From an uncultured Gammaproteobacteria bacterium (lineage in GTDB: Bacteria > Pseudomonadota > Gammaproteobacteria > Pseudomonadales > Azotimanducaceae): a DNA stretch of 57,734 nt. A program made the translations under genes and the position numbers. Below the pieces are notes generated by a model. The model was not told the origin of the DNA and ran no database searches. It worked only from the letters and a program-made list of their open reading frames with translations. Location of the stretch: positions 1-57,734 of the forward strand of contig CAJXUL010000002.1 of the NCBI GenBank assembly GCA_913060615.1, written 5' to 3'. Position 1 is the stretch's first letter. Each line of letters begins with the position of its first letter. This document shows, piece by piece, positions 1-57,734 of this stretch.

Positions 1-49
1 ATCTACACCTCTCTATTCGTCGGCAGCGTCAGATGTGTATAAGAGACAG
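1..49 (+). other. Nextera i5 sequencing adapter (artefact)
   Basis: The first 49 bases are the tail of an Illumina P5 primer (ATCTACAC), an 8-base i5 index CTCTCTAT (the index sold as S502), the Nextera read-1 primer and the 19-bp Tn5 mosaic end ending in AAGAGACAG at 49. This is library adapter left on the contig. Genomic sequence starts at 50. Confidence 0.98.
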
Positions 50-3000
50 CATCAGAAAAATCTAGGCTGATACGTTTTGCTAGGGCAGATACATTCAATA
101 AACTGACTAACCGCAAACCACCTTGCCCCGCCGCCACATCCAAAAATCGGCCCTCTTTCGCCAAGATAGACACGCCGCCCTCTCCATCAACAACATTAAA
201 GTTAGCGGGGGAGCCAGGCCAGGAAATATTTCCTGAAAGTCGCGCAAAAACGGTTTCCATGACAGGGACGTAGCCCCAAGCCGGAAGCGTCGTCAGCAAA
301 TTATCCAAATCGGCAGATCCAGAAAAAGAGGACCTACCGTTGTCTAAGTCCCAGAAGGCGACACTGTCTTTTATGTGCACCCCTTTTACGTCTATAGATC
401 CAATATTGAAGCGAACACCAGTCTCTTCCGGTCTAACGTTGAAATCCCACGCGCCAAAAGATTTGTCAGCAACGCGCAATGAACCTACACGCACATTTGC
501 CTTAGGCAGCGTTCTGCCCACCTCCTCGGACATCGGGTCAACCAACGTAACGCCATCTGCGGCCAACTGATTGTTTTCCGGAAGTTGCAAAAAGGAAAGA
601 TCTAGATCAATCAGTTCTAAATCTGTTAGGTCGATACGACCGATAATAGCATCCGCTTTTAAATCAAAAACTAGTTCATCGGCTCTGCGCGAACCGTTTA
701 GATTAACGCCGTCAAAAACAAATTCTCCAATAATCAATTCAGCCACGTCAAGGTCTTCAATCAACCAATCGAAAGGTAAAACTATAGCCGCCTCGCCGCC
801 CTGAGAAACCCAATCAGCTATGTTTAAGCGAGGCATTTGGCCAACAATTTTTAGCCCCGCAGGCTCAAAGCCAGATACCGGAGCAACTGAGGAAATACCA
901 ATTGCACCAAAAATTTCGCCACTTAAAGGGTTACCAACTTCTTCTGGACTTGTCTGCAGCCACCCTTGAGTGCTTTTATACTGCCAGCCTATATGTTGAC
1001 CTTCGGGCAGAAACTTTACAACAAATTCACTCAGCTCCGCGGCATCTAACTCCTTGCCAAATTCCGCAGGCAAATTCACGCTCATGCCTACAAGGTCGGT
1101 TTGCACGACCAAATTGGAAACTTCACCTCGCATAGATAAATTCAAGCGAGAAGAAAATTCAGCCTCACCCTGCAATACCGTGGGTGCGTCAACGCTAAGT
1201 AGTTGTAGCGCCTTTTCGGCATTGACCCGCCCATCAATATCAATGTGCAACCATTCCTCGTCACTACTTGAAGCGATCACAGAAGGGCGATCAAACATTG
1301 AAGCATTCAATTGCCCGTGAAAGTGGTGTGGAAGAGTGAAGCTAGCAGGACCGCTGATATCTGCGACAGCCAATCTATAGCCCGGCAAATCTAAAGAGAG
1401 ATCGGATATTTGCAAACTTACATTCGCCACCAAATCCTTCGCCGACAGATTAGGTATTGGGTTTAGGTCGACAGCTTTACTGATATTTGGAGCAGCACCT
1501 TGAACCAACGGCACTTCCAAGTGAGCAACCATAGCAATTTCACCCTCGCCTATTGCCCGCCAATCGTCTTCAATAAAGCCCATTATTTCTTTCAGGGGAG
1601 AAGCACGGATAAAATCTAACGCTACCTGCCCCGTCGGCGTTGCAGAAAAATCTACCGAAATAATACCCATCTTATCGATATGAGCTTTCGCTTGGGTAAA
1701 TTCGATTCCAAAGGATTCACCTTCAAGATCTTCTACAACAGTTTCTAACCCAAGAACTCGGAGGCGTCCTTGAGCTTTCGAAATGTCCGGCCAGCCCTGT
1801 AAATAGTTCACTTGAACAGAATGAAAATCAGCGGATAACTCAAAACGCCGGTCGAACTTACGCTCAGGTTCAACATGAATTTGGCTTTGCAGAGCTATCT
1901 CGACATTGTCAAAGTGACCGTTCTTCGGCGCGGTTTTCAACCAGGTGTAAAGGCCTGTACTGAGTTTATAGGGCACATAACTTTGGGCGTGATCCAACTC
2001 AGCCGTGTCTACTTTCACCCTAACAACCACTCTTTGCTCGTACTTCTCTAAAGGTCTGCTGGTTGCAAAAGCCCCGGATATTGTAGTGTCACCCCTCTGG
2101 GCGACAATCTTCTCTCCGCGCAACGCAACATATCCAGGCCGAATAATGAGCGACAATTCGCCAACTGCGCTGTCCAATTGCCACGAGTCATAAAATAGAT
2201 CTGGGAAAAGCATGGTCATATCCTGACCACGCACCGACATGCCAATATGTCCTGAATCGCCCCATATCTTAGCGTTTGCGTTACTTAGCGAGGGCACGCC
2301 TCGATAGCCTTGAAATTGACCTTTCGCCACCTCAGCGGCGTAACCAAACCCTAACTCAGAGTCGGCGAATAAATACAGGTCTTGTGCAGACCCTGATGCT
2401 TTGAGCGCATTAAGCCATTCCGACAATACGTGAGATGGATCCGCGGCTTCTATGAGAAATTCACTAATGGCACCGAGGTTCTGAGTTGCTGACCAAATTT
2501 CGAGGGCGGGCTTAGCTTTGGCTCCGCCAAAGGACCTACTGTTGGCCTCTAGGTCTAAGCGCAAAAGAAAATCAGATAACTCAATGGAGCTAGATGAATT
2601 GGATAATTCAATTTGCGACAGGGCGCCAACAAAGTGACGATCTAAACTCCGCAGCTGCAAAACGAAATCTACAACAATCTCATTAGACAGTAGCGTTGAC
2701 TTGGATGCCACAATACGAACATTAGTCTGACCACTGGTTCTATTGCCCTTCAATGCGCTCAAGTAGCCATCACTCAGCGTTAGCAATAGCTCACTGTCTG
2801 TAACCAATCCGGCCGGGAGCGTCAAACTACCCCCAGCAAAATATTGCTCGGAATAAGTGTCAGGCACACTGGAGTCGAGCTCGTAAATATAACCAATTGT
2901 TAACGGTTGAGCAGCCGCCCTCGCCAACCCTACAACTATATGACCAAAGCGCTCATGACCGCGATTGGCTAAATCTAGACTTATAGAATAGGTTTGAGAT

Positions 3001-3551
3001 TCAGCCCCACTAGGCGTCAGATATACATTTGCCGTGCCTAGTATGCGCTCACCCTTGGTAACGACTTTTTCTAGGTCAAACGGCAAGTCCACGTTACCTT
3101 GATTACGTAACCGCCAACCACTCGAAGTCTGATCTAGGTACAAGTCGAACTGATCCCACCTGAGCAACGCTGGGATCCATGTTGCCTGCACCAAGCTTTC
3201 AATGAAGGCAACTTCAAATTTTAGAGCTTCAATATGACCAGCACCAAATTCTAGCTTGGCAATTTCAATAACCGGATTGAGCCCTCGCCAAGACGCCGAA
3301 ACACCGGAAACTTTCACATTCAACGGGGCAAGGGCCGAGTTTATGTCATCGGCAAAGTCAGAGGCGAAATTTACGCCGACTCTTCCCAAGCCCTGTACCA
3401 CGGCAAGAATCAACACCAGCGTTGTACAAAGTATGAGCAGGGGGCGAAGCACAAATTTCTGCACTGACCTTCGCAAGCCTTGGGAATTTTGTGAGGGTAA
3501 CGAGTTCAACCCCAATACCTTTGCATAGTAGCCAAGATAACGCCGACCCAA
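50..3551 (-). CDS. yhdP: YhdP family AsmA-like envelope protein, C-terminus cut off by contig end
   Basis: A very large protein (about 1,167 genomic residues present) with one N-terminal membrane segment (residues ~35-55, rich in Leu/Val/Ile) followed by a long periplasmic part made of beta-strand-like repeats, as in the AsmA-like YhdP/TIGR02099 family. YhdP in E. coli is a bridge-like protein moving phospholipid between inner and outer membranes; that role is inferred here from family. The reading frame continues into adapter sequence, where it picks up the false tail SYTHLTLPTNREV; the true C-terminus (about 100 residues in family members) is missing. The most upstream start is a TTG at 3551; a GTG at 3464, just before the membrane segment, is an alternative. 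It sits 61 bp after rng on the same strand, the usual rng-yhdP order. Confidence 0.85.
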
Positions 3552-3612
3552 GTGATTGCTCGTAGCGTCATTATTTGGGGTTGGATGAGGTCTGTAATTT
3601 TAATGATCCAAT

Positions 3613-5124
3613 TCACAGGGCAGAGTCGTCGGAAAATCGAATATCGAAATACCCAGAGACAATGGCCGGGTTAGGTTTAAATTTAATCACGCAATTGAGC
3701 GTTGCAGAAACTTGAGCCAAGAACTTTGCATCCTCATCTAAAAAGCGCCCAATAACTGCATCATGAGCTGTGACAATACATACCCTCGTACCTGCGCACT
3801 TTTCTTCGTTTAGTGCATGTCGAGCAAAAATTTCCCGCAGTATTTCCATGCACGTTGATTCGGCAGATACAATACTGCCCGTACCCGTACACTTATCACA
3901 GGGTACGCAAACCGTTTGCTCTAAGCTCTTGCGAGTTCGCTTTCGGCTCATTAGCACAAGCCCCAACTGAGAGAAGTCATCACAAAATGTTTTGCACGGA
4001 TCTTTCTCTAAACCTAGCTTTAGTGCTGCCAAAACCTCTTGACGGTGTTTCGATTCAAGCATATCTATGAAGTCGATAACAATTATACCGCCCAAATTGC
4101 GCAACCGAAGCTGCCTAGGAATACTCATGGCAGCTTCCAAATTGGTTTTAAAAACCGTCTCTTCTAAATCTGCGCCGCTAACAAAACCGTTGGTGTTAAC
4201 GTCAATACTAACAAGGGCCTCGGTCTGTTCAATAACCAAGGAACCACCGCTCGGCAAACTTACCGTAGGTTCAAGCGCTCGGGCAATTTCGCCCTCAACG
4301 GCATACCGCTCGAAAATCGGCACGTCATCCTGATAAGAGTACAAACGCGGCAAAAACTCCGGAGCATAGGTTTGCATGTACTCTCGTATGCGCAAAAACG
4401 TGGTTTGATCGTCTACGGCAATACGTTGGGTTGTTTTGCCCACTAAGTCACGAATCAAGCGATTTTGGATTGGCAACTCTGTATAAACTATATTCGGTGC
4501 CTTAATGTTTTTTGTATCGTATTGAATGGTGGACCAGATGCGTTGTAGCAATTCAAAGTCTTCAAGCAACACACGCTCATCTGCACCGTCGCTAATTGTT
4601 CGTGCGATAACGCCTGTTTGAGTTTTCTCCACCAACGGCCTGAGCCAGCGATAAAGGCGAATCCTCTCGTCATCGTTTTCAATCCGCTGAGATATTCCCA
4701 CATGGTTCTTATAAGGCGTTAAAACCAAAAACTTTGCGGCAATTGCAATACGCGTAGTAAGGCGTGGCCCCTTTTTTCCCAGAGGATCCTTAACCACCTG
4801 AACAAGAATGGTTTGTCCATCATGCAAAAGGCTACGGATATTTGGTTTAGTTTTAGTAGGCGCAACATCACCTAAATCATCTGCGGCTATCATGAGGGAA
4901 GACTGAATATCTGCTGCGTGCAGAAACCCAGGGCGATCAAGGCCTATATCAACAAAAGCGGCCTGCATTCCAGGAACAATACGCACAACTTTACCAAGGT
5001 AGATATTGCCAGTAGCACTGTAGCCGCTGGAGCGTGCCATATGAATTTCTTGCAATGCTCCACTGACGATCAGTGCCACCCGAGTCTCGAAAGAATTGAC
5101 GTTGATTAATAGCTCTTCAGACAT
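3613..5124 (-). CDS. rng: Ribonuclease G
   Basis: Endoribonuclease of the RNase E/G family, which in E. coli trims the 5' end of 16S rRNA and cuts some mRNAs. The 503-residue length matches RNase G (about 490), not RNase E. Visible parts: an S1-like domain near the N-terminus (GNIYLGKVVRIVPGMQAAFV), the catalytic metal-binding aspartates in SIDVNT (~305) and VIDFIDM (~350), and the zinc-link cysteines in PCDKC (~405-408). The ATG at 5124 (MSEELLINVNS) matches the family start; in-frame sequence further upstream (to 5196) lies inside maf and is not family-like. The start overlaps the maf stop by 8 nt, so the two are probably translationally coupled. Confidence 0.95.
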   Translation of the reverse strand: MSEELLINVNSFETRVALIVSGALQEIHMARSSGYSATGNIYLGKVVRIVPGMQAAFVDIGLDRPGFLHAADIQSSLMIAADDLGDVAPTKTKPNIRSLLHDGQTILVQVVKDPLGKKGPRLTTRIAIAAKFLVLTPYKNHVGISQRIENDDERIRLYRWLRPLVEKTQTGVIARTISDGADERVLLEDFELLQRIWSTIQYDTKNIKAPNIVYTELPIQNRLIRDLVGKTTQRIAVDDQTTFLRIREYMQTYAPEFLPRLYSYQDDVPIFERYAVEGEIARALEPTVSLPSGGSLVIEQTEALVSIDVNTNGFVSGADLEETVFKTNLEAAMSIPRQLRLRNLGGIIVIDFIDMLESKHRQEVLAALKLGLEKDPCKTFCDDFSQLGLVLMSRKRTRKSLEQTVCVPCDKCTGTGSIVSAESTCMEILREIFARHALNEEKCAGTRVCIVTAHDAVIGRFLDEDAKFLAQVSATLNCVIKFKPNPAIVSGYFDIRFSDDSAL

Positions 5125-5713
5125 TTGCGCGCATGGTCCATGTATCAATGTCAAAACTGCGCAGCAAATTTTCAGTTTCAAACACGGGCAATCCAACTAT
5201 CGCTGTATAACTGCCCTCTATTTTGTCACAAAAGATCGCGCCAAGACCCTGAATAGCATAGCCACCGGCTTTGTCGTGAGGTTCACCTGATTGCCAGTAA
5301 GCTTGCGCTTCAGCAGGAGTAATTGAACGAAAAGAAACCTGACTGGTGACCACTACAGATTCGTTACGCACACCGTCATAGACTGCCACACCGGTCATTA
5401 CTTGGTGGGTTTGTGCCGAGAGACTGCGCAACATCCAGATGCCTTCGTCAGCATTAGTTGGTTTACCCAGCAATTTGCCTTCATGCACAACTATCGTATC
5501 AGCGCCCAGTGAGATAAACCCATCAGTCCACCCGACCTTAGCCTTACTTAGAGCCAGTCGCGCAACATAGATATCAGGTGCTTCGCCTCGAATGGGCGTT
5601 TCATCAACTTCAGGATGACTGACCGAAAAATCCAGACCAATTTGCTTAAGTAATTCAGCTCGACGAGGAGAACTTGAGGAAAGCATAAGCTGCTTAGCCA
5701 AATAGTCGACCAC
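5117..5713 (-). CDS. maf: Maf-like nucleoside triphosphate pyrophosphatase (YhdE type)
   Basis: A 198-residue Maf/HAM1-fold protein with the signature LSSSSPRRAELL (residues ~10-21), the acidic GADTIVV segment (~69-75) and LGKP. Family members of the YhdE group hydrolyse dTTP and UTP (and modified forms) to monophosphates and pyrophosphate, cleaning the nucleotide pool; the substrate is inferred from the family and the mre-maf-rng context. The start is a GTG at 5713 that overlaps the mreD stop by one base; the alternative ATG at 5689 would remove only eight residues and sits right before the conserved motif, so the upstream start is preferred. Confidence 0.93.
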   Translation of the reverse strand: MVDYLAKQLMLSSSSPRRAELLKQIGLDFSVSHPEVDETPIRGEAPDIYVARLALSKAKVGWTDGFISLGADTIVVHEGKLLGKPTNADEGIWMLRSLSAQTHQVMTGVAVYDGVRNESVVVTSQVSFRSITPAEAQAYWQSGEPHDKAGGYAIQGLGAIFCDKIEGSYTAIVGLPVFETENLLRSFDIDTWTMRANV

Positions 5714-6270
5714 TAGTTATTCCTTGCGCCTATGAACATCAATAAAAGTCGGCTTAGAAAAGGCCAAAAAAGCGCACTAATCATCGCAGTTGTCAGAGGC
5801 AAAATATCCCAAGGTTGATCCGCAACAAAATGCATAACAAAGGCTCGAAACACTTCTGCAAAAAAGACTATCAAAAAAATCATCATTGATTGTTGCACCA
5901 TTGAATGCATCTGATGACGTTGATGGAATCGCCAAACGAAAAAGGTTATTGAAGCAAAAATAGCGCCATTAACTCCGAAGGGCTCATTTAGCAGAACATC
6001 TGCGAAGAGGCCAAAAATCCAACTAAAAATAATGCCACGACGATAGGTGGTTTGATCATCAGATTGCCGAGGAGAACCAAATAACAAGGCAAAGAGCAAG
6101 CCCTTCCGGTACGGCAGCTGCTGCGCCCAAAAAAAGCAAATGAGCAAAATCCATTGGGGGCGAATATAACTGAGCCAGGCAATAGGTTCGCCCGGCAGGC
6201 GTGCCACCGCCAGAACAAAACTCAGCAGTACACTCAGGGTTAACACTATGCCTAGGGCGGGAGAACTCAT
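5713..6270 (-). CDS. mreD: Rod shape-determining protein MreD
   Basis: A 185-residue, strongly hydrophobic protein with about five predicted membrane segments, matching MreD, the integral-membrane partner of MreC and MreB in the elongasome that directs side-wall peptidoglycan synthesis. It contains the typical FGLFADVLLNEPFGVNGAIF segment (about residues 86-105). Start ATG at 6270 overlaps the mreC stop as ATGA, and the stop touches the maf start, so mreB-mreC-mreD-maf-rng reads as one transcript. Slightly longer than the E. coli protein (162 residues). Confidence 0.92.
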   Translation of the reverse strand: MSSPALGIVLTLSVLLSFVLAVARLPGEPIAWLSYIRPQWILLICFFWAQQLPYRKGLLFALLFGSPRQSDDQTTYRRGIIFSWIFGLFADVLLNEPFGVNGAIFASITFFVWRFHQRHQMHSMVQQSMMIFLIVFFAEVFRAFVMHFVADQPWDILPLTTAMISALFWPFLSRLLLMFIGARNN

Positions 6271-7196
6271 TGCGCAAAGGCCTGAGTCGAAGTGGATTTA
6301 ACACCGCTCTCAACCGAAGCACTATTACCCTCAAGTTCAGGCATGATCACCAATACGTGACCAGTACTGTTTAGTTGAGCACTGGGCCTAACTTCCACTT
6401 GTGCGTAAGTTAAGCCGGACCCGTTGGATACAGCGCGCACTACCCCTAGAGGGTAACCGTCAGGAAACCGCCCACCGAAACCTGATGTTTCAATTAGATC
6501 ACCAATTACGATGTCTGTAGATATTGACACATTTTCTAAGAGCAACGTTTCTTCTTCACCGGTGCCGCCTGCTATTAGTCGAGTACCCGTACGATTTATC
6601 CTGGCTGGAACTGCATGATCACGATCTATTAACAAAAGTACTCGACTCGAATACGAGCCGACGCTGACTACTTGTCCAAATAGGCCCTGGGCGTCTACCA
6701 CCCCCAAACCGTCAACAATGCCATCAGCGCTGCCCTTGTCGATAATAACCTGATGAGTATAGGCGTTAGGCACCGAACCAATAATTTCTGCAATCACTGC
6801 ATTACCCGGCAATTTTTTGCGCGAACCCAGTAACTCCCGCAATCGATCATTTTCCGACTTCAAAGCAGTATAACGTTGGACCTGCAGTGATTGCAGAGCC
6901 AACAATTTTTGCATCTGTACATTTTGTTCTTGCAATGATGATCGGTCAGAAGCCAAATCTTGGACATTATCCGTGGCTAAATAAGGCGCTTCAGCCAGAT
7001 AATAAATAAGGGAGGCAGGGGTAGAGAGCGTCGCACGGGCTTGTTTCAAAGCCTGTTCAACTTTTACAGAAGTGGCATTTTGAGTATCGAAAGATTGTTT
7101 CCAAAAAGCGTCTAGATAAATTAGCACGAAAGACAACCCAAGCAGACTCAGCAGAATAAAGCCTGCACCTGACTGCTTCGCAAACAGAGTCTTAAT
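6267..7196 (-). CDS. mreC: Rod shape-determining protein MreC (start probably non-canonical)
   Basis: MreC links cytoplasmic MreB filaments to periplasmic peptidoglycan synthases. Visible: a coiled-coil (DRSSLQEQNVQMQKLLALQ...) and the beta-barrel domain with VIIDKGSADGI and VLLLIDRDHAVP. The first ordinary start codon is TTG at 7136, but it cuts the N-terminal membrane anchor in half. In-frame sequence upstream encodes IKTLFAKQSGAGFILLSLLG, completing a family-like anchor, and is open back to a TGA at 7208. No ATG, GTG or TTG exists in that stretch. An ATT at 7196, about 10 nt after a GAGG motif, is the best candidate (ATT starts are known in infC); CTG at 7187 is next. With ATT the protein is 309 residues. 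The C-terminus overlaps mreD by 4 nt. Confidence 0.85.
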   Translation of the reverse strand: MKTLFAKQSGAGFILLSLLGLSFVLIYLDAFWKQSFDTQNATSVKVEQALKQARATLSTPASLIYYLAEAPYLATDNVQDLASDRSSLQEQNVQMQKLLALQSLQVQRYTALKSENDRLRELLGSRKKLPGNAVIAEIIGSVPNAYTHQVIIDKGSADGIVDGLGVVDAQGLFGQVVSVGSYSSRVLLLIDRDHAVPARINRTGTRLIAGGTGEEETLLLENVSISTDIVIGDLIETSGFGGRFPDGYPLGVVRAVSNGSGLTYAQVEVRPSAQLNSTGHVLVIMPELEGNSASVESGVKSTSTQAFAQ

Positions 7197-7383
7197 TTTC
7201 GCTTTCCCTCATCTTACGGCTTAAGCAACTGCCTGCGCCTTTATCTAAGTAAGCACCACTGCACCCCGTCTAATCGAGGCCGCGGTTTACAAGGCACCAT
7301 TTAATTCTTTGCCCGCTACCGCGAAGCATTTCAATATCCTGAACGTTACCAACTATGTGATAAGCGGCGCTGCTATAAAAACG

Positions 7384-8807
<1,424 letters not shown>

Positions 8808-9104
8808 ATGACCGATCAAAACAACGCAGAAATAAACATAACGCACCTTGCACGCTTAGGCAGGCTGGCGATACCCAAGTTAAGTCATGCAAGCACCGAG
8901 CAAGAATTAGAAAATATCATTGCCATGATTGATGCAATGCAGAGCGTGAATACAGATGGCGTAGAACCACTCTCGCACCCATTAGATTCTGAACAGCTAT
9001 TGCGCGCCGATGTGGTTTCAGAGCCTGATTCGAGAACAGCCTTTCAAAGCAATGCCCCAAAAACTGAAGACGGCTACTATTTAGTGCCTCGGGTGGTAGA
9101 TTAA
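8808..9104 (+). CDS. gatC: Aspartyl/glutamyl-tRNA amidotransferase subunit C
   Basis: Small 98-residue subunit that holds GatA and GatB together in the GatCAB complex, which converts mischarged Asp-tRNA(Asn) and/or Glu-tRNA(Gln) to the amide form. Features: the N-terminal helix ITHLARLGRLAIP and the C-terminal PLSHPLD...LRADVV...YYLVPRVVD, both typical of GatC. ATG at 8808 fits the usual length; a GTG at 8793 would add five residues. First gene of gatCAB, 3 nt before gatA. Confidence 0.94.
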   Translation: MTDQNNAEINITHLARLGRLAIPKLSHASTEQELENIIAMIDAMQSVNTDGVEPLSHPLDSEQLLRADVVSEPDSRTAFQSNAPKTEDGYYLVPRVVD

Positions 9105-9107
9105 ATC

Positions 9108-10574
9108 GTGACATTAGAAAAATTTACGTCGTTAAGAGACATGAGCGCAGGATTAGAAGCCGGCGAATATACCAGTGTAGAACTTACCAACGCTCACTTA
9201 GACGATATTGAGCTAAGAAATTCAGCGAGCAATAGCTTTATTACGATTGCCCGCGAACACGCATTAAAGCAGGCCAAAGCTGCGGATGCGCAAAGAGCCA
9301 ACGGCAACCCCACACCACTCACGGGCATTCCAATAGCGCACAAAGATATTTTTTGTACCGAAGGTCTTTTGACCACCTGCGGATCGAAAATGCTGAGTAA
9401 TTTTCACGCGCCTTACAATTCAACCATGGTCGAGCGGCTCAATGCCGCGGGCATTGTCACTGTTGGTAAGACCAATATGGATGAGTTCGCTATGGGCTCT
9501 TCCAATGAGAACAGCTTTTTTGGCCCAGTCACCAATCCATGGGATAGATCTCGGGTACCCGGTGGATCGTCCGGCGGTTCCGCATCTGCCGTGGCCGATG
9601 GACTGGTTGCTTGTGCGACAGGCACAGACACAGGCGGATCTATTCGCCAACCAGCTGCGTTTTGCGGCATAACTGGTTTAAAACCAACCTACGGACGGAT
9701 TTCTCGCTACGGCATGATTGCCTTCGCTTCAAGCCTTGACCAAGCCGGCCCAATGACCAGAACCGCCGAAGACGCAGCCCTAATGTTGAGCTACATGTCT
9801 GGCTTTGACCCGCGTGATTCAACCAGTGCAAATCGTCAAGACGATTGGCTAACGGCTATTGCCCACAACGGCATTCCCAAATTAGACCGGCCGTTGAGCA
9901 TTGGATTGCCGAAAGAATATTTCGCTGATTTAGCCAATGCGGAAATCATCGAGGCTGCTCAAGCCGAGTTAGCAAAAAATGGGCACACTTTTAAAGAAGT
10001 CAGCCTGCCTCATACCCAAGCAGCAATACCTACCTATTATGTACTGGCATCTGCCGAGGCATCGACAAACTTATCCCGTTATGACGGCGTACGTTATGGT
10101 CACCGCTGCAACAACCCCACTTCATTACAAGACCTTTACGAGCGCTCAAGAAGCGAAGGCTTTGGCGAGGAAGTTAAGCGCAGAATTTTGACTGGCACTT
10201 ATACCCTTTCGGTCGGCTATTTCGATGCCTATTACATTAAGGCACAGAAAATTCGCAGATTGATTTCCAACGACTTCAATAAAGCCTTTGAAGAAGTAGA
10301 TTTGCTAATGACCCCAACAAGCCCCACGCCAGCATTTAGGTTGAATGAGCACGCCCAAGATCCCGTAGCCATGTATCAGCAAGACCTGTATACCGTGCCC
10401 ACCAGCCTTGCGGGGCTGCCAGCTTTGTCTATGCCATGCGGATTTGTAAATGGCCTACCTATTGGCATGCAACTTATCGGCCCGGCTTTTCGTGAAGATA
10501 CAATTCTCAGCGTAGCTGCTCAGTTCCAACAAATTACGGATTGGCATAAACGTCACCCAGGAGAAACAGCGTGA
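9108..10574 (+). CDS. gatA: Aspartyl/glutamyl-tRNA amidotransferase subunit A
   Basis: Amidase-signature glutaminase that releases ammonia from glutamine for transfer to the misacylated tRNA. The 488-residue length is normal. The catalytic Ser-cisSer-Lys triad is visible: Lys in IPIAHKDIF (~77), Ser in the Gly/Ser-rich [12 protein letters not shown] (~154) and nucleophile Ser in [10 protein letters not shown] (~177). Start is GTG at 9108. The stop overlaps the gatB start as GTGA. Confidence 0.97.
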
Positions 10575-12007
10575 ATTGGGAAAGTGTCATAGGGCTAGAA
10601 ATCCATGTTCAGCTAGCTACCAATAGTAAAATTTTTTCAGGCGCCAGCACCCATTATGGTGCCGAGCCAAACGCCCAAGCCTGCGCGGTAGATTTAGGTT
10701 TACCTGGCGTGTTACCGGTCCTCAATGAACGCGCCGTAGAAATGGCGATAAAGTTCGGTTTAGCCATTGGTGCCAAGATTAATCTGCATTCTGTTTTCGA
10801 CAGAAAAAATTACTTTTATCCAGACCTTCCCAAGGGCTATCAGATCAGCCAATTCGAAACCCCCATTGTGGGCGAAGGCTCTATTGTAATTGCCTTGGAA
10901 GACGGGCGAGAACGTACCATTGGTGTCACTCGAGCACACCTAGAAGAAGATGCAGGCAAATCTATTCATGATTTGTTTCCAGAGCAAACCGGCATAGACC
11001 TAAACCGCACCGGCACCCCCCTTTTAGAAATTGTTTCCGAACCTGACTTCCGTACGTCGAAAGAAGCCTCCGCTTACTTTCGTCAGATGCACACCTTAGT
11101 ACGCTACCTGCAAATCTGTGACGGCAACTTAGCCGAAGGCAGTATGCGTTGTGACGCCAACGTATCTGTTCGCCCTTATGGACAAGAGGCGTTTGGCGAA
11201 CGAACGGAAATCAAAAACATCAATTCCTTCCGTTTCGTAGAACGCGCTATTGATTACGAAATTGGTCGGCAAATCGACGTACTAGAAAGCGGCGGCATCA
11301 TTGAAAGAGAAACGCGCTTATTCGACCCAGACAAGGATGAAACCCGCTCTATGCGCAGTAAGGAGTTCAGCGAGGACTATCGTTACTTCCCAGATCCTGA
11401 CCTACTGCCGTTAACATTCAGCCAAGCGCTTGTAGATAAAATTGCTCTGACATTACCAGAATTACCTGATGCTAAGCGCACACGATATATAGAGGAATTA
11501 GGGCTTTCTGAATACGATGCCCGTGGCTTGAGTGGCGACCTAGATCGCTCAGAATATTTTGAAATAGTGATTAACGGCTGCAAAAATGCAAAGCAAGCGA
11601 CCAATTGGATTATGGGTGATCTATCAGCCTACTTAAATCGGCATAATCTTGAGATCAGCGCGAGCCCCGTTGCAGCTGCGCAATTAGCCGCGCTCATTGC
11701 GCGCTTGGATGACCAAACACTTTCCTCAAAAACAGCCAAGGCTTTGTTTGATGGGCTTTGGAATAAGGCCGATAGCAACCAAGACGTTGACGCTTTAATC
11801 GAAGAAATGAACCTAGCCCAAGTCAGTGACAATGGTGAGCTGACCGGGATTATCGAAAAACTCATTAATGATAACCCCTCGCAATTTGAAGAGCTGCGCA
11901 ACGGTAAAGAAAAAATGCTCGGTTTTTTTGTCGGTCAGGTTATGAAAATGACCCAAGGAAAAGCCAACCCACAGCAGGTCAACGAAATCATTAAAGCCAA
12001 CTTATAA
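10571..12007 (+). CDS. gatB: Aspartyl/glutamyl-tRNA amidotransferase subunit B
   Basis: Kinase/amidotransferase subunit that activates the misacylated carboxyl group and binds tRNA. 478 residues, starting [16 protein letters not shown], with the GatB signature around [19 protein letters not shown] (residues ~77-95), followed by the helical and YqeY-like tail domains (from ~330). GTG start at 10571 overlaps gatA by 4 nt, implying coupled translation. Presence of GatCAB in a gammaproteobacterium usually means Asn-tRNA is made indirectly; whether Gln-tRNA is too cannot be told from this window. Confidence 0.97.
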
Positions 12008-12034
12008 AAAGCGTTAAAACAACATCTAGAATAA

Positions 12035-12098
12035 GCTGCGGGCTAGTCGAACCAACAAACTGATTAATGCGTAGAAATTTTTACGCCTAGTCCGCAGC
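12035..12098. terminator. Candidate bidirectional terminator / inverted repeat
   Basis: Arms GCTGCGGGCTAG (12035-12046) and CTAGTCCGCAGC (12087-12098) are complementary over 12 positions with one G-T mismatch. Inside lies a second AT-rich hairpin, GCGTA ... TACGC (12069-12086). It sits between the convergent gatB and CBS genes and overlaps the last 12 nt of the CBS gene. Confidence 0.4.
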
Positions 12099-12494
12099 GT
12101 TTGGGCGAAATCCTGAGGCTGCGAGCAGCACGTCTCTGCGCGATATTTGACCCACTAGAACGCCATTGTCCACCACCGGATACCGGCGCCGATGTTCCCT
12201 GATAAATTTTTCCGCAAGGGTAAATATATCGGTATCTGACGTCACAGTTTCAACATTAGTGCGCATAAAATCCGCGACTATGCCTACTGGTTCGTTGTAA
12301 TAACTGTCTTGAACAACCACTTGTATCAGATCTACTTCTGACACAATACCCACTAGAGAACCTTCATCATCAACTACCGGAGCACCGGAAATACCGTGCT
12401 TGAGTAGGAGGTCCATCGCATCCACAACATTGGTAGTCGTTAAAAAAGTCACCAAATTTACTGCCATACAATCTTTCACTTTAAGTGATTTCAC
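12087..12494 (-). CDS. CBS-domain pair protein
   Basis: A 135-residue protein made almost wholly of two CBS motifs (residues ~5-60 and ~75-130: DAMDLLLKHGISGAPVVDDEGSLVGIVSEVDL and AEKFIREHRRRYPVVDNGVLVGQISRRDV). Stand-alone CBS pairs bind adenine nucleotides and usually act as energy or ligand sensors; the partner is unknown. The GTG at 12494 is chosen because GGAG lies 8 nt upstream and homologues begin near SLKVKDCM; a TTG at 12527 would add 11 residues. Monocistronic, convergent with gatB. Confidence 0.8.
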   Translation of the reverse strand: MKSLKVKDCMAVNLVTFLTTTNVVDAMDLLLKHGISGAPVVDDEGSLVGIVSEVDLIQVVVQDSYYNEPVGIVADFMRTNVETVTSDTDIFTLAEKFIREHRRRYPVVDNGVLVGQISRRDVLLAASGFRPNAAD

Positions 12495-13183
12495 TACATT
12501 TTCTCCCAGCTTATTAGCCGTCCGCAAAAATTCGGAGGGAGAGTACGGAAGTTGCCCCGACTCTCACTCCAAGGTTATAGCTCAAAAATCTCATACGATA
12601 TCGACTGGTAATAATTCGTCCATGCTCGCGTTGATACCACGCTGGGAAATAGATAGCTAATAGAGGGAGACCAATGAGCAGAAAATCATTACCAGCCGTG
12701 CCTTAGCTGAAAATTTTAAGAAGTATTACAGCCTACTCTTTGCGTCTTGGCAGAAGCCGCGTCAGTAAACATAAAAATATTGGCGGAGGGGCAAAATCAG
12801 GCCATTGGGACTGGGCACTATTCATTGGTCAAAGCATCCAACTGCTTGATCACCAACGGGCCCCCTGTGAACTGCCTCTAGCTCTCTGCGCCTTCTATCG
12901 ACATAGTCTATATCTAGAAGGCGTGGCCACTTGATCGGCAAGGCAATTGCTTTTTGGGCGACCGCTCCAATTTGGAGCGTCTCAAGTTATTCGCTTAGGC
13001 GGCGTTCTAGCTTTGCACTCGCCTCTCCTTGAGCGACGCAATCACCTCCAAAGCGCTTTGCAAGGCCGAGGAGTGGGCTCACCGTCGAGCAGCAGACCTT
13101 TAGCGACTCGTCTTAAAGCCACCGTAATCTTTGCGGCAATTGCACACTGAAGCAGCTGCGTAAAAGAAAACTAGACTCTAAGG
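12495..13183. other. Long intergenic stretch without recognisable gene
   Basis: About 690 bp between the CBS gene and the DUF1499 gene. Two short plus-strand ORFs (12740-12934 and 12947-13150, 64 and 67 codons) show no recognisable domain and no good ribosome binding site. Minus-strand frames at 12860-13150 have protein-like composition but are broken by stops in every frame. It does not resemble tmRNA, RNase P RNA, 6S RNA or a tRNA. It may be a decayed gene or an unrecognised RNA. Confidence 0.4.
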
Positions 13184-13930
13184 CTAGCTTTCTAAACCGG
13201 CCAAAATCGCGCGAATGCGCTTGGCGTTAGCACCTAAGTCCGACTGTCCTACTCGGGATACGCTGCGAACATCAACAATAGAACCGTTTACTGTTGAACG
13301 AACGCGCACAACAACATCATCTTTGAAACCAAACCAAAATGTTGTCGCGGTGGCCTCGATCATACCTGCTGCCGTATCTTCATTAACGATCTCAAGACCC
13401 AAATCTTGCAGAACAATCATTGCTTGATTAAACAAGACCTTGGTTGGCTGAGAACTAACTAAAGTTTTAACTTCTGGATAAGCGGCCTGTTGTTGCGCAG
13501 CTAAAACTTCGGCGTCATAGGCCAGTGGGTTTGCGCCTTCTGCCTCTCGAACAGCGATCAACTTATTAAAAACCGGGGGCTCTATAGTGTCGGTGGAAAT
13601 ATTATGAATTACTGGAACAGATGTAACTGCCGAATACTGGACACCCAACTGGGCAAGGATCACTGCACTCAACAAAATACCAATCAAAATGCCTGAACGC
13701 TCAGCCCGCAGTCCTTTACGCAAACATACGACATAAGCAATGATGCCCAAAAACAGACCCATTACTGACAATACCGCACCGCCAGTCAAAAAAGTAAAGC
13801 CGGTACCATAGGGCCATAAGCCAATGCGCACGCCTATTGCGCCAACCAGCACACAGCAGACCGCCACAACACCACCTACCAGTATTGCTTTCGCCCACCA
13901 ACGGCGGTCATCAATCATCGAGTCAGTCAT
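13184..13930 (-). CDS. DUF1499 family membrane protein
   Basis: 248 residues. Three predicted membrane segments lie in the first ~105 residues (about 14-34, 42-67, 80-100), followed by a DUF1499 domain starting VPVIHNISTDTIEPPVF (~105-121) and ending SRVGQSDLGANAKRIRAIL (~222-240). The DUF1499 domain is widespread in proteobacteria and of unknown function; the TM arrangement puts it probably at the periplasmic face. ATG at 13930 has an AAAGGAAA ribosome site. It lies 88 bp downstream of the SDR gene on the same strand and may share its transcript. Confidence 0.8.
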   Translation of the reverse strand: MTDSMIDDRRWWAKAILVGGVVAVCCVLVGAIGVRIGLWPYGTGFTFLTGGAVLSVMGLFLGIIAYVVCLRKGLRAERSGILIGILLSAVILAQLGVQYSAVTSVPVIHNISTDTIEPPVFNKLIAVREAEGANPLAYDAEVLAAQQQAAYPEVKTLVSSQPTKVLFNQAMIVLQDLGLEIVNEDTAAGMIEATATTFWFGFKDDVVVRVRSTVNGSIVDVRSVSRVGQSDLGANAKRIRAILAGLES

Positions 13931-14018
13931 ATCTAATTTCCTTTAACAGTAGACAAGCCTATACGGCTTCTGTGTTTTAGTTTTCGTCACAATAGTTTCA
14001 AAAGCGCTGAGGGCGTCA

Positions 14019-14816
14019 TTAGCTAATGGTGGCGCCACCATCAACGACAAAATTTTGCCCTGTAGTAAAAGACCCAGCTGCAGAAGCTAAATAAACTGCT
14101 GCCCCGGCAATCTCACGAGGCTCACCAATACGCTTAAGCGGATCGCCTGCCGTGCGCGCCTTCAAAACTTCCGGATCTTCCCATAGAGCTCTAGCAAAAT
14201 CAGTACGCACTAATCCTGGAGAGATCGCATTGACCCGAACGTTGTCACGACCATACTCTGTCGCAAGGTTGCGTACCAGTTGCAGATCAGCCGCTTTGGA
14301 TATGCAGTACGCGCCGAGCACTGGGCTGCCACGCAAACCGCCAATACTCGAAACGATAATAATGGCGCCGTCCTTACGCTCCTTCATTTCGGGCAGAACC
14401 ATATTCACCAACCAATGGTTAGACTTTATATTCACGCCCAAAATTTTATCGAAAGCTTCGTCCGGTAGATCCTGCATGGAACCGTAGAAGGGATTCACTG
14501 CAGCGTTACAAATCAGGATATCAATTTTACCGAGCTTCTCACGCGTGGTATCTACCAATCGCTGCAACTCTTCTTTGTGGCTGATGTTTGCGGGTATAGC
14601 CACGGCGCCGCCAGTACTGTTGCTGGCATCCGCCGCCACCTCAATATTAATGGCGTTAGCAACTTCTTCGCAAATATCAGCTTTGCGGCTGCTGATAACT
14701 ACCTTAGCACCGTGCCGTGCCATTTCTTCAGCAATTGCACGCCCGATGCCTTTACTGGAGCCGGTGATAAGAGCGACTTTATTGGAGAGATCGAAAAGGT
14801 TGCTAGTCATGGACAT
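14019..14816 (-). CDS. SDR family NAD(P)-dependent oxidoreductase
   Basis: 265-residue classical short-chain dehydrogenase/reductase. Cofactor motif TGSSKGIG at ~19-26, the NAA motif in LICNAAVNP (~109), the catalytic Ser in VSSIGG (~157), and Tyr/Lys in YCISK (~170-174), then the usual SPGLVRTDFA and C-terminal VVDGGATIS. The Arg/Lys-rich segment after the second strand (SSRKAD) hints at NADP(H) preference. Substrate cannot be told; 3-oxoacyl or hydroxyacyl dehydrogenase roles are common in such proteins. ATG at 14816; a second ATG six bases later is equally possible. Divergent from the GlyRS gene. Confidence 0.88.
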   Translation of the reverse strand: MSMTSNLFDLSNKVALITGSSKGIGRAIAEEMARHGAKVVISSRKADICEEVANAINIEVAADASNSTGGAVAIPANISHKEELQRLVDTTREKLGKIDILICNAAVNPFYGSMQDLPDEAFDKILGVNIKSNHWLVNMVLPEMKERKDGAIIIVSSIGGLRGSPVLGAYCISKAADLQLVRNLATEYGRDNVRVNAISPGLVRTDFARALWEDPEVLKARTAGDPLKRIGEPREIAGAAVYLASAAGSFTTGQNFVVDGGATIS

Positions 14817-15007
14817 GGCCTATATTACTTGATGATTGGATATTAGATGTGTGAGGAAAACAAAATACGTCGACAATTTCCACTTTTTTGCAGCCCTAAT
14901 AGCTAGGTTAGATACGTTTTAGTAGATTTGGTTTATAGTGCCGCGCTTAGCAAACAAGTAATCTTGAGCGCTAACAACCTAATAAATCATTTCGATAGGA
15001 AAAAACC

Positions 15008-16375
15008 GTGACCGCACAATCTATGGAAGAGTTGGTATCTCTGGCTAAACGCCGGGGTTTTATTTTTCAATCCAGCGATATTTATGGCGGGCTGCAAGGG
15101 GTTTATGACTATGGCCCCTTAGGCGTGGAACTGAAAAACAACCTTAAAGCTGCTTGGTGGCGGGCGATGGTTTATGAGCGCGACGATATCGAAGGATTAG
15201 ACGCGGCAATTTTGACCAATCCAACAACCCTAAGACACTCCGGTCACGAAGCTACTTTTACAGATCCCTTAGTTGATTGCAGAACCTGCAAAAGTCGTTG
15301 GCGCGCAGACCACTTGGAAGGCAACACTTGCCCAGGCTGTAATTCAGAAGATTTAACAGAGCCCAGGCCTTTTAACTTAATGTTTAAGACCCAAGTTGGT
15401 CCCGTCCAAGATGACGACGGCAACTTTGCTTACCTCCGACCAGAAACTGCCCAAGCGATCTTTACTAACTTCAAAAATGTAGTGGATTCGACTTCGCCTA
15501 AACTACCCTTTGGCATTGCACAGATAGGCAAGGCGTTCCGTAATGAGATCACGCCACGCAACTTTATCTTCAGGGTAAGAGAGTTCGAACAAATGGAACT
15601 CGAATTTTTTGTCATGGCTGGCGAAGACGAAGAGTGGCACAAAACTTGGGTTGAAACGCGACTTGCTTGGTGGGCGGAGCAAGGCGTAAATTCTGACAAC
15701 TTAGAGCTATACCACGTGCCAGCGGATGAGTTGGCGCATTACAGCAAGGCAACAGTAGATGTAATGTACCGGTTCCCGCACGGCGTTGAGGAATTGGAAG
15801 GCATTGCGAATAGGACAGACTTCGACCTAGGTTCACACACTAAGAACCAAGGCGACTATGACATCACTTCAAAGGTTGAACCTAATACAGATTCTAACGC
15901 TAAGTTGGTAATGCAAGATCTGGAGAATAAGCGCTGGCATATTCCTTACGTTATTGAGCCTTCTGCGGGTGTTGATCGTGGCGTGCTAGCAATTATGAAT
16001 GAGGCCTACAAAGTAGAAACTTTGGAGAACGGCTCCGAGCGCACGGTAATGTCATTTAAACCGCATTTGGCGCCTATTAAGGTAGCGATTTTACCTCTGA
16101 AGAGAAATCACGAGGGCATAGTCAGCAAAGCGAAGGCCATCAAGAAAGATCTGATGAAGCTTGGCTTGGGCAGAATTTTTTATGAAGACACAGGCAACAT
16201 CGGTAAAGGTTACCGGCGTCACGACGAGGTAGGTACACCACTGTGCGTAACTGTTGATTTTCAAACCGTTGAAGAAGATGACACCGTCACCATACGTAAT
16301 CGTGACACGATGGCCCAAGAGCGAATTGCAGTTTCTGAGCTACCCGCATACGTCAGATCGTTTATGCAGGGCTAA
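15008..16375 (+). CDS. glyS: Glycyl-tRNA synthetase, dimeric (alpha2, eukaryote/archaea-like) type
   Basis: Charges tRNA-Gly. The 455-residue single chain is the alpha2-type class II enzyme, not the alpha2beta2 GlyQ/GlyS pair normal in Gammaproteobacteria. Evidence: N-terminal [20 protein letters not shown], a zinc-type cysteine set CRTC...CPGC (~90-117), motif 2 in [19 protein letters not shown] (~178-196), and motif 3 near [12 protein letters not shown] (~318-329), then an anticodon-binding domain. Start is GTG at 15008 after a GATAGGAA ribosome site. It is alone on the plus strand between a divergent SDR gene and a convergent tRNA gene. No glyQ is in the window. Probable horizontal origin (inference). 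Confidence 0.95.
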
Positions 16376-16399
16376 AAGTTAATTAGGGGTCACGGTGGG

Positions 16400-16423
16400 C
16401 GCTAGAGCATCTCTGCTCTAGCG
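16400..16423 (+). terminator. Hairpin after glyS, candidate terminator
   Basis: Perfect 9-bp stem CGCTAGAGC / GCTCTAGCG with a 6-nt loop, 24 bp after the glyS stop. It lacks a T tract, so it may terminate weakly or just protect the 3' end. Confidence 0.5.
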
Positions 16424-16510
16424 TATCGGCAAGGCATTTGTGTCACACCGCCGCGACTCTTCAGTTCATTCTGCCTACTTATACTTTAAGGGACTTTTGG
16501 TTTTAAGCGT

Positions 16511-16549
16511 TCTTTTGCCGTGCTCTTTTGCCGCGTTCTTTTACCGCGC
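16511..16549 (+). repeat. 13-bp tandem repeat, three copies
   Basis: TCTTTTGCCGTGC, TCTTTTGCCGCGT and TCTTTTACCGCGC lie head to tail, followed by a partial fourth copy TCTTTCT. Probably slippage product in a non-coding spacer. Confidence 0.75.
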
Positions 16550-16715
16550 TCTTTCTAACTTGCTTTTTGGGGAGGGGGGTAGACATGCAAAGGGCAATGC
16601 ACTTGTGCAAACACGTTAACCCTTTGAACATTTCTTTGGTTTTGTCTTTGGTTTTGTCTTTCGCTTAGCCTTTCACTTTAGCTACTTCCTGACGTCTTAC
16701 TATTAGCTTTTGATA

Positions 16716-17126
16716 TGGTGGGCCCACCAGGACTCGAACCTGGGACCAATGGATTCACATTCTCACTGCCTTTCGACAATGTGTGGACTATCTCACCTCC
16801 CTCGCCAACTTCTCACTAAATTTCTTAGTACTAAGTTTCGTTAGGGAGCGGGACGCTCTAGCCTGTTATTAAGAGCACTTGAAGCCTTTTTTTCGTCTGG
16901 GTTTAAACAATGTTTAAACTGGACCAAAGCTCGGCTTCAGCTCTCAGGTAGTCTCTGCACCTTCCGACAGTGTACTGTCGGCTTGGCTCAGGATTGCCGG
17001 CGCACCTGCCATTACAGCTAGTTCGCTACGGTTTCCCTGAATTCATCCCGTTCATCCTGACCCTTTCGGTGTCAGGCGCACCTTTATTGATGAGTCCACT
17101 GCTCTAACCAACTGAGCTATAGGCCC
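16716..17126 (-). tRNA. tRNA-Ile(CAU), interrupted by a group I intron
   Basis: On the minus strand, exon 1 (17126-17090) and exon 2 (16755-16716) join to a 77-nt tRNA: acceptor stem GGGCCTA/TGGGCCC with one G-T pair, D arm GCTC-AGTTGGTTA-GAGC, anticodon arm GTGGA-CTCATAA-TCCAT, five-base variable loop TGGTC, T arm CCAGG-TTCGAGT-CCTGG, discriminator A and encoded CCA. The anticodon is CAU. The sequence looks like Ile2 (AUA reader after lysidine modification by TilS) rather than elongator or initiator Met: GACTCATAATC followed by TTGGTC is the Ile2 pattern, and E. coli ileX also lies near rpoD. A 334-nt intron separates positions 36 and 37. Lies 150 bp downstream of rpoD, same strand. Confidence 0.92.
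16756..17089 (-). ncRNA. Group I intron in tRNA-Ile(CAU)
   Basis: 334-nt element placed exactly after the anticodon CAU, ending in the obligatory G (16756). Core motifs: GGCAATCCTGAGCCAA (P4 region, 16983-16998) and GGTGCAGAGACT (P6/P7 region, 16950-16961), both nearly identical to cyanobacterial/plastid tRNA-Leu introns. P7 pairs GACTA (16949-16953) with TAGTC (16786-16790); P3 pairs CAGGT (17004-17008) with ACCTG (16945-16949). P1 can form between exon CAU and intron GUG with the required G-U wobble at the splice site. GAAA tetraloops cap P2 (CCTGAC/GTCAGG) and P9 (CATTGTC/GGCAGTG). Peripheral hairpins include CCGACAG/CTGTCGG. Subgroup probably IC3. No homing-endonuclease ORF; it is too short. 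Same insertion site as the Azoarcus tRNA-Ile intron. Confidence 0.93.
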
Positions 17127-17147
17127 CATATCAAATTGCTATCATTT

Positions 17148-17171
17148 GTTTGCGCGGTCTGCCGCACAAAC
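17148..17171 (-). terminator. Hairpin between rpoD and tRNA-Ile
   Basis: Near-perfect 10-bp inverted repeat GTTTGCGCGG / CCGCACAAAC (one G-T pair) with 4-nt loop TCTG. It may end rpoD transcripts or act as a processing site before the tRNA. A second, smaller inverted repeat GCAGTGATTAATCACCGC lies at 17224-17241, closer to rpoD. Confidence 0.4.
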
Positions 17172-17276
17172 TATTGTCACCTCTAAGCAATTATTGCATA
17201 ACCTGTGACAACTTTGCTGTTTAGCAGTGATTAATCACCGCAGGATTTGCTTCCTTAGTGCAAAAGCAGATTACGC

Positions 17277-19178
17277 CTAAACGTTATTTCTACCTTTGCC
17301 ACCTTCCACACTTTCATCAAGAAAGCTGCGCAAGTGTTCTGACCGGCTAGGGTGTCGCAGTTTGCGCAATGCCTTAGCCTCAATCTGACGTATTCTTTCA
17401 CGTGTTACATCAAATTGCTTGCCTACCTCTTCAAGAGTGTGGTCGGTATTCATATCAATACCGAAGCGCATACGCAGTACTTTCGCTTCACGAGCAGTTA
17501 AACCACCCAACACATCCTTTGTCGCCTCTCTTAGTCCTTCGCCTGTAGCAAGGTCTATCGGCGAGCCAATTGTACTGTCTTCAATAAAGTCCCCCAAGTG
17601 CGAATCTTCATCATCGCCAATTGGCGTTTCCATGGAGATAGGCTCTTTGGCAATTTTTAACACCCTGCGCACTTTGTCTTCAGGCATTTCCATACGCTCG
17701 CCAAGTTCCTCTGGCGTTGGCTCACGACCCATCTCCTGCAACATCTGCCGCGAAACACGGTTCAGTTTGTTGATGGTTTCTATCATGTGCACTGGAATAC
17801 GAATGGTTCTGGCTTGGTCCGCAATTGAGCGCGTAATGGCTTGACGAATCCACCATGTAGCATAAGTTGAAAACTTATAACCACGGCGATATTCAAACTT
17901 ATCAACCGCCTTCATTAGACCAATATTTCCTTCTTGTATCAGATCCAAAAACTGCAAACCACGGTTGGTGTATTTCTTTGCAATCGAAATAACCAAGCGC
18001 AAGTTTGCTTCCACCATGTCTTTTTTCGCTCGGCGGGCTTTTGCCTCACCTAATGACATGCGTCGATTAATGTCTTTAATTTCAACAATGCTGAGTTCAG
18101 TGATCTTACTCAGAGCTTTCATTTTCTTCTGCGAGCGCAGAATATCTTCACGCTGGTTTTCAAGGCCAGTGGCGTACTCTTTCTTAATCTTGGAGATTTT
18201 GTTGATCCAAGTCACACTGATTTCATTACTAACATATTCCTTACGGAATACATCACGCGGCACACGTGCACGGCGCACAACAGCATTCGTTATGACGCGT
18301 TCATGACGGCGCACAATACCTTGCGCTTCTCGAGCCATAGCGACCATACGATCAAAGTGCTTAGGCACTAACTTAAAGCAGCAATAAGCTTCAGCTAACT
18401 TAACCATCTGAGCTTCCGATTCTTTGCTACTAGCGCCTTTCTCTTCAATGATCTTCAGCGACTTATTGTATTGACGCTTAAGCAGAGAAAAACGCTTCTT
18501 AGCTTCTACGGGATCTGGCCCCTTGTTTTCTTCTTCCTCTTCCTCAGCCACCACCGGAGTACCGTCCGCATTCAACGCTGGCGTCCCGTCTGCATTAAGC
18601 ACAGGTTCTGGCTTCTTCGGTTCTTGGCCAACTTGAGTAGCTGCAGGCACATTGTCTGTTGGGTCTAAATAACCTACCAACAAATCCGCTAGTTTTTCTT
18701 CTTTGGTTACGTCGGCATATGTCTCAAGCAAATAATTGACGGTGCCCGGATAATAAGCAAGCGCTGTTAAAACATCTCTAATGCCTTCTTCAATACGCTT
18801 AGCAATCGCTATTTCACCTTCACGGGTGAGTAGTTCAACTGTACCCATTTCACGCATATACATACGCACTGGATCTGTTGTACGACCTGCTTCGGTCTCT
18901 ACAGCCGCAAGGGCCGCTGCAGCTTCTTCCGCAGCTAATTCGTCTGCAGTATTTTCTTCATTGGAAAGCAATTCATCCGCATCGGGTGCTGTTTCATAAA
19001 CAGTAATGCCCATATCGTTAATCATGCGAATAATGTCTTCGATCTGCTCCGGATCGGAAATATCGTCTGGCAAGTGATCGTTAACTTCGCCGTAGGTCAA
19101 AAAGCCCTGCTCTTTACCTTTTTTAATAAGGTCTTTTAGGCGTGATTGCTGCTGTTCAGTGGAAATTTGATTACTCAT
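17277..19178 (-). CDS. rpoD: RNA polymerase primary sigma factor RpoD (sigma-70)
   Basis: 633-residue housekeeping sigma factor. Domains in order: region 1.1 (1-~80), region 1.2 ([21 protein letters not shown], ~102-122), a non-conserved acidic insert (~180-240) carrying the twice-repeated LNADGTP, region 2 with [20 protein letters not shown] (-10 recognition), region 3 ([18 protein letters not shown]), region 4 with [20 protein letters not shown] (-35 recognition helix-turn-helix). ATG at 19178. Last gene of the rpsU-yqeY-dnaG-rpoD cluster; the 464 bp gap before it may carry its own promoter. Confidence 0.98.
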
Positions 19179-19642
19179 AGCTTCTCATCTCTTGGATGTC
19201 GTAGACCTGCGAAGATCTGTGTAGTTACACGGGGCTCTCCCGCCGGTCCATTCACCTCAATTGAACTGGCAGCAATCCACTTACTCGGTCTAAGAGAAAA
19301 AACACCTTAGATAAACCTCTAAATCAATAGGAGTTAGGCTTTTCATCTATGAACTAATAGGCGAAAGGAGTAGAGCAAGAAGTCGCGTGTCTGGGAGGCT
19401 TTTTTTTAACCACCTCACGTTTACGCTGTTGGGCTGCTCTCGACGCTTTTACCTGAGTGAATCCACATTTTGGGGTAGAAAATCGGATTATACCGCCGAG
19501 CCATCTTTGGTGCCACCCTTTGCTGCAAACTTTGCAGCAAAGTTTGCGCCTAAAACTGATGTCTTTAGGTATTGCTGAACTACTAGGAGCGAATAGGTAC
19601 TACACAAGGCCTTAAAGGCCTTATAAGCTTTCCGCAAGGACA
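19179..19642. other. dnaG / rpoD intergenic region
   Basis: 464 bp between dnaG and rpoD, no gene supported. Contains inverted repeats GCAAACTTTG / CAAAGTTTGC (19525-19547, 3-nt loop) and TCTAAG / CTTAGA (19289-19311, with a run of A on the plus strand, T on the transcript, in the loop). This is the usual place for internal promoters of rpoD, but none could be named with confidence. Confidence 0.45.
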
Positions 19643-21382
19643 TTAGCCTTCGTCGGGCACATCAGAGCGACGTACAAAACTCCGCAGGTCATTGATGCTG
19701 GGGTCATTTTGTTGTGCAAGCTGCGCTCTACGCTGGGCAGATTGATGGGTTTTCACAAGGTGAGCGAGGCCTTCCATGAACTCTTTTTCCAGTGCAGCAT
19801 CATTTAATGCTGAAGGTTTTTTTGCTAAAACAATCACAGCTTCGTAGGAACTTTCATCTGGCCAACGTGCAATAACTTCCTCCGCATCAGTGCAACTTTG
19901 CTCCTGCAAAAGGACCATCAACGCGCCAAGTAGACCAAGTGTGGTGACATGAGCTAACGCCTGTCTTTGTCGCTCGACATCCAATGAGCCCCAAAGACTT
20001 GGACTTTTAACCAAGATTCCCGCAAGACGTTCGCTTAACGCCGCTTCACCTCGTTTGGTTTGCAGTCGAGGCTTCGCAGCCCTAGGAGCACCACCTACAG
20101 GCGCAGCCATACCGCTCATTTCACGGACACGAGCAACAACAAGATCCTTTAAGATGCCTTTCGAAATTTTCTCCACATAGGGATTTGCCACCCCCATAAA
20201 CTTTGCCCGACCATCTAGAGAAGTTAAATCTAAGCCATCGGCTAAGCGCTTTAAGAGAAACTCAATGCCAGGCGTCGCATTATTGACGAAGCCGTCAAAA
20301 GCCTCACGCCCTTGAGCGCGAATAAGTGAATCTGGATCTTCACCATTTGGCAGAAAGACAAATTTTAACTGGCGGTGTTCATTGAGAATAGGCAAGGCGC
20401 TTTCTAACGCTCGCCAAGCAGCAGCGCGCCCGGCTTTATCCCCATCAAAGCAGCAAACAACCTCGTCCGAATATTTGTAGAGCTTTTGGAAGTGCGCCTC
20501 ACCAGTAGCGGTACCCAGGGTCGCAACAGCATTCAGTACACCATTTTGCGCCAGAGCCACAACGTCCATATAACCTTCAACCACAATCAGTCGCTGGATA
20601 TTTCTTAACGCCTTGCGCGCTTCATACAACCCATATAATTCCTGCCCCTTGAAGAACACTGGGGTTTCCGGGGAGTTCAAATACTTGGGACCCTCTTCCT
20701 CGCCTAGTTTACGCCCACCAAAGCCAATAACCCGGCCCCGAGTATCACGAATAGGAAACATGATACGGTGCCGAAAGCGATCGTAGACATTGCCCTTATC
20801 ATTTTTAATCGTCAAACCTGCGGTGAGCAATTTAGTCGCATCATGTGCGACAACACTCGACCCTTTAGCCGGCTCGGCAAGTAACGCATCACTTAAAGTA
20901 TGCCAACCTTCAGGCGCATAGCCGACGCCAAAATCTCGCGCCACTTCACCAGTCAGGCCGCGCTTCTTCAAATAGCCGACAGCGTCAGTAGAAGATCGCA
21001 ACTGCGCACGGAAAAAACGCTCGGCCCGTTCCAAGACTTGAAACAAACTGTTGTCGACCTCAATCCGAGGTTTACCGTTTTCTTCACGCGGGACCTCTAA
21101 GCCCAAATCTTTGGCCAACGCCTCAACCGCTTCAACAAATTCCATGCGCTCAAATTTCATAATAAAGGTCAGCGCGGTGCCACTTTCTTGGCAGCCAAAG
21201 CAATGGAAAAATTGTTTGTCTGGACTCACCGAGAAGGAAGGAGATTTTTCGTCGTGAAACGGACACAGCCCTGAGTAATTCTTGCCTGTCTTTTTCAAAG
21301 CCACGCGTCCATCGATCACTTCGACAATGTCTGCGCGATCAATTAGATCATTAATGAAAGCTTGAGGTATTAGGCCAGCCAC
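19643..21382 (-). CDS. dnaG: DNA primase DnaG
   Basis: Makes RNA primers at the replication fork. 579 residues, the E. coli length being 581. N-terminal CHC2 zinc finger CPFH (Cys40, His43) with CFGC (Cys61, Cys64); Toprim core with the metal-binding Glu in VVEGYMDVVAL and the Asp pair in CFDGDKAGR; helicase-binding C-terminal domain. ATG at 21382. Middle gene of the macromolecular synthesis cluster. Confidence 0.98.
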   Translation of the reverse strand: MAGLIPQAFINDLIDRADIVEVIDGRVALKKTGKNYSGLCPFHDEKSPSFSVSPDKQFFHCFGCQESGTALTFIMKFERMEFVEAVEALAKDLGLEVPREENGKPRIEVDNSLFQVLERAERFFRAQLRSSTDAVGYLKKRGLTGEVARDFGVGYAPEGWHTLSDALLAEPAKGSSVVAHDATKLLTAGLTIKNDKGNVYDRFRHRIMFPIRDTRGRVIGFGGRKLGEEEGPKYLNSPETPVFFKGQELYGLYEARKALRNIQRLIVVEGYMDVVALAQNGVLNAVATLGTATGEAHFQKLYKYSDEVVCCFDGDKAGRAAAWRALESALPILNEHRQLKFVFLPNGEDPDSLIRAQGREAFDGFVNNATPGIEFLLKRLADGLDLTSLDGRAKFMGVANPYVEKISKGILKDLVVARVREMSGMAAPVGGAPRAAKPRLQTKRGEAALSERLAGILVKSPSLWGSLDVERQRQALAHVTTLGLLGALMVLLQEQSCTDAEEVIARWPDESSYEAVIVLAKKPSALNDAALEKEFMEGLAHLVKTHQSAQRRAQLAQQNDPSINDLRSFVRRSDVPDEG

Positions 21383-21572
21383 TCGTTTTATGCGTCTATT
21401 AATTAATATTCAAGGAATGAAGGAGAGTATCACAGCTAGGCAATTTGAGGGGTGTACGAGGCGCAAATGATGGTTGAGTGAAGACGGTGTAAGCGCTCAA
21501 CTTTATCGGGCACTGGACTCAGGGTACTAACCTCAGAGAACTAAACAGTGCAAGCTAAACGGCGTGAAAGAA

Positions 21573-22031
21573 CTACGCCAGTTTGGCTTTGACCAATGCG
21601 CTGGCTTTCCCCATATCAACCCGGCCTTCGCCCTGGATTTTTAACAAGGCCATGACCTTACCCATGTCTTGCATACCAGCAGCACCAGATTGCTCAATTA
21701 ATGAGGCGACAAATGCTTCCAACTCTTCAGGTTCCATCTGGGCAGGCAGAAAACCTTCAATAATGGCTATTTCGTAAGCTTCTATCTCGGCTAAGTCGTC
21801 TCGACCCGCCTTCTTAAATTGACTCATCGCGTCTTGGCGCTGTTTCAGCATTTTATTCAACACCGTCATAACGTCGTCATCGCTTACTTCACGACGCTCA
21901 TCCACCTCAATACGTTTAACTTCAGAGTTGACCATTCTTAACGTTGCAACGCGCTGTTTATCGCGTGCTCGCATAGCATCTTTGGTTGCATGCAACAGCG
22001 TGGCTTTTAACTCGGACTTTATTTCAGACAT
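21573..22031 (-). CDS. yqeY: GatB/YqeY domain-containing protein
   Basis: 152-residue helical protein of the YqeY family (MSEIKSELKATLLHATKDAMRARDKQRVATLRMVNSEVKR...). The fold equals the C-terminal tRNA-contacting domain of GatB; free-standing versions are thought to interact with tRNA or amidotransferase complexes, but the role is not established. Its place between rpsU and dnaG is the usual one outside enterics. ATG at 22031. Confidence 0.93.
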   Translation of the reverse strand: MSEIKSELKATLLHATKDAMRARDKQRVATLRMVNSEVKRIEVDERREVSDDDVMTVLNKMLKQRQDAMSQFKKAGRDDLAEIEAYEIAIIEGFLPAQMEPEELEAFVASLIEQSGAAGMQDMGKVMALLKIQGEGRVDMGKASALVKAKLA

Positions 22032-22166
22032 GGAACGTCACTCTTAAAATGGAGTATGAAGGAAATTCAGGTGGGGCATTGCAGACCCACCTTGTGATGA
22101 GTCTAACAACTAGAAGATGCTTGGGCTAGCAAGCTTTCTGCCTGCCGGCCCTCTAGCTTTTAAGCT

Positions 22167-22192
22167 CTAGCTCTTTTGTCTAGCTCTTTTGT
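22167..22192 (+). repeat. 13-bp direct repeat at rpsU 3' end
   Basis: CTAGCTCTTTTGT occurs twice in tandem, ending right at the rpsU stop codon, with another CTAG following. Confidence 0.65.
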
Positions 22193-22408
22193 CTAGTAAG
22201 AGCGCTCAAACTTGCGCGTTTCACGCTGGAGCTTCTTAATATGACGCTTTACAGCCGCCGCAGCTTTACGCTTGCGTACTGCTGTAGGCTTCTCATAAAA
22301 CTCGCGTCGACGCACTTCTGAAAGTACTCCGGCTTTTTCACATGAGCGCTTAAAGCGGCGTAATGCGATATCGAATGGTTCGTTCTCTTTGACTCTTACG
22401 TGAGGCAT
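22193..22408 (-). CDS. rpsU: 30S ribosomal protein S21
   Basis: 71-residue basic protein of the small ribosomal subunit that helps base-pair the anti-Shine-Dalgarno region. Sequence begins [23 protein letters not shown] and ends with a Lys/Arg-rich tail, as in all S21 proteins. First gene of the rpsU-yqeY-dnaG-rpoD cluster, with a good sigma-70 promoter upstream (22439-22467). Divergent from tsaD. Confidence 0.97.
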
Positions 22409-22794
22409 ATGTTGTCTTGAAAGCTGATAAGGGCGCGGATTTTACACATTGCCCACTGAACCAGCAACCAACTTTGCGCGGATTATCCAATCTAACGCAC
22501 TTTCTTTTGCATAAGAGCGGCAAAACCGGGCAAATGACCTCTAGCACCTTCCAAAACAACACAACACAACACAACATTCAAACACCATGAACAACACCCC
22601 CCACCAGACACTGGCCTACTAGCTCAACCAAGACTAAAACTAACTTACAAAGCAATCACCCCAATGCTTACCATACTCTCCACCACTTAAAGGGCACCTC
22701 CTCTGAGTGACTGATTGCGCAAAACTCTCCTCTCGCCAATGGATTCATCGCAATCTCCAAAGATATAAACAACCAGATTAGGTACCATAGCCCA
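22409..22794. other. Divergent intergenic region rpsU / tsaD
   Basis: 386 bp separating divergent rpsU and tsaD. The rpsU promoter lies at 22439-22467. The middle part has AC-rich low-complexity sequence (ACAACACAACACAACA near 22557-22575). No tsaD promoter could be chosen with confidence, and no ORF or RNA gene is visible. Confidence 0.5.
22439..22467 (-). promoter_or_regulatory. Sigma-70 promoter of rpsU
   Basis: On the minus strand TTGCTG (22467-22462), a 17-nt spacer and TAAAAT (22444-22439), close to the TTGACA/TATAAT consensus with ideal spacing. Transcription would start near 22432, about 24 nt before the rpsU ATG. Confidence 0.7.
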
Positions 22795-23805
22795 ATGCTA
22801 ATTTTAGGTATTGAATCATCCTGTGACGAGACGGGCCTAGCCCTCTACGACACAGAAAAGGGCTTAATAAGCCAGGCCCTACACAGCCAAGTGGACTTGC
22901 ACGCAGACTATGGTGGCGTGGTCCCGGAGCTGGCCTCGCGCGACCACGTGCGCAAAATAACGCCACTTACTCGCCTAGTGCTAAAAGACGCCAACAAATC
23001 ATTATCTGACCTCGACGGCATTGCCTACACTGCGGGTCCTGGGCTCATGGGCGCGCTATTGGTGGGCGCTTCTTTTGCAAAGAGCCTTGCTTGGTCTTTG
23101 AATATTCCGTCCATCGGCGTGCATCATATGGAAGCACACTTACTGGCACCGCTCATTGACGGCAACAACCCGCCCGAACTGCCCTTTATGGCACTCCTTG
23201 TTTCCGGGGGACATACTCAATTAGTACATGTAAAAGCATTAGGCGACTATGCGATTTTAGGTGAGTCATTAGATGACGCTGCGGGCGAAGCCTTCGACAA
23301 AACCGCAAAGCTACTTGGCTTGGGCTATCCCGGCGGACCAAAAATAGCCGCCAAGGCGGAGTTCGGAGACCCTAAAAGGTTCAAGTTTCCGCGTCCAATG
23401 ACCGACCGACCAGGCTTAGACTTCAGTTTCAGTGGTCTCAAAACATTTGCGCTAAATACCGTGCACAATAATTCGCCATTAAATGAACAAGACAAAGCCG
23501 ATATTGCATTGGCGTTTGAGCTTGCCGCAGTAGATACGCTGAGCATTAAATGTAAGCGCGCCATTGAACAAACCAAGGTAAAGCACTTAGTCATTGCCGG
23601 TGGCGTGAGTGCAAATACCCGACTTAGAGAAAAATTGACCAGCAGCCTCAATGCCGAAGTCATCTATGCACCGCTGGAACTTTGTACTGACAACGGCGCA
23701 ATGATTGCCTACGCAGGCGCTCTACGCCTGCAAGCGGGACAGCGCAGTGACCTGGGCATAACTACCAAAGCGCGCTGGCCTATGGACCAGCTAGAACCCA
23801 TCTAG
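22795..23805 (+). CDS. tsaD: tRNA N6-threonylcarbamoyladenosine synthase subunit TsaD
   Basis: Transfers threonylcarbamoyl from TC-AMP to A37 of ANN-decoding tRNAs, in complex with TsaB and TsaE. 336 residues. Seen: N-terminal [11 protein letters not shown], metal-binding histidines in GVHHMEAH (~110-115), nucleotide loops LVSGGHTQL and [11 protein letters not shown], and Asp in [13 protein letters not shown]. One of its substrates would be the intron-bearing tRNA-Ile in this window. Plus strand, followed 15 bp later by folB. Confidence 0.97.
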
Positions 23806-23820
23806 ATAACCGTAAACACA

Positions 23821-24195
23821 ATGACCCAAACGACTCAAACTAGCTCGGACAAAATTTTTGTTAATAACCTGCGCGTGCAAGCGATATTAGGCATTTACCC
23901 ATTAGAGCGAGAACAATCTCAGGAAGTGGTTATAACTTTAGAAATTGACACCGACTGCAGTAAAGCCGCAGCGTCCAAAGACCTTGCGGACAGTTTGGAC
24001 TATGCGACCCTAGCGCACGCAGTGGCCGAGCTCACCATCAACGGTAAGTACCTGCTCATTGAAACGTTAATAGAAGACATTGCCCAACACTGTTTACGGC
24101 AGCCACTGGTCCAAGGCGTCAGTGTACAAGTAGAAAAACCTCAGGCTGTGTCACGCGCTGATTCCGTAGGCATCAAAATTTACCGCTACAACTGA
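23821..24195 (+). CDS. folB: Dihydroneopterin aldolase
   Basis: Cleaves 7,8-dihydroneopterin to 6-hydroxymethyl-dihydropterin and glycolaldehyde in folate synthesis. 124 residues: [21 protein letters not shown] at the N-terminus, the catalytic-region ESLI-like [10 protein letters not shown] (~80-89), and [21 protein letters not shown] near the end. It follows tsaD closely and its last 10 nt overlap the end of the convergent cca gene. Confidence 0.94.
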
Positions 24196-25250
24196 GCTGC
24201 AAGCCAAGCTGTGCGTTTTACGGCTAAGGCTTCTCCAAAGGCCTTACCCTGAAGACCTACTTTTTCATCAGGCGTCATTTCAACCGCTTTTAGACTTTCC
24301 GCAATAGGCGCCAACTGAGCTATCGTCGTCCGCCTTTGCGTTGGGTCTGGCAACAAATTCAGTACCGCAAGCAAACGCTCTTGCGAGTGCAGGACCTGCA
24401 GAGATACCAAACTGCCATAGAGTGACGCCACTGGCGTTTCACGAAAATTCATTAGCAGTTGCAAGTGTTGGCAGCGATCCACGGCCAGCTGAAGGTAACT
24501 ATGCGGCACACGCAGGCGCTCAGCCAATGTACGATAATTTTCTTCAGTGAAGGGTAAATGCGCAAAACATTCGACCGCTGAGCCACCAAAATTGTTGCAT
24601 TGGGGCCAAATTTCTAACAACTCGGGCAGCCAGTGATGCAATCCTCCGCAGTCGTTTAACACTTGAAAAAACCGCTTAGGATTAAGCGCCGCAAGGGCTT
24701 TTGACATCTCCTGCCATACCCGCTCTGCTGACAAAGTCTTCAATTCGCCCTCGATAGCCATGTCACACATCAGCGCCATGGTTTCATCAGCAACGTTAAA
24801 TTCTGTCAGCGTGGCCGCAAATCTGGCCACACGAAACACACGCAGAGGATCCTCGGCAAAAGCTGGCGAGACGTGACGTAAAACCTTTGCGCGCAAATCT
24901 ACTTGACCGTTATAGGGATCAATCAAGGTGCCATCAGACGCCTTCGCTATGGCATTGATGGTTAGGTCACGTCGCAGCAAATCTTCTTCCAACGTGACTA
25001 TCGGACTGGCGTCGACCTGAAAGCCGGTATGCCCCTGACCACGTTTACGCTCGGTTCGAGCTAAGGCATATTCTTCTTTGCTTTCTGGGTGCAAAAATAC
25101 TGGAAAATCACGACCAATCTGGACAAAACCCAAATCTATGAGTTGTTCGGGCGTACTGCCAACCACAACCCAATCACGGTCGCCTGGCGTACGCCCAAGA
25201 AGTTCATCTCGCACTGCACCACCGACTATATGACTCTGAATATTTTCCAT
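24186..25250 (-). CDS. cca: CCA tRNA nucleotidyltransferase, without HD domain
   Basis: Adds or repairs the 3' CCA of tRNAs. 354 residues, class II nucleotidyltransferase: [11 protein letters not shown] (~10-20), the metal aspartates in [21 protein letters not shown] (~90-102) and [14 protein letters not shown] (~137-150). E. coli Cca (412 residues) has an HD phosphohydrolase domain; here the HD core (HDLGK-type motif) is not found and the sequence runs straight from PELLEIWP to [11 protein letters not shown], so phosphatase activities are probably absent. ATG at 25250, without an obvious ribosome site. The one tRNA gene in the window encodes CCA, so repair is the likely main task. Confidence 0.93.
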
Positions 25251-25440
25251 AACAGGAGTTTACAAGATAGCGGCAAGTTACTGCATATAGAAAGTGGGCT
25301 TTTTGCGGGCGTGTGTAACCTAGTGCGCAGGCTTTAGTTCAATCTGTCTCTACGCTTAGTCAGTTGCGATAAATTGGCGACCAGTCAGTCGAGGTCACAC
25401 AGTGGCGATGAAACTTTGCTACAAGAGAGAGTGAATTGGC

Positions 25441-26280
25441 CTAGTGAGCGGACTGACGCGTAACTTCTCCAGTCTCCAAACAATAAGCGGTTAAAAACCG
25501 CCCCCAAACACAACCCGTATCCAGTGCAATGTGCTTGGCAGAGTGAGTTACGCCGTTCAGTGAAGCCCAATGACCAAATAGAATTGTTTCAGCTCGTTCT
25601 TGCCCTTTTTGTTCCGGCGCTTGCTCAAACCAAGGCATAAAACCAACAGGTGCATTTTCAATGCCGCCTTTCTCTGCAAAGTTCATCGTACAAGCGGCGT
25701 CAACATAACGCATACGCGTAAAGTAATTAGTGATGATCCGCAGACGATCCATGCCATTTAACGACTCATCCCAACGAGGAGGTTCATTGCCATACATCTT
25801 GGAAAAAAATTCTTTGTAGCTCACTTCTCCAGCGGCGAGCGTAATACCCTCGGCCTGACCAATTACAGCTTCCACTTCCTCAGCGTATGCAAACGCTTGA
25901 GCGCTAGCCCAAAATCCTGGAATCCCTGCATGCACCATAATATGACCATTGTCCTGGTGGGCAAGCTTTTGCTTACGCAGCCAATGGCCAATCTCATAAA
26001 CATCTGGGGCCTGCAGTAAATCTGCAAAAGTGTCTTTGGCCCCAGCTTTATGGCCGCCAAATAAAATCGCCAAAAAATGCAAATCATGGTTACCCAGTAC
26101 AATTTGGCACTGGCTAGAAAGAGCCTTAACACGGCGTAATAACTGGAGAGATTCAGGGCCGCGATTGATCAAGTCTCCGGCCAACCAAAGCTCATCAAGA
26201 GCAGAAAAGTTCAACTTTTCTAGCAGAGCATCGAACTGTCGAAGACAGCCCTGAATATCACCTATTGCATAAGTTGCCAT
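25441..26280 (-). CDS. apaH: Symmetrical bis(5'-nucleosyl)-tetraphosphatase
   Basis: Hydrolyses Ap4A to two ADP and also removes Np4 RNA caps in E. coli. 279 residues, calcineurin-like metallophosphatase motifs GDIQGC (7-12), GDLINRGPES (~36-45) and GNHDLHFLA (~63-71), and later HAGIPGFW. ATG at 26280, 11 bp after apaG on the same strand; rsmA-apaG-apaH is a standard group. Confidence 0.96.
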   Translation of the reverse strand: MATYAIGDIQGCLRQFDALLEKLNFSALDELWLAGDLINRGPESLQLLRRVKALSSQCQIVLGNHDLHFLAILFGGHKAGAKDTFADLLQAPDVYEIGHWLRKQKLAHQDNGHIMVHAGIPGFWASAQAFAYAEEVEAVIGQAEGITLAAGEVSYKEFFSKMYGNEPPRWDESLNGMDRLRIITNYFTRMRYVDAACTMNFAEKGGIENAPVGFMPWFEQAPEQKGQERAETILFGHWASLNGVTHSAKHIALDTGCVWGRFLTAYCLETGEVTRQSAH

Positions 26281-26291
26281 ATCATCTACTA

Positions 26292-26663
26292 CTAATGTAG
26301 GGCGTTAGGAACCAATAACGAAAAGATGGGAATGGGTACATCCATTTTTTCGCCACCGTCAGTTTGAAACTCGTAGGAGCCCTGCATAGAACCTACCGGG
26401 GTCTTAAGGATGGCGCCACTTGAATAACGGAACCCTTCTCCTGGTTTCAACCAAGGTTGCTGGCCAATCACACCCGGCCCCTTAACCTCTTCTACTTCAC
26501 CCTGACCATCTGTTATAACCCAGTGTCGACTGAGCAACTGACTGGTTTGTTCACTATTATTTTTGATAGTGATGGTATAACCAAAAACAAAGCGCTGCGC
26601 TTCGGGGTCTGATTGGTCTGCTAAATACTGGGATTCAACGCTGACTTGGATATATTTTTCCAC
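26292..26663 (-). CDS. apaG: ApaG domain protein
   Basis: 123-residue protein with the ApaG/DUF525 immunoglobulin-like fold: YTITIKNNSEQTSQLLSRHWVITD (~29-52), EEVKGPGVIGQQPWLKPGEGFRYSSGA and GSMQGSYEF. It was linked to cobalt resistance and magnesium efflux in Salmonella, but the molecular role is unclear. Start is GTG at 26663. Confidence 0.94.
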   Translation of the reverse strand: MEKYIQVSVESQYLADQSDPEAQRFVFGYTITIKNNSEQTSQLLSRHWVITDGQGEVEEVKGPGVIGQQPWLKPGEGFRYSSGAILKTPVGSMQGSYEFQTDGGEKMDVPIPIFSLLVPNALH

Positions 26664-26785
26664 AGAAACTTTCCGACCTATGTTGATTTAAACGTATTTG
26701 CTGCTCTTGTTTGCATCTCTACTACTGATTGTAGGCAAATGGCCAAGAACAGCGCTAACGCAACGCAAGTTGCGCCGCTTATGAC

Positions 26786-27586
26786 CTAAATTTTGACAGG
26801 ATTAGCCGCAGCCCATTGAGCCAGCTGAATAAATTGCTCCACTGTCACATCGTCAGCTCTCAAGCCTGAGTCGACATCTACTTCTTGCCAATTAATCGCT
26901 AAATTTTTCAACGCGTTTGAGAGCCTTTTACGCCGCGCAGAAAATGCCATCCGCAGCACTTGATCTAAATTCTGCCGAGCGACCGGCAAATGTGCATTGG
27001 CAATGGGGGTAATACGGATCACCGAAGAATCTACTTTCGGCGGCGGCGTAAAACTCTCCGGACCCACATCAAACAAGTAATCGACCCTTGCGGTGACTTG
27101 AATCATAACGCTAAGTCGACCCCAGGCCTTAGTGCCAGGAATAGCACTTAACCGGCTGGCCATTTCTTTTTGCAACATAAAGTGCATATCGCCAATAGTG
27201 CCTGGCGCCACCAGAACATGATCAATCAACTTAATGATCAGAGGCGATGAAATGTTATAAGGCAAGTTGCCTACCACTCTCCAGGGCGGGCCATCAACAA
27301 CTGCGCCTCCGGAGAAAACCTCGTTCAGGTCAACTCTCAGTATGTCCTGATTTATGACATTAATATTTGGATAGCGCTTGGGTAGCAGCGGCGCCAAATC
27401 TCGATCAATTTCGACAGCCAAATAGTGCATGCCTTCATTGGCATATAAATAATCCGTTAGCGCGCCCTGTCCAGGGCCAATTTCTAAAACTCTATCACCA
27501 GTTTTGAGTCGTATGGCATCGGCCATACCTTGCAACACTCCTTGGTCATGCAAAAAGTGTTGTCCAAAGCGTTTACGAGGGCGCAT
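26786..27586 (-). CDS. rsmA: 16S rRNA (A1518/A1519) dimethyltransferase
   Basis: Dimethylates two adjacent adenines in helix 45 of 16S rRNA, a late step in 30S assembly. 266 residues: RKRFGQHFLHDQ (4-15), SAM motif VLEIGPGQGALTDYL (~33-47), catalytic NLPYNISSPLI (~108-118), and the basic C-terminal domain with FSARRKRLSNALKN. ATG at 27586. Its first 14 nt overlap the end of pdxA. Confidence 0.97.
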   Translation of the reverse strand: MRPRKRFGQHFLHDQGVLQGMADAIRLKTGDRVLEIGPGQGALTDYLYANEGMHYLAVEIDRDLAPLLPKRYPNINVINQDILRVDLNEVFSGGAVVDGPPWRVVGNLPYNISSPLIIKLIDHVLVAPGTIGDMHFMLQKEMASRLSAIPGTKAWGRLSVMIQVTARVDYLFDVGPESFTPPPKVDSSVIRITPIANAHLPVARQNLDQVLRMAFSARRKRLSNALKNLAINWQEVDVDSGLRADDVTVEQFIQLAQWAAANPVKI

Positions 27587-28553
27587 TAATTTCCTTATTC
27601 GAAGTCAGTTCAGACGCCACCTCAAGGGCAGCCAAAAGGCTGCCCATATCTGCGTTGCCCGACCCTGCTATATCTAGGGCGGTACCGTGATCTACCGAGG
27701 TTCGGATAAAAGGCAAGCCCAACGTAACGTTGACCGCTTCACCAAACCCAGAATATTTCAATACTGGTAAACCTTGGTCATGAAACATGGACATTACCGC
27801 ATCTGCTTGTTTTAGATACTTTGGCGTAAACAGCGTATCTGCGGGCAAAGGCCCAATAAGATTCATGCCTTGGCTACGTAAGCGCTCACATACCGGTTCA
27901 ATGATGTCTATTTCTTCTGAGCCTAAATGCCCGCCCTCCCCTGCATGGGGGTTCAAACCCGCCACCAATATACGCGGTTGAGCCACAGCAAATTGCTGAC
28001 GCAGTGTGTTGTTCAATATGTGTAACCGACGCTCTAAAAGAGGCTGAGTTAAAGCCTTTGAGACTTGCGCCAGGGGCAAATGAGTCGTTGCCAACGCAAC
28101 GCGCATAGCCTTTGTCATTAACAGCATAACAACGTCATCTACGCCTGCCTTTTCAGCGAGATATTCGGTATGTCCACTAAAGGCAATGCCGGCATCGTTA
28201 ACCACTGACTTTTGCATTGGGCCGGTCAACATCGCTGAGAAGTCGCCACTCATACATCCAGCTATCGCCGCGTCAAGAGCTGCCAATACTCCCGGTACAT
28301 TTGCTGTATCTAACTGGCCGGGAGTTACGGCATTAGTTAAGGGCGTATGCAAAACAGTTACATGGCCAGGCTGCAACGTAGGATTCTGCAGATCCTCATT
28401 TAGACTCAATGGTAGTTTCAGCAGCTGGGCGCGAGCGACCAACATGTCTTTATCGGCTATCACTAACCAAGGCACTTGGCGTTCGCACTGCGCAGCTTGA
28501 ACAACCAAGTCAGGACCAATACCCGCAGGCTCCCCAGGGGTGATAGCAATCAT
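27573..28553 (-). CDS. pdxA: 4-hydroxythreonine-4-phosphate dehydrogenase
   Basis: Oxidises 4-phospho-hydroxy-L-threonine in the DXP-dependent pyridoxal 5'-phosphate route. 326 residues: ITPGEPAGIGPDL at the N-terminus, the substrate/metal region GHTEYLAEKAG, the conserved LNPHAGEGGHLGSEE (~199-213), YDQGLPVLK-like MFHDQGLPVLKYSGF and RTSVDHGTALDIAGSG. ATG at 28553. Lies between surA and rsmA, the usual order. Confidence 0.97.
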   Translation of the reverse strand: MIAITPGEPAGIGPDLVVQAAQCERQVPWLVIADKDMLVARAQLLKLPLSLNEDLQNPTLQPGHVTVLHTPLTNAVTPGQLDTANVPGVLAALDAAIAGCMSGDFSAMLTGPMQKSVVNDAGIAFSGHTEYLAEKAGVDDVVMLLMTKAMRVALATTHLPLAQVSKALTQPLLERRLHILNNTLRQQFAVAQPRILVAGLNPHAGEGGHLGSEEIDIIEPVCERLRSQGMNLIGPLPADTLFTPKYLKQADAVMSMFHDQGLPVLKYSGFGEAVNVTLGLPFIRTSVDHGTALDIAGSGNADMGSLLAALEVASELTSNKEINAPS

Positions 28554-28579
28554 ATTAAGAGCGTGTATTGATGCAAATG

Positions 28580-29881
28580 CTAGAGACGCACTTCAACAAA
28601 GGCTTCGTCACGGATCTCTTTCAACCACTCCTGACGCTCTTCTTCAAAACGTCGTCTGTGCAGCAAATCTACCGCCATGTTGCGTCTGGCGTCTTCGCTC
28701 ATGTCTTCTTCACGACGACCTTCAACGGTCAGAACATGCCAACCATACTGGCTTTCAAACGGCTCGCTGATGTCGCCAATAGCAGTCGCGTCCATGACCT
28801 GGGCAAAAATGCTGACAAACTGATCTGGTGTGGCCCAACCCAAATCACCACCATTTAGTGCGCTGCCCGGATCTTCTGAATATTCTTTTGCCAGTGTTGC
28901 AAAATCACCACCCTCAACCAGTTTTATACTCACGTCATTAACAATGGCTTCTGCTTCTTGAAGCGTGCGAATTTCTGAAGGGCGCAGCAAAATGTGTCGC
29001 ACTTTTGTTTGGTCTAAACGCTCGGTGCCTGCGCCACGTTGCTCTAGCAGTTTAATGACGTGAACCGTGCTGCCACTGACGATGGGGTCCGAGACATCAC
29101 CAAGCTGCATGTCTAAAACCGCTTCAGTAAATAGCGTGGGCAACTCGCCAGCTTTACGCCAACCTAAGTCGCCACCTTCCAAAGCCGAACTCGCAGACGA
29201 TCTTGCGATAGCAGTTTGGGCAAAATCTTCACCGCCGCGCAAATCTGCTACCATTTCATTGGCAGACGCAACGGCTTGCTTAACAATTTCTGAAGATGCT
29301 TCATCGTCTAGGCTAATCATGATGTGTCCAACTCGGTACTCATCAGAAAATAGCTGTTTATAAAATGGCGAGTTCAAAAGCCCTTGAACGTCTTGGTCGC
29401 TGATAGAAATACGACGATTAATCATAGCGCGCTGTAATCGTGAGATGACCATTTCGGCCCTTATGTCTTCACGAAACTGACGGAAGCTATTGCCATCCTT
29501 AACCAACTGCTCTTGGAAATCTTGCAAGGTCATATTGTTGTTCTGAGCAAATTGAGCAACCGCGCGGGTGAGGGTTTCATCATCTATGGTGACGCCTCTA
29601 CGCTTGGCCTCTTGCTTCTGAATATTCTCAATAATCAGCCGCTCCATGATTTGGCTGACCAGAATATCGTTAGGCGGTGGCGCAACGCCATTGGCGGTCA
29701 TTGACTTACGCACAGCCTGCAGGCGGTCGACCAACTCACTCACCAGCACTACATCGTCATCAACAACGGCGACAATGGCCTCAAGCTTTTCATAGGCGGC
29801 AAATGTCATGTTCACCGGAGCAATAGCAAGCATGCTCAATGAAAGTATTCCAATTACGTTGCGATAGTTCATTCTGCCCAT
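28580..29881 (-). CDS. surA: Periplasmic chaperone/peptidyl-prolyl isomerase SurA
   Basis: Escorts unfolded outer-membrane proteins, including LptD, to the BAM complex. 433 residues: signal peptide (about 1-28, ending MTFAA), N-terminal chaperone module, then two parvulin domains, each with the hallmark LEGGDLGWRKAGELP and LNGGDLGWATPDQFV (~215 and ~325). Start ATG at 29881; ATG at 29872 is a possible alternative. Placed between lptD and pdxA as in E. coli. Confidence 0.96.
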   Translation of the reverse strand: MGRMNYRNVIGILSLSMLAIAPVNMTFAAYEKLEAIVAVVDDDVVLVSELVDRLQAVRKSMTANGVAPPPNDILVSQIMERLIIENIQKQEAKRRGVTIDDETLTRAVAQFAQNNNMTLQDFQEQLVKDGNSFRQFREDIRAEMVISRLQRAMINRRISISDQDVQGLLNSPFYKQLFSDEYRVGHIMISLDDEASSEIVKQAVASANEMVADLRGGEDFAQTAIARSSASSALEGGDLGWRKAGELPTLFTEAVLDMQLGDVSDPIVSGSTVHVIKLLEQRGAGTERLDQTKVRHILLRPSEIRTLQEAEAIVNDVSIKLVEGGDFATLAKEYSEDPGSALNGGDLGWATPDQFVSIFAQVMDATAIGDISEPFESQYGWHVLTVEGRREEDMSEDARRNMAVDLLHRRRFEEERQEWLKEIRDEAFVEVRL

Positions 29882-29950
29882 CCGTTTAATTAATCATCTA
29901 ATGAAATTGAACAATGGCTACACAGCCAATTACTGATTTTGCCTAACTTT

Positions 29951-29980
29951 ACCTAGCTATAACTAGCTATACCTAACTAT
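29951..29980 (+). repeat. 10-bp tandem repeat, three copies
   Basis: ACCTAGCTAT, AACTAGCTAT and ACCTAACTAT run head to tail in the 181-bp lptD-surA spacer, which otherwise shows nothing. Confidence 0.65.
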
Positions 29981-30062
29981 GTTGCCGCTTTTTTCCGACC
30001 CAGGCTAGAGAGGCACCTGAAAGTTTGGTTAGAGCACTCATTTCTCGCCACCCTTATAACGC

Positions 30063-32636
30063 TCATTGAGAAATGGGTCTATAGCCGCGAACTCCACGCT
30101 CTAAGATTCTATCAACTTTATTGCCAAAACCCGCTAAGCCCTTGAACACAACTTGCAGATATATGCTTGTGTCTGTGCGGAGGAAGTCGTTGCCCGCGAA
30201 AGCTGCTTGATTGTTTTGTTGCAGCTGGCCGGCAAAGGCTGGGTTATCCAAATATTGCCGCACCATGAGCCGAGCGCGCAAACAACAATCGTCATATTCT
30301 AAACCGCCAAAGCCCTCAACAGTTCGGTTGTCACTGATATCGTAATGCCAGCGCGCCATGACTCCTAGCTTTTGACTAATGGGCCAATAGAAGGACAACT
30401 CTGCTTGTTCGATATCGTCTTGAGCACGCCGGCGAAAGCCCAAATTAAACAAATGCTTATTATCGCCTCGATAGCGCACTGTTGCGCCTAGTTCTTGCCA
30501 CTGACTTTGCTCGTAATTCCAAACCTCATTAGCGATCACCTGCCAACGCGGGCTCAAATGTGCAGAAATCTCACTGGCAAGGGCAGAAGATTCAGGCAAA
30601 CTATTGGCAAGCTGGTTATTAGTTATCGATACTCGGGCATCTGCGAATTGCTCAATTTGACCAATGCTCACACTCAACAACTCACGACCGTCTAGCGCTG
30701 ATAAAAATCTTGAAGTAATACCAAGGGTAATTTGATCGGCGTCGCCAATTCTATCTAAACCAACAAAGCGGTTGCTACGGAACAATTGAGCATAATCTAA
30801 AGCAATGGAGGTAGAGTCAAAAATAGGCAGGCCTTCCTGATCTTCATAGCCCTGCCGTAGGTAATAAATGCGCGGCTCTAAAGTTTGCGTGCCTTGAAGG
30901 CCGGCAAAATTATATTGCCGATCAAAAAATAAGCCGGCATCCACGCTTAAGTACGCTACTTCACGGCTAGGATCGGTATCTGCAACGGTCCTAGCAAATA
31001 CCGGGTCTGCATAATCTAGCTGATACTGACTGTACCTATAACCTGCCTCGGCGGCCCAAAAACCAGCCGCTTTATGCTGACCAACGCGCATACTAGGTTC
31101 AATGTGCAGGCGACTGCCCTCAGCAGAGGCAAGTCCCGTCAACCCTGTCGTACCGCGCTGAAAATCCGCCCATTGAGCATTCAGGCCAAATGTTGCAATA
31201 GAATTACCCAAAGGCGATTGGTAGTTCATTAACAACTGCGGCGCACGCTCATAGCTTTCAGTGTCCAGCTCATCTAAACGTTGAAACCCTTGGCTCATAA
31301 GACGCAGCTGCAATTTAGGCGAAACAAACGCCACTTCAGCAAAGCGTTGCAAATCAATGGGATTGCCCACGCCAAGATTGGAATCTATATCACGAAAATA
31401 ATCTCTATCACTGACTCGAGAAAAATCTACCCGAGTTTGCAACTGACCAAATTGGCCAAAATGATCTACTGCGGCCAGCCAGCGGTCTGCGGGCGCAAAA
31501 TTGCTAGGCAAATTGGCAACTCCGCCCTGACCGCTGTTCAACGCTTGAAAAGTGCGGCGATCCAATACGCCGTTGTACAAATCATCACTGGGCAGTATGG
31601 CTAAATCTATGGCGCTTTGCTGCCTTGGCGACAAGTACCGCAGCTCGCCCTCCAGCCCTAAGCCCCTCTGGGTGACAACCCGAGGCACTATGGTGGCGTC
31701 TAAATTCGACGCCAAATTCAGATAATAAGGTAAGGCCAAATCCAGACCGTCTTCACTGGAATAACCAAATGCTGGTGTCAGCAGACCCGTTTGCCGCTGG
31801 TCGTTTACCGGCACGCGCAAATACGGCGCGTAAAACACAGGCACCGATTTAATCTTCAGCACAGTGCCTTTAGTAGTGGCAAAGACGTCTCCCTCTTTTA
31901 TCTCTAGCGATTTCGCTGTTAACGACCAGCCATTGTTGTTGGGCTCGCAGCGAGTAAATTCGCCCTGCTTGAGCAGCATGCTGCCGTCGGCAGATTGAGA
32001 CATGCTGGCACCCCGGCCGCGCAGACCAACATCTGTAAGTAACATCTGCACGCCTTCTACTTCCACAACGCCCCTTGCCGCAGTCAATTGGGCGCGGTCA
32101 CCCTGAATAACTAGATTCGGCTGGCTAATGCGAACACCTTGGGGAAAAGATAGTCGCTGGCCGGGCAAGTCCATTTCCGCAAGGCTAGTAGCAAGTCTAC
32201 GTTGGCCCAACGCTATGCTGACGTTGCCCTCCAAGCGTAAATCGCCATCTACTTGCCCCGACAACTGGTCTAAAGTTGCACGTAAAACCGCTTCGTCGCT
32301 GAATTTACCCGGTGCGCCTGAAGCAATAGAAGGCACGTCTAGCGTTGTCAGTTGATAGGCGCCTGCACACTGATTAACGCCAGAGGCCAGTTCACCAGGC
32401 GTTAATATTGATGGCACGTAGTAGAAAGCGGCCAAATCTTTGTATAACGAAAAGGCTGGCGGTTGGATCTGCATAGCGATATCAACACTAGTGCCCGGCC
32501 TAGGTACTGGCCCATTGCAGCTATTTATCGCGGTGGCATCACATGCTTGAGCACCCGATGTTTGGGCCTGAAGGACCGGAAAACATATTGCGCTAGAGAC
32601 CAGCAGAGCTATAAAGGTATATTTCATGTTGTACAT
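30063..32636 (-). CDS. lptD: LPS-assembly protein LptD
   Basis: Outer-membrane beta-barrel that, with LptE, inserts lipopolysaccharide into the outer leaflet. 857 residues: signal peptide 1-24 (ending LQAQ), a jellyroll LptA-like domain (~130-270: GDLRLEGNVSIALGQRRL), then a 26-strand-type barrel rich in aromatic/alternating residues. Cysteines at ~32 and ~39 near the N-terminus and a CC pair near residue 780 fit the disulfide links known in LptD. ATG at 32636; ATG at 32627 also possible. Heads the lptD-surA-pdxA-rsmA-apaG-apaH row and is divergent from amgK by only 35 bp. Confidence 0.96.
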   Translation of the reverse strand: MYNMKYTFIALLVSSAICFPVLQAQTSGAQACDATAINSCNGPVPRPGTSVDIAMQIQPPAFSLYKDLAAFYYVPSILTPGELASGVNQCAGAYQLTTLDVPSIASGAPGKFSDEAVLRATLDQLSGQVDGDLRLEGNVSIALGQRRLATSLAEMDLPGQRLSFPQGVRISQPNLVIQGDRAQLTAARGVVEVEGVQMLLTDVGLRGRGASMSQSADGSMLLKQGEFTRCEPNNNGWSLTAKSLEIKEGDVFATTKGTVLKIKSVPVFYAPYLRVPVNDQRQTGLLTPAFGYSSEDGLDLALPYYLNLASNLDATIVPRVVTQRGLGLEGELRYLSPRQQSAIDLAILPSDDLYNGVLDRRTFQALNSGQGGVANLPSNFAPADRWLAAVDHFGQFGQLQTRVDFSRVSDRDYFRDIDSNLGVGNPIDLQRFAEVAFVSPKLQLRLMSQGFQRLDELDTESYERAPQLLMNYQSPLGNSIATFGLNAQWADFQRGTTGLTGLASAEGSRLHIEPSMRVGQHKAAGFWAAEAGYRYSQYQLDYADPVFARTVADTDPSREVAYLSVDAGLFFDRQYNFAGLQGTQTLEPRIYYLRQGYEDQEGLPIFDSTSIALDYAQLFRSNRFVGLDRIGDADQITLGITSRFLSALDGRELLSVSIGQIEQFADARVSITNNQLANSLPESSALASEISAHLSPRWQVIANEVWNYEQSQWQELGATVRYRGDNKHLFNLGFRRRAQDDIEQAELSFYWPISQKLGVMARWHYDISDNRTVEGFGGLEYDDCCLRARLMVRQYLDNPAFAGQLQQNNQAAFAGNDFLRTDTSIYLQVVFKGLAGFGNKVDRILERGVRGYRPISQ

Positions 32637-32659
32637 GATAAAAGAATTGTCTCTCCGGT

Positions 32660-32665
32660 TATAAT
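32660..32665 (+). promoter_or_regulatory. -10 box for a possibly leaderless amgK transcript
   Basis: A perfect TATAAT ends 6 nt before the amgK GTG start, so transcription would begin at or next to the start codon. The -35 region (around 32637-32642, GATAAA) is poor, and no ribosome-binding site fits between box and start. Confidence 0.4.
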
Positions 32666-32671
32666 ACTCAC

Positions 32672-33739
32672 GTGAAAAACTCTAAAAAAACAATCCTAGC
32701 TTGGTGCAGAGAAGTCACAGGCTCTCAGATCAGCTTACTCTCACTCAGAGTAGAAGCCAGCCATAGAGTTTTTTATCGCACCGTAGGTGATGTACCCAAC
32801 AGCTGGGTGGCTATGTTTAGCCCGCCTGAATTAGAAAATAACGACCAATTTCTAGCCCTGGCCGAGCTATTTCACACCAATGGCCTTGGCGTACCCCAGA
32901 TCATCCATAAGGATTTGGCATTAGGGTACTTTCTCATGCAGGACCTTGGTAACACCCATTTAGAAGACCTTTATCCAACAACCCAAACGGCAACCGACCT
33001 AGAAACAAATTCTGTAGCCCACCCACTGGCAGAAGGAGCCGTTAAATCAGCCCTAGATACGTTGCAGCAACTGCAACCAATACGCAGCGCGCTAGTATCC
33101 AGTTACGACCAAGCCCGCATGGAAATGGAATTTGACCTCTTTGGCGAATGGTTTGTACAAAAATTACTCGGCGCTCAGATCACCAATGAGCAATTGCAAC
33201 TGCTAGCAAACGCAAAACAAGTATTGGTTAGCGCCATGTTAGAACAGCCTCAAGCCTGCGTGCACCGCGACTACCACTGCCGCAATTTGCTTTATCAAGA
33301 TGACAATTCAGGTCAACTGCAAGATATAGGTATTGTAGATTTTCAAGATGCACTTAATGGTCCCGCGCTCTACGACCCGGCATCGCTACTACGCGATTGT
33401 TACTATACGTTTTCAGAACAAGATATTGAGACATTGCTTGGGCATTACGTAAACGCCAGCCCCTTGTTTGCGCAGTACAATTACGACACGTCCAAAGACC
33501 ATGCAAAAATTAAGACTTGGTTCGACTTCACCGCCATTCAGCGACAAATAAAAGCTGTAGGCATTTTCGCTCGCCTACATTTGCGTGACGGCAAGTCTAG
33601 TCACCTAGAACACATTCCCAAGGTAATGAACCGCCTAGCGATTGTTGCAAGCAACTATGGGGAGACCCAAGAGTTAGCGCATTTCTTCCGGAGTTTAGAA
33701 ACGCCGATGAAAAATTGTCAGACTTTGACGCAAATATGA
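32672..33739 (+). CDS. amgK: N-acetylmuramate/N-acetylglucosamine anomeric kinase AmgK
   Basis: Aminoglycoside-phosphotransferase-fold kinase that phosphorylates C1 of MurNAc and GlcNAc recovered from the cell wall. 355 residues, Brenner motif HRDYHCRNLLY (~199-209) and the metal-binding Asp in IVDFQDALNGP (~224-234). APH-fold proteins have many substrates; the assignment rests on the directly overlapping murU and divergent lptD, the arrangement described in Pseudomonas. Start is GTG at 32672, with a TATAAT just upstream. The stop overlaps the murU start as ATGA. Confidence 0.9.
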   Translation: MKNSKKTILAWCREVTGSQISLLSLRVEASHRVFYRTVGDVPNSWVAMFSPPELENNDQFLALAELFHTNGLGVPQIIHKDLALGYFLMQDLGNTHLEDLYPTTQTATDLETNSVAHPLAEGAVKSALDTLQQLQPIRSALVSSYDQARMEMEFDLFGEWFVQKLLGAQITNEQLQLLANAKQVLVSAMLEQPQACVHRDYHCRNLLYQDDNSGQLQDIGIVDFQDALNGPALYDPASLLRDCYYTFSEQDIETLLGHYVNASPLFAQYNYDTSKDHAKIKTWFDFTAIQRQIKAVGIFARLHLRDGKSSHLEHIPKVMNRLAIVASNYGETQELAHFFRSLETPMKNCQTLTQI

Positions 33740-34389
33740 AAGCAATAATTTTAGCCGCAGGCCGAGGCGCTCGCCTAGCACCACTCACCGACACCACACC
33801 AAAACCTCTGCTACCGATCAACGGTCAGCCGCTGATAGTGCGCCAACTGCAGCAATTGCGCGCAGCCAATATCACTAATGTAGTCATCAACCTTTATCAC
33901 CTTGGGGATCTAATAGAGCGCGCGTTGGGCAACGGCGAAAAGTTTGGCATGCAAATAGCCTATAGCCATGAACAATCCTTATTAGAAACCGGCGGCGGCA
34001 TTAAGAAAGCCTTGCCTCTTCTAGAGGATGATGAATTTGTTGTGTGTAACGGCGACATCTATACCGACTTTAATTTCAGCACGTTGCCCAAAGCTTTAGC
34101 GCCCAACGATTCTGCCCACCTGGTCCTCACTTCTACTCCGAAAACAAGAGAGAGCGGCGACTTTGACTATAGTCAAGGTCGGGTGACCAACCGCGGCAAC
34201 AACTTCGTTTATTGCGGCATCTCAATATTTTCTCGGCGCATATTTGGTAATAGCCCTGAGGGCGCCTTCTCCAGCCGGGACCTGCTGTTTGAGGCCATGA
34301 ATCAAGGCCAATTATCTGCTCAGATCCACCGCGGCCAGTGGACAGATATAGGGACTCTAGGTGATTACCAGAAAGCTAACGACAACTAG
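33736..34389 (+). CDS. murU: N-acetylmuramate alpha-1-phosphate uridylyltransferase MurU
   Basis: Converts MurNAc-1-phosphate and UTP to UDP-MurNAc, bypassing de novo synthesis and the MurA step that fosfomycin blocks. 217 residues, nucleotidyltransferase signature MKAIILAAGRGARLAPLTD (1-19) with PKPLLPINGQPLI, and the metal Asp in VVCNGDIYTDF. ATG at 33736 overlaps the amgK stop by 4 nt; a TTG further upstream is inside amgK and unlikely. Pairs with AmgK as a recycling shortcut. Confidence 0.92.
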   Translation: MKAIILAAGRGARLAPLTDTTPKPLLPINGQPLIVRQLQQLRAANITNVVINLYHLGDLIERALGNGEKFGMQIAYSHEQSLLETGGGIKKALPLLEDDEFVVCNGDIYTDFNFSTLPKALAPNDSAHLVLTSTPKTRESGDFDYSQGRVTNRGNNFVYCGISIFSRRIFGNSPEGAFSSRDLLFEAMNQGQLSAQIHRGQWTDIGTLGDYQKANDN

Positions 34390-34481
34390 CCTAGTTGCTG
34401 CAAATTAACCTGAAAAAGTAAGGTAATCCCCCGCCGCTAAGTTAGAATTGCGGTTCAACCACAAAATACCCAGAAATCTCT

Positions 34482-35153
34482 ATGAGCCAATGGATTTGCC
34501 CTTCTATTTTAGCCGCTGATTTCACTCGCTTAGGCGATGAAGTTTGCAATGTCTTAGCCGCCGGCGCAGACACCATTCATTTCGACGTAATGGACAACCA
34601 CTACGTACCCAATTTATCTATTGGGCCGTTGGTACTGAGTTCGTTGCGCAAAGCAGGCATAGACGCCTGCATAGACGTGCACCTAATGGTGAAACCGGTA
34701 GATAGGTTAGTAGAAGATTTTCTCAACGCCGGCGCGGACTACATTACCGTGCACCCGGAATCCACTGAGCACTTGCACAAAACTTTATCCATAATCCACG
34801 AAGGGGGCGCCAAAGCAGGATTGGTATTTAACCCTGCAACGCCAATGGATGTATTGACAGAGGTCATCGACATTGTTGATTTGGTGCTCATCATGTCGGT
34901 CAACCCAGGCTTTGGCGGACAATCATTTATTCCCTCCAGCTTGACCAAATTGGCCAACGCGCGCGAGCAAATTGATGCCAGCGGCCGCGATATTCGCCTG
35001 CAAGTAGATGGCGGCATTAAGATCGAAAACATTGGCGCAGCTGCCAAAGCCGGAGCCGATGCATTTGTAGCTGGCACAGCTATTTTTGGCGCGGAAGATT
35101 ATGCGCAAACCATTACCGCAATGCGCGCAGAAATTACAGGAGCCAACGCTTAA
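34482..35153 (+). CDS. rpe: Ribulose-phosphate 3-epimerase
   Basis: Interconverts ribulose-5-phosphate and xylulose-5-phosphate in the pentose phosphate pathway. 223-residue TIM barrel: [15 protein letters not shown] (7-21), [12 protein letters not shown] (~34-45), metal/catalytic residues in DVHLMVKP, and [19 protein letters not shown] near the phosphate site. ATG at 34482; followed 15 bp later by gph. Confidence 0.97.
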
Positions 35154-35168
35154 CCGCGGCGCTGTATC

Positions 35169-35822
35169 ATGAAAAAACAATACGATGCCTATCTTTTCGA
35201 CCTCGATGGCACCTTGGTTGATTCTGCGCCTGACATTGGTGCGGCACTAAACCACAGTCTTCAACAGGCGTCTTTACCTGTTGTTTCTTTAGACTTGGTC
35301 CGCCATTGGATCGGGCATGGCTCACGCACACTGATTCATCAGGCGCTATTGCATCAACAAATGCAGCCGGAAGATCAGTTAATAGACAACTTACTTGGAC
35401 CCTTTCTCAGTTATTACGGCGAGCATATTGCTGATCATAGTCAACTCTACCCAAACACCATGGCAACGCTGCTGGCACTCAAACAGCGTGGTGCGCGCCT
35501 GGCTATTGTCACCAACAAGCTCACTGAGCTCAGCGTGCCATTGCTCACCGCAATGGATCTAAAGACTCACTTTGAGTTGATTGTTTGCGGCGATACAACA
35601 GCCAACCCCAAACCTGCGCCGGACCCCATTCAACACGTGCTCGATTTTTTCAAAGTCGGTCCTGAGCAAGCACTGATGATTGGCGACTCAGATGCGGACA
35701 TAGGTGCTGCCCGAGCAGCTCATGTAGATGTGGCGTGCTTGCGCGACGGCTACAACCACGGCGTAGATGTTGCCACCTTAAACCCGGATAAGGTCATAGA
35801 TAACATACAAGAGCTGCTTTAG
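35169..35822 (+). CDS. gph: Phosphoglycolate phosphatase
   Basis: HAD-superfamily hydrolase that removes phosphate from 2-phosphoglycolate formed during DNA end repair. 217 residues with motif I FDLDGTLVDSAPDI (~9-22), motif II Thr in AIVTNK, motif III Lys in NPKPAPDP and motif IV GDSDADIGAARAA. Same HAD family as MupP of MurNAc recycling, but its rpe neighbour favours Gph. Directly after rpe; trpE follows after 319 bp. Confidence 0.92.
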   Translation: MKKQYDAYLFDLDGTLVDSAPDIGAALNHSLQQASLPVVSLDLVRHWIGHGSRTLIHQALLHQQMQPEDQLIDNLLGPFLSYYGEHIADHSQLYPNTMATLLALKQRGARLAIVTNKLTELSVPLLTAMDLKTHFELIVCGDTTANPKPAPDPIQHVLDFFKVGPEQALMIGDSDADIGAARAAHVDVACLRDGYNHGVDVATLNPDKVIDNIQELL

Positions 35823-36141
35823 GGCGCGCTGCCTTGACGCTTCTTTTACTTTAGGAAAGTACTTTCCTGCGGCATTTTCCTCCAGTTTTGGGTTTTTTTT
35901 CGGTAATCGTCGGCTTTTTGCCGCCAACAAGAACTTCAGCCTTCCAAAACGCCAATTTCGCGTGGTAGCCTTCGTTCCTGCATAAAACTTCTGGACGTTG
36001 AGATGCCGTGTTACGACATAAAAGACGGAAAAAACGGAGCTCCTCCAATACTAGGACGTTGGCGACACTAGCCCACCTATCGGCTGGCCCTAAGCTGCTG
36101 CCTGCCTCCTTTTCGTCAAAATTTTATGTTGAAGGCTGATC
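35823..36141. promoter_or_regulatory. gph / trpE spacer with palindrome and small leader ORF
   Basis: 319 bp leader of the trp genes. It contains a perfect 16-bp palindrome AGGAAAGTACTTTCCT (35853-35868) and a 22-codon ORF (36003-36071) ending Arg-Trp-Arg-His, whose single Trp codon makes it at best a weak attenuation leader. No clear terminator/antiterminator pair could be folded by eye. Confidence 0.35.
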
Positions 36142-37611
36142 ATGAATACTACTTTACCTGTCTACAATCGTGTCCCCGTTGTTCACGAAACCCTAGCTGA
36201 TCTCGATACACCATTATCTGTTTATTTGAAGCTTGCTAAAGGCCCTTACTCTTATCTTCTAGAATCTGCCCAAGGCGGCGAAAAATGGGGGCGCTACTCC
36301 ATCATCGGCCTGCCGGCGCGCACAATCATAAAAGTGCACGGCAACAGAATTGAAGTCATCACCGATAAAGAAGTCGTTGAGTCCGTCGAAAGCGAAGACC
36401 CGTTAACGTTCATTGAGGCATTTCAAGCGCGCTTTAATGTGACAGAAACGGAAGGGTTGCCCAGATTCTTTGGCGGTTTGGTCGGTTACTTTGGCTACGA
36501 TACTGTTCGCTACGTTGAGAAGAAGCTGGCCAACAGCGCCCCTAAAGATACGCTGAACACCCCTGACATTGTTTTGATGGTCAGCGAAGAAGTCGTGGTA
36601 TTCGACAACCTCAAGGGGCGAATGCAAATGATCAGCTTGGTCGACCCAGATATCACCAACAGCATTGACGACATGCAGAGTAAACTCAGCGCCAGAGCTG
36701 AATCTCTATCACTGCCGGTGACTGGCATCGAACACGGCAATGCTAATCAAGTCATCGTAGAAAGCGACTTTATCTCCGAGTTTGGCGAAGAAGCATTTAA
36801 GGCAGCGGTTGAAAAAATCCGTGAATACACAATGAATGGCGACATCATGCAGGTGGTCTTAGCTCAGCGTATGAGCATCCCGTTTCAGGCGCCTTCTATT
36901 AACCTATATCGCGCCCTGCGCAGCCTTAACCCTTCGCCCTATATGTACTTTATGGACTTAGAAGACTTTGAAATAGTCAGCTCATCTCCAGAAATATTGG
37001 CGCGCTTAGAAGATGGCAAAGTCACAAACCGACCGTTAGCTGGCACGCGCAGACGCGGCCACACAGAAGCTGAAGATCTGGCCCTTGAAGAAGAACTGAA
37101 AAACGACCCCAAAGAAATTGCTGAGCACCTCATGCTCATCGACCTAGGTCGTAACGATGTAGGTCGAGTGGCGCAACCAGGCACAGTCACGGTGACCGAA
37201 AAATTTATGATCGAGCGCTACTCCCACGTTATGCACATTTGTTCCAATGTGGAGGGCATGCTCAAGCCGGGTAAGAGCGCAATGGATGTGCTGCGGGCAA
37301 CACTACCCGTTGGCACTTTGTCCGGCGCGCCCAAGGTCAGAGCAATGCAGATCATTGACGAACTAGAGCCGGTTAAACGCGGCATCTACGGCGGCGCAGT
37401 GGGCTATCTAGCCTGGAACGGCAATATGGATACTGCAATAGCAATTCGCACCGCTGTGGTCAAAGACGGCAAACTCTACATAGAAGCTGGCGGCGGTATC
37501 GTCCACGACTCCATACCGCGCCTAGAATGGAAAGAAAGTTTAAACAAAGGCCGCGCCATATTTCGCGCGGCGGCAATGGCTGAGAACAAACTCATCAATC
37601 CAGCCCCCTAA
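36142..37611 (+). CDS. trpE: Anthranilate synthase component I
   Basis: Converts chorismate to anthranilate, the first tryptophan-specific step. 489 residues. The tryptophan feedback site LLES (~39-42) with GRYSIIG is intact, so Trp inhibition is expected. Chorismate-binding domain with [41 protein letters not shown] and [12 protein letters not shown]. Followed 61 bp later by trpG. Confidence 0.97.
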
Positions 37612-37672
37612 TTGTCCGCTTAAACCACAAACAGCTAAGCCATACAGCTACTCCATAAAAGGGAGACCGAAC

Positions 37673-38248
37673 ATGATTTTAATGATTGATAACTACGATT
37701 CTTTTACCTACAACATTGTGCAATATTTGTTGGAACTTGGCGCCGAAGTCGAAGTTAGACGCAACGACGAAATTACTATTGCAGAAATAGAGGCAATGGC
37801 CCCGGAGAAAATTGTCATCTCTCCCGGACCCTGTACACCCAACGAGGCAGGTATATCACTTGAAACGGTAGATCACTTTGCTGGCAAAATTCCTATCCTG
37901 GGCATCTGCCTTGGACATCAAAGCATCGGGCAAAGCTTTGGCGGCACCATTGGTCGCGCAGGCAGTGTTATGCATGGCAAAACCTCAGCCATACACCATA
38001 ACGGCGAGGGCGTGTTTGCTGGTCTAAAGCAACCCTTTGAAGCCACCCGCTATCACTCTCTCGTGGTGGACAAGAGCACATTGCCGAGCACTTTAGAGGT
38101 AACTGCTTGGACAGAGAAAGATGGTGAGGTCGATGAGATCATGGGGCTACGACACCGTGAGCTAGGTATCGAAGGTGTACAGTTTCACCCCGAGTCTATT
38201 CTCACCGAGCATGGTTATGACCTGCTGAACAATTTCCTCAAAAGTTAA
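37673..38248 (+). CDS. trpG: Anthranilate synthase component II (glutamine amidotransferase)
   Basis: Supplies ammonia from glutamine to TrpE, and in many Pseudomonas-like bacteria also to PabB. 191-residue class I amidotransferase: N-terminal [15 protein letters not shown], oxyanion [11 protein letters not shown], catalytic Cys in [11 protein letters not shown] (~83), His/Glu in FHPESI (~172-174). ATG at 37673 after a GGGAGA ribosome site. Followed by trpD and trpC in one operon. Confidence 0.96.
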
Positions 38249-38271
38249 GTCCAAAAAGGCAGATTAGAACT

Positions 38272-39303
38272 ATGGATATACCCACAGCGCTGGCAAAAAT
38301 TGTCGACGGCCACAACCTTAGCCAGGATGATACCGCCAAGGTCTTCCACCAAATCATGTCTGGGGAAGCAACAGCTGGCCAAATTGGTGCCATCCTTGCC
38401 GCACTGCGCGTGAAGGGCGAAACACCTGAGGAAATTGCCGGGGCCGCCATGACTATGCGCGCCCTCGCCAGCAAGGTAGTTGTTAGAGCAGATCACCTAG
38501 TCGACACCTGTGGTACCGGCGGCAGCGGCACTAAGTTATTTAATATCTCAACAGCGGCAGCGTTTGTAACTGCGGCAACAGGTGCCAGTGTGGCCAAACA
38601 CGGCAATCGAAAAATGACCAGCTTCAGCGGCAGCGCCGATGTACTGGAAGCGGCAGGCGTAGATCTCAATCTATCCGTTGAGCAAATTACTACCTGTATT
38701 GAAGAAGTGGGCATAGGGTTTATGTTTGCCCCGGCCCATCACAGCGCAATGCGCTTTGCGGGTCCCATTCGCCAAGAAATCGGCATTCGCACAATGATGA
38801 ATGTACTGGGCCCTATGACAAATCCCGCAGGCGCGAAAAGACAGGTCATAGGCGTATTTAGCCCAGAGTGGCAATACAAAATGGCCGAGGTACTCAAACT
38901 GCTGGGGTCGGAGCACGCCTTGATCGTGCATAGCCAAGGTCTGGATGAAATACGCCTAGACGCACCAACTAACGTGGTAGAACTAAAAGGCGGTGTCATT
39001 AGTCAGTATGAAATCAGCCCGCAGCAGTTTGGCTTTAGCCCACGAAGCGACGCTGAATTAAGCGAACTGGTCGCTACGTCTACAGAATCAAGTTTGGCAC
39101 TGATCAAACAATCAATGACGGAAGACACAAGTGCGGCAGCGGATATTGTTAGCCTTAATGCTGGCGCGTCTATTTATGCTTCAGGCGTTGCGACCAGCTT
39201 AGCCAACGGCATTGCTATGGCACAGGACGCCATCTCTACGGGCCTGGCCAACGAGCGATTCAATGAATTAGTTCGCGTAACGAAAATGATGCAAGAGGCG
39301 TGA
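38272..39303 (+). CDS. trpD: Anthranilate phosphoribosyltransferase
   Basis: Joins anthranilate and PRPP. 343 residues: PRPP-binding GTGGSGTKLFNIST (~82-95), KHGNRKMTSFSGSADVLEAAG (two motifs, ~107-128), and FAPAHHSAMRFAGPIRQEIGIRT. ATG at 38272, 23 bp after trpG, with 86 bp before trpC. Confidence 0.97.
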   Translation: MDIPTALAKIVDGHNLSQDDTAKVFHQIMSGEATAGQIGAILAALRVKGETPEEIAGAAMTMRALASKVVVRADHLVDTCGTGGSGTKLFNISTAAAFVTAATGASVAKHGNRKMTSFSGSADVLEAAGVDLNLSVEQITTCIEEVGIGFMFAPAHHSAMRFAGPIRQEIGIRTMMNVLGPMTNPAGAKRQVIGVFSPEWQYKMAEVLKLLGSEHALIVHSQGLDEIRLDAPTNVVELKGGVISQYEISPQQFGFSPRSDAELSELVATSTESSLALIKQSMTEDTSAAADIVSLNAGASIYASGVATSLANGIAMAQDAISTGLANERFNELVRVTKMMQEA

Positions 39304-39389
39304 TTAGCCATTTATAAATAGTGGGTTCGCCCTTAGCTCCAGTTGAAACGCCGAACCATCAACACCGATTAGAAAAAAGAAAATATCCT

Positions 39390-40181
39390 ATGAGTAATAT
39401 CCTCGAACAAATCATCCAAACAAAGCATGAGGAATTGGCAGTTCGTAAAGCCCAGTGTTCGTTAGAAGCGCTAATTGAGGTTGCACAAAAAGTCAAGCCA
39501 AAAGGTGGTTTTATTGATGCGCTGCGCAAGCAAGCATTGGCAAAAAAACCAGGCGTGATTGCGGAGATCAAGAAAGCCTCACCGAGCAAAGGCGTGATCA
39601 GAGAAAATTTTGACCCTGCAGCCATCGCTATTAGTTATGCCGAACACAATGCCACCTGCCTATCAGTGCTAACGGATGAGCAGTACTTCCAAGGCTCGGA
39701 TGAATATCTCAAAATGGTGCGAGCCTGCGTAGATTTACCCATAATTCGCAAAGATTTCACCATAGACGCTTACCAAGTCTATGAAGCACGGGCACTCGGC
39801 GCCGACTGCATCCTGCTCATTGTAAGCGCCCTAGATCAAGAAAACCTGAAAGCGCTTTATCAACTTGCTACAGATATTGGTTTGGACGTGCTGATAGAGA
39901 TTCACGATGGCGCAGAACTAAGCCGAGCGCTGGAACTATCACCCTCGCTTGTTGGCATCAATAATCGCAACCTAAAGACTTTTACGACCAGCCTGCACAC
40001 AACCATTGATTTGCTAGCGCAAATACCGGCAAATGTAACTGTGGTTACTGAAAGCGGTATTGCTAAAACAGAAGACGTGGCATTAATGAACAGCCATGGC
40101 ATTTACTGTTTCTTAGTTGGGGAGGCGTTTATGCGTGAGCAAAATCCAGGCCACGCATTGCAGGAATTGTTTTATATGTGA
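39390..40181 (+). CDS. trpC: Indole-3-glycerol phosphate synthase
   Basis: Closes the indole ring from CdRP. 264-residue TIM barrel: catalytic Lys in [15 protein letters not shown] (~55-70), Glu/Lys in the [23 protein letters not shown] segment, [10 protein letters not shown] and TESGI. The start is ATG at 39390 ([12 protein letters not shown]), as in the family; an in-frame ATG at 39321 adds 23 residues unlike any homologue. Stand-alone TrpC, not fused to TrpF. Convergent with the Vfr-like gene. Confidence 0.96.
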
Positions 40182-40233
40182 GGTGGCGCTTGCCCATCAT
40201 AGGAAAATCTATGGACTTAGCTATAGTCTACCT

Positions 40234-41193
40234 CTAGCTGAAAACCACAATATTTTTTCCATCCACTGAAATTTTCTCAGCCAGTGAAAGTTCTTTGATG
40301 GCTCTACCCACCATTTCTCGGGAACAGCCCACCAAACTACCAATCTCCTGACGCGTAATACGTACTTGCATACCATTAGGGTGAGTAATTGCTGCTGGAC
40401 TATTAGCCAGGTAATTCAGAGCGTTTTCTACCCGACCAGTAACATCAAGAAACACTAGGTCATAAATTCTGTCGTCGCTATAATTGAGGCGCTGGGCTAA
40501 TTGACCTGCCACTCTCACTAAACATTCAGGGTGGCGTTGGCAAATCCGTTGAAAATCTGAGACGGCTATTTCAGCAACTTTACATTCTTCTCTCGTTTTG
40601 AATGTGGCCTTATGGTTTCTGTTATCGAGCAGCATGGGTACTTCACCAACAAAGTCTCCGCGGCCCAAATAGTCGAGCACCAATTCTCGTCCATCAAGGC
40701 TATACCGATATGCGGTAAGAGAGCCTTCCAATATGTAGGTAATGCTACTAGCAATTTCGCCTTCTCTATAAACAATGCTTTTAGCGCGAATTTTTTTAAA
40801 AGATGCCACACGTAGAAGTTCTGCTATAGCTGGTGCGCTAATATCGCCAAATGCTGACAAGCAGGAAAGGTTTATGGGAAAGCCTGCAGCTTTGGACAAC
40901 ATAGCAGTAATATCTAAAGCACCACTAAATCTTGAGCTACTGTTTTCCTCATGCAACTTTGTTTGGTTAGCAGATTGGCCTAATCTTACTCTCGCACCAT
41001 TCTCGTGTTTTGCATTAACTGGGCCATTAGTGTCGCGGACTTTTCTTTTGGAAAATTGAAAAGCATTAAGAAGTGCCTTGGCCATAATCGTTCCGCGCGC
41101 CGTTTCATTTACCCGCCTCGAGCTCTTCGTATTACCGGCAGCGGACTTTGACACCGATCTTTGTTGAGTATAAGTAGGCATTGTTTGATCCAT
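40234..41193 (-). CDS. CRP/FNR family regulator in the Vfr position, with altered cAMP pocket
   Basis: 319 residues. Residues ~105-319 align with E. coli CRP/Vfr: beta-roll, then FLDVTGR, then THPNGMQVRITRQEIGSLVGCSREMVGR with the DNA-reading Arg, Glu, Arg (CRP R180, E181, R185) intact, so TGTGA-type half-sites are expected. The cAMP contacts differ: CRP R82-S83 align with His-Lys, and T127-S128 with Ser-Asp; only G71-E72 remain. The first ~100 residues are a polar, low-complexity extension absent from CRP and Vfr. ATG at 41193; later ATGs (41181, 41085, 40902) would shorten or remove the extension. Context trpC / this gene / yhfA / coq7 matches Pseudomonas vfr. Possibly ligand-free or responding to another ligand, as Xanthomonas Clp does to c-di-GMP. 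Confidence 0.85.
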   Translation of the reverse strand: MDQTMPTYTQQRSVSKSAAGNTKSSRRVNETARGTIMAKALLNAFQFSKRKVRDTNGPVNAKHENGARVRLGQSANQTKLHEENSSSRFSGALDITAMLSKAAGFPINLSCLSAFGDISAPAIAELLRVASFKKIRAKSIVYREGEIASSITYILEGSLTAYRYSLDGRELVLDYLGRGDFVGEVPMLLDNRNHKATFKTREECKVAEIAVSDFQRICQRHPECLVRVAGQLAQRLNYSDDRIYDLVFLDVTGRVENALNYLANSPAAITHPNGMQVRITRQEIGSLVGCSREMVGRAIKELSLAEKISVDGKNIVVFS

Positions 41194-41521
41194 TCCTATT
41201 GCGGCAGAAAGTACTGCTTGGGTACAAGATGCTAAGGACTGGTGTATGTAACACCCCGCGCCCGATAAACGGGAGCTTTCGCGCTACAACCGGATAAATT
41301 TTGGCTATGATCGGGTTCCTTTATACAACTCCCTAATACGAATTGGTGTAGAAGAAATGCATTCAATATCAATATTAGGCACATCTAATGTTGATATTGA
41401 ATACGCGACTTTTGCCGAGATATTCGCAATTTTCAGAGATCCCAAGCACATCACTGAGTACAATATGAGCCAAATAATTCATTTAACTCAAAACCAAAGC
41501 ATCTAAAAAGGACCTATTTCA
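41194..41521. promoter_or_regulatory. Divergent region between Vfr-like gene and yhfA
   Basis: 328 bp. Contains GGTGT-ATGTA-ACACC near 41242, a loose CRP-like dyad, and a large inverted repeat (41361-41402) inside a 49-codon ORF (41358-41507). Promoters for both genes must lie here, but none is clear. Confidence 0.4.
41361..41402. repeat. 16-bp inverted repeat upstream of yhfA
   Basis: Arms ATTCAATATCAATATT (41361-41376) and AATGTTGATATTGAAT (41387-41402) pair over 16 positions with one mismatch (a G-T wobble), separated by 10 nt. It has no T tract, so it looks more like an operator or an mRNA hairpin than a terminator. Confidence 0.6.
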
Positions 41522-41944
41522 ATGCAAGTAAACGTAGCGTGGGGCGGGAATGTTCATTTTAAAGCAGAGAATAGTTCCGGTCATCAGGTACCCATGGACG
41601 GTCCAGAAGAAGCCGGAGGCGAAAACCTTGGCAGCCGACCCATGGAACTAATACTCATGGGCTTAGGCGGCTGCACCGCTTACGACGTAGTAGATATTTT
41701 AAACAAAAGCCGCCAGCCCTTAGAGGATCTAAAAGTCAGTATCAAGGCCAAAAGGGCTGAAACCATTCCAGCGGTTTTCCAACAAATCGAGATTCACTTC
41801 ACAGTTGTGGGTGCAGGAGTCGACCCAGGCAGGGTGCAGAGAGCTATAGATTTAACCGCAGAAAAATATTGCTCGGCGTCTATTATGCTAGAAAAAGGCG
41901 GCGTTGAAATTACCCATTCATTTGAAATTGTCGCTGGGCTTTAA
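41522..41944 (+). CDS. yhfA: OsmC family protein, YhfA type
   Basis: 140-residue OsmC/Ohr-fold protein, closest in pattern to E. coli YhfA: GHQVPMDGPEEAGG, the first redox Cys in GLGGCTAYDVVDIL (~51) and the second in AEKYCSASIMLEKG (~119). OsmC proteins reduce organic hydroperoxides through such a Cys pair; the YhfA branch has no proven substrate. ATG at 41522, with AAAAAGGA ribosome site. Lies next to the CRP-like gene, as yhfA does next to crp in E. coli. Confidence 0.92.
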   Translation: MQVNVAWGGNVHFKAENSSGHQVPMDGPEEAGGENLGSRPMELILMGLGGCTAYDVVDILNKSRQPLEDLKVSIKAKRAETIPAVFQQIEIHFTVVGAGVDPGRVQRAIDLTAEKYCSASIMLEKGGVEITHSFEIVAGL

Positions 41945-42017
41945 CCTTGGCTTTGACATTTATTTTCCTGCCAGCTTCTTTGATTATTTTGTAGCTCTAG
42001 AGCCTGGCTGCAATAGC

Positions 42018-42656
42018 TTAGATTCGGTAGGTCGTATGGGTCATAGCCTTAGACACTAAGCTCATCACATTCTTCAGTGGCTGCGGGAATACACTGCCCC
42101 CTTGCGCCACTGCATTGGCGCCATGCCGAGACTCGTCAGCGCGCATTTCTTCCAGAATCAGCCGACTTTTCTCGTCTTGTTCCGGCAAAGACTCCAAATG
42201 CTCTTCTAAATGTTTAACCACTTGATCTTCAGTTGCTTCGACAAAACCAAGGCTAATCCGATCACCCAGCAGGCCCGCACCCACACCTAGCGCAAATGAG
42301 GCACCATAAAATAATGGATCAAAAACGCTGGGGCGAGCATCTAACTGATCGAGGCGCTGACGACACCATGACAAATGGTCTTGCTCTTCACCGGCCGCAT
42401 GCAACAAAGATGCCTTGGCGCTGGCCGATTTAGCAGTCAACGCCTGCCCCTCATACAACGCTTGAGCACAAATTTCGCCTGCATGATTGACCCGCATTAA
42501 ACCCGCAACATGCTTGCGCTCGTCATCTGACAATTCAGACTCTTGCTGGTCCGCGCCAGGACTACGGCGAGTGCCGGTATGACCGCCTGTTAGTGTCTTC
42601 AGACTTCTATCAATGCCACCAATAAGGTCATCAACAAATGAATTTGAATTACGCAT
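42018..42656 (-). CDS. coq7: Demethoxyubiquinone hydroxylase Coq7
   Basis: Di-iron hydroxylase that adds the last ring hydroxyl in ubiquinone synthesis. 212 residues. Iron ligands: Glu and ExxH in NHAGEICAQALYEGQ and GEEQDHLSWC, then LEEHLESLPEQDEKSR and MRADESRHGANA. Coq7 replaces UbiF in Pseudomonas-like bacteria. The start is ATG at 42656; the in-frame TTG at 42689 is less likely. Same strand as purD, 80 bp downstream. Confidence 0.95.
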   Translation of the reverse strand: MRNSNSFVDDLIGGIDRSLKTLTGGHTGTRRSPGADQQESELSDDERKHVAGLMRVNHAGEICAQALYEGQALTAKSASAKASLLHAAGEEQDHLSWCRQRLDQLDARPSVFDPLFYGASFALGVGAGLLGDRISLGFVEATEDQVVKHLEEHLESLPEQDEKSRLILEEMRADESRHGANAVAQGGSVFPQPLKNVMSLVSKAMTHTTYRI

Positions 42657-42736
42657 AGTAGTTACCCTTATAAACCTTTCTGACGACAATAGTTAGTTAC
42701 CAATCAATCATTAAGCAAAGACCCATCATTTACTGT

Positions 42737-44011
42737 TCAACGACCTATTGCCCTATGGCCAATGTCCTTGCGGAAATATCTGTTCCGCCAGCCTATTAAG
42801 TCGACACGCTCGTAAGCAAGCACTTGAGCCATTTCAACACTCTCACCTAAACCTACAACACAAAGCACGCGTCCACCGGCTGTCACTACTCTACCATCAG
42901 CCAGCCGAGTCCCGGCATGAAAAACTTTAGTGTCTAACAAGTCTTTATCTAAGCCTGTAATCTCGTCGCCGCCCGCATAATCTCCAGGGTATCCGCCTGC
43001 GGCCATCACAACACCTAACGCCATCCGCGGATCGAAATCTAACGGCGCATCTGTAAGCGTGCCAGCCACCGCAGAAATTAGGCACTGCAGTAAATCGGCA
43101 CGCAGGCGCATCATTACAGGCTGGGCTTCTGGATCACCAAAACGACAGTTAAACTCTACAACCTTAATCTGACCCTCATGATCAATCATTAAACCAGCGT
43201 ACAAGAAACCAACATAAGGCATACCGTCAGCGGCCATGCCCGCCAAGGTTGGATTAATCACTTTCTCCATCGCCAACTTATGCACGGCACTGGTCACCAC
43301 TGGGGCTGGTGAGTAAGCGCCCATACCGCCAGTGTTAGGACCACGATCACCATCGTCACGGGCCTTATGATCTTGAGAAGAAGCAAAGGGTATTGCCGTT
43401 TTACCATCACATAAGCAAATGAAACTCGCTTCTTCGCCCTGCAAAAATTCCTCAATAACCACTTTGTGACCGGCTTCGCCAAAACCGTTGCCGCTGAGCA
43501 TATCTTCCACCGCTGCAATGGCTTCATCTTCGTTTTGCGCAACGACTACGCCTTTGCCAGCAGCTAAGCCGTCGGCCTTCACAACTATCGGCGCACCATT
43601 GTCCCTAATGTAATGAGTGGCTTCGCTTACGTCTGTAAATGAGGCAAAAGCTGCGGTGGGTATATTATGCCGCGACATAAAATCTTTGCTAAATGCTTTA
43701 GAGCCTTCTAATTGCGCGGCCGCTTGAGTAGGACCAAAACAAGACAGTCCCGCAGCTGTAAATTGGTCTACTGCGCCTAAAACCAACGGCGCTTCCGGTC
43801 CCACTACGGTGAAGTCGACATGCTCAGCGCGAGCCAACGCCATCAAGCCTTGGATATCTGTTGCTGCAACATCTACATTGCGTACATTCGCCTCTAAGCC
43901 AGAGCCTGCGTTACCTGGAGCAACCAAAACCTCATCTACTCCGGCACTTTGTGCAAGCTTCCATGCCAGAGCATGTTCACGTCCACCTGAACCAATGACT
44001 AATACTTTCAT
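42737..44011 (-). CDS. purD: Phosphoribosylamine-glycine ligase
   Basis: ATP-grasp enzyme making glycinamide ribonucleotide in purine synthesis. 424 residues: VLVIGSGGREHALAWKL (3-19), ADGLAAGKGVVVAQ (~145-158), GGMGAYSPAP, and VEFNCRFGDPEAQPVMMR (~280-297). ATG at 44011 after a GGTGAG ribosome site, 60 bp after purH on the same strand. Confidence 0.97.
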   Translation of the reverse strand: MKVLVIGSGGREHALAWKLAQSAGVDEVLVAPGNAGSGLEANVRNVDVAATDIQGLMALARAEHVDFTVVGPEAPLVLGAVDQFTAAGLSCFGPTQAAAQLEGSKAFSKDFMSRHNIPTAAFASFTDVSEATHYIRDNGAPIVVKADGLAAGKGVVVAQNEDEAIAAVEDMLSGNGFGEAGHKVVIEEFLQGEEASFICLCDGKTAIPFASSQDHKARDDGDRGPNTGGMGAYSPAPVVTSAVHKLAMEKVINPTLAGMAADGMPYVGFLYAGLMIDHEGQIKVVEFNCRFGDPEAQPVMMRLRADLLQCLISAVAGTLTDAPLDFDPRMALGVVMAAGGYPGDYAGGDEITGLDKDLLDTKVFHAGTRLADGRVVTAGGRVLCVVGLGESVEMAQVLAYERVDLIGWRNRYFRKDIGHRAIGR

Positions 44012-44071
44012 CGTCTCACCTTTTAATTTGCTGGCTACTTATTAGCTTACTGTCTGAGTAAATGGGATGCT

Positions 44072-45616
44072 TTAATGTCTAAAATGTCTTATGCCCGTAA
44101 AGACCATAGCAATACCATGTTCGTCAGCGGCATCAATAACTTCTTGGTCACGCATAGAACCACCTGGCTGAATCACCGCACTAATACCGGCCGCCGCCGC
44201 TGCGTCTATGCCATCACGGAAGGGGAAAAATGCATCTGAGGCCATCACAGAGCCCGGCACCACAAGGCCCTCTTCATCTGCTTTTAGACCGGCAATTTTG
44301 GCACTAATCACGCGACTCATTTGCCCTGCACCAACACCTATAGTTTGTAGATCTCGAGCGTAAACAATGGCATTGGACTTAGTGAACCAAGCAACTTTCC
44401 ATGCAAAGTGCAGATCAAGCATCTGGGCTGGCGTAGGTTGCGCTTTAGACACCACGCGAAGCGCGTCTTCATCTAGGCACAACTCGTCGGCGCTTTGCAC
44501 CAACAAGCCACCACCAACTCGTTTAAGCTCACGACCACGAGGACTGGCATCAAGTGGCCCACAAGACAGCAGGCGTACATTTTTCTTTTGCTTGGCAATC
44601 TCAATAGCTTGCGCATCTACGCTAGGTGCTATAACCACTTCAACAAACTGTTGTTGTAGAATAGGTGCGAGTACTTCGCCAGTTAGTGGGCGATTAAATG
44701 CAATTATGCCGCCAAAAGCTGAAGTAGGATCCGTGGCAAAGGCCTTGTTGTAAGCCTCCATCAAATTAGCGCCAATACCTACACCGCATGGATTTGCATG
44801 CTTCACAATGACACAGGCAGGTTGTTCGAACACTTTCACGCACTCAAGAGCAGCATCTGTATCAGCGACATTATTGTAAGAAAGCTCTTTTCCTTGCAGT
44901 TGTTTGTAGGACGCGATCTGACCAGATTTAGCGGGATTCACTTCACGATAAAACGCAGCCTGTTGATGCGGGTTTTCGCCGTAACGCATGTTGTCCATCT
45001 TATCGAAAGTAAGCGTCAGTGAATCTGGCAACAACTCCTCAGAACCAAGGTAACCGGCAACGGTTGCATCATATTGAGCAGTATGCCGAAATGCTTTCAC
45101 AGCAAAACTGCGACACATGCCCTCATCAATAGTATTTGCAGCCAAGCATTCACCAACCTGCGCATAGTCCACGGGGTCGACTACGGTGAGTACGCTGGCA
45201 TGATTTTTTGCAGCGGCTCGAACCATAGTCGGGCCACCGATATCAATGTTCTCAATGGCCATTTCATCAGTGCAATCGTCCTTGGCAATAGTTGCGGCAA
45301 ATGGATAGAGATTAACTACAACTAAATCAATTGGATTGATGTCGTTAGCAGCCATTACTTCTTCATCAATACCCCGGCGCGCCAAAATGCCGCCGTGAAT
45401 TTTCGGGTGCAGTGTTTTCACACGTCCATCCATCATTTCAGGAAAACCTGTATAGGAGGCAACTTCAGTCACCGCAATACCAGCTTTTTGCAGTGCCGTG
45501 TAAGTGCCTCCAGTGGAGAGAATCTCTACATCTGCCTTAACTAGGGCTTGGCCTAACTCTGCTAAACCACTTTTATCCGATACGCTAATCAGCGCCCTAC
45601 GAATATTTATTGGCAT
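44072..45616 (-). CDS. purH: Bifunctional AICAR transformylase/IMP cyclohydrolase
   Basis: Last two steps to IMP. 514 residues: N-terminal MGS-like cyclohydrolase domain ([30 protein letters not shown], ~1-195) and C-terminal transformylase with the catalytic Lys-His in [12 protein letters not shown] (~266-277). ATG at 45616 after GGAG. Upstream gene is dusB; the fis gene that normally lies between them is absent. Confidence 0.97.
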
Positions 45617-45706
45617 CTATCGCTCCTTCCTATAAAGATAATAACTGGGGCTTTGTTGCCCAAATTTCAAATATGATTAATTACTTGCCTGCAAAAACAA
45701 AGGCCT

Positions 45707-46738
45707 CTAGGCAGCTGAGTTCATTTGCTTATGATCTTCATTAACAACATGCAAGTTACTGGTAAAAGCCAGTGCGCCTTTGCTTTGCAAACTCAGCCAA
45801 ACCACTTGAGCGTCGGCAGAATCTAACGACATAAACGCCCGACAAAGGTGAGACGCACCTAGTCGGCCCAAATAGGCTTCTATGTGCTTACGGGCAATTC
45901 GCATACCTTGTTCAGGGCCGTAAAATTCGTGCATTAGCTTGAGATGACGCAGCATAATCTTTAGTTGCTGCTGACGATTTAACAAAGGCTTACCCGCCAA
46001 CTCAGCAAAAATCCATGGCTGACCAATAGCGCCACGACCAATCATGACGCCATCGGCGCCACTAATTTTTCGAGCTTTTTGCGCGCTGGCCAAACTGTCT
46101 ATATCACCATTAACCAGTAAAGGAATATTCAGCTTTTGCTTAGCCAGCTGTATTTTTTCGTAACTGGCTTGGCCTTTAAAACGGCAGGCACGGCTGCGGC
46201 CGTGCATCACCACCATGCGCGCACCCGCTTCTTGGGCCACACACGCGGCTAATACACCCGCCTCATCATCGATGGTCAGGCCGGTGCGCGTCTTAATAGT
46301 CACCGGCACGTCAACAGCGCCGGCAACAGATTCAACAATGCGACCAATATTATCAATATCACCCAACAGCGCAGAACCAGCGGCTTTGCGACAAACCTTT
46401 TTCGCAGGACAACCAAAGTTAATGTCTATGACTTCCACGCCTTCACCGACCAAGCGCTTGGCCGACTCGGCCATAACCCGCGGATCGTGACCGGCAATTT
46501 GAACAGCATTGGGATTTACGCCAGGCACCAGCACGCGCCGCAAACGACTCTTGCCGGTTTCCCACAACTCAGCTTTTGAGGTGACCATCTCACTAACCAT
46601 ATATCCGGCACCCAGTTCCCAAGCCAACGTGCGAAAAGGCACATCTGTCAGACCAGCCATAGGCGCAAGCGCAAAAGGGCTGCGCAAGGACACGGTAGAG
46701 CTTAGTGAAATGGAATTTTCTGGCGCCACAACTGGCAT
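45707..46738 (-). CDS. dusB: tRNA-dihydrouridine synthase DusB
   Basis: Flavin enzyme that reduces uridine to dihydrouridine in the tRNA D-loop. 343-residue TIM barrel plus helical tail: LAPMAGLTDVPFR (~23-35), catalytic Cys in INFGCPAKKVCRKAAGSALL (~109-128), VTIKTRTG, MVVMHGRSR, NGDIDS and GVMIGRGAIGQPW. ATG at 46738 after GAGG. In most relatives fis is the next gene; here purH follows after 90 bp. Confidence 0.96.
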   Translation of the reverse strand: MPVVAPENSISLSSTVSLRSPFALAPMAGLTDVPFRTLAWELGAGYMVSEMVTSKAELWETGKSRLRRVLVPGVNPNAVQIAGHDPRVMAESAKRLVGEGVEVIDINFGCPAKKVCRKAAGSALLGDIDNIGRIVESVAGAVDVPVTIKTRTGLTIDDEAGVLAACVAQEAGARMVVMHGRSRACRFKGQASYEKIQLAKQKLNIPLLVNGDIDSLASAQKARKISGADGVMIGRGAIGQPWIFAELAGKPLLNRQQQLKIMLRHLKLMHEFYGPEQGMRIARKHIEAYLGRLGASHLCRAFMSLDSADAQVVWLSLQSKGALAFTSNLHVVNEDHKQMNSAA

Positions 46739-47024
46739 TTTTCTACCTCAGTTTTAGAGGCCGCAATGATAGCGCTGTCGAGGAAAAATCTATAGTAACA
46801 AGTAGATTGAAAAGAACAAAAAGAGAACAGAAAAGACGCCAACGAAGGGCGTAACAAAAGACGAAACAAAAGACTCAGGCACGGTCGCATAAAAGCGCGC
46901 AAAATAGCGCGCAAGGAGAATGCAAAAATGGGTGTAAAAATGAGCGAAAAAAAGCCGACAAATAATGCCGACCCTATTTTGCAGCGCCTCTAAGCTCATC
47001 TGCAAACCCAGAAGCGCAGGCTGT
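46739..47024. other. VOC / dusB spacer, low complexity
   Basis: 286 bp rich in A and in AAAAGA-like words (plus strand). A 69-codon minus-strand ORF (46790-46999), Phe/Leu-rich, follows the VOC gene by 25 nt; its hydrophobicity follows from the T-rich strand, so it is not called. CGCGCAAAATAGCGCGC near 46896 is a small inverted repeat. Confidence 0.4.
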
Positions 47025-47396
47025 CTACATCTTCATTTCATAAAAGCACAGCTTGTTGCCATCGGCGTCGCGCACGTAAGCACCATAGAAGATGGGCAAA
47101 CGCTCACCGGGCGCACCGTCGTCGGTAGCACCCAACTCCATCGCTTTGGCATACAGGCGGTCAACGCCAGCACGGTCGCCGCCAGGAATCGCAATCATGT
47201 TGCCATTACCGGAAGCAGGCGCTTCTTCATTGTAAGGCACGCAAATGGCAATCATCGGCGCATCAGGGCCAGTGCCATAGAACTTAATGCGATCCATGCC
47301 AATCAACTGGGTAGCACCCAATTCAGCAAGTAAGGCACCGTAAAACTCGCAAGCGCTGTCCATATCGCTCACACCAATAGTGGTATATCCAATCAT
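47025..47396 (-). CDS. VOC (glyoxalase/bleomycin resistance) family protein
   Basis: 123-residue single-domain vicinal-oxygen-chelate protein: YTTIGVSDMDSACEFYGALLAELGA (4-28) and YGAYVRDADGNKLCFYEM (~104-121), giving the paired beta-alpha-beta-beta-beta pattern. VOC proteins include lyases, dioxygenases and drug-binding proteins; no specific function can be assigned. Start ATG at 47396 with AGGAG upstream. It sits between the repeat array and dusB, where relatives usually have other genes. Confidence 0.85.
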   Translation of the reverse strand: MIGYTTIGVSDMDSACEFYGALLAELGATQLIGMDRIKFYGTGPDAPMIAICVPYNEEAPASGNGNMIAIPGGDRAGVDRLYAKAMELGATDDGAPGERLPIFYGAYVRDADGNKLCFYEMKM

Positions 47397-47547
47397 TCCA
47401 AACTCCTAGTTAAGATAGCCTGAATCTTTTACAGCTAACCCTAACCCACATGCAACCTATAATGAGGACCAAGCCGAAAAACCCGAGAGAAGCATCAATC
47501 CAAACGACACACGGTAAATATAGAAAAAACGCACAACAAAGGAATTG
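47397..47547. other. Upstream region of VOC gene
   Basis: Together with the repeat array this forms a 386-bp gap between prmA and the VOC gene. This part presumably holds the VOC promoter; no clear motif is seen. Confidence 0.3.
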
Positions 47548-47790
47548 TTCCCCCACAAACCATCGCTTTAGTAAAAAGTGCGAGATGTTCCCCCACAGAT
47601 CGTGGCCCTAATAAAAAGAGTTCCCCCACAGACCATGGCCTTAACAAATAGAAAGACCACACAACAAAGGAATTGATTCCCCACAGACCATCGCTTTAAT
47701 AAAAAGAGCCCCCCACAATCCATCGCCTTAACAAATAGAAAGACCCCACAACAAAGGAATTGATCCCCCACAGACCATCGTTTTAATAAA
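47548..47790 (-). repeat. Six-copy direct-repeat array after prmA
   Basis: A ~32-nt unit of form TTCCCCCACAGACCATCGCTT followed by TAATAAAAAGA recurs six times, beginning near 47548, 47588, 47621, 47677, 47709 and 47764. Copies 3 and 5 (and less fully the start of copy 1) are linked to an extra block AACAAAGGAATTGA, giving a higher-order period of about 87 nt. Copies differ by a few bases. The last copy touches the prmA stop. A minus-strand reading frame through it is open and encodes a repetitive hydrophobic peptide, but is not considered a gene. Confidence 0.85.
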
Positions 47791-48712
47791 AACCAACCCC
47801 AACCAAACACGCCCACTGCTCTTCTATAATCGGCGCTTCAAATTGAATACTCGGATAAGCTGCCATCACTTCATTAGCCTGTTCAGCCAGCACCCCCGAT
47901 AAGACCAAACGTCCACCCGGGCTAAGCAATCCGACAAATTCGTCAGCTAAACTGATCAATGGCGCTGCCAATATGTTGGCTACAAGAACGTCGAAGGCGC
48001 CTGCAAATTTGGCACGCTCCGAGTCTGGCAATTGCTGCCACTGAGCTAACGACAAAGTATCGATATTGGCAGCGATATTATTGAATTCAGCGTTTTCGTT
48101 AGTCGCAAGCACAGCTTGTTCATCGTGATCTACTGCCACTACCTCAGCGCCCAAAAGCGCCGCGCCAATAGCCAATATTCCAGACCCACAACCAAAATCC
48201 ATCACTCGTTGCTGGGGTTCAAGGTGAGATGCTATCCACTCAAGACACATGCGCGTTGTGGGGTGACTGCCGCTACCAAAAGCTAAGCCAGGCTCTAAAT
48301 ATAAATAAGTTTGGTCGCTTTCGACAGTTGATGCTTCGACAACCTCGCCCGCGCCCTCAAAAGACTTGGGCTGCAACCATAACCGGCCACCGAATTGAGC
48401 ATTGACCGCATGATTGAGCATGCGCAGCTGCCAATCTTCTTCACCAACAAAGTCCACTTCCAAGCGCTGGTGAATATCGGCATCAATACTGGTTAGGGCT
48501 TCTCGAAGCGCGGGAATATCCGCATCTAGGGGGAACAGTGCTTTAAGCCGAATACTACTCCACAAAGGAATAGCGCCTGGGTCAGGCTCAAGTACTACCT
48601 CGTCGGCTAAGCTTTCTAACGTCACAGCGGATGCACCGGCTTGAATCAGCAACTCTTCCGCCATTGCTACATTTACAGACGTCAGCGACAACGTTACCTG
48701 TAGCCAGCTCAC
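47783..48712 (-). CDS. prmA: Ribosomal protein L11 methyltransferase
   Basis: Trimethylates ribosomal protein L11. 309 residues: N-terminal substrate domain (SWLQVTLSLTSVNVAMAEELLIQAGASAVT), SAM-binding VMDFGCGSGILAIGAALLGA (~165-184), VAVDHDEQAV and VANILAAPL (~240-248). GTG start at 48712 overlaps the accB stop as GTGA. In relatives accC separates accB and prmA; here they are joined directly. Confidence 0.96.
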   Translation of the reverse strand: MSWLQVTLSLTSVNVAMAEELLIQAGASAVTLESLADEVVLEPDPGAIPLWSSIRLKALFPLDADIPALREALTSIDADIHQRLEVDFVGEEDWQLRMLNHAVNAQFGGRLWLQPKSFEGAGEVVEASTVESDQTYLYLEPGLAFGSGSHPTTRMCLEWIASHLEPQQRVMDFGCGSGILAIGAALLGAEVVAVDHDEQAVLATNENAEFNNIAANIDTLSLAQWQQLPDSERAKFAGAFDVLVANILAAPLISLADEFVGLLSPGGRLVLSGVLAEQANEVMAAYPSIQFEAPIIEEQWACLVGVGFY

Positions 48713-49131
48713 GAAAGTTTAAACAGCGCTGATCCAGTAGAGACAGCCTCACCGTTCGCCACACATATTTCAGTAACAATACCCGAGTGCACCGCGGTGA
48801 TTTCATTCATCATTTTCATACTTTCAATAATGCACAGCACTTCGCCAGCGTTAACCTGCTGGCCCAGTGCAACAAAAGGTTGGGCATCCGGATTCGCCGC
48901 CTGATAAAACACACCGGCCATTGGCGAAATCACAGTCTGCGTGGGCACGGGCGCAGCTTGTGTTGCAAGCACGGCGGTAGAAACACTGGGAGCAGAGACA
49001 GCACTAGACTGCCCAGGTGCTGAATTTGGCATAACAATACGAATGGACTCATCGCCACTACTCACTTCAAGCTCAGAAATACCTGACTCTTCTACTAGCT
49101 CAATTAATTTTTTTACTTTGCGCAGATCCAT
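48709..49131 (-). CDS. accB: Biotin carboxyl carrier protein of acetyl-CoA carboxylase
   Basis: Carries the biotin that shuttles carboxyl groups for malonyl-CoA synthesis. 140 residues: N-terminal MDLRKVKKLIELVEESGISELEV, an Ala/Pro/Thr linker, and the biotinyl domain with the modified Lys in the ESMKMMNEI motif (~106). ATG at 49131 has GGAG 6 nt upstream; an in-frame start at 49173 adds 14 unlikely residues. The biotin carboxylase gene accC, normally next, is missing. Confidence 0.95.
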   Translation of the reverse strand: MDLRKVKKLIELVEESGISELEVSSGDESIRIVMPNSAPGQSSAVSAPSVSTAVLATQAAPVPTQTVISPMAGVFYQAANPDAQPFVALGQQVNAGEVLCIIESMKMMNEITAVHSGIVTEICVANGEAVSTGSALFKLS

Positions 49132-49206
49132 ATTGCTCTCCAATGACTGCTGGCCCAGCCGCTGCATCGTCACCCAACTTTATCGGACCTGCTGCGGCAG
49201 CTTTTA

Positions 49207-49662
49207 CTAAGGATTTGTTAAATTGCGTGACGCCGCTTGCAGGGCAAATTCATAGCCTTGAGAACCCAATCCGGCGATGACGCCCACAGCAATATCACTC
49301 AAATAGGACGTATGGCGAAAGGTCTCGCGTGCGTGGACATTAGATAAATGCACTTCAACAAAAGGAATAGACACCCCAAGAAAAGCATCGCGCAAGGCGA
49401 TACTCGTGTGCGTAAGTGCACCCGGGTTGATAATAATGAAATCAACACCGTCAGCCTTGGCTTGATGCACAGCGTCAACTAACTCGTGCTCGGCATTACT
49501 TTGCATGCAGGTCATGGTTTGACCCTGCTGGGCGGCCAAGCTCACCAAGCGGGCTTCGATATCTGCCAAAGTTTCATTGCCATAAACGTCTGGCTCTCGA
49601 GTCCCCAGCAAATTTAGATTTGGGCCATTGAGTAGCAAAATTTTTGCATTAGGATTAACCAT
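49207..49662 (-). CDS. aroQ: 3-dehydroquinate dehydratase, type II
   Basis: Third step of the shikimate pathway. 151 residues: [21 protein letters not shown] (8-28) with the catalytic Tyr in [20 protein letters not shown] (~76-92), the [15 protein letters not shown] segment and the closing [14 protein letters not shown] at 49662. Precedes accB on the same strand, as in relatives. Confidence 0.96.
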
Positions 49663-49793
49663 AAAACACCTTCAGGTAATATCGCCCAGCAATTGGGCAA
49701 AATTTTTATCTACATTCACAATGCGAGAAGTTTATAGCTAAACGCGGCTATTTAGCTACACGTTCAAAGATTTTTTATCACTCTATACTTGCC

Positions 49794-51833
49794 TTATATC
49801 TTGGAGGCAGCCAAAACTCGGGCTAAATGAGCAGAGAAACGTGCCACGTCCACTTCACCTTGCACCCTAAATTCTTCTATCTCGCGCGCATCTTCATCAA
49901 AAAACACCATACTTGGAGGCCCAAATAAACCAAAATGCTTCAACAACGCACGGTCAATTTCATCATTAGCGGTTACATCGGCTTTCAGCAAAGTATATTG
50001 CTGCAGCAAGCTAGCCACCTCAGGCGCAGGAAAAACATTACGCTCCATGATCTTGCAGGAAATACACCAGTCCGCGTATAGATCCAACATAACCGGCTTA
50101 TCGCTGGCTAATATCAAACCTTCCACTTGCTCTAAGCTTTTTACTGGCTGCCATTGCACTTCATTCGACTCACCCGCACCAGCGCTTCCGCCACCATAGC
50201 TGCTAGCAAACTTAAGCGGTTGTAGCGGATCAACGGCGCCGGAAGCTGCGCCCACTAAACAAAAAGCACCCCACATCAGCATGATTAAACCTACCATCTG
50301 GCTGAATTTGGAAGTTGCATCCTTCACCGTGAAATCTAACGCACCAAGGAATACCCCGCTGCCCAACAAGAGAATTGCCCAGAGGGCTAAAACCATTGAG
50401 CCCGGCAACAACCGTTCCAACAGCCATATCGCCACGCCCAATAAGCCAACACCAAAAGCGCCTTTGACTAAATTCATCCAAGCACCAGCGCGAGGCAGCC
50501 AATGCCCTCCACTGCCACCCACAACAAGCAGCGGCACGCCCATACCCATGCCTAGGGCAAAAAGCGTACTACCGCCCAACACCACATCTCCGGTGTTGGA
50601 TATATAGATCAGTGCGCCGGCCAGAGGTGCCGATATACAGGGCGAAACCACCAAGCTGGAAAGCGCGCCCATAACAAAGACCGAAGGGTGTCGACCGCCA
50701 CCCTGAGCGCCACTACGCTCACCTAACCACTGCTGCAAACCTTGCGGCAGCGCCAATTCATAAAAACCAAACATGGACCCTGCCAGACCCACAAACACCA
50801 CGGCAAAGGTAATAAGCACTGCCGGGCTTTGCAGTTTGGCCTGCAAATTCAATTCGGCGCCAAATAAACCCACCAAGGAGCCGACCAGGGCGTAGGTCAA
50901 GGCCATGCCAAGTACGTAGGCCATGGACAAGCTAAAGGCGCGGGACTTAGATAAGCCCTCACCTTCACCAACAATGATGCTGGATAAAATCGGCACCATG
51001 GGAAATACACAAGGTGTAAAGGCCAGACCAATACCCAGTAAGAAAAATATCGCCCAAGAGTAGGCATAGCTTTCCTCTGCTAAAACACGAGCCAATTCTC
51101 GATCTTCGGTTTCAGCGCTTTCGACCGCTTTGCCAGTTGCGGGAGTTGCAGAAGATGCCGCCGCTGAACTCGATACCTTGTTTGGTGACGATGCACCACC
51201 GAATGAGGTATCTGCACCAAACTGGGGGGCTTGGCCGGCAGGAATTAGCCCCGCGGGTGTAAAAGTAAAATCTCTGGTTTCCGGCGGATAACACAAGCCT
51301 AAATCAGCACAACCCTGGTAGTTAATGCTGATCGTTGCGCCATTTGTGGGACTACCAATCAACGGCACTTCGATCTCAACGTGGTCGTAGTAAACCTCTA
51401 CCTCACCAAAGTACTCATCAACTTTGGTTTTTCCATCAGGAATTTTGGCCTCAGCCAACATCGCCCCGCCCTGGTCAGCAGACAGCTGAAATGCGAACTG
51501 ATGCTGATATAAATAATATCCGGGCGGCATCTGCCAGCGCGCAACAATAGTCCTATTTGGGTTAAGTTCAGCAGTTAAGCGGAAAGCTTCATCCACACGC
51601 AAAAATTCTGGCTCTTCACCCAACCAATCGGTTGCGGCCTGAACACTAGATACCCCAAAGGTCAACGCTGCGGCAATCACGATGGCGCAAAGACGAGCCC
51701 AGCTCACATTCGGCCTAGGCGTAACCTCGATCGGCGCGGGCTCAATAAACCCAGGTGCTGGCTTGCTCGGCACGGGTGCTGACTTGTTCAGCGTCACTGC
51801 ACCAGACAGAGAATTAGAAAAAATGGTTCCCAC
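49794..51833 (-). CDS. dsbD: Thiol:disulfide interchange protein DsbD
   Basis: Passes electrons from cytoplasmic thioredoxin across the inner membrane to periplasmic thiol pathways (DsbC, cytochrome c maturation). Three parts visible: N-terminal periplasmic domain with the Cys pair in GCADLGLCYPP; an eight-helix membrane domain beginning near AYSWAIFFLLGIGLAFTPCVF, with CVFPMVP and SPCISAPLAG cysteines; a C-terminal thioredoxin-like domain with DWCISCK. A signal peptide ends SSVQA before ATDWLGEEP. Start choice: GTG at 51833 has GAGG 6 nt upstream but leaves a Pro-rich 42-residue lead before the signal peptide; GTG at 51707 (MSWARLCAIV) would give an ordinary signal peptide and is a strong alternative; GTG at 51932 is least likely. 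Confidence 0.93.
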   Translation of the reverse strand: MGTIFSNSLSGAVTLNKSAPVPSKPAPGFIEPAPIEVTPRPNVSWARLCAIVIAAALTFGVSSVQAATDWLGEEPEFLRVDEAFRLTAELNPNRTIVARWQMPPGYYLYQHQFAFQLSADQGGAMLAEAKIPDGKTKVDEYFGEVEVYYDHVEIEVPLIGSPTNGATISINYQGCADLGLCYPPETRDFTFTPAGLIPAGQAPQFGADTSFGGASSPNKVSSSAAASSATPATGKAVESAETEDRELARVLAEESYAYSWAIFFLLGIGLAFTPCVFPMVPILSSIIVGEGEGLSKSRAFSLSMAYVLGMALTYALVGSLVGLFGAELNLQAKLQSPAVLITFAVVFVGLAGSMFGFYELALPQGLQQWLGERSGAQGGGRHPSVFVMGALSSLVVSPCISAPLAGALIYISNTGDVVLGGSTLFALGMGMGVPLLVVGGSGGHWLPRAGAWMNLVKGAFGVGLLGVAIWLLERLLPGSMVLALWAILLLGSGVFLGALDFTVKDATSKFSQMVGLIMLMWGAFCLVGAASGAVDPLQPLKFASSYGGGSAGAGESNEVQWQPVKSLEQVEGLILASDKPVMLDLYADWCISCKIMERNVFPAPEVASLLQQYTLLKADVTANDEIDRALLKHFGLFGPPSMVFFDEDAREIEEFRVQGEVDVARFSAHLARVLAASKI

Positions 51834-52166
51834 GATTAACCTCGCAATAATTTCAACACAGCTTTCAGCATTATTTCCAACACTTCTTTTAACGCTAAAC
51901 CGAACTCTGCACACGGCGAATAATACCGGCACTGTCCGCGCATTGTTAGCTTAGCCGGCCAACATTACGCCGGATCTCACGACAAGAGGGCCTGCGACCT
52001 TATGAGAGGTCCTGAAAATGCGTCTCGCGGAGGATAACTCTATAGATATCTAGCGCATGTCGTTAAGATACGCTCAGCACACTTTCATTTAATTACACAG
52101 CGCCCCTCAACGACCAACGCAACATGAACTATGTACATTGAAGCAACTCGCAGGAAGGATACTGGT
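51834..52166. other. Divergent region dsbD / lipoprotein gene
   Basis: 333 bp between dsbD and the plus-strand lipoprotein gene. A small hairpin GACCT-TATGAG-AGGTC lies near 51999-52014. No gene or clear promoter seen. Confidence 0.35.
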
Positions 52167-52868
52167 GTGACGACATCAAACAGCCCTACAGCGCCTCATA
52201 CTGTGTATCTTTCTATGCTCGTTTCTTTACTTTTGAACATTCTCAGTGGCTGTGCGGCAATAGCCCCCAACTCTAACGGGGCAGCTAGGGCAAATGATGT
52301 AAACATTGACCCCGCACTCCAGCGCCAACTTTACAAACTTGAAGACCAAGCCGAATTCGCCATTAAGCAGAATCACCTCACTTACCCAAAGGAAGGCAGC
52401 GCAGTGAGTCTTTTTGAGCAAATGCTCACCCTCAACCCAGGCAACAAAGAAGCCATTCGTGGTCTTGAGCAAGTGGTAGAAGAATATGTTGCTTTGGCTT
52501 TAGCCGCTGCCAATGAGCGACTGTTTGCAAAAGCCAAAGCTATGCTCGCTCGCGCCAAACTAGTTGATGCCGACCACCCCTCAATAGCACCAACCATGAA
52601 GCAAATACATCTACTGGAAAAAGCCAAGCGCAAAACCATTAAGTTAAACGCCAAGCAACTATTCACTGCAGCGACAAAAAGCCAAATTACCACTCTCGTT
52701 AAGGCTGGTAGCAATAGCTGTCATTACGCTATTGCTGTAAATAACGACGAACAAGGGCGCTGGATCTACAAAGCAATAAAAGACGCAACATTTAACAGAC
52801 GCCCAAAGGCTAGAATAATTATTTCTTCACCAACAAGAATCGAGCAAATATGTTTAACGACCCCATAA
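52167..52868 (+). CDS. Putative lipoprotein with TPR-like helices, unknown function
   Basis: 233 residues. Hydrophobic signal segment and lipobox LSGC (Cys29) mark it as a lipoprotein. The body has helical Ala/Leu-rich stretches (VSLFEQMLTLNPGNKEAIRGLEQVV and FAKAKAMLARAKLVDADHPSIAPTM) that look like tetratricopeptide repeats, then a basic C-terminal part ending IISSPTRIEQICL. No named family recognised. GTG at 52167 is chosen because AGGAAGGA lies 7 nt upstream and gives a normal signal length; ATG at 52131 is the alternative. Its last 19 nt overlap the copper chaperone gene, suggesting coupled expression. Confidence 0.7.
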   Translation: MTTSNSPTAPHTVYLSMLVSLLLNILSGCAAIAPNSNGAARANDVNIDPALQRQLYKLEDQAEFAIKQNHLTYPKEGSAVSLFEQMLTLNPGNKEAIRGLEQVVEEYVALALAAANERLFAKAKAMLARAKLVDADHPSIAPTMKQIHLLEKAKRKTIKLNAKQLFTAATKSQITTLVKAGSNSCHYAIAVNNDEQGRWIYKAIKDATFNRRPKARIIISSPTRIEQICLTTP

Positions 52869-53404
52869 GCAAAAAAATCGCGCGCAGCCGAGCAGTGGCA
52901 GGATTACTTACAAACAGGGGACCAACAGGCAGATTAATCATTGCGCTCAGTATTTTGTTCGCCGTCGCAGGATGCGGCGAAACCACAATGAGCAATGGCG
53001 CTACCGCTTCTAGCAGTGCCAGCACCACACCGGCCCCTTTACTAGAAGTTAGCCACGCCAAAGTGCGAGGCCTATTGCCTGGCCGCAATATGACAGCAGC
53101 CTACTTCACTCTGAAAAACAACCGCCCTACTGCTGTAACACTGAGCGGTGCTAAATCCGCTTCTGCAACTGCGGTAGAGATGCACACCGTAGAAATGGTG
53201 GCAGAACAAATGCGCATGCGGCCACTCGCAGAGGTGGTTATAGAGCCCGGACAAAGCGCGACGTTCGTCAGCGGCAGTCACCATTTGATGCTATTCGAAG
53301 TTGCAGAAATTGAGACCTCTATGACAATTATCTTACAGTTTAAAGATGGCACCGAGCTACCCATAGAGTTCAGCAAGGTCAATATCTCAGGTGGCGCGAA
53401 TTAA
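52850..53404 (+). CDS. PCu(A)C-type periplasmic copper chaperone (lipoprotein)
   Basis: 184 residues of the PCu(A)C/DUF461 family, which bind Cu(I) in the periplasm and load the CuA site of cytochrome c oxidase. Copper-ligand pattern is visible: EMHTVEM (His/Met), QMRMRPL (Met), then SGSHHLMLF (His, Met). A lipobox near VAGC (Cys42) anchors it in a membrane. ATG at 52850; GTG at 52895 would give a shorter signal peptide. Lies next to the lipoprotein gene and opposite dsbD. Confidence 0.88.
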   Translation: MFNDPISKKIARSRAVAGLLTNRGPTGRLIIALSILFAVAGCGETTMSNGATASSSASTTPAPLLEVSHAKVRGLLPGRNMTAAYFTLKNNRPTAVTLSGAKSASATAVEMHTVEMVAEQMRMRPLAEVVIEPGQSATFVSGSHHLMLFEVAEIETSMTIILQFKDGTELPIEFSKVNISGGAN

Positions 53405-53482
53405 CTAGCATTTGCAGCAATCGCCCCAAACATCACCAGTAGTACAAACGTAATACCAATTAACTTAGGAATAAGATTAAGA

Positions 53483-54538
53483 ATGAAATGGAAATTCTGG
53501 CAATCAACAGATGCAAACTTGGGTCAAACTGAGGCAGCCGACGGCAAAAGCTCAAAGAGCAAGCTTGCTCGCATGGCAACCGCTCTCATAGGTCTGTACC
53601 TGTTGATCGCTATAGTTGTCGGCGTTATCTGGTCCATAGAACCTGCGGGGATTGATAGCTTCGAAAGTCCAGGGCAGGAACCCACTTCAGGTCAAAGCAC
53701 AGTTACCGGCACAACTACTACGGCGACCTTTATTGCCGTGGCAGAAAAAATGTTAAACAAAACTGGCGGCTATCTCAGCAACGATGTATTCCCGCCGGGT
53801 GTTTGGCTAGATAATATGCACAACTGGGAATTTGGCGTGCTCACGCTATTGCGCGATACCGCGCGAGTTTATCGCAACGATATTTCCAGATCCCAAAGTC
53901 AGTCCGCAGAAAATAAAAACCTAGCTGAGGCTGAGGGTAAATTTTTCTTTAAGAACGACTCGTGGTTCTTACCCAGCACTGAAAATACTTACGCGGAAGG
54001 CATCGACTTCTTTAAGGTTTACCAACAACAACTCGCCAACAACCAAAACAACGAAGCACAGTTTTACGCCCGCGCAGATAACTTACAGCAATGGCTGGCG
54101 ACAACGGAAACCCGCCTAGGCAGCTTGTCGCAACGACTCTCCGCCAGCGTTGGTAAGCGTCAACTCAACACAGACCTAGCTGGTGACAGCTCGGCCAGCC
54201 AAAGTACCAGCGCGCCAAACGATCAATTAGTACAAACACCTTGGCTAGAAATTGATGACGTTTTCTACGAGGCTCGCGGGTTTACTTGGGCATTGCTAAA
54301 TCTATTGAAGGCTGTAGAAACAGATTTTGGCGAAGTACTGGACAAAAAGGCGGCTAGAGTTTCGCTGCGACAAATCATTCGAGAATTAGAGCCCACGCAG
54401 CAAACGCTTTGGAGCCCCATGGTACTTAACGGCGACGGCTTCGGTATTGTAGCTAATCATTCTCTGATCATGGCATCGCACATTTCCCGCACAAATGCAG
54501 CCATTACCGACTTAAGGACCCTGCTCACCCAGGGCTAG
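53483..54538 (+). CDS. DUF2333 family membrane-anchored protein
   Basis: 351 residues. One membrane segment (~31-52, ALIGLYLLIAIVVGVIW) near the N-terminus, then a periplasmic-type domain with the family-typical GGYLSNDVFPPGVWLDNMHNWEFGVL (~95-120) and DDVFYEARGFTWALLNLLKA (~260-280). DUF2333 is a conserved gammaproteobacterial family with no established function. A Ser/Gln-rich insert (SGDSSASQSTSAP-like, ~235-247) separates two halves. ATG at 53483, 78 bp after the copper chaperone. Confidence 0.85.
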   Translation: MKWKFWQSTDANLGQTEAADGKSSKSKLARMATALIGLYLLIAIVVGVIWSIEPAGIDSFESPGQEPTSGQSTVTGTTTTATFIAVAEKMLNKTGGYLSNDVFPPGVWLDNMHNWEFGVLTLLRDTARVYRNDISRSQSQSAENKNLAEAEGKFFFKNDSWFLPSTENTYAEGIDFFKVYQQQLANNQNNEAQFYARADNLQQWLATTETRLGSLSQRLSASVGKRQLNTDLAGDSSASQSTSAPNDQLVQTPWLEIDDVFYEARGFTWALLNLLKAVETDFGEVLDKKAARVSLRQIIRELEPTQQTLWSPMVLNGDGFGIVANHSLIMASHISRTNAAITDLRTLLTQG

Positions 54539-54848
54539 GTGAAATGGGGCGGCGCGTTTTTCGATACCTTCAACAGCTATCGTTAACACGCGCCGATTAT
54601 GCTTCCACCCAAACACCTTTGCTGATCATTACCCAAGTCCCACAACATACCGAGGCATTACAACTAGCATGTCGCCCAGACATAGGTATTATCTGACTAG
54701 CTCGGTGGAGCGGATGCGGGGGCATCCTTGGGGAAAAAATCTATTTATAGGGTTACAGCAGTACATATTCTATATGCATTAAGAACCTTTCAACTTAGGG
54801 TTATACGCGGCCGTTCTTCAATAATTTAATTTTCTGTTGGGGACCGAA
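54539..54848. promoter_or_regulatory. DUF2333 / hppA intergenic region
   Basis: 310 bp. Two hairpins: GGCGCGT with ACGCGCC about 40 nt later, containing CGATA/TATCG (from ~54551), and GGATGC-GGGG-GCATCC (54712-54727). They may end the upstream transcript. The hppA promoter is probably in the AT-rich part (54740-54790), but is not definable by eye. Confidence 0.4.
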
Positions 54849-56885
54849 ATGAATGATCTTTCTCTAATCCCACCGTTAGTAGGTGTAGTGGGTTTACTTG
54901 TCTCGTTTGTGATTTATGCCGTTGTGAGGAGTTATGATCCTGGCACTGCTGCATTAAAAAAGATTGCCGATGCCATACACGAGGGTGCCATGGTGTTTAT
55001 GCGTCGTGAATACATTATGTTGTCCATGTTCGCATTGGTGCTATTGATTGGCATTTACTTCACTCCTGGACTAGGTCCTAAAACAGCCACCGCATTCTTA
55101 GCTGGCGCTGTGTCCTCAATGCTTGCAGGTTGGTTCGGTATGTACACCGCCACCCAGGCGAATGTTCGAACAACCACCGCTGCACATAATTCAGGCCAAG
55201 CTGCCGCGTTATCTGTGGCTTTCTTTGGCGGCTCAATAATGGGCTTAGCCGTTGCTTCATTAGGTCTAATGGGCTTGGGGCTTATTTATTGGCACTTCGG
55301 TGGCGACCCAGAAACAGTCCACCACATTCACGGCTTTGGCATGGGGGCATCGGTAGTCGCCTTGTTCTCCAGAGTCGGTGGCGGCATTTTCACTAAGAGC
55401 GCTGATGTAGGTGCCGATTTAGTTGGCAAGCTAGAGCAAGGTATTCCAGAGGATGACCCCCGCAACCCGGGTGTTATTGCCGACAACGTAGGCGACAACG
55501 TCGGTGATGTGGCAGGTATGGGATCAGATATCTTTGAATCCTACTGCGGCTCTATGATTGCAACTATCGCTATTGCCGCCACCTTAGCGCTAGGCTCTTT
55601 GAACATGTTGGTGCCAGGTGCCAGCGAAGGTGACGCTCGCGCCGCGCTGATGTTTTTACCTTTAGCGCTGGCCTCGGTTGGCCTCATCGCCTCCATTATT
55701 GGCATTGGCATTGTGCGCGGTTTTTCCGCAGCAAACCCTGCTGTAGCACTGCGTATTGGTATGATTGGCACTCCGATCTTATTCATCGCGGCAGGTTACT
55801 TCTTACTCCAAACACTTGGCATATCAAATAACATTTGGTTGTCCGTTGTGTTTGGTGCCGCAGGCGGCGTTGGTATCGGTCTCATCACTGAGTACTACAC
55901 CTCCGCAGCGCCGGTAGTGCGCATTGCTGAATCTGGCAAAACCGGCCCAGCTACTGTCATGATCACCGGCTTAGCCGTGGGCATGCAATCTGTTGTGGGT
56001 CCACTACTTATCATTTGCGGCATTATTTATGTTTCAACTGAACTAGCAGGCCTATATGGAGTTGGCGTTGCAGCTGTTGGTCTTTTGGCAACAGTAGGCA
56101 TGACAATGGCAGTAGACGCATACGGTCCAATCGCTGACAACGCTGGCGGCATTGCAGAAATGGGTGGCCTCGGCGAGGAAACTCGAGCCATAACAGATTC
56201 ATTAGATGAACTAGGCAACACCACCGCGGCCATGGGTAAGGGTTTTGCCATCGGCGCAGCAGCATTAGCGGCATTAGCTATTATTGCAGCCTTCGTAGAA
56301 ACCATAAGCAGTCAACGTGGTGGCGACTTCATCCTGCATATTGGTGACCCTATGGTTCTCATCGGCTTGTTCATAGGCGGCATGGTGCCCTTCCTAATAG
56401 CCAGCATGACCATGACCTCCGTGGGTGAAGCTGCAATGGAAATGATTGAAGAAATTCGCCGTCAATTCCGCGAAATTCCCGGCCTTATGGAAGGAACAGC
56501 AGATCCAGACAGCGCCAAATGTGTAGACATTGCAACCACTGCAGCGCTACGTCGTATGTTAGCCCCAGGGATTATTGCGGTAGCCGTGCCAATCGTTGTT
56601 GGCTTTGGCCTTGGTGCGGAAGCACTTGGCGGCTGCCTAGGTGGCGCACTATTAGGTTGTGTATTACTTGCGCTGACTATGGCTAATGCCGGCGGCGCGT
56701 GGGATAACGCTAAGAAATATGTTGAGAAAGGTAATTTGGGCGGCAAAGGTTCTGACGTTCACGCAGCAACAGTAGTCGGCGACACGGTGGGAGATCCGTT
56801 CAAGGATACCTCTGGTCCAGCCATGAACATTCTGATTAATGTTATGGCTATTGTCAGTTTGGTTATTGCACCAGTTCTGAGTTGA
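54849..56885 (+). CDS. hppA: Membrane-bound ion-pumping pyrophosphatase, K+-dependent type
   Basis: Hydrolyses pyrophosphate and pumps H+ or Na+ across the inner membrane. 678 residues with about 15-16 membrane segments. Catalytic motifs: [12 protein letters not shown] (~183-194), the [19 protein letters not shown] block (~211-229), and C-terminal [14 protein letters not shown]. The sequence [10 protein letters not shown] has Ala where K+-independent enzymes have Lys, so it should be of the K+-stimulated class; whether it moves H+ or Na+ cannot be decided. ATG at 54849 (with GGGGA upstream); TTG at 54837 less likely. A strong terminator follows. Confidence 0.97.
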
Positions 56886-56932
56886 GTCTCGACTAAGGAT
56901 TGGTCAAAGGATCGAGCAAAACGATCCGCATT

Positions 56933-56958
56933 AAAAAAGGGGCTTCGGCCCCTTTTTT
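56933..56958 (+). terminator. Rho-independent terminator of hppA
   Basis: AAAAAAGGGGC, loop TTCG, GCCCCTTTTTT: a GC-rich stem extended by A-T pairs and followed by six T. It also works in reverse for the convergent small membrane protein gene. Confidence 0.92.
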
Positions 56959-56966
56959 CTACTCCG

Positions 56967-57302
56967 CTATTCGGGTTTAGCGTCCAGCATTGCGCCTAAT
57001 GCTTCCCAAGATTTCAGTTTGTGTCTTTCGAAACCCAACCAATACAACCTAGCTATTACTGCACCGATTAAACTACCTAAAAAAAGTGCGCTTTGGCCAA
57101 GTTCAAACAAAGAATATTCAGTGCTACGCCAAAAAATTAGGTTGAATAGGAAAAAGAAAAGAAGCGTATTAGATAACGTGAAGACGAAGAAGTTACTTGA
57201 GCAACTTGCGTAAAAAGGCGGTTTAAACCAAACACTAAATAGCTCCAATAGCCTGTGGGTTATTGGGTGTATCCTTTCAGCCGGAATACCTAGTTGCTCC
57301 AA
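56967..57302 (-). CDS. Small membrane protein, possibly DUF6404 family
   Basis: 111 residues with two membrane segments (~40-60 and ~70-88) and a basic C-terminus [14 protein letters not shown] that resembles DUF6404 proteins; the family call is tentative and no function is known. The only usual start is TTG at 57302. The frame stays open 42 nt further upstream ([14 protein letters not shown]), in protein-like sequence without a start codon, so the true N-terminus may be longer or a frameshift may lie near 57340. Convergent with hppA. Confidence 0.65.
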
Positions 57303-57686
57303 CTCGGCTCTTGCCAGCTCACACTGCTGGCTGAATCCGTCTTATTTGCTATTGTCCACAGTCGTCTCTCCAACACAGCCATCTAATCATGACTGCGATA
57401 GCTGAGAGTCAAATGCCAGCCATACACTTACAAAATGCAATGCTTTACAGACACTGATTTGGCAGATCCTTAACCCAGAAATTTCGCTATTTCCAACAGA
57501 GCGTCCAAACAACCCGGCCATTAATCACTTCCAGATTGTGAGAATACATTGAGGAGTGGGACCAGAGTTGCGCAGGCGGTGGCTTATTTGCCTTTCTGGC
57601 TTTTGTTGTGGGGTTAGATTTCTGGCTTGTCTTTTTGTTTCGCTCTCTGTTCGGATTTCAGGCCCAAGTTCCGGACAACCTGCGCC
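57303..57686. other. Unassigned genomic end of contig
   Basis: 384 bp before the adapter. No ORF, RNA gene or clear motif; may carry the promoter of the small membrane protein gene. Confidence 0.4.
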
Positions 57687-57734
57687 CTGTCTCTTATACA
57701 CATCTCCGAGCCCACGAGACGGACTCCTATCTCG
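57687..57734 (-). other. Nextera i7 sequencing adapter (artefact)
   Basis: CTGTCTCTTATACACATCT (19-bp Tn5 mosaic end, 57687-57705), the read-2 primer CCGAGCCCACGAGAC, index GGACTCCT (sold as N705) and ATCTCG of the P7 primer. Not genomic. Confidence 0.98.

Follow-up and report, generated by a model that had tools for sequence, protein, structure and literature searches.

A tRNA-Ile(CAU) gene interrupted by a group I intron in an uncultured marine gammaproteobacterium, and related introns in bacteria and phages

Introduction

The CAU anticodon of tRNA-Ile2 is normally modified to lysidine-AU by the enzyme TilS, and the modified tRNA reads AUA codons. In the stretch of DNA analyzed here (57,734 nt, from an uncultured gammaproteobacterium, and referred to below as the window), the gene for this tRNA lies in two pieces, which raises the question of whether it is the working tRNA-Ile2 gene of the cell and, if so, how the intervening sequence would be removed, what type of element it represents and how it came to be there.

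Group I introns in tRNA genes are known in cyanobacteria, and in alpha- and beta-proteobacteria (PMC4033280), and tRNA-Ile2 genes of Acidovorax and Burkholderia carry them according to a survey that also counted 36 genomes without fMet or Ile2 calls owing to group I introns (PMC8450103). Those introns are found in the same tRNA as the one in the window, also in Proteobacteria, and are likewise missed by standard tRNA finders. Putative group I introns in tRNA-Arg and tRNA-Leu have been reported in Beggiatoa and Thiomargarita (PMC4853749); these are gammaproteobacterial tRNA hosts, as in the window, but the tRNAs are different, and that report determined neither intron structure nor type. Other literature cited in this context comprises PMC6125680, PMC11835236 and PMC6274277. 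Searches of an open-licence library turned up no paper describing an intron in tRNA-Ile(CAU), either of HTCC2089-type bacteria or of a phage.

The split tRNA gene

The halves of the tRNA-Ile(CAU) gene are located on the minus strand (as are the intron elements and rpoD described below) at 17126-17090 and 16755-16716, separated by a group I intron of 334 nt (17089-16756). The 5' exon (37 nt) ends in the anticodon CAU, with the intron following U36, and has the same sequence as the corresponding half in 17 intact orthologues; the 3' exon (40 nt) has an encoded CCA. Directly upstream of the split tRNA is rpoD (17277-19178; NCBIfam RpoD, 851.1 bits), an adjacency kept in many relatives. The intron has C as its first base and G as its last, and its match to RF00028 (71 bits against a gathering score of 50, E 4.5e-16, model positions 1-253) makes this the sole Rfam family above gathering score in the window. 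The exon boundaries, encoded CCA and intron length given in a preliminary description, which was made from the letters alone, were all correct, and the Rfam covariance search that it had suggested as a check returned the group I family it had expected. No ORF is present in the window intron, the longest stop-free stretch being 58 aa, and by the same check it encodes no homing endonuclease.

When the exons were joined (77 nt), ARAGORN predicted a single intact tRNA with anticodon CAT, which it labelled Met because it does not separate Ile2 from Met. The joined gene is 81.8% identical to the annotated E. coli tRNA-Ile with anticodon CAT, and this comparison favours tRNA-Ile2 over tRNA-Met; the pair of records ranked highest (83.1%) carry a tRNA-Lys annotation. 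It had been anticipated that tRNA finders might miss this gene, and with default settings ARAGORN indeed found no tRNAs in the window. With introns allowed it recovered the split gene but named it Gln(CTG), because it placed the junction one base early. The intron would thereby account for the lack of a tRNA-Ile2 in the output of a standard tRNA finder in this lineage.

Three trivial explanations can be set aside. A chance fold is ruled out by the E value given above together with the covariation (see later), a pseudogene by the 100% identity of the exons to the 17 intact orthologues, and a contig artefact by the presence of the same split in at least 74 genomes.

Intron structure and covariation

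For comparative analysis, 75 Ile introns with both exons were assembled, 71 from the family genome search and four from named records (L050, L051, L052 and L120). Two loci that reach contig ends (L032, L035) and one without an ARAGORN call (L034) are outside this set, and are counted among the 74 split genomes by virtue of an RF00028 match plus an exon half. Alignment A1 contains 48 of the 75 introns (46 distinct rows), and a structure of 60 named pairs was counted; left out were 27 loci, made up of near copies, loci of genus g37 and further ones that have P1 inserts. Over the 46 distinct rows, 98.0% of cells are paired, and 30 pairs (343 cells) are changed on both sides. None of 500 shuffles scored as high on any of five measures, and slid controls gave 33.6-43.9% paired cells.

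A C at the first position and a G at the last are found in all 75 Ile introns. The internal guide GUG (17079-17081) pairs with the exon CAU to form P1, which consists of three pairs only, with U.G at the splice site, and both guide and pairing are invariant in the 46 distinct aligned sequences. The motif GGTG occurs upstream of P3 in all 75, starting no more than 16 nt from the splice site in 61 and, because of an insert, further 3' in 14. P2 (17056-17076) is a hairpin with a GAAA loop, in which all eight pairs are changed on both sides and 89.5% of cells are paired. The strands of P3 (17045-17050 and 16849-16854) are paired in 99.3% of cells by the A1 covariation count, and two of the six pairs are changed on both sides. 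P4 (17036-17041 with 16987-16992, 99.3% of cells paired) encloses P5 (16997-17031, from the fold), so that the two together span 16987-17041, and they are followed by P6 and the P6a hairpin (16960-16986), where all seven P6a pairs are changed on both sides. The guanosine-binding helix P7 (5' strand 16949-16953, 3' strand 16786-16790) is invariant and paired in all 46 rows. Both-side changes occur in three of five pairs of P8 (16797-16848) and in six of seven pairs of P9 (16764-16781), the latter a hairpin with a GAAA loop and 95.9% of cells paired.

Most of the covariation is found in P2, P6a, P7.2, P8 and P9. Pairs changed on both sides are present in P3, P4, P6a and P8, and P6 (CC/GG), like P7, is invariant and paired in 46 of 46. 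Covariation is silent on P1, P5, P6, P7 and P7.1 because these are invariant within the Ile alignment. The minimum-energy fold of the window intron alone yields the named helices except for P1 and P7, the first being missing because the exon was not included and the second because it forms a pseudoknot. The elements noted in the preliminary description were all confirmed: P3, P7, P9, the GAAA loops (of P2 and P9), the GUG opposite the exon CAU, and a G at the end of the intron.

Split and intact genes among relatives

Genomes were scored as intact if they had a match of at least 90% identity over 75-77 nt; weaker or shorter matches were left out, and four candidates were scored per genome in the family search for intact copies. 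Across the 206 genomes of the GTDB family, at least 74 are split and, among the matches listed, 77 are intact (17 of them at 100%), giving the exact empty site of the intron in relatives. Among the same matches, no genome is on both lists, and 55 of the 206 are on neither. Four split genomes are single contigs (G047, G048, G204, G205), and in each the two matches are the halves of the gene. Within the genus (40 genomes) there are nine genomes with an intact copy, seven of them identical at 100%; none of the nine has an RF00028 match, and at all nine loci there is an rpoD match in the same stretch. The split gene is real, well supported and of a known kind; most notable are its wide spread in the family, its mutual exclusion with the intact form, the P7.1-type architecture of the intron and the phage tRNA genes split at the same site (see later). 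The distribution of split and intact forms makes intron gain and loss in a single-copy tRNA gene testable.

Apparent second copies in split genomes were of two kinds. In G008, G009 and G039 the partial matches (80%) proved to be tRNA-Lys(UUU). G018 and G019 have additional 3' halves, each preceded by the 3' end of an intron at the end of a contig, and these look like assembly overlaps.

Among named records, those closest in RpoD are a marine gamma proteobacterium HTCC2089 MAG (97%, L050) and K189A clade MAGs (86%, L051 and L052), all of which have the same split tRNA-Ile(CAU), and the next (73%, L053) has an intact tRNA. Legionella adelaidensis is a named example of an intact gene beside rpoD. 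A search of plasmids with the tRNA gave 5' exon halves and one intact tRNA, with no intron. In genus g4 (L130, L133, L136, L137, L139, L140, L142 and L143) the split tRNA-Ile is near a sigma-factor gene; this is apparently not the rpoD locus, since the sigma factor is only 45-51% identical to RpoD.

AUA decoding and the proposed splicing pathway

In its own assembly, the split gene was the one place where the 77-nt joined sequence found its halves complete and at 100% identity, and the next match (79% over positions 3-63) is tRNA-Asn. The search for a second, intronless tRNA-Ile2, also suggested in the preliminary description, therefore found just the split copy in this assembly. The assembly is a draft of 309 contigs (95.87% complete) with 19 intact tRNAs above the Rfam cut-off, none of which was called Ile. 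The only one with anticodon CAT (C44) is initiator-like by eye, and does not match the joined gene. AUA accounts for 141 of the 724 Ile codons in the 27 predicted ORFs of the window. TilS is above cut-off in 35 of the 40 genus genomes; it was not found in the own assembly, where the sole match is TtcA, and this is most simply explained by an assembly gap. Given the use of AUA, the lack of an Ile call among the 19 intact tRNAs and the occurrence of TilS in congeners, we infer that splicing is very probably required for growth.

The covariance-model match, the covariation, the intact orthologues at the same locus and the lack of a second copy in the assembly all agree with the original proposal of a tRNA-Ile(CAU) gene split by a group I intron. 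We hold with high confidence that this locus is the tRNA-Ile2 gene of the cell, interrupted directly after its anticodon by an ORF-less group I intron that would be removed by self-splicing. In the pathway predicted from the sequence, a pre-tRNA would be transcribed downstream of rpoD, and the guide GUG would pair with the exon CAU to form P1, setting U.G at the 5' splice site. A guanosine held in P7 would then attack the 5' splice site, and the freed 3'-OH of the exon would attack behind the last G of the intron, so that the two halves become one standard tRNA of 77 nt. TilS would convert the CAU anticodon of this product to lysidine-AU, allowing AUA to be read. If so, a decoding step that is probably essential would depend on a self-splicing RNA in this uncultured marine lineage.

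A very unlikely alternative is that the intron is dead, or decaying as a relic, with AUA read by another tRNA, which would be an Ile(UAU) or an intact Ile2 missing from the assembly. Such a missing copy is conceivable for this particular genome, whose assembly is a draft in 309 contigs with just 19 intact tRNAs above the Rfam cut-off; TilS was not found in it either. However, the core helices are kept with compensatory changes across the family, none of the 206 genomes is on both the split and the intact lists (among the matches listed), four split ones are single contigs, and no Ile call was made among the 19 intact tRNAs, the CAT one being initiator-like by eye. Removal by proteins (a tRNA splicing endonuclease and ligase), as in archaea, is extremely unlikely: archaeal introns have a similar position next to the anticodon (PMC4033280), but the sequence has a full group I core, a guide with U.G, and a terminal G.

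A second intron in the same genome

Besides the intron in tRNA-Ile(CAU), the genome has one other RF00028 match, which at 44.1 bits is below the gathering score. This compact intron (C150:5746-6048, corresponding to L002:1471-1773) splits tRNA-Arg(CCU) after CCU and, by eye, has a guide GGG and a terminal G. It was found in 13 genus genomes, 12 of which also have the Ile intron. Copying between the Ile and Arg introns within the genome was considered and rejected, as the two are apart in the tree.

The P7.1/P7.2 domain and intron type

Between the 5' strand of P7 and the 3' strand of P3, the window intron carries a domain of 87 nt (16862-16948; CCUGAG...CUUAAUAACAGG) that comprises P7.1, P7.2 and an enlarged hairpin, with three of the five P7.2 pairs changed on both sides; the fold shows the domain as well. 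Every one of the 75 Ile introns has it (found by a pattern in 73, seen by eye in L145 and L156), as does each of the 17 introns in Ile(CAU) that were read in the class sample. The P7.1 pattern is absent from the 13 Arg(CCU) rows and from 23 of the 24 Leu rows of the family, the 24th Leu row having no recognisable P7. In bacterial Ile introns P7.1 is CCUG/CAGG, and elsewhere it is GUGG/CCAC (L329), GCGG/CCGC (L332 and L263), CCCG/CGGG (L351) or GGUG/CACC (L319), all complementary; these pairs were read by eye and are given without a count from the small alignment A2, which is off by two columns for L326, L351 and L319. In the order and class samples, four introns hosted by tRNA genes other than Ile (L234, L236, L237 and L239) show the same P7.1 pattern.

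The best known intron for comparison is that in tRNA-Ile(CAU) of Azoarcus BH72, which we take to share with the window intron its tRNA, its site after CAU and its CAU/GUG guide. In the Azoarcus intron, P7 runs almost directly into P3, and the IC3 type to which it belongs is defined without P7.1/P7.2 between P7 and P3. The likeness to Azoarcus drawn in the preliminary description thus holds for the site and guide but not for the architecture. The domain is present here and is not known from Azoarcus, which indicates a different structural type at the same site. With its 87-nt P7.1/P7.2 domain, the window intron by this definition falls outside IC3. Subgroup IA combines P7.1/P7.2 with IA-specific details of the core; the former feature is present in the window intron, which shares it with a phage terminase intron (see later), and the window intron is a likely candidate member of subgroup IA. 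The P7.1/P7.2 domain probably braces the core. The window intron (334 nt) is also larger than that of Azoarcus BH72, for which the preliminary description gave 205 nt, and the Azoarcus ribozyme has been given as 197 nt (PMC12373953). The title of a published reference files the Azoarcus intron as IC3. P7.1 and P7.2 help to define group I classes (PMC3984707). The introns described here would represent natural tRNA-Ile ribozymes, so far predicted ones, built differently from the standard model of Azoarcus.

Group I introns in the wider order and class

RF00028 matches were found in 22 of the 40 genus genomes, and in at least 81 of 206 family, 32 of 391 order and 54 of 370 class genomes; the last three counts are lower bounds because stricter filters apply above 40 genomes, and for the order and class only genomes with a completeness of 90% or more were sampled. 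The suggestion that group I introns in tRNA genes are rare in Gammaproteobacteria does not stand, given at least 74 split genes in the 206 family genomes and RF00028 matches in at least 54 of the 370 class genomes. Gammaproteobacteria in the GTDB sense takes in the former Betaproteobacteria.

The flanking sequences identify the hosts as tRNA-Ile(CAU), tRNA-Arg(CCU), and tRNA-Leu(UAA) split between U34 and A35. ARAGORN gave Leu(CAA), Lys(CTT) and Gln(TTG) as further hosts, and Thr(UGU) was recognized by eye where the program gives His, Asp or Ser. In the order sample outside the family of the window there are 19 loci, and none of the 17 called by ARAGORN was read as Ile(CAU); two (L226 and L230) were uncalled, and a few matches are without a locus. 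Presumably the Arg(CCU) intron in the present genome and the Leu(UAA) introns in sister genomes have the same host tRNAs as the introns of Agrobacterium tRNA-Arg(CCU) and cyanobacterial tRNA-Leu(UAA). The Arg and Leu introns seen here lack the P7.1 pattern and are apart from the Ile introns in the tree.

Several other loci were recorded. The 24 tRNA-Leu introns of the family (L167, L168, L172, L174, L175, L180 and others) are in UAA genes between U34 and A35, which we take to be the site of the cyanobacterial and plastid tRNA-Leu intron. L216 was called Leu(CAA). Six RF00028 matches in the family (L158, L165, L179, L189, L170 and L215) are inside 23S rRNA genes, and four of these are 655-660 nt in length. 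Further tRNA genes with introns in the order and class samples (L227-L229, L232, L234, L236, L237 and L239; L251, L252, L255 and L259; L263) are Leu(CAA) and Lys(CTT) by ARAGORN, and Thr(UGU) by eye. L247 and L248 were called by ARAGORN as tRNA-Met(CAT) with an intron, with a junction that by eye misfits the seven-base anticodon loop.

Phage and viral tRNA-Ile(CAU) introns

According to a 2014 review, all phage introns seen until then were in protein genes (PMC3984707), and a phage tRNA-Stop call with a 2.5-kb insert has been mentioned as a possible artefact by its own authors (PMC5746245). In Klebsiella phage phiKp_21, tRNA-Ile(CAU) is split at the same site as in the window by an RF00028 intron scoring 103.7 bits, so that host tRNA and site are common to both. 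The terminase intron of Vibrio phage 11895-B1 (RF00028, 83.6 bits) has the same P7.1 domain (CCTGAG...CTTAATAACAGG) as the window intron but is hosted by a protein gene. Over about one third of its length the window intron is 75.5% identical to the Vibrio phage intron and 71.7% to that of the Klebsiella phage.

A pattern scan of IMG/VR gave 30 stretches, ten of which were submitted to Rfam; the other 20 look like matches outside tRNAs. Three of the ten (L326, L329 and L351) have RF00028 introns above gathering score located after CAU. Another four (L332, L333, L343 and L349) share one common further insert, of 751 nt by ARAGORN in L332, L343 and L349, with core motifs visible by eye; taken whole, all four stay below the gathering score of RF00028. 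The insert of L332 holds an HNH_3 gene (38.7 bits, 2396-3007, minus strand). The last three (L334, L340 and L350) have tRNA-like 5' halves with inserts that are long or cut off. Phage and viral-contig tRNA-Ile(CAU) genes split at the same site are found at L319:523-833, L326, L329, L351 and L332:2322-3072, and such phage genes offer a concrete vehicle for the spread of the intron.

Vertical or horizontal origin

One account of these data is that the intron is an ancient and purely vertical resident of these bacteria, and was not spread by phages; in our judgement this has an even chance of being right. As would be seen after long residence, intron and RpoD distances are strongly correlated (rho 0.83 over 23 loci, with none of 9999 permutations as high), and many of the loci adjoin rpoD. 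A quick tree left out L233, L235, L238 and L244 (their genomes being already represented) as well as rows of at least 420 nt (L246). In it, a single branch (SH-aLRT 92) separates the 92 bacterial Ile introns from the other rows, and the 13 Arg introns of the family form a separate group (96). In a careful tree, which carries a warning of long branches, the viral Ile introns are on the other side, apart from the bacterial ones and grouped with non-Ile rows (96/65), and therefore no direct transfer is shown.

Against purely vertical descent, the presence of the Ile intron is patchy, requiring nine changes on the RpoD tree, at least three of them forced by well-supported branches. The number and direction of gains cannot be set, because the RpoD nucleotide tree is weak (11 of 37 inner branches starred). 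The same site and guide are also used in the Klebsiella phage and in viral contigs, one lineage of which has an HNH gene. Moreover, in the careful tree the tRNA-Lys(CTT) intron L263 falls inside the Ile group, with two changes forced, so that the lineage may have changed its host gene.

We tentatively put forward a second account, itself rather doubtful, in which the introns belong to a mobile lineage of the tRNA-Ile(CAU) anticodon loop that has been moved by large, tRNA-bearing phages, where it is armed with an HNH endonuclease. Marine gammaproteobacteria might have captured it several times and lost the endonuclease, after which it would have become required for their sole AUA-reading tRNA; its P7.1/P7.2 type would be distinct from the Azoarcus type.

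Further features of viral loci

Three additional features were seen near viral introns. An ORF of 326 aa (L326:4211-5191), on the opposite strand and without a Pfam match, reaches the 3' end of the viral split tRNA; as a guess by eye, it is possibly a free-standing homing endonuclease. A viral tRNA-Ile-like gene (L334:2482-3055) has a 574-nt insert in which the core motifs of two introns can be seen by eye, perhaps representing an intron within another intron. Lastly, in the crAss-like phage cr6_1 a RAGATH-7-assoc RNA (L320:330-451, 133.4 bits) is located just upstream of a group I intron.
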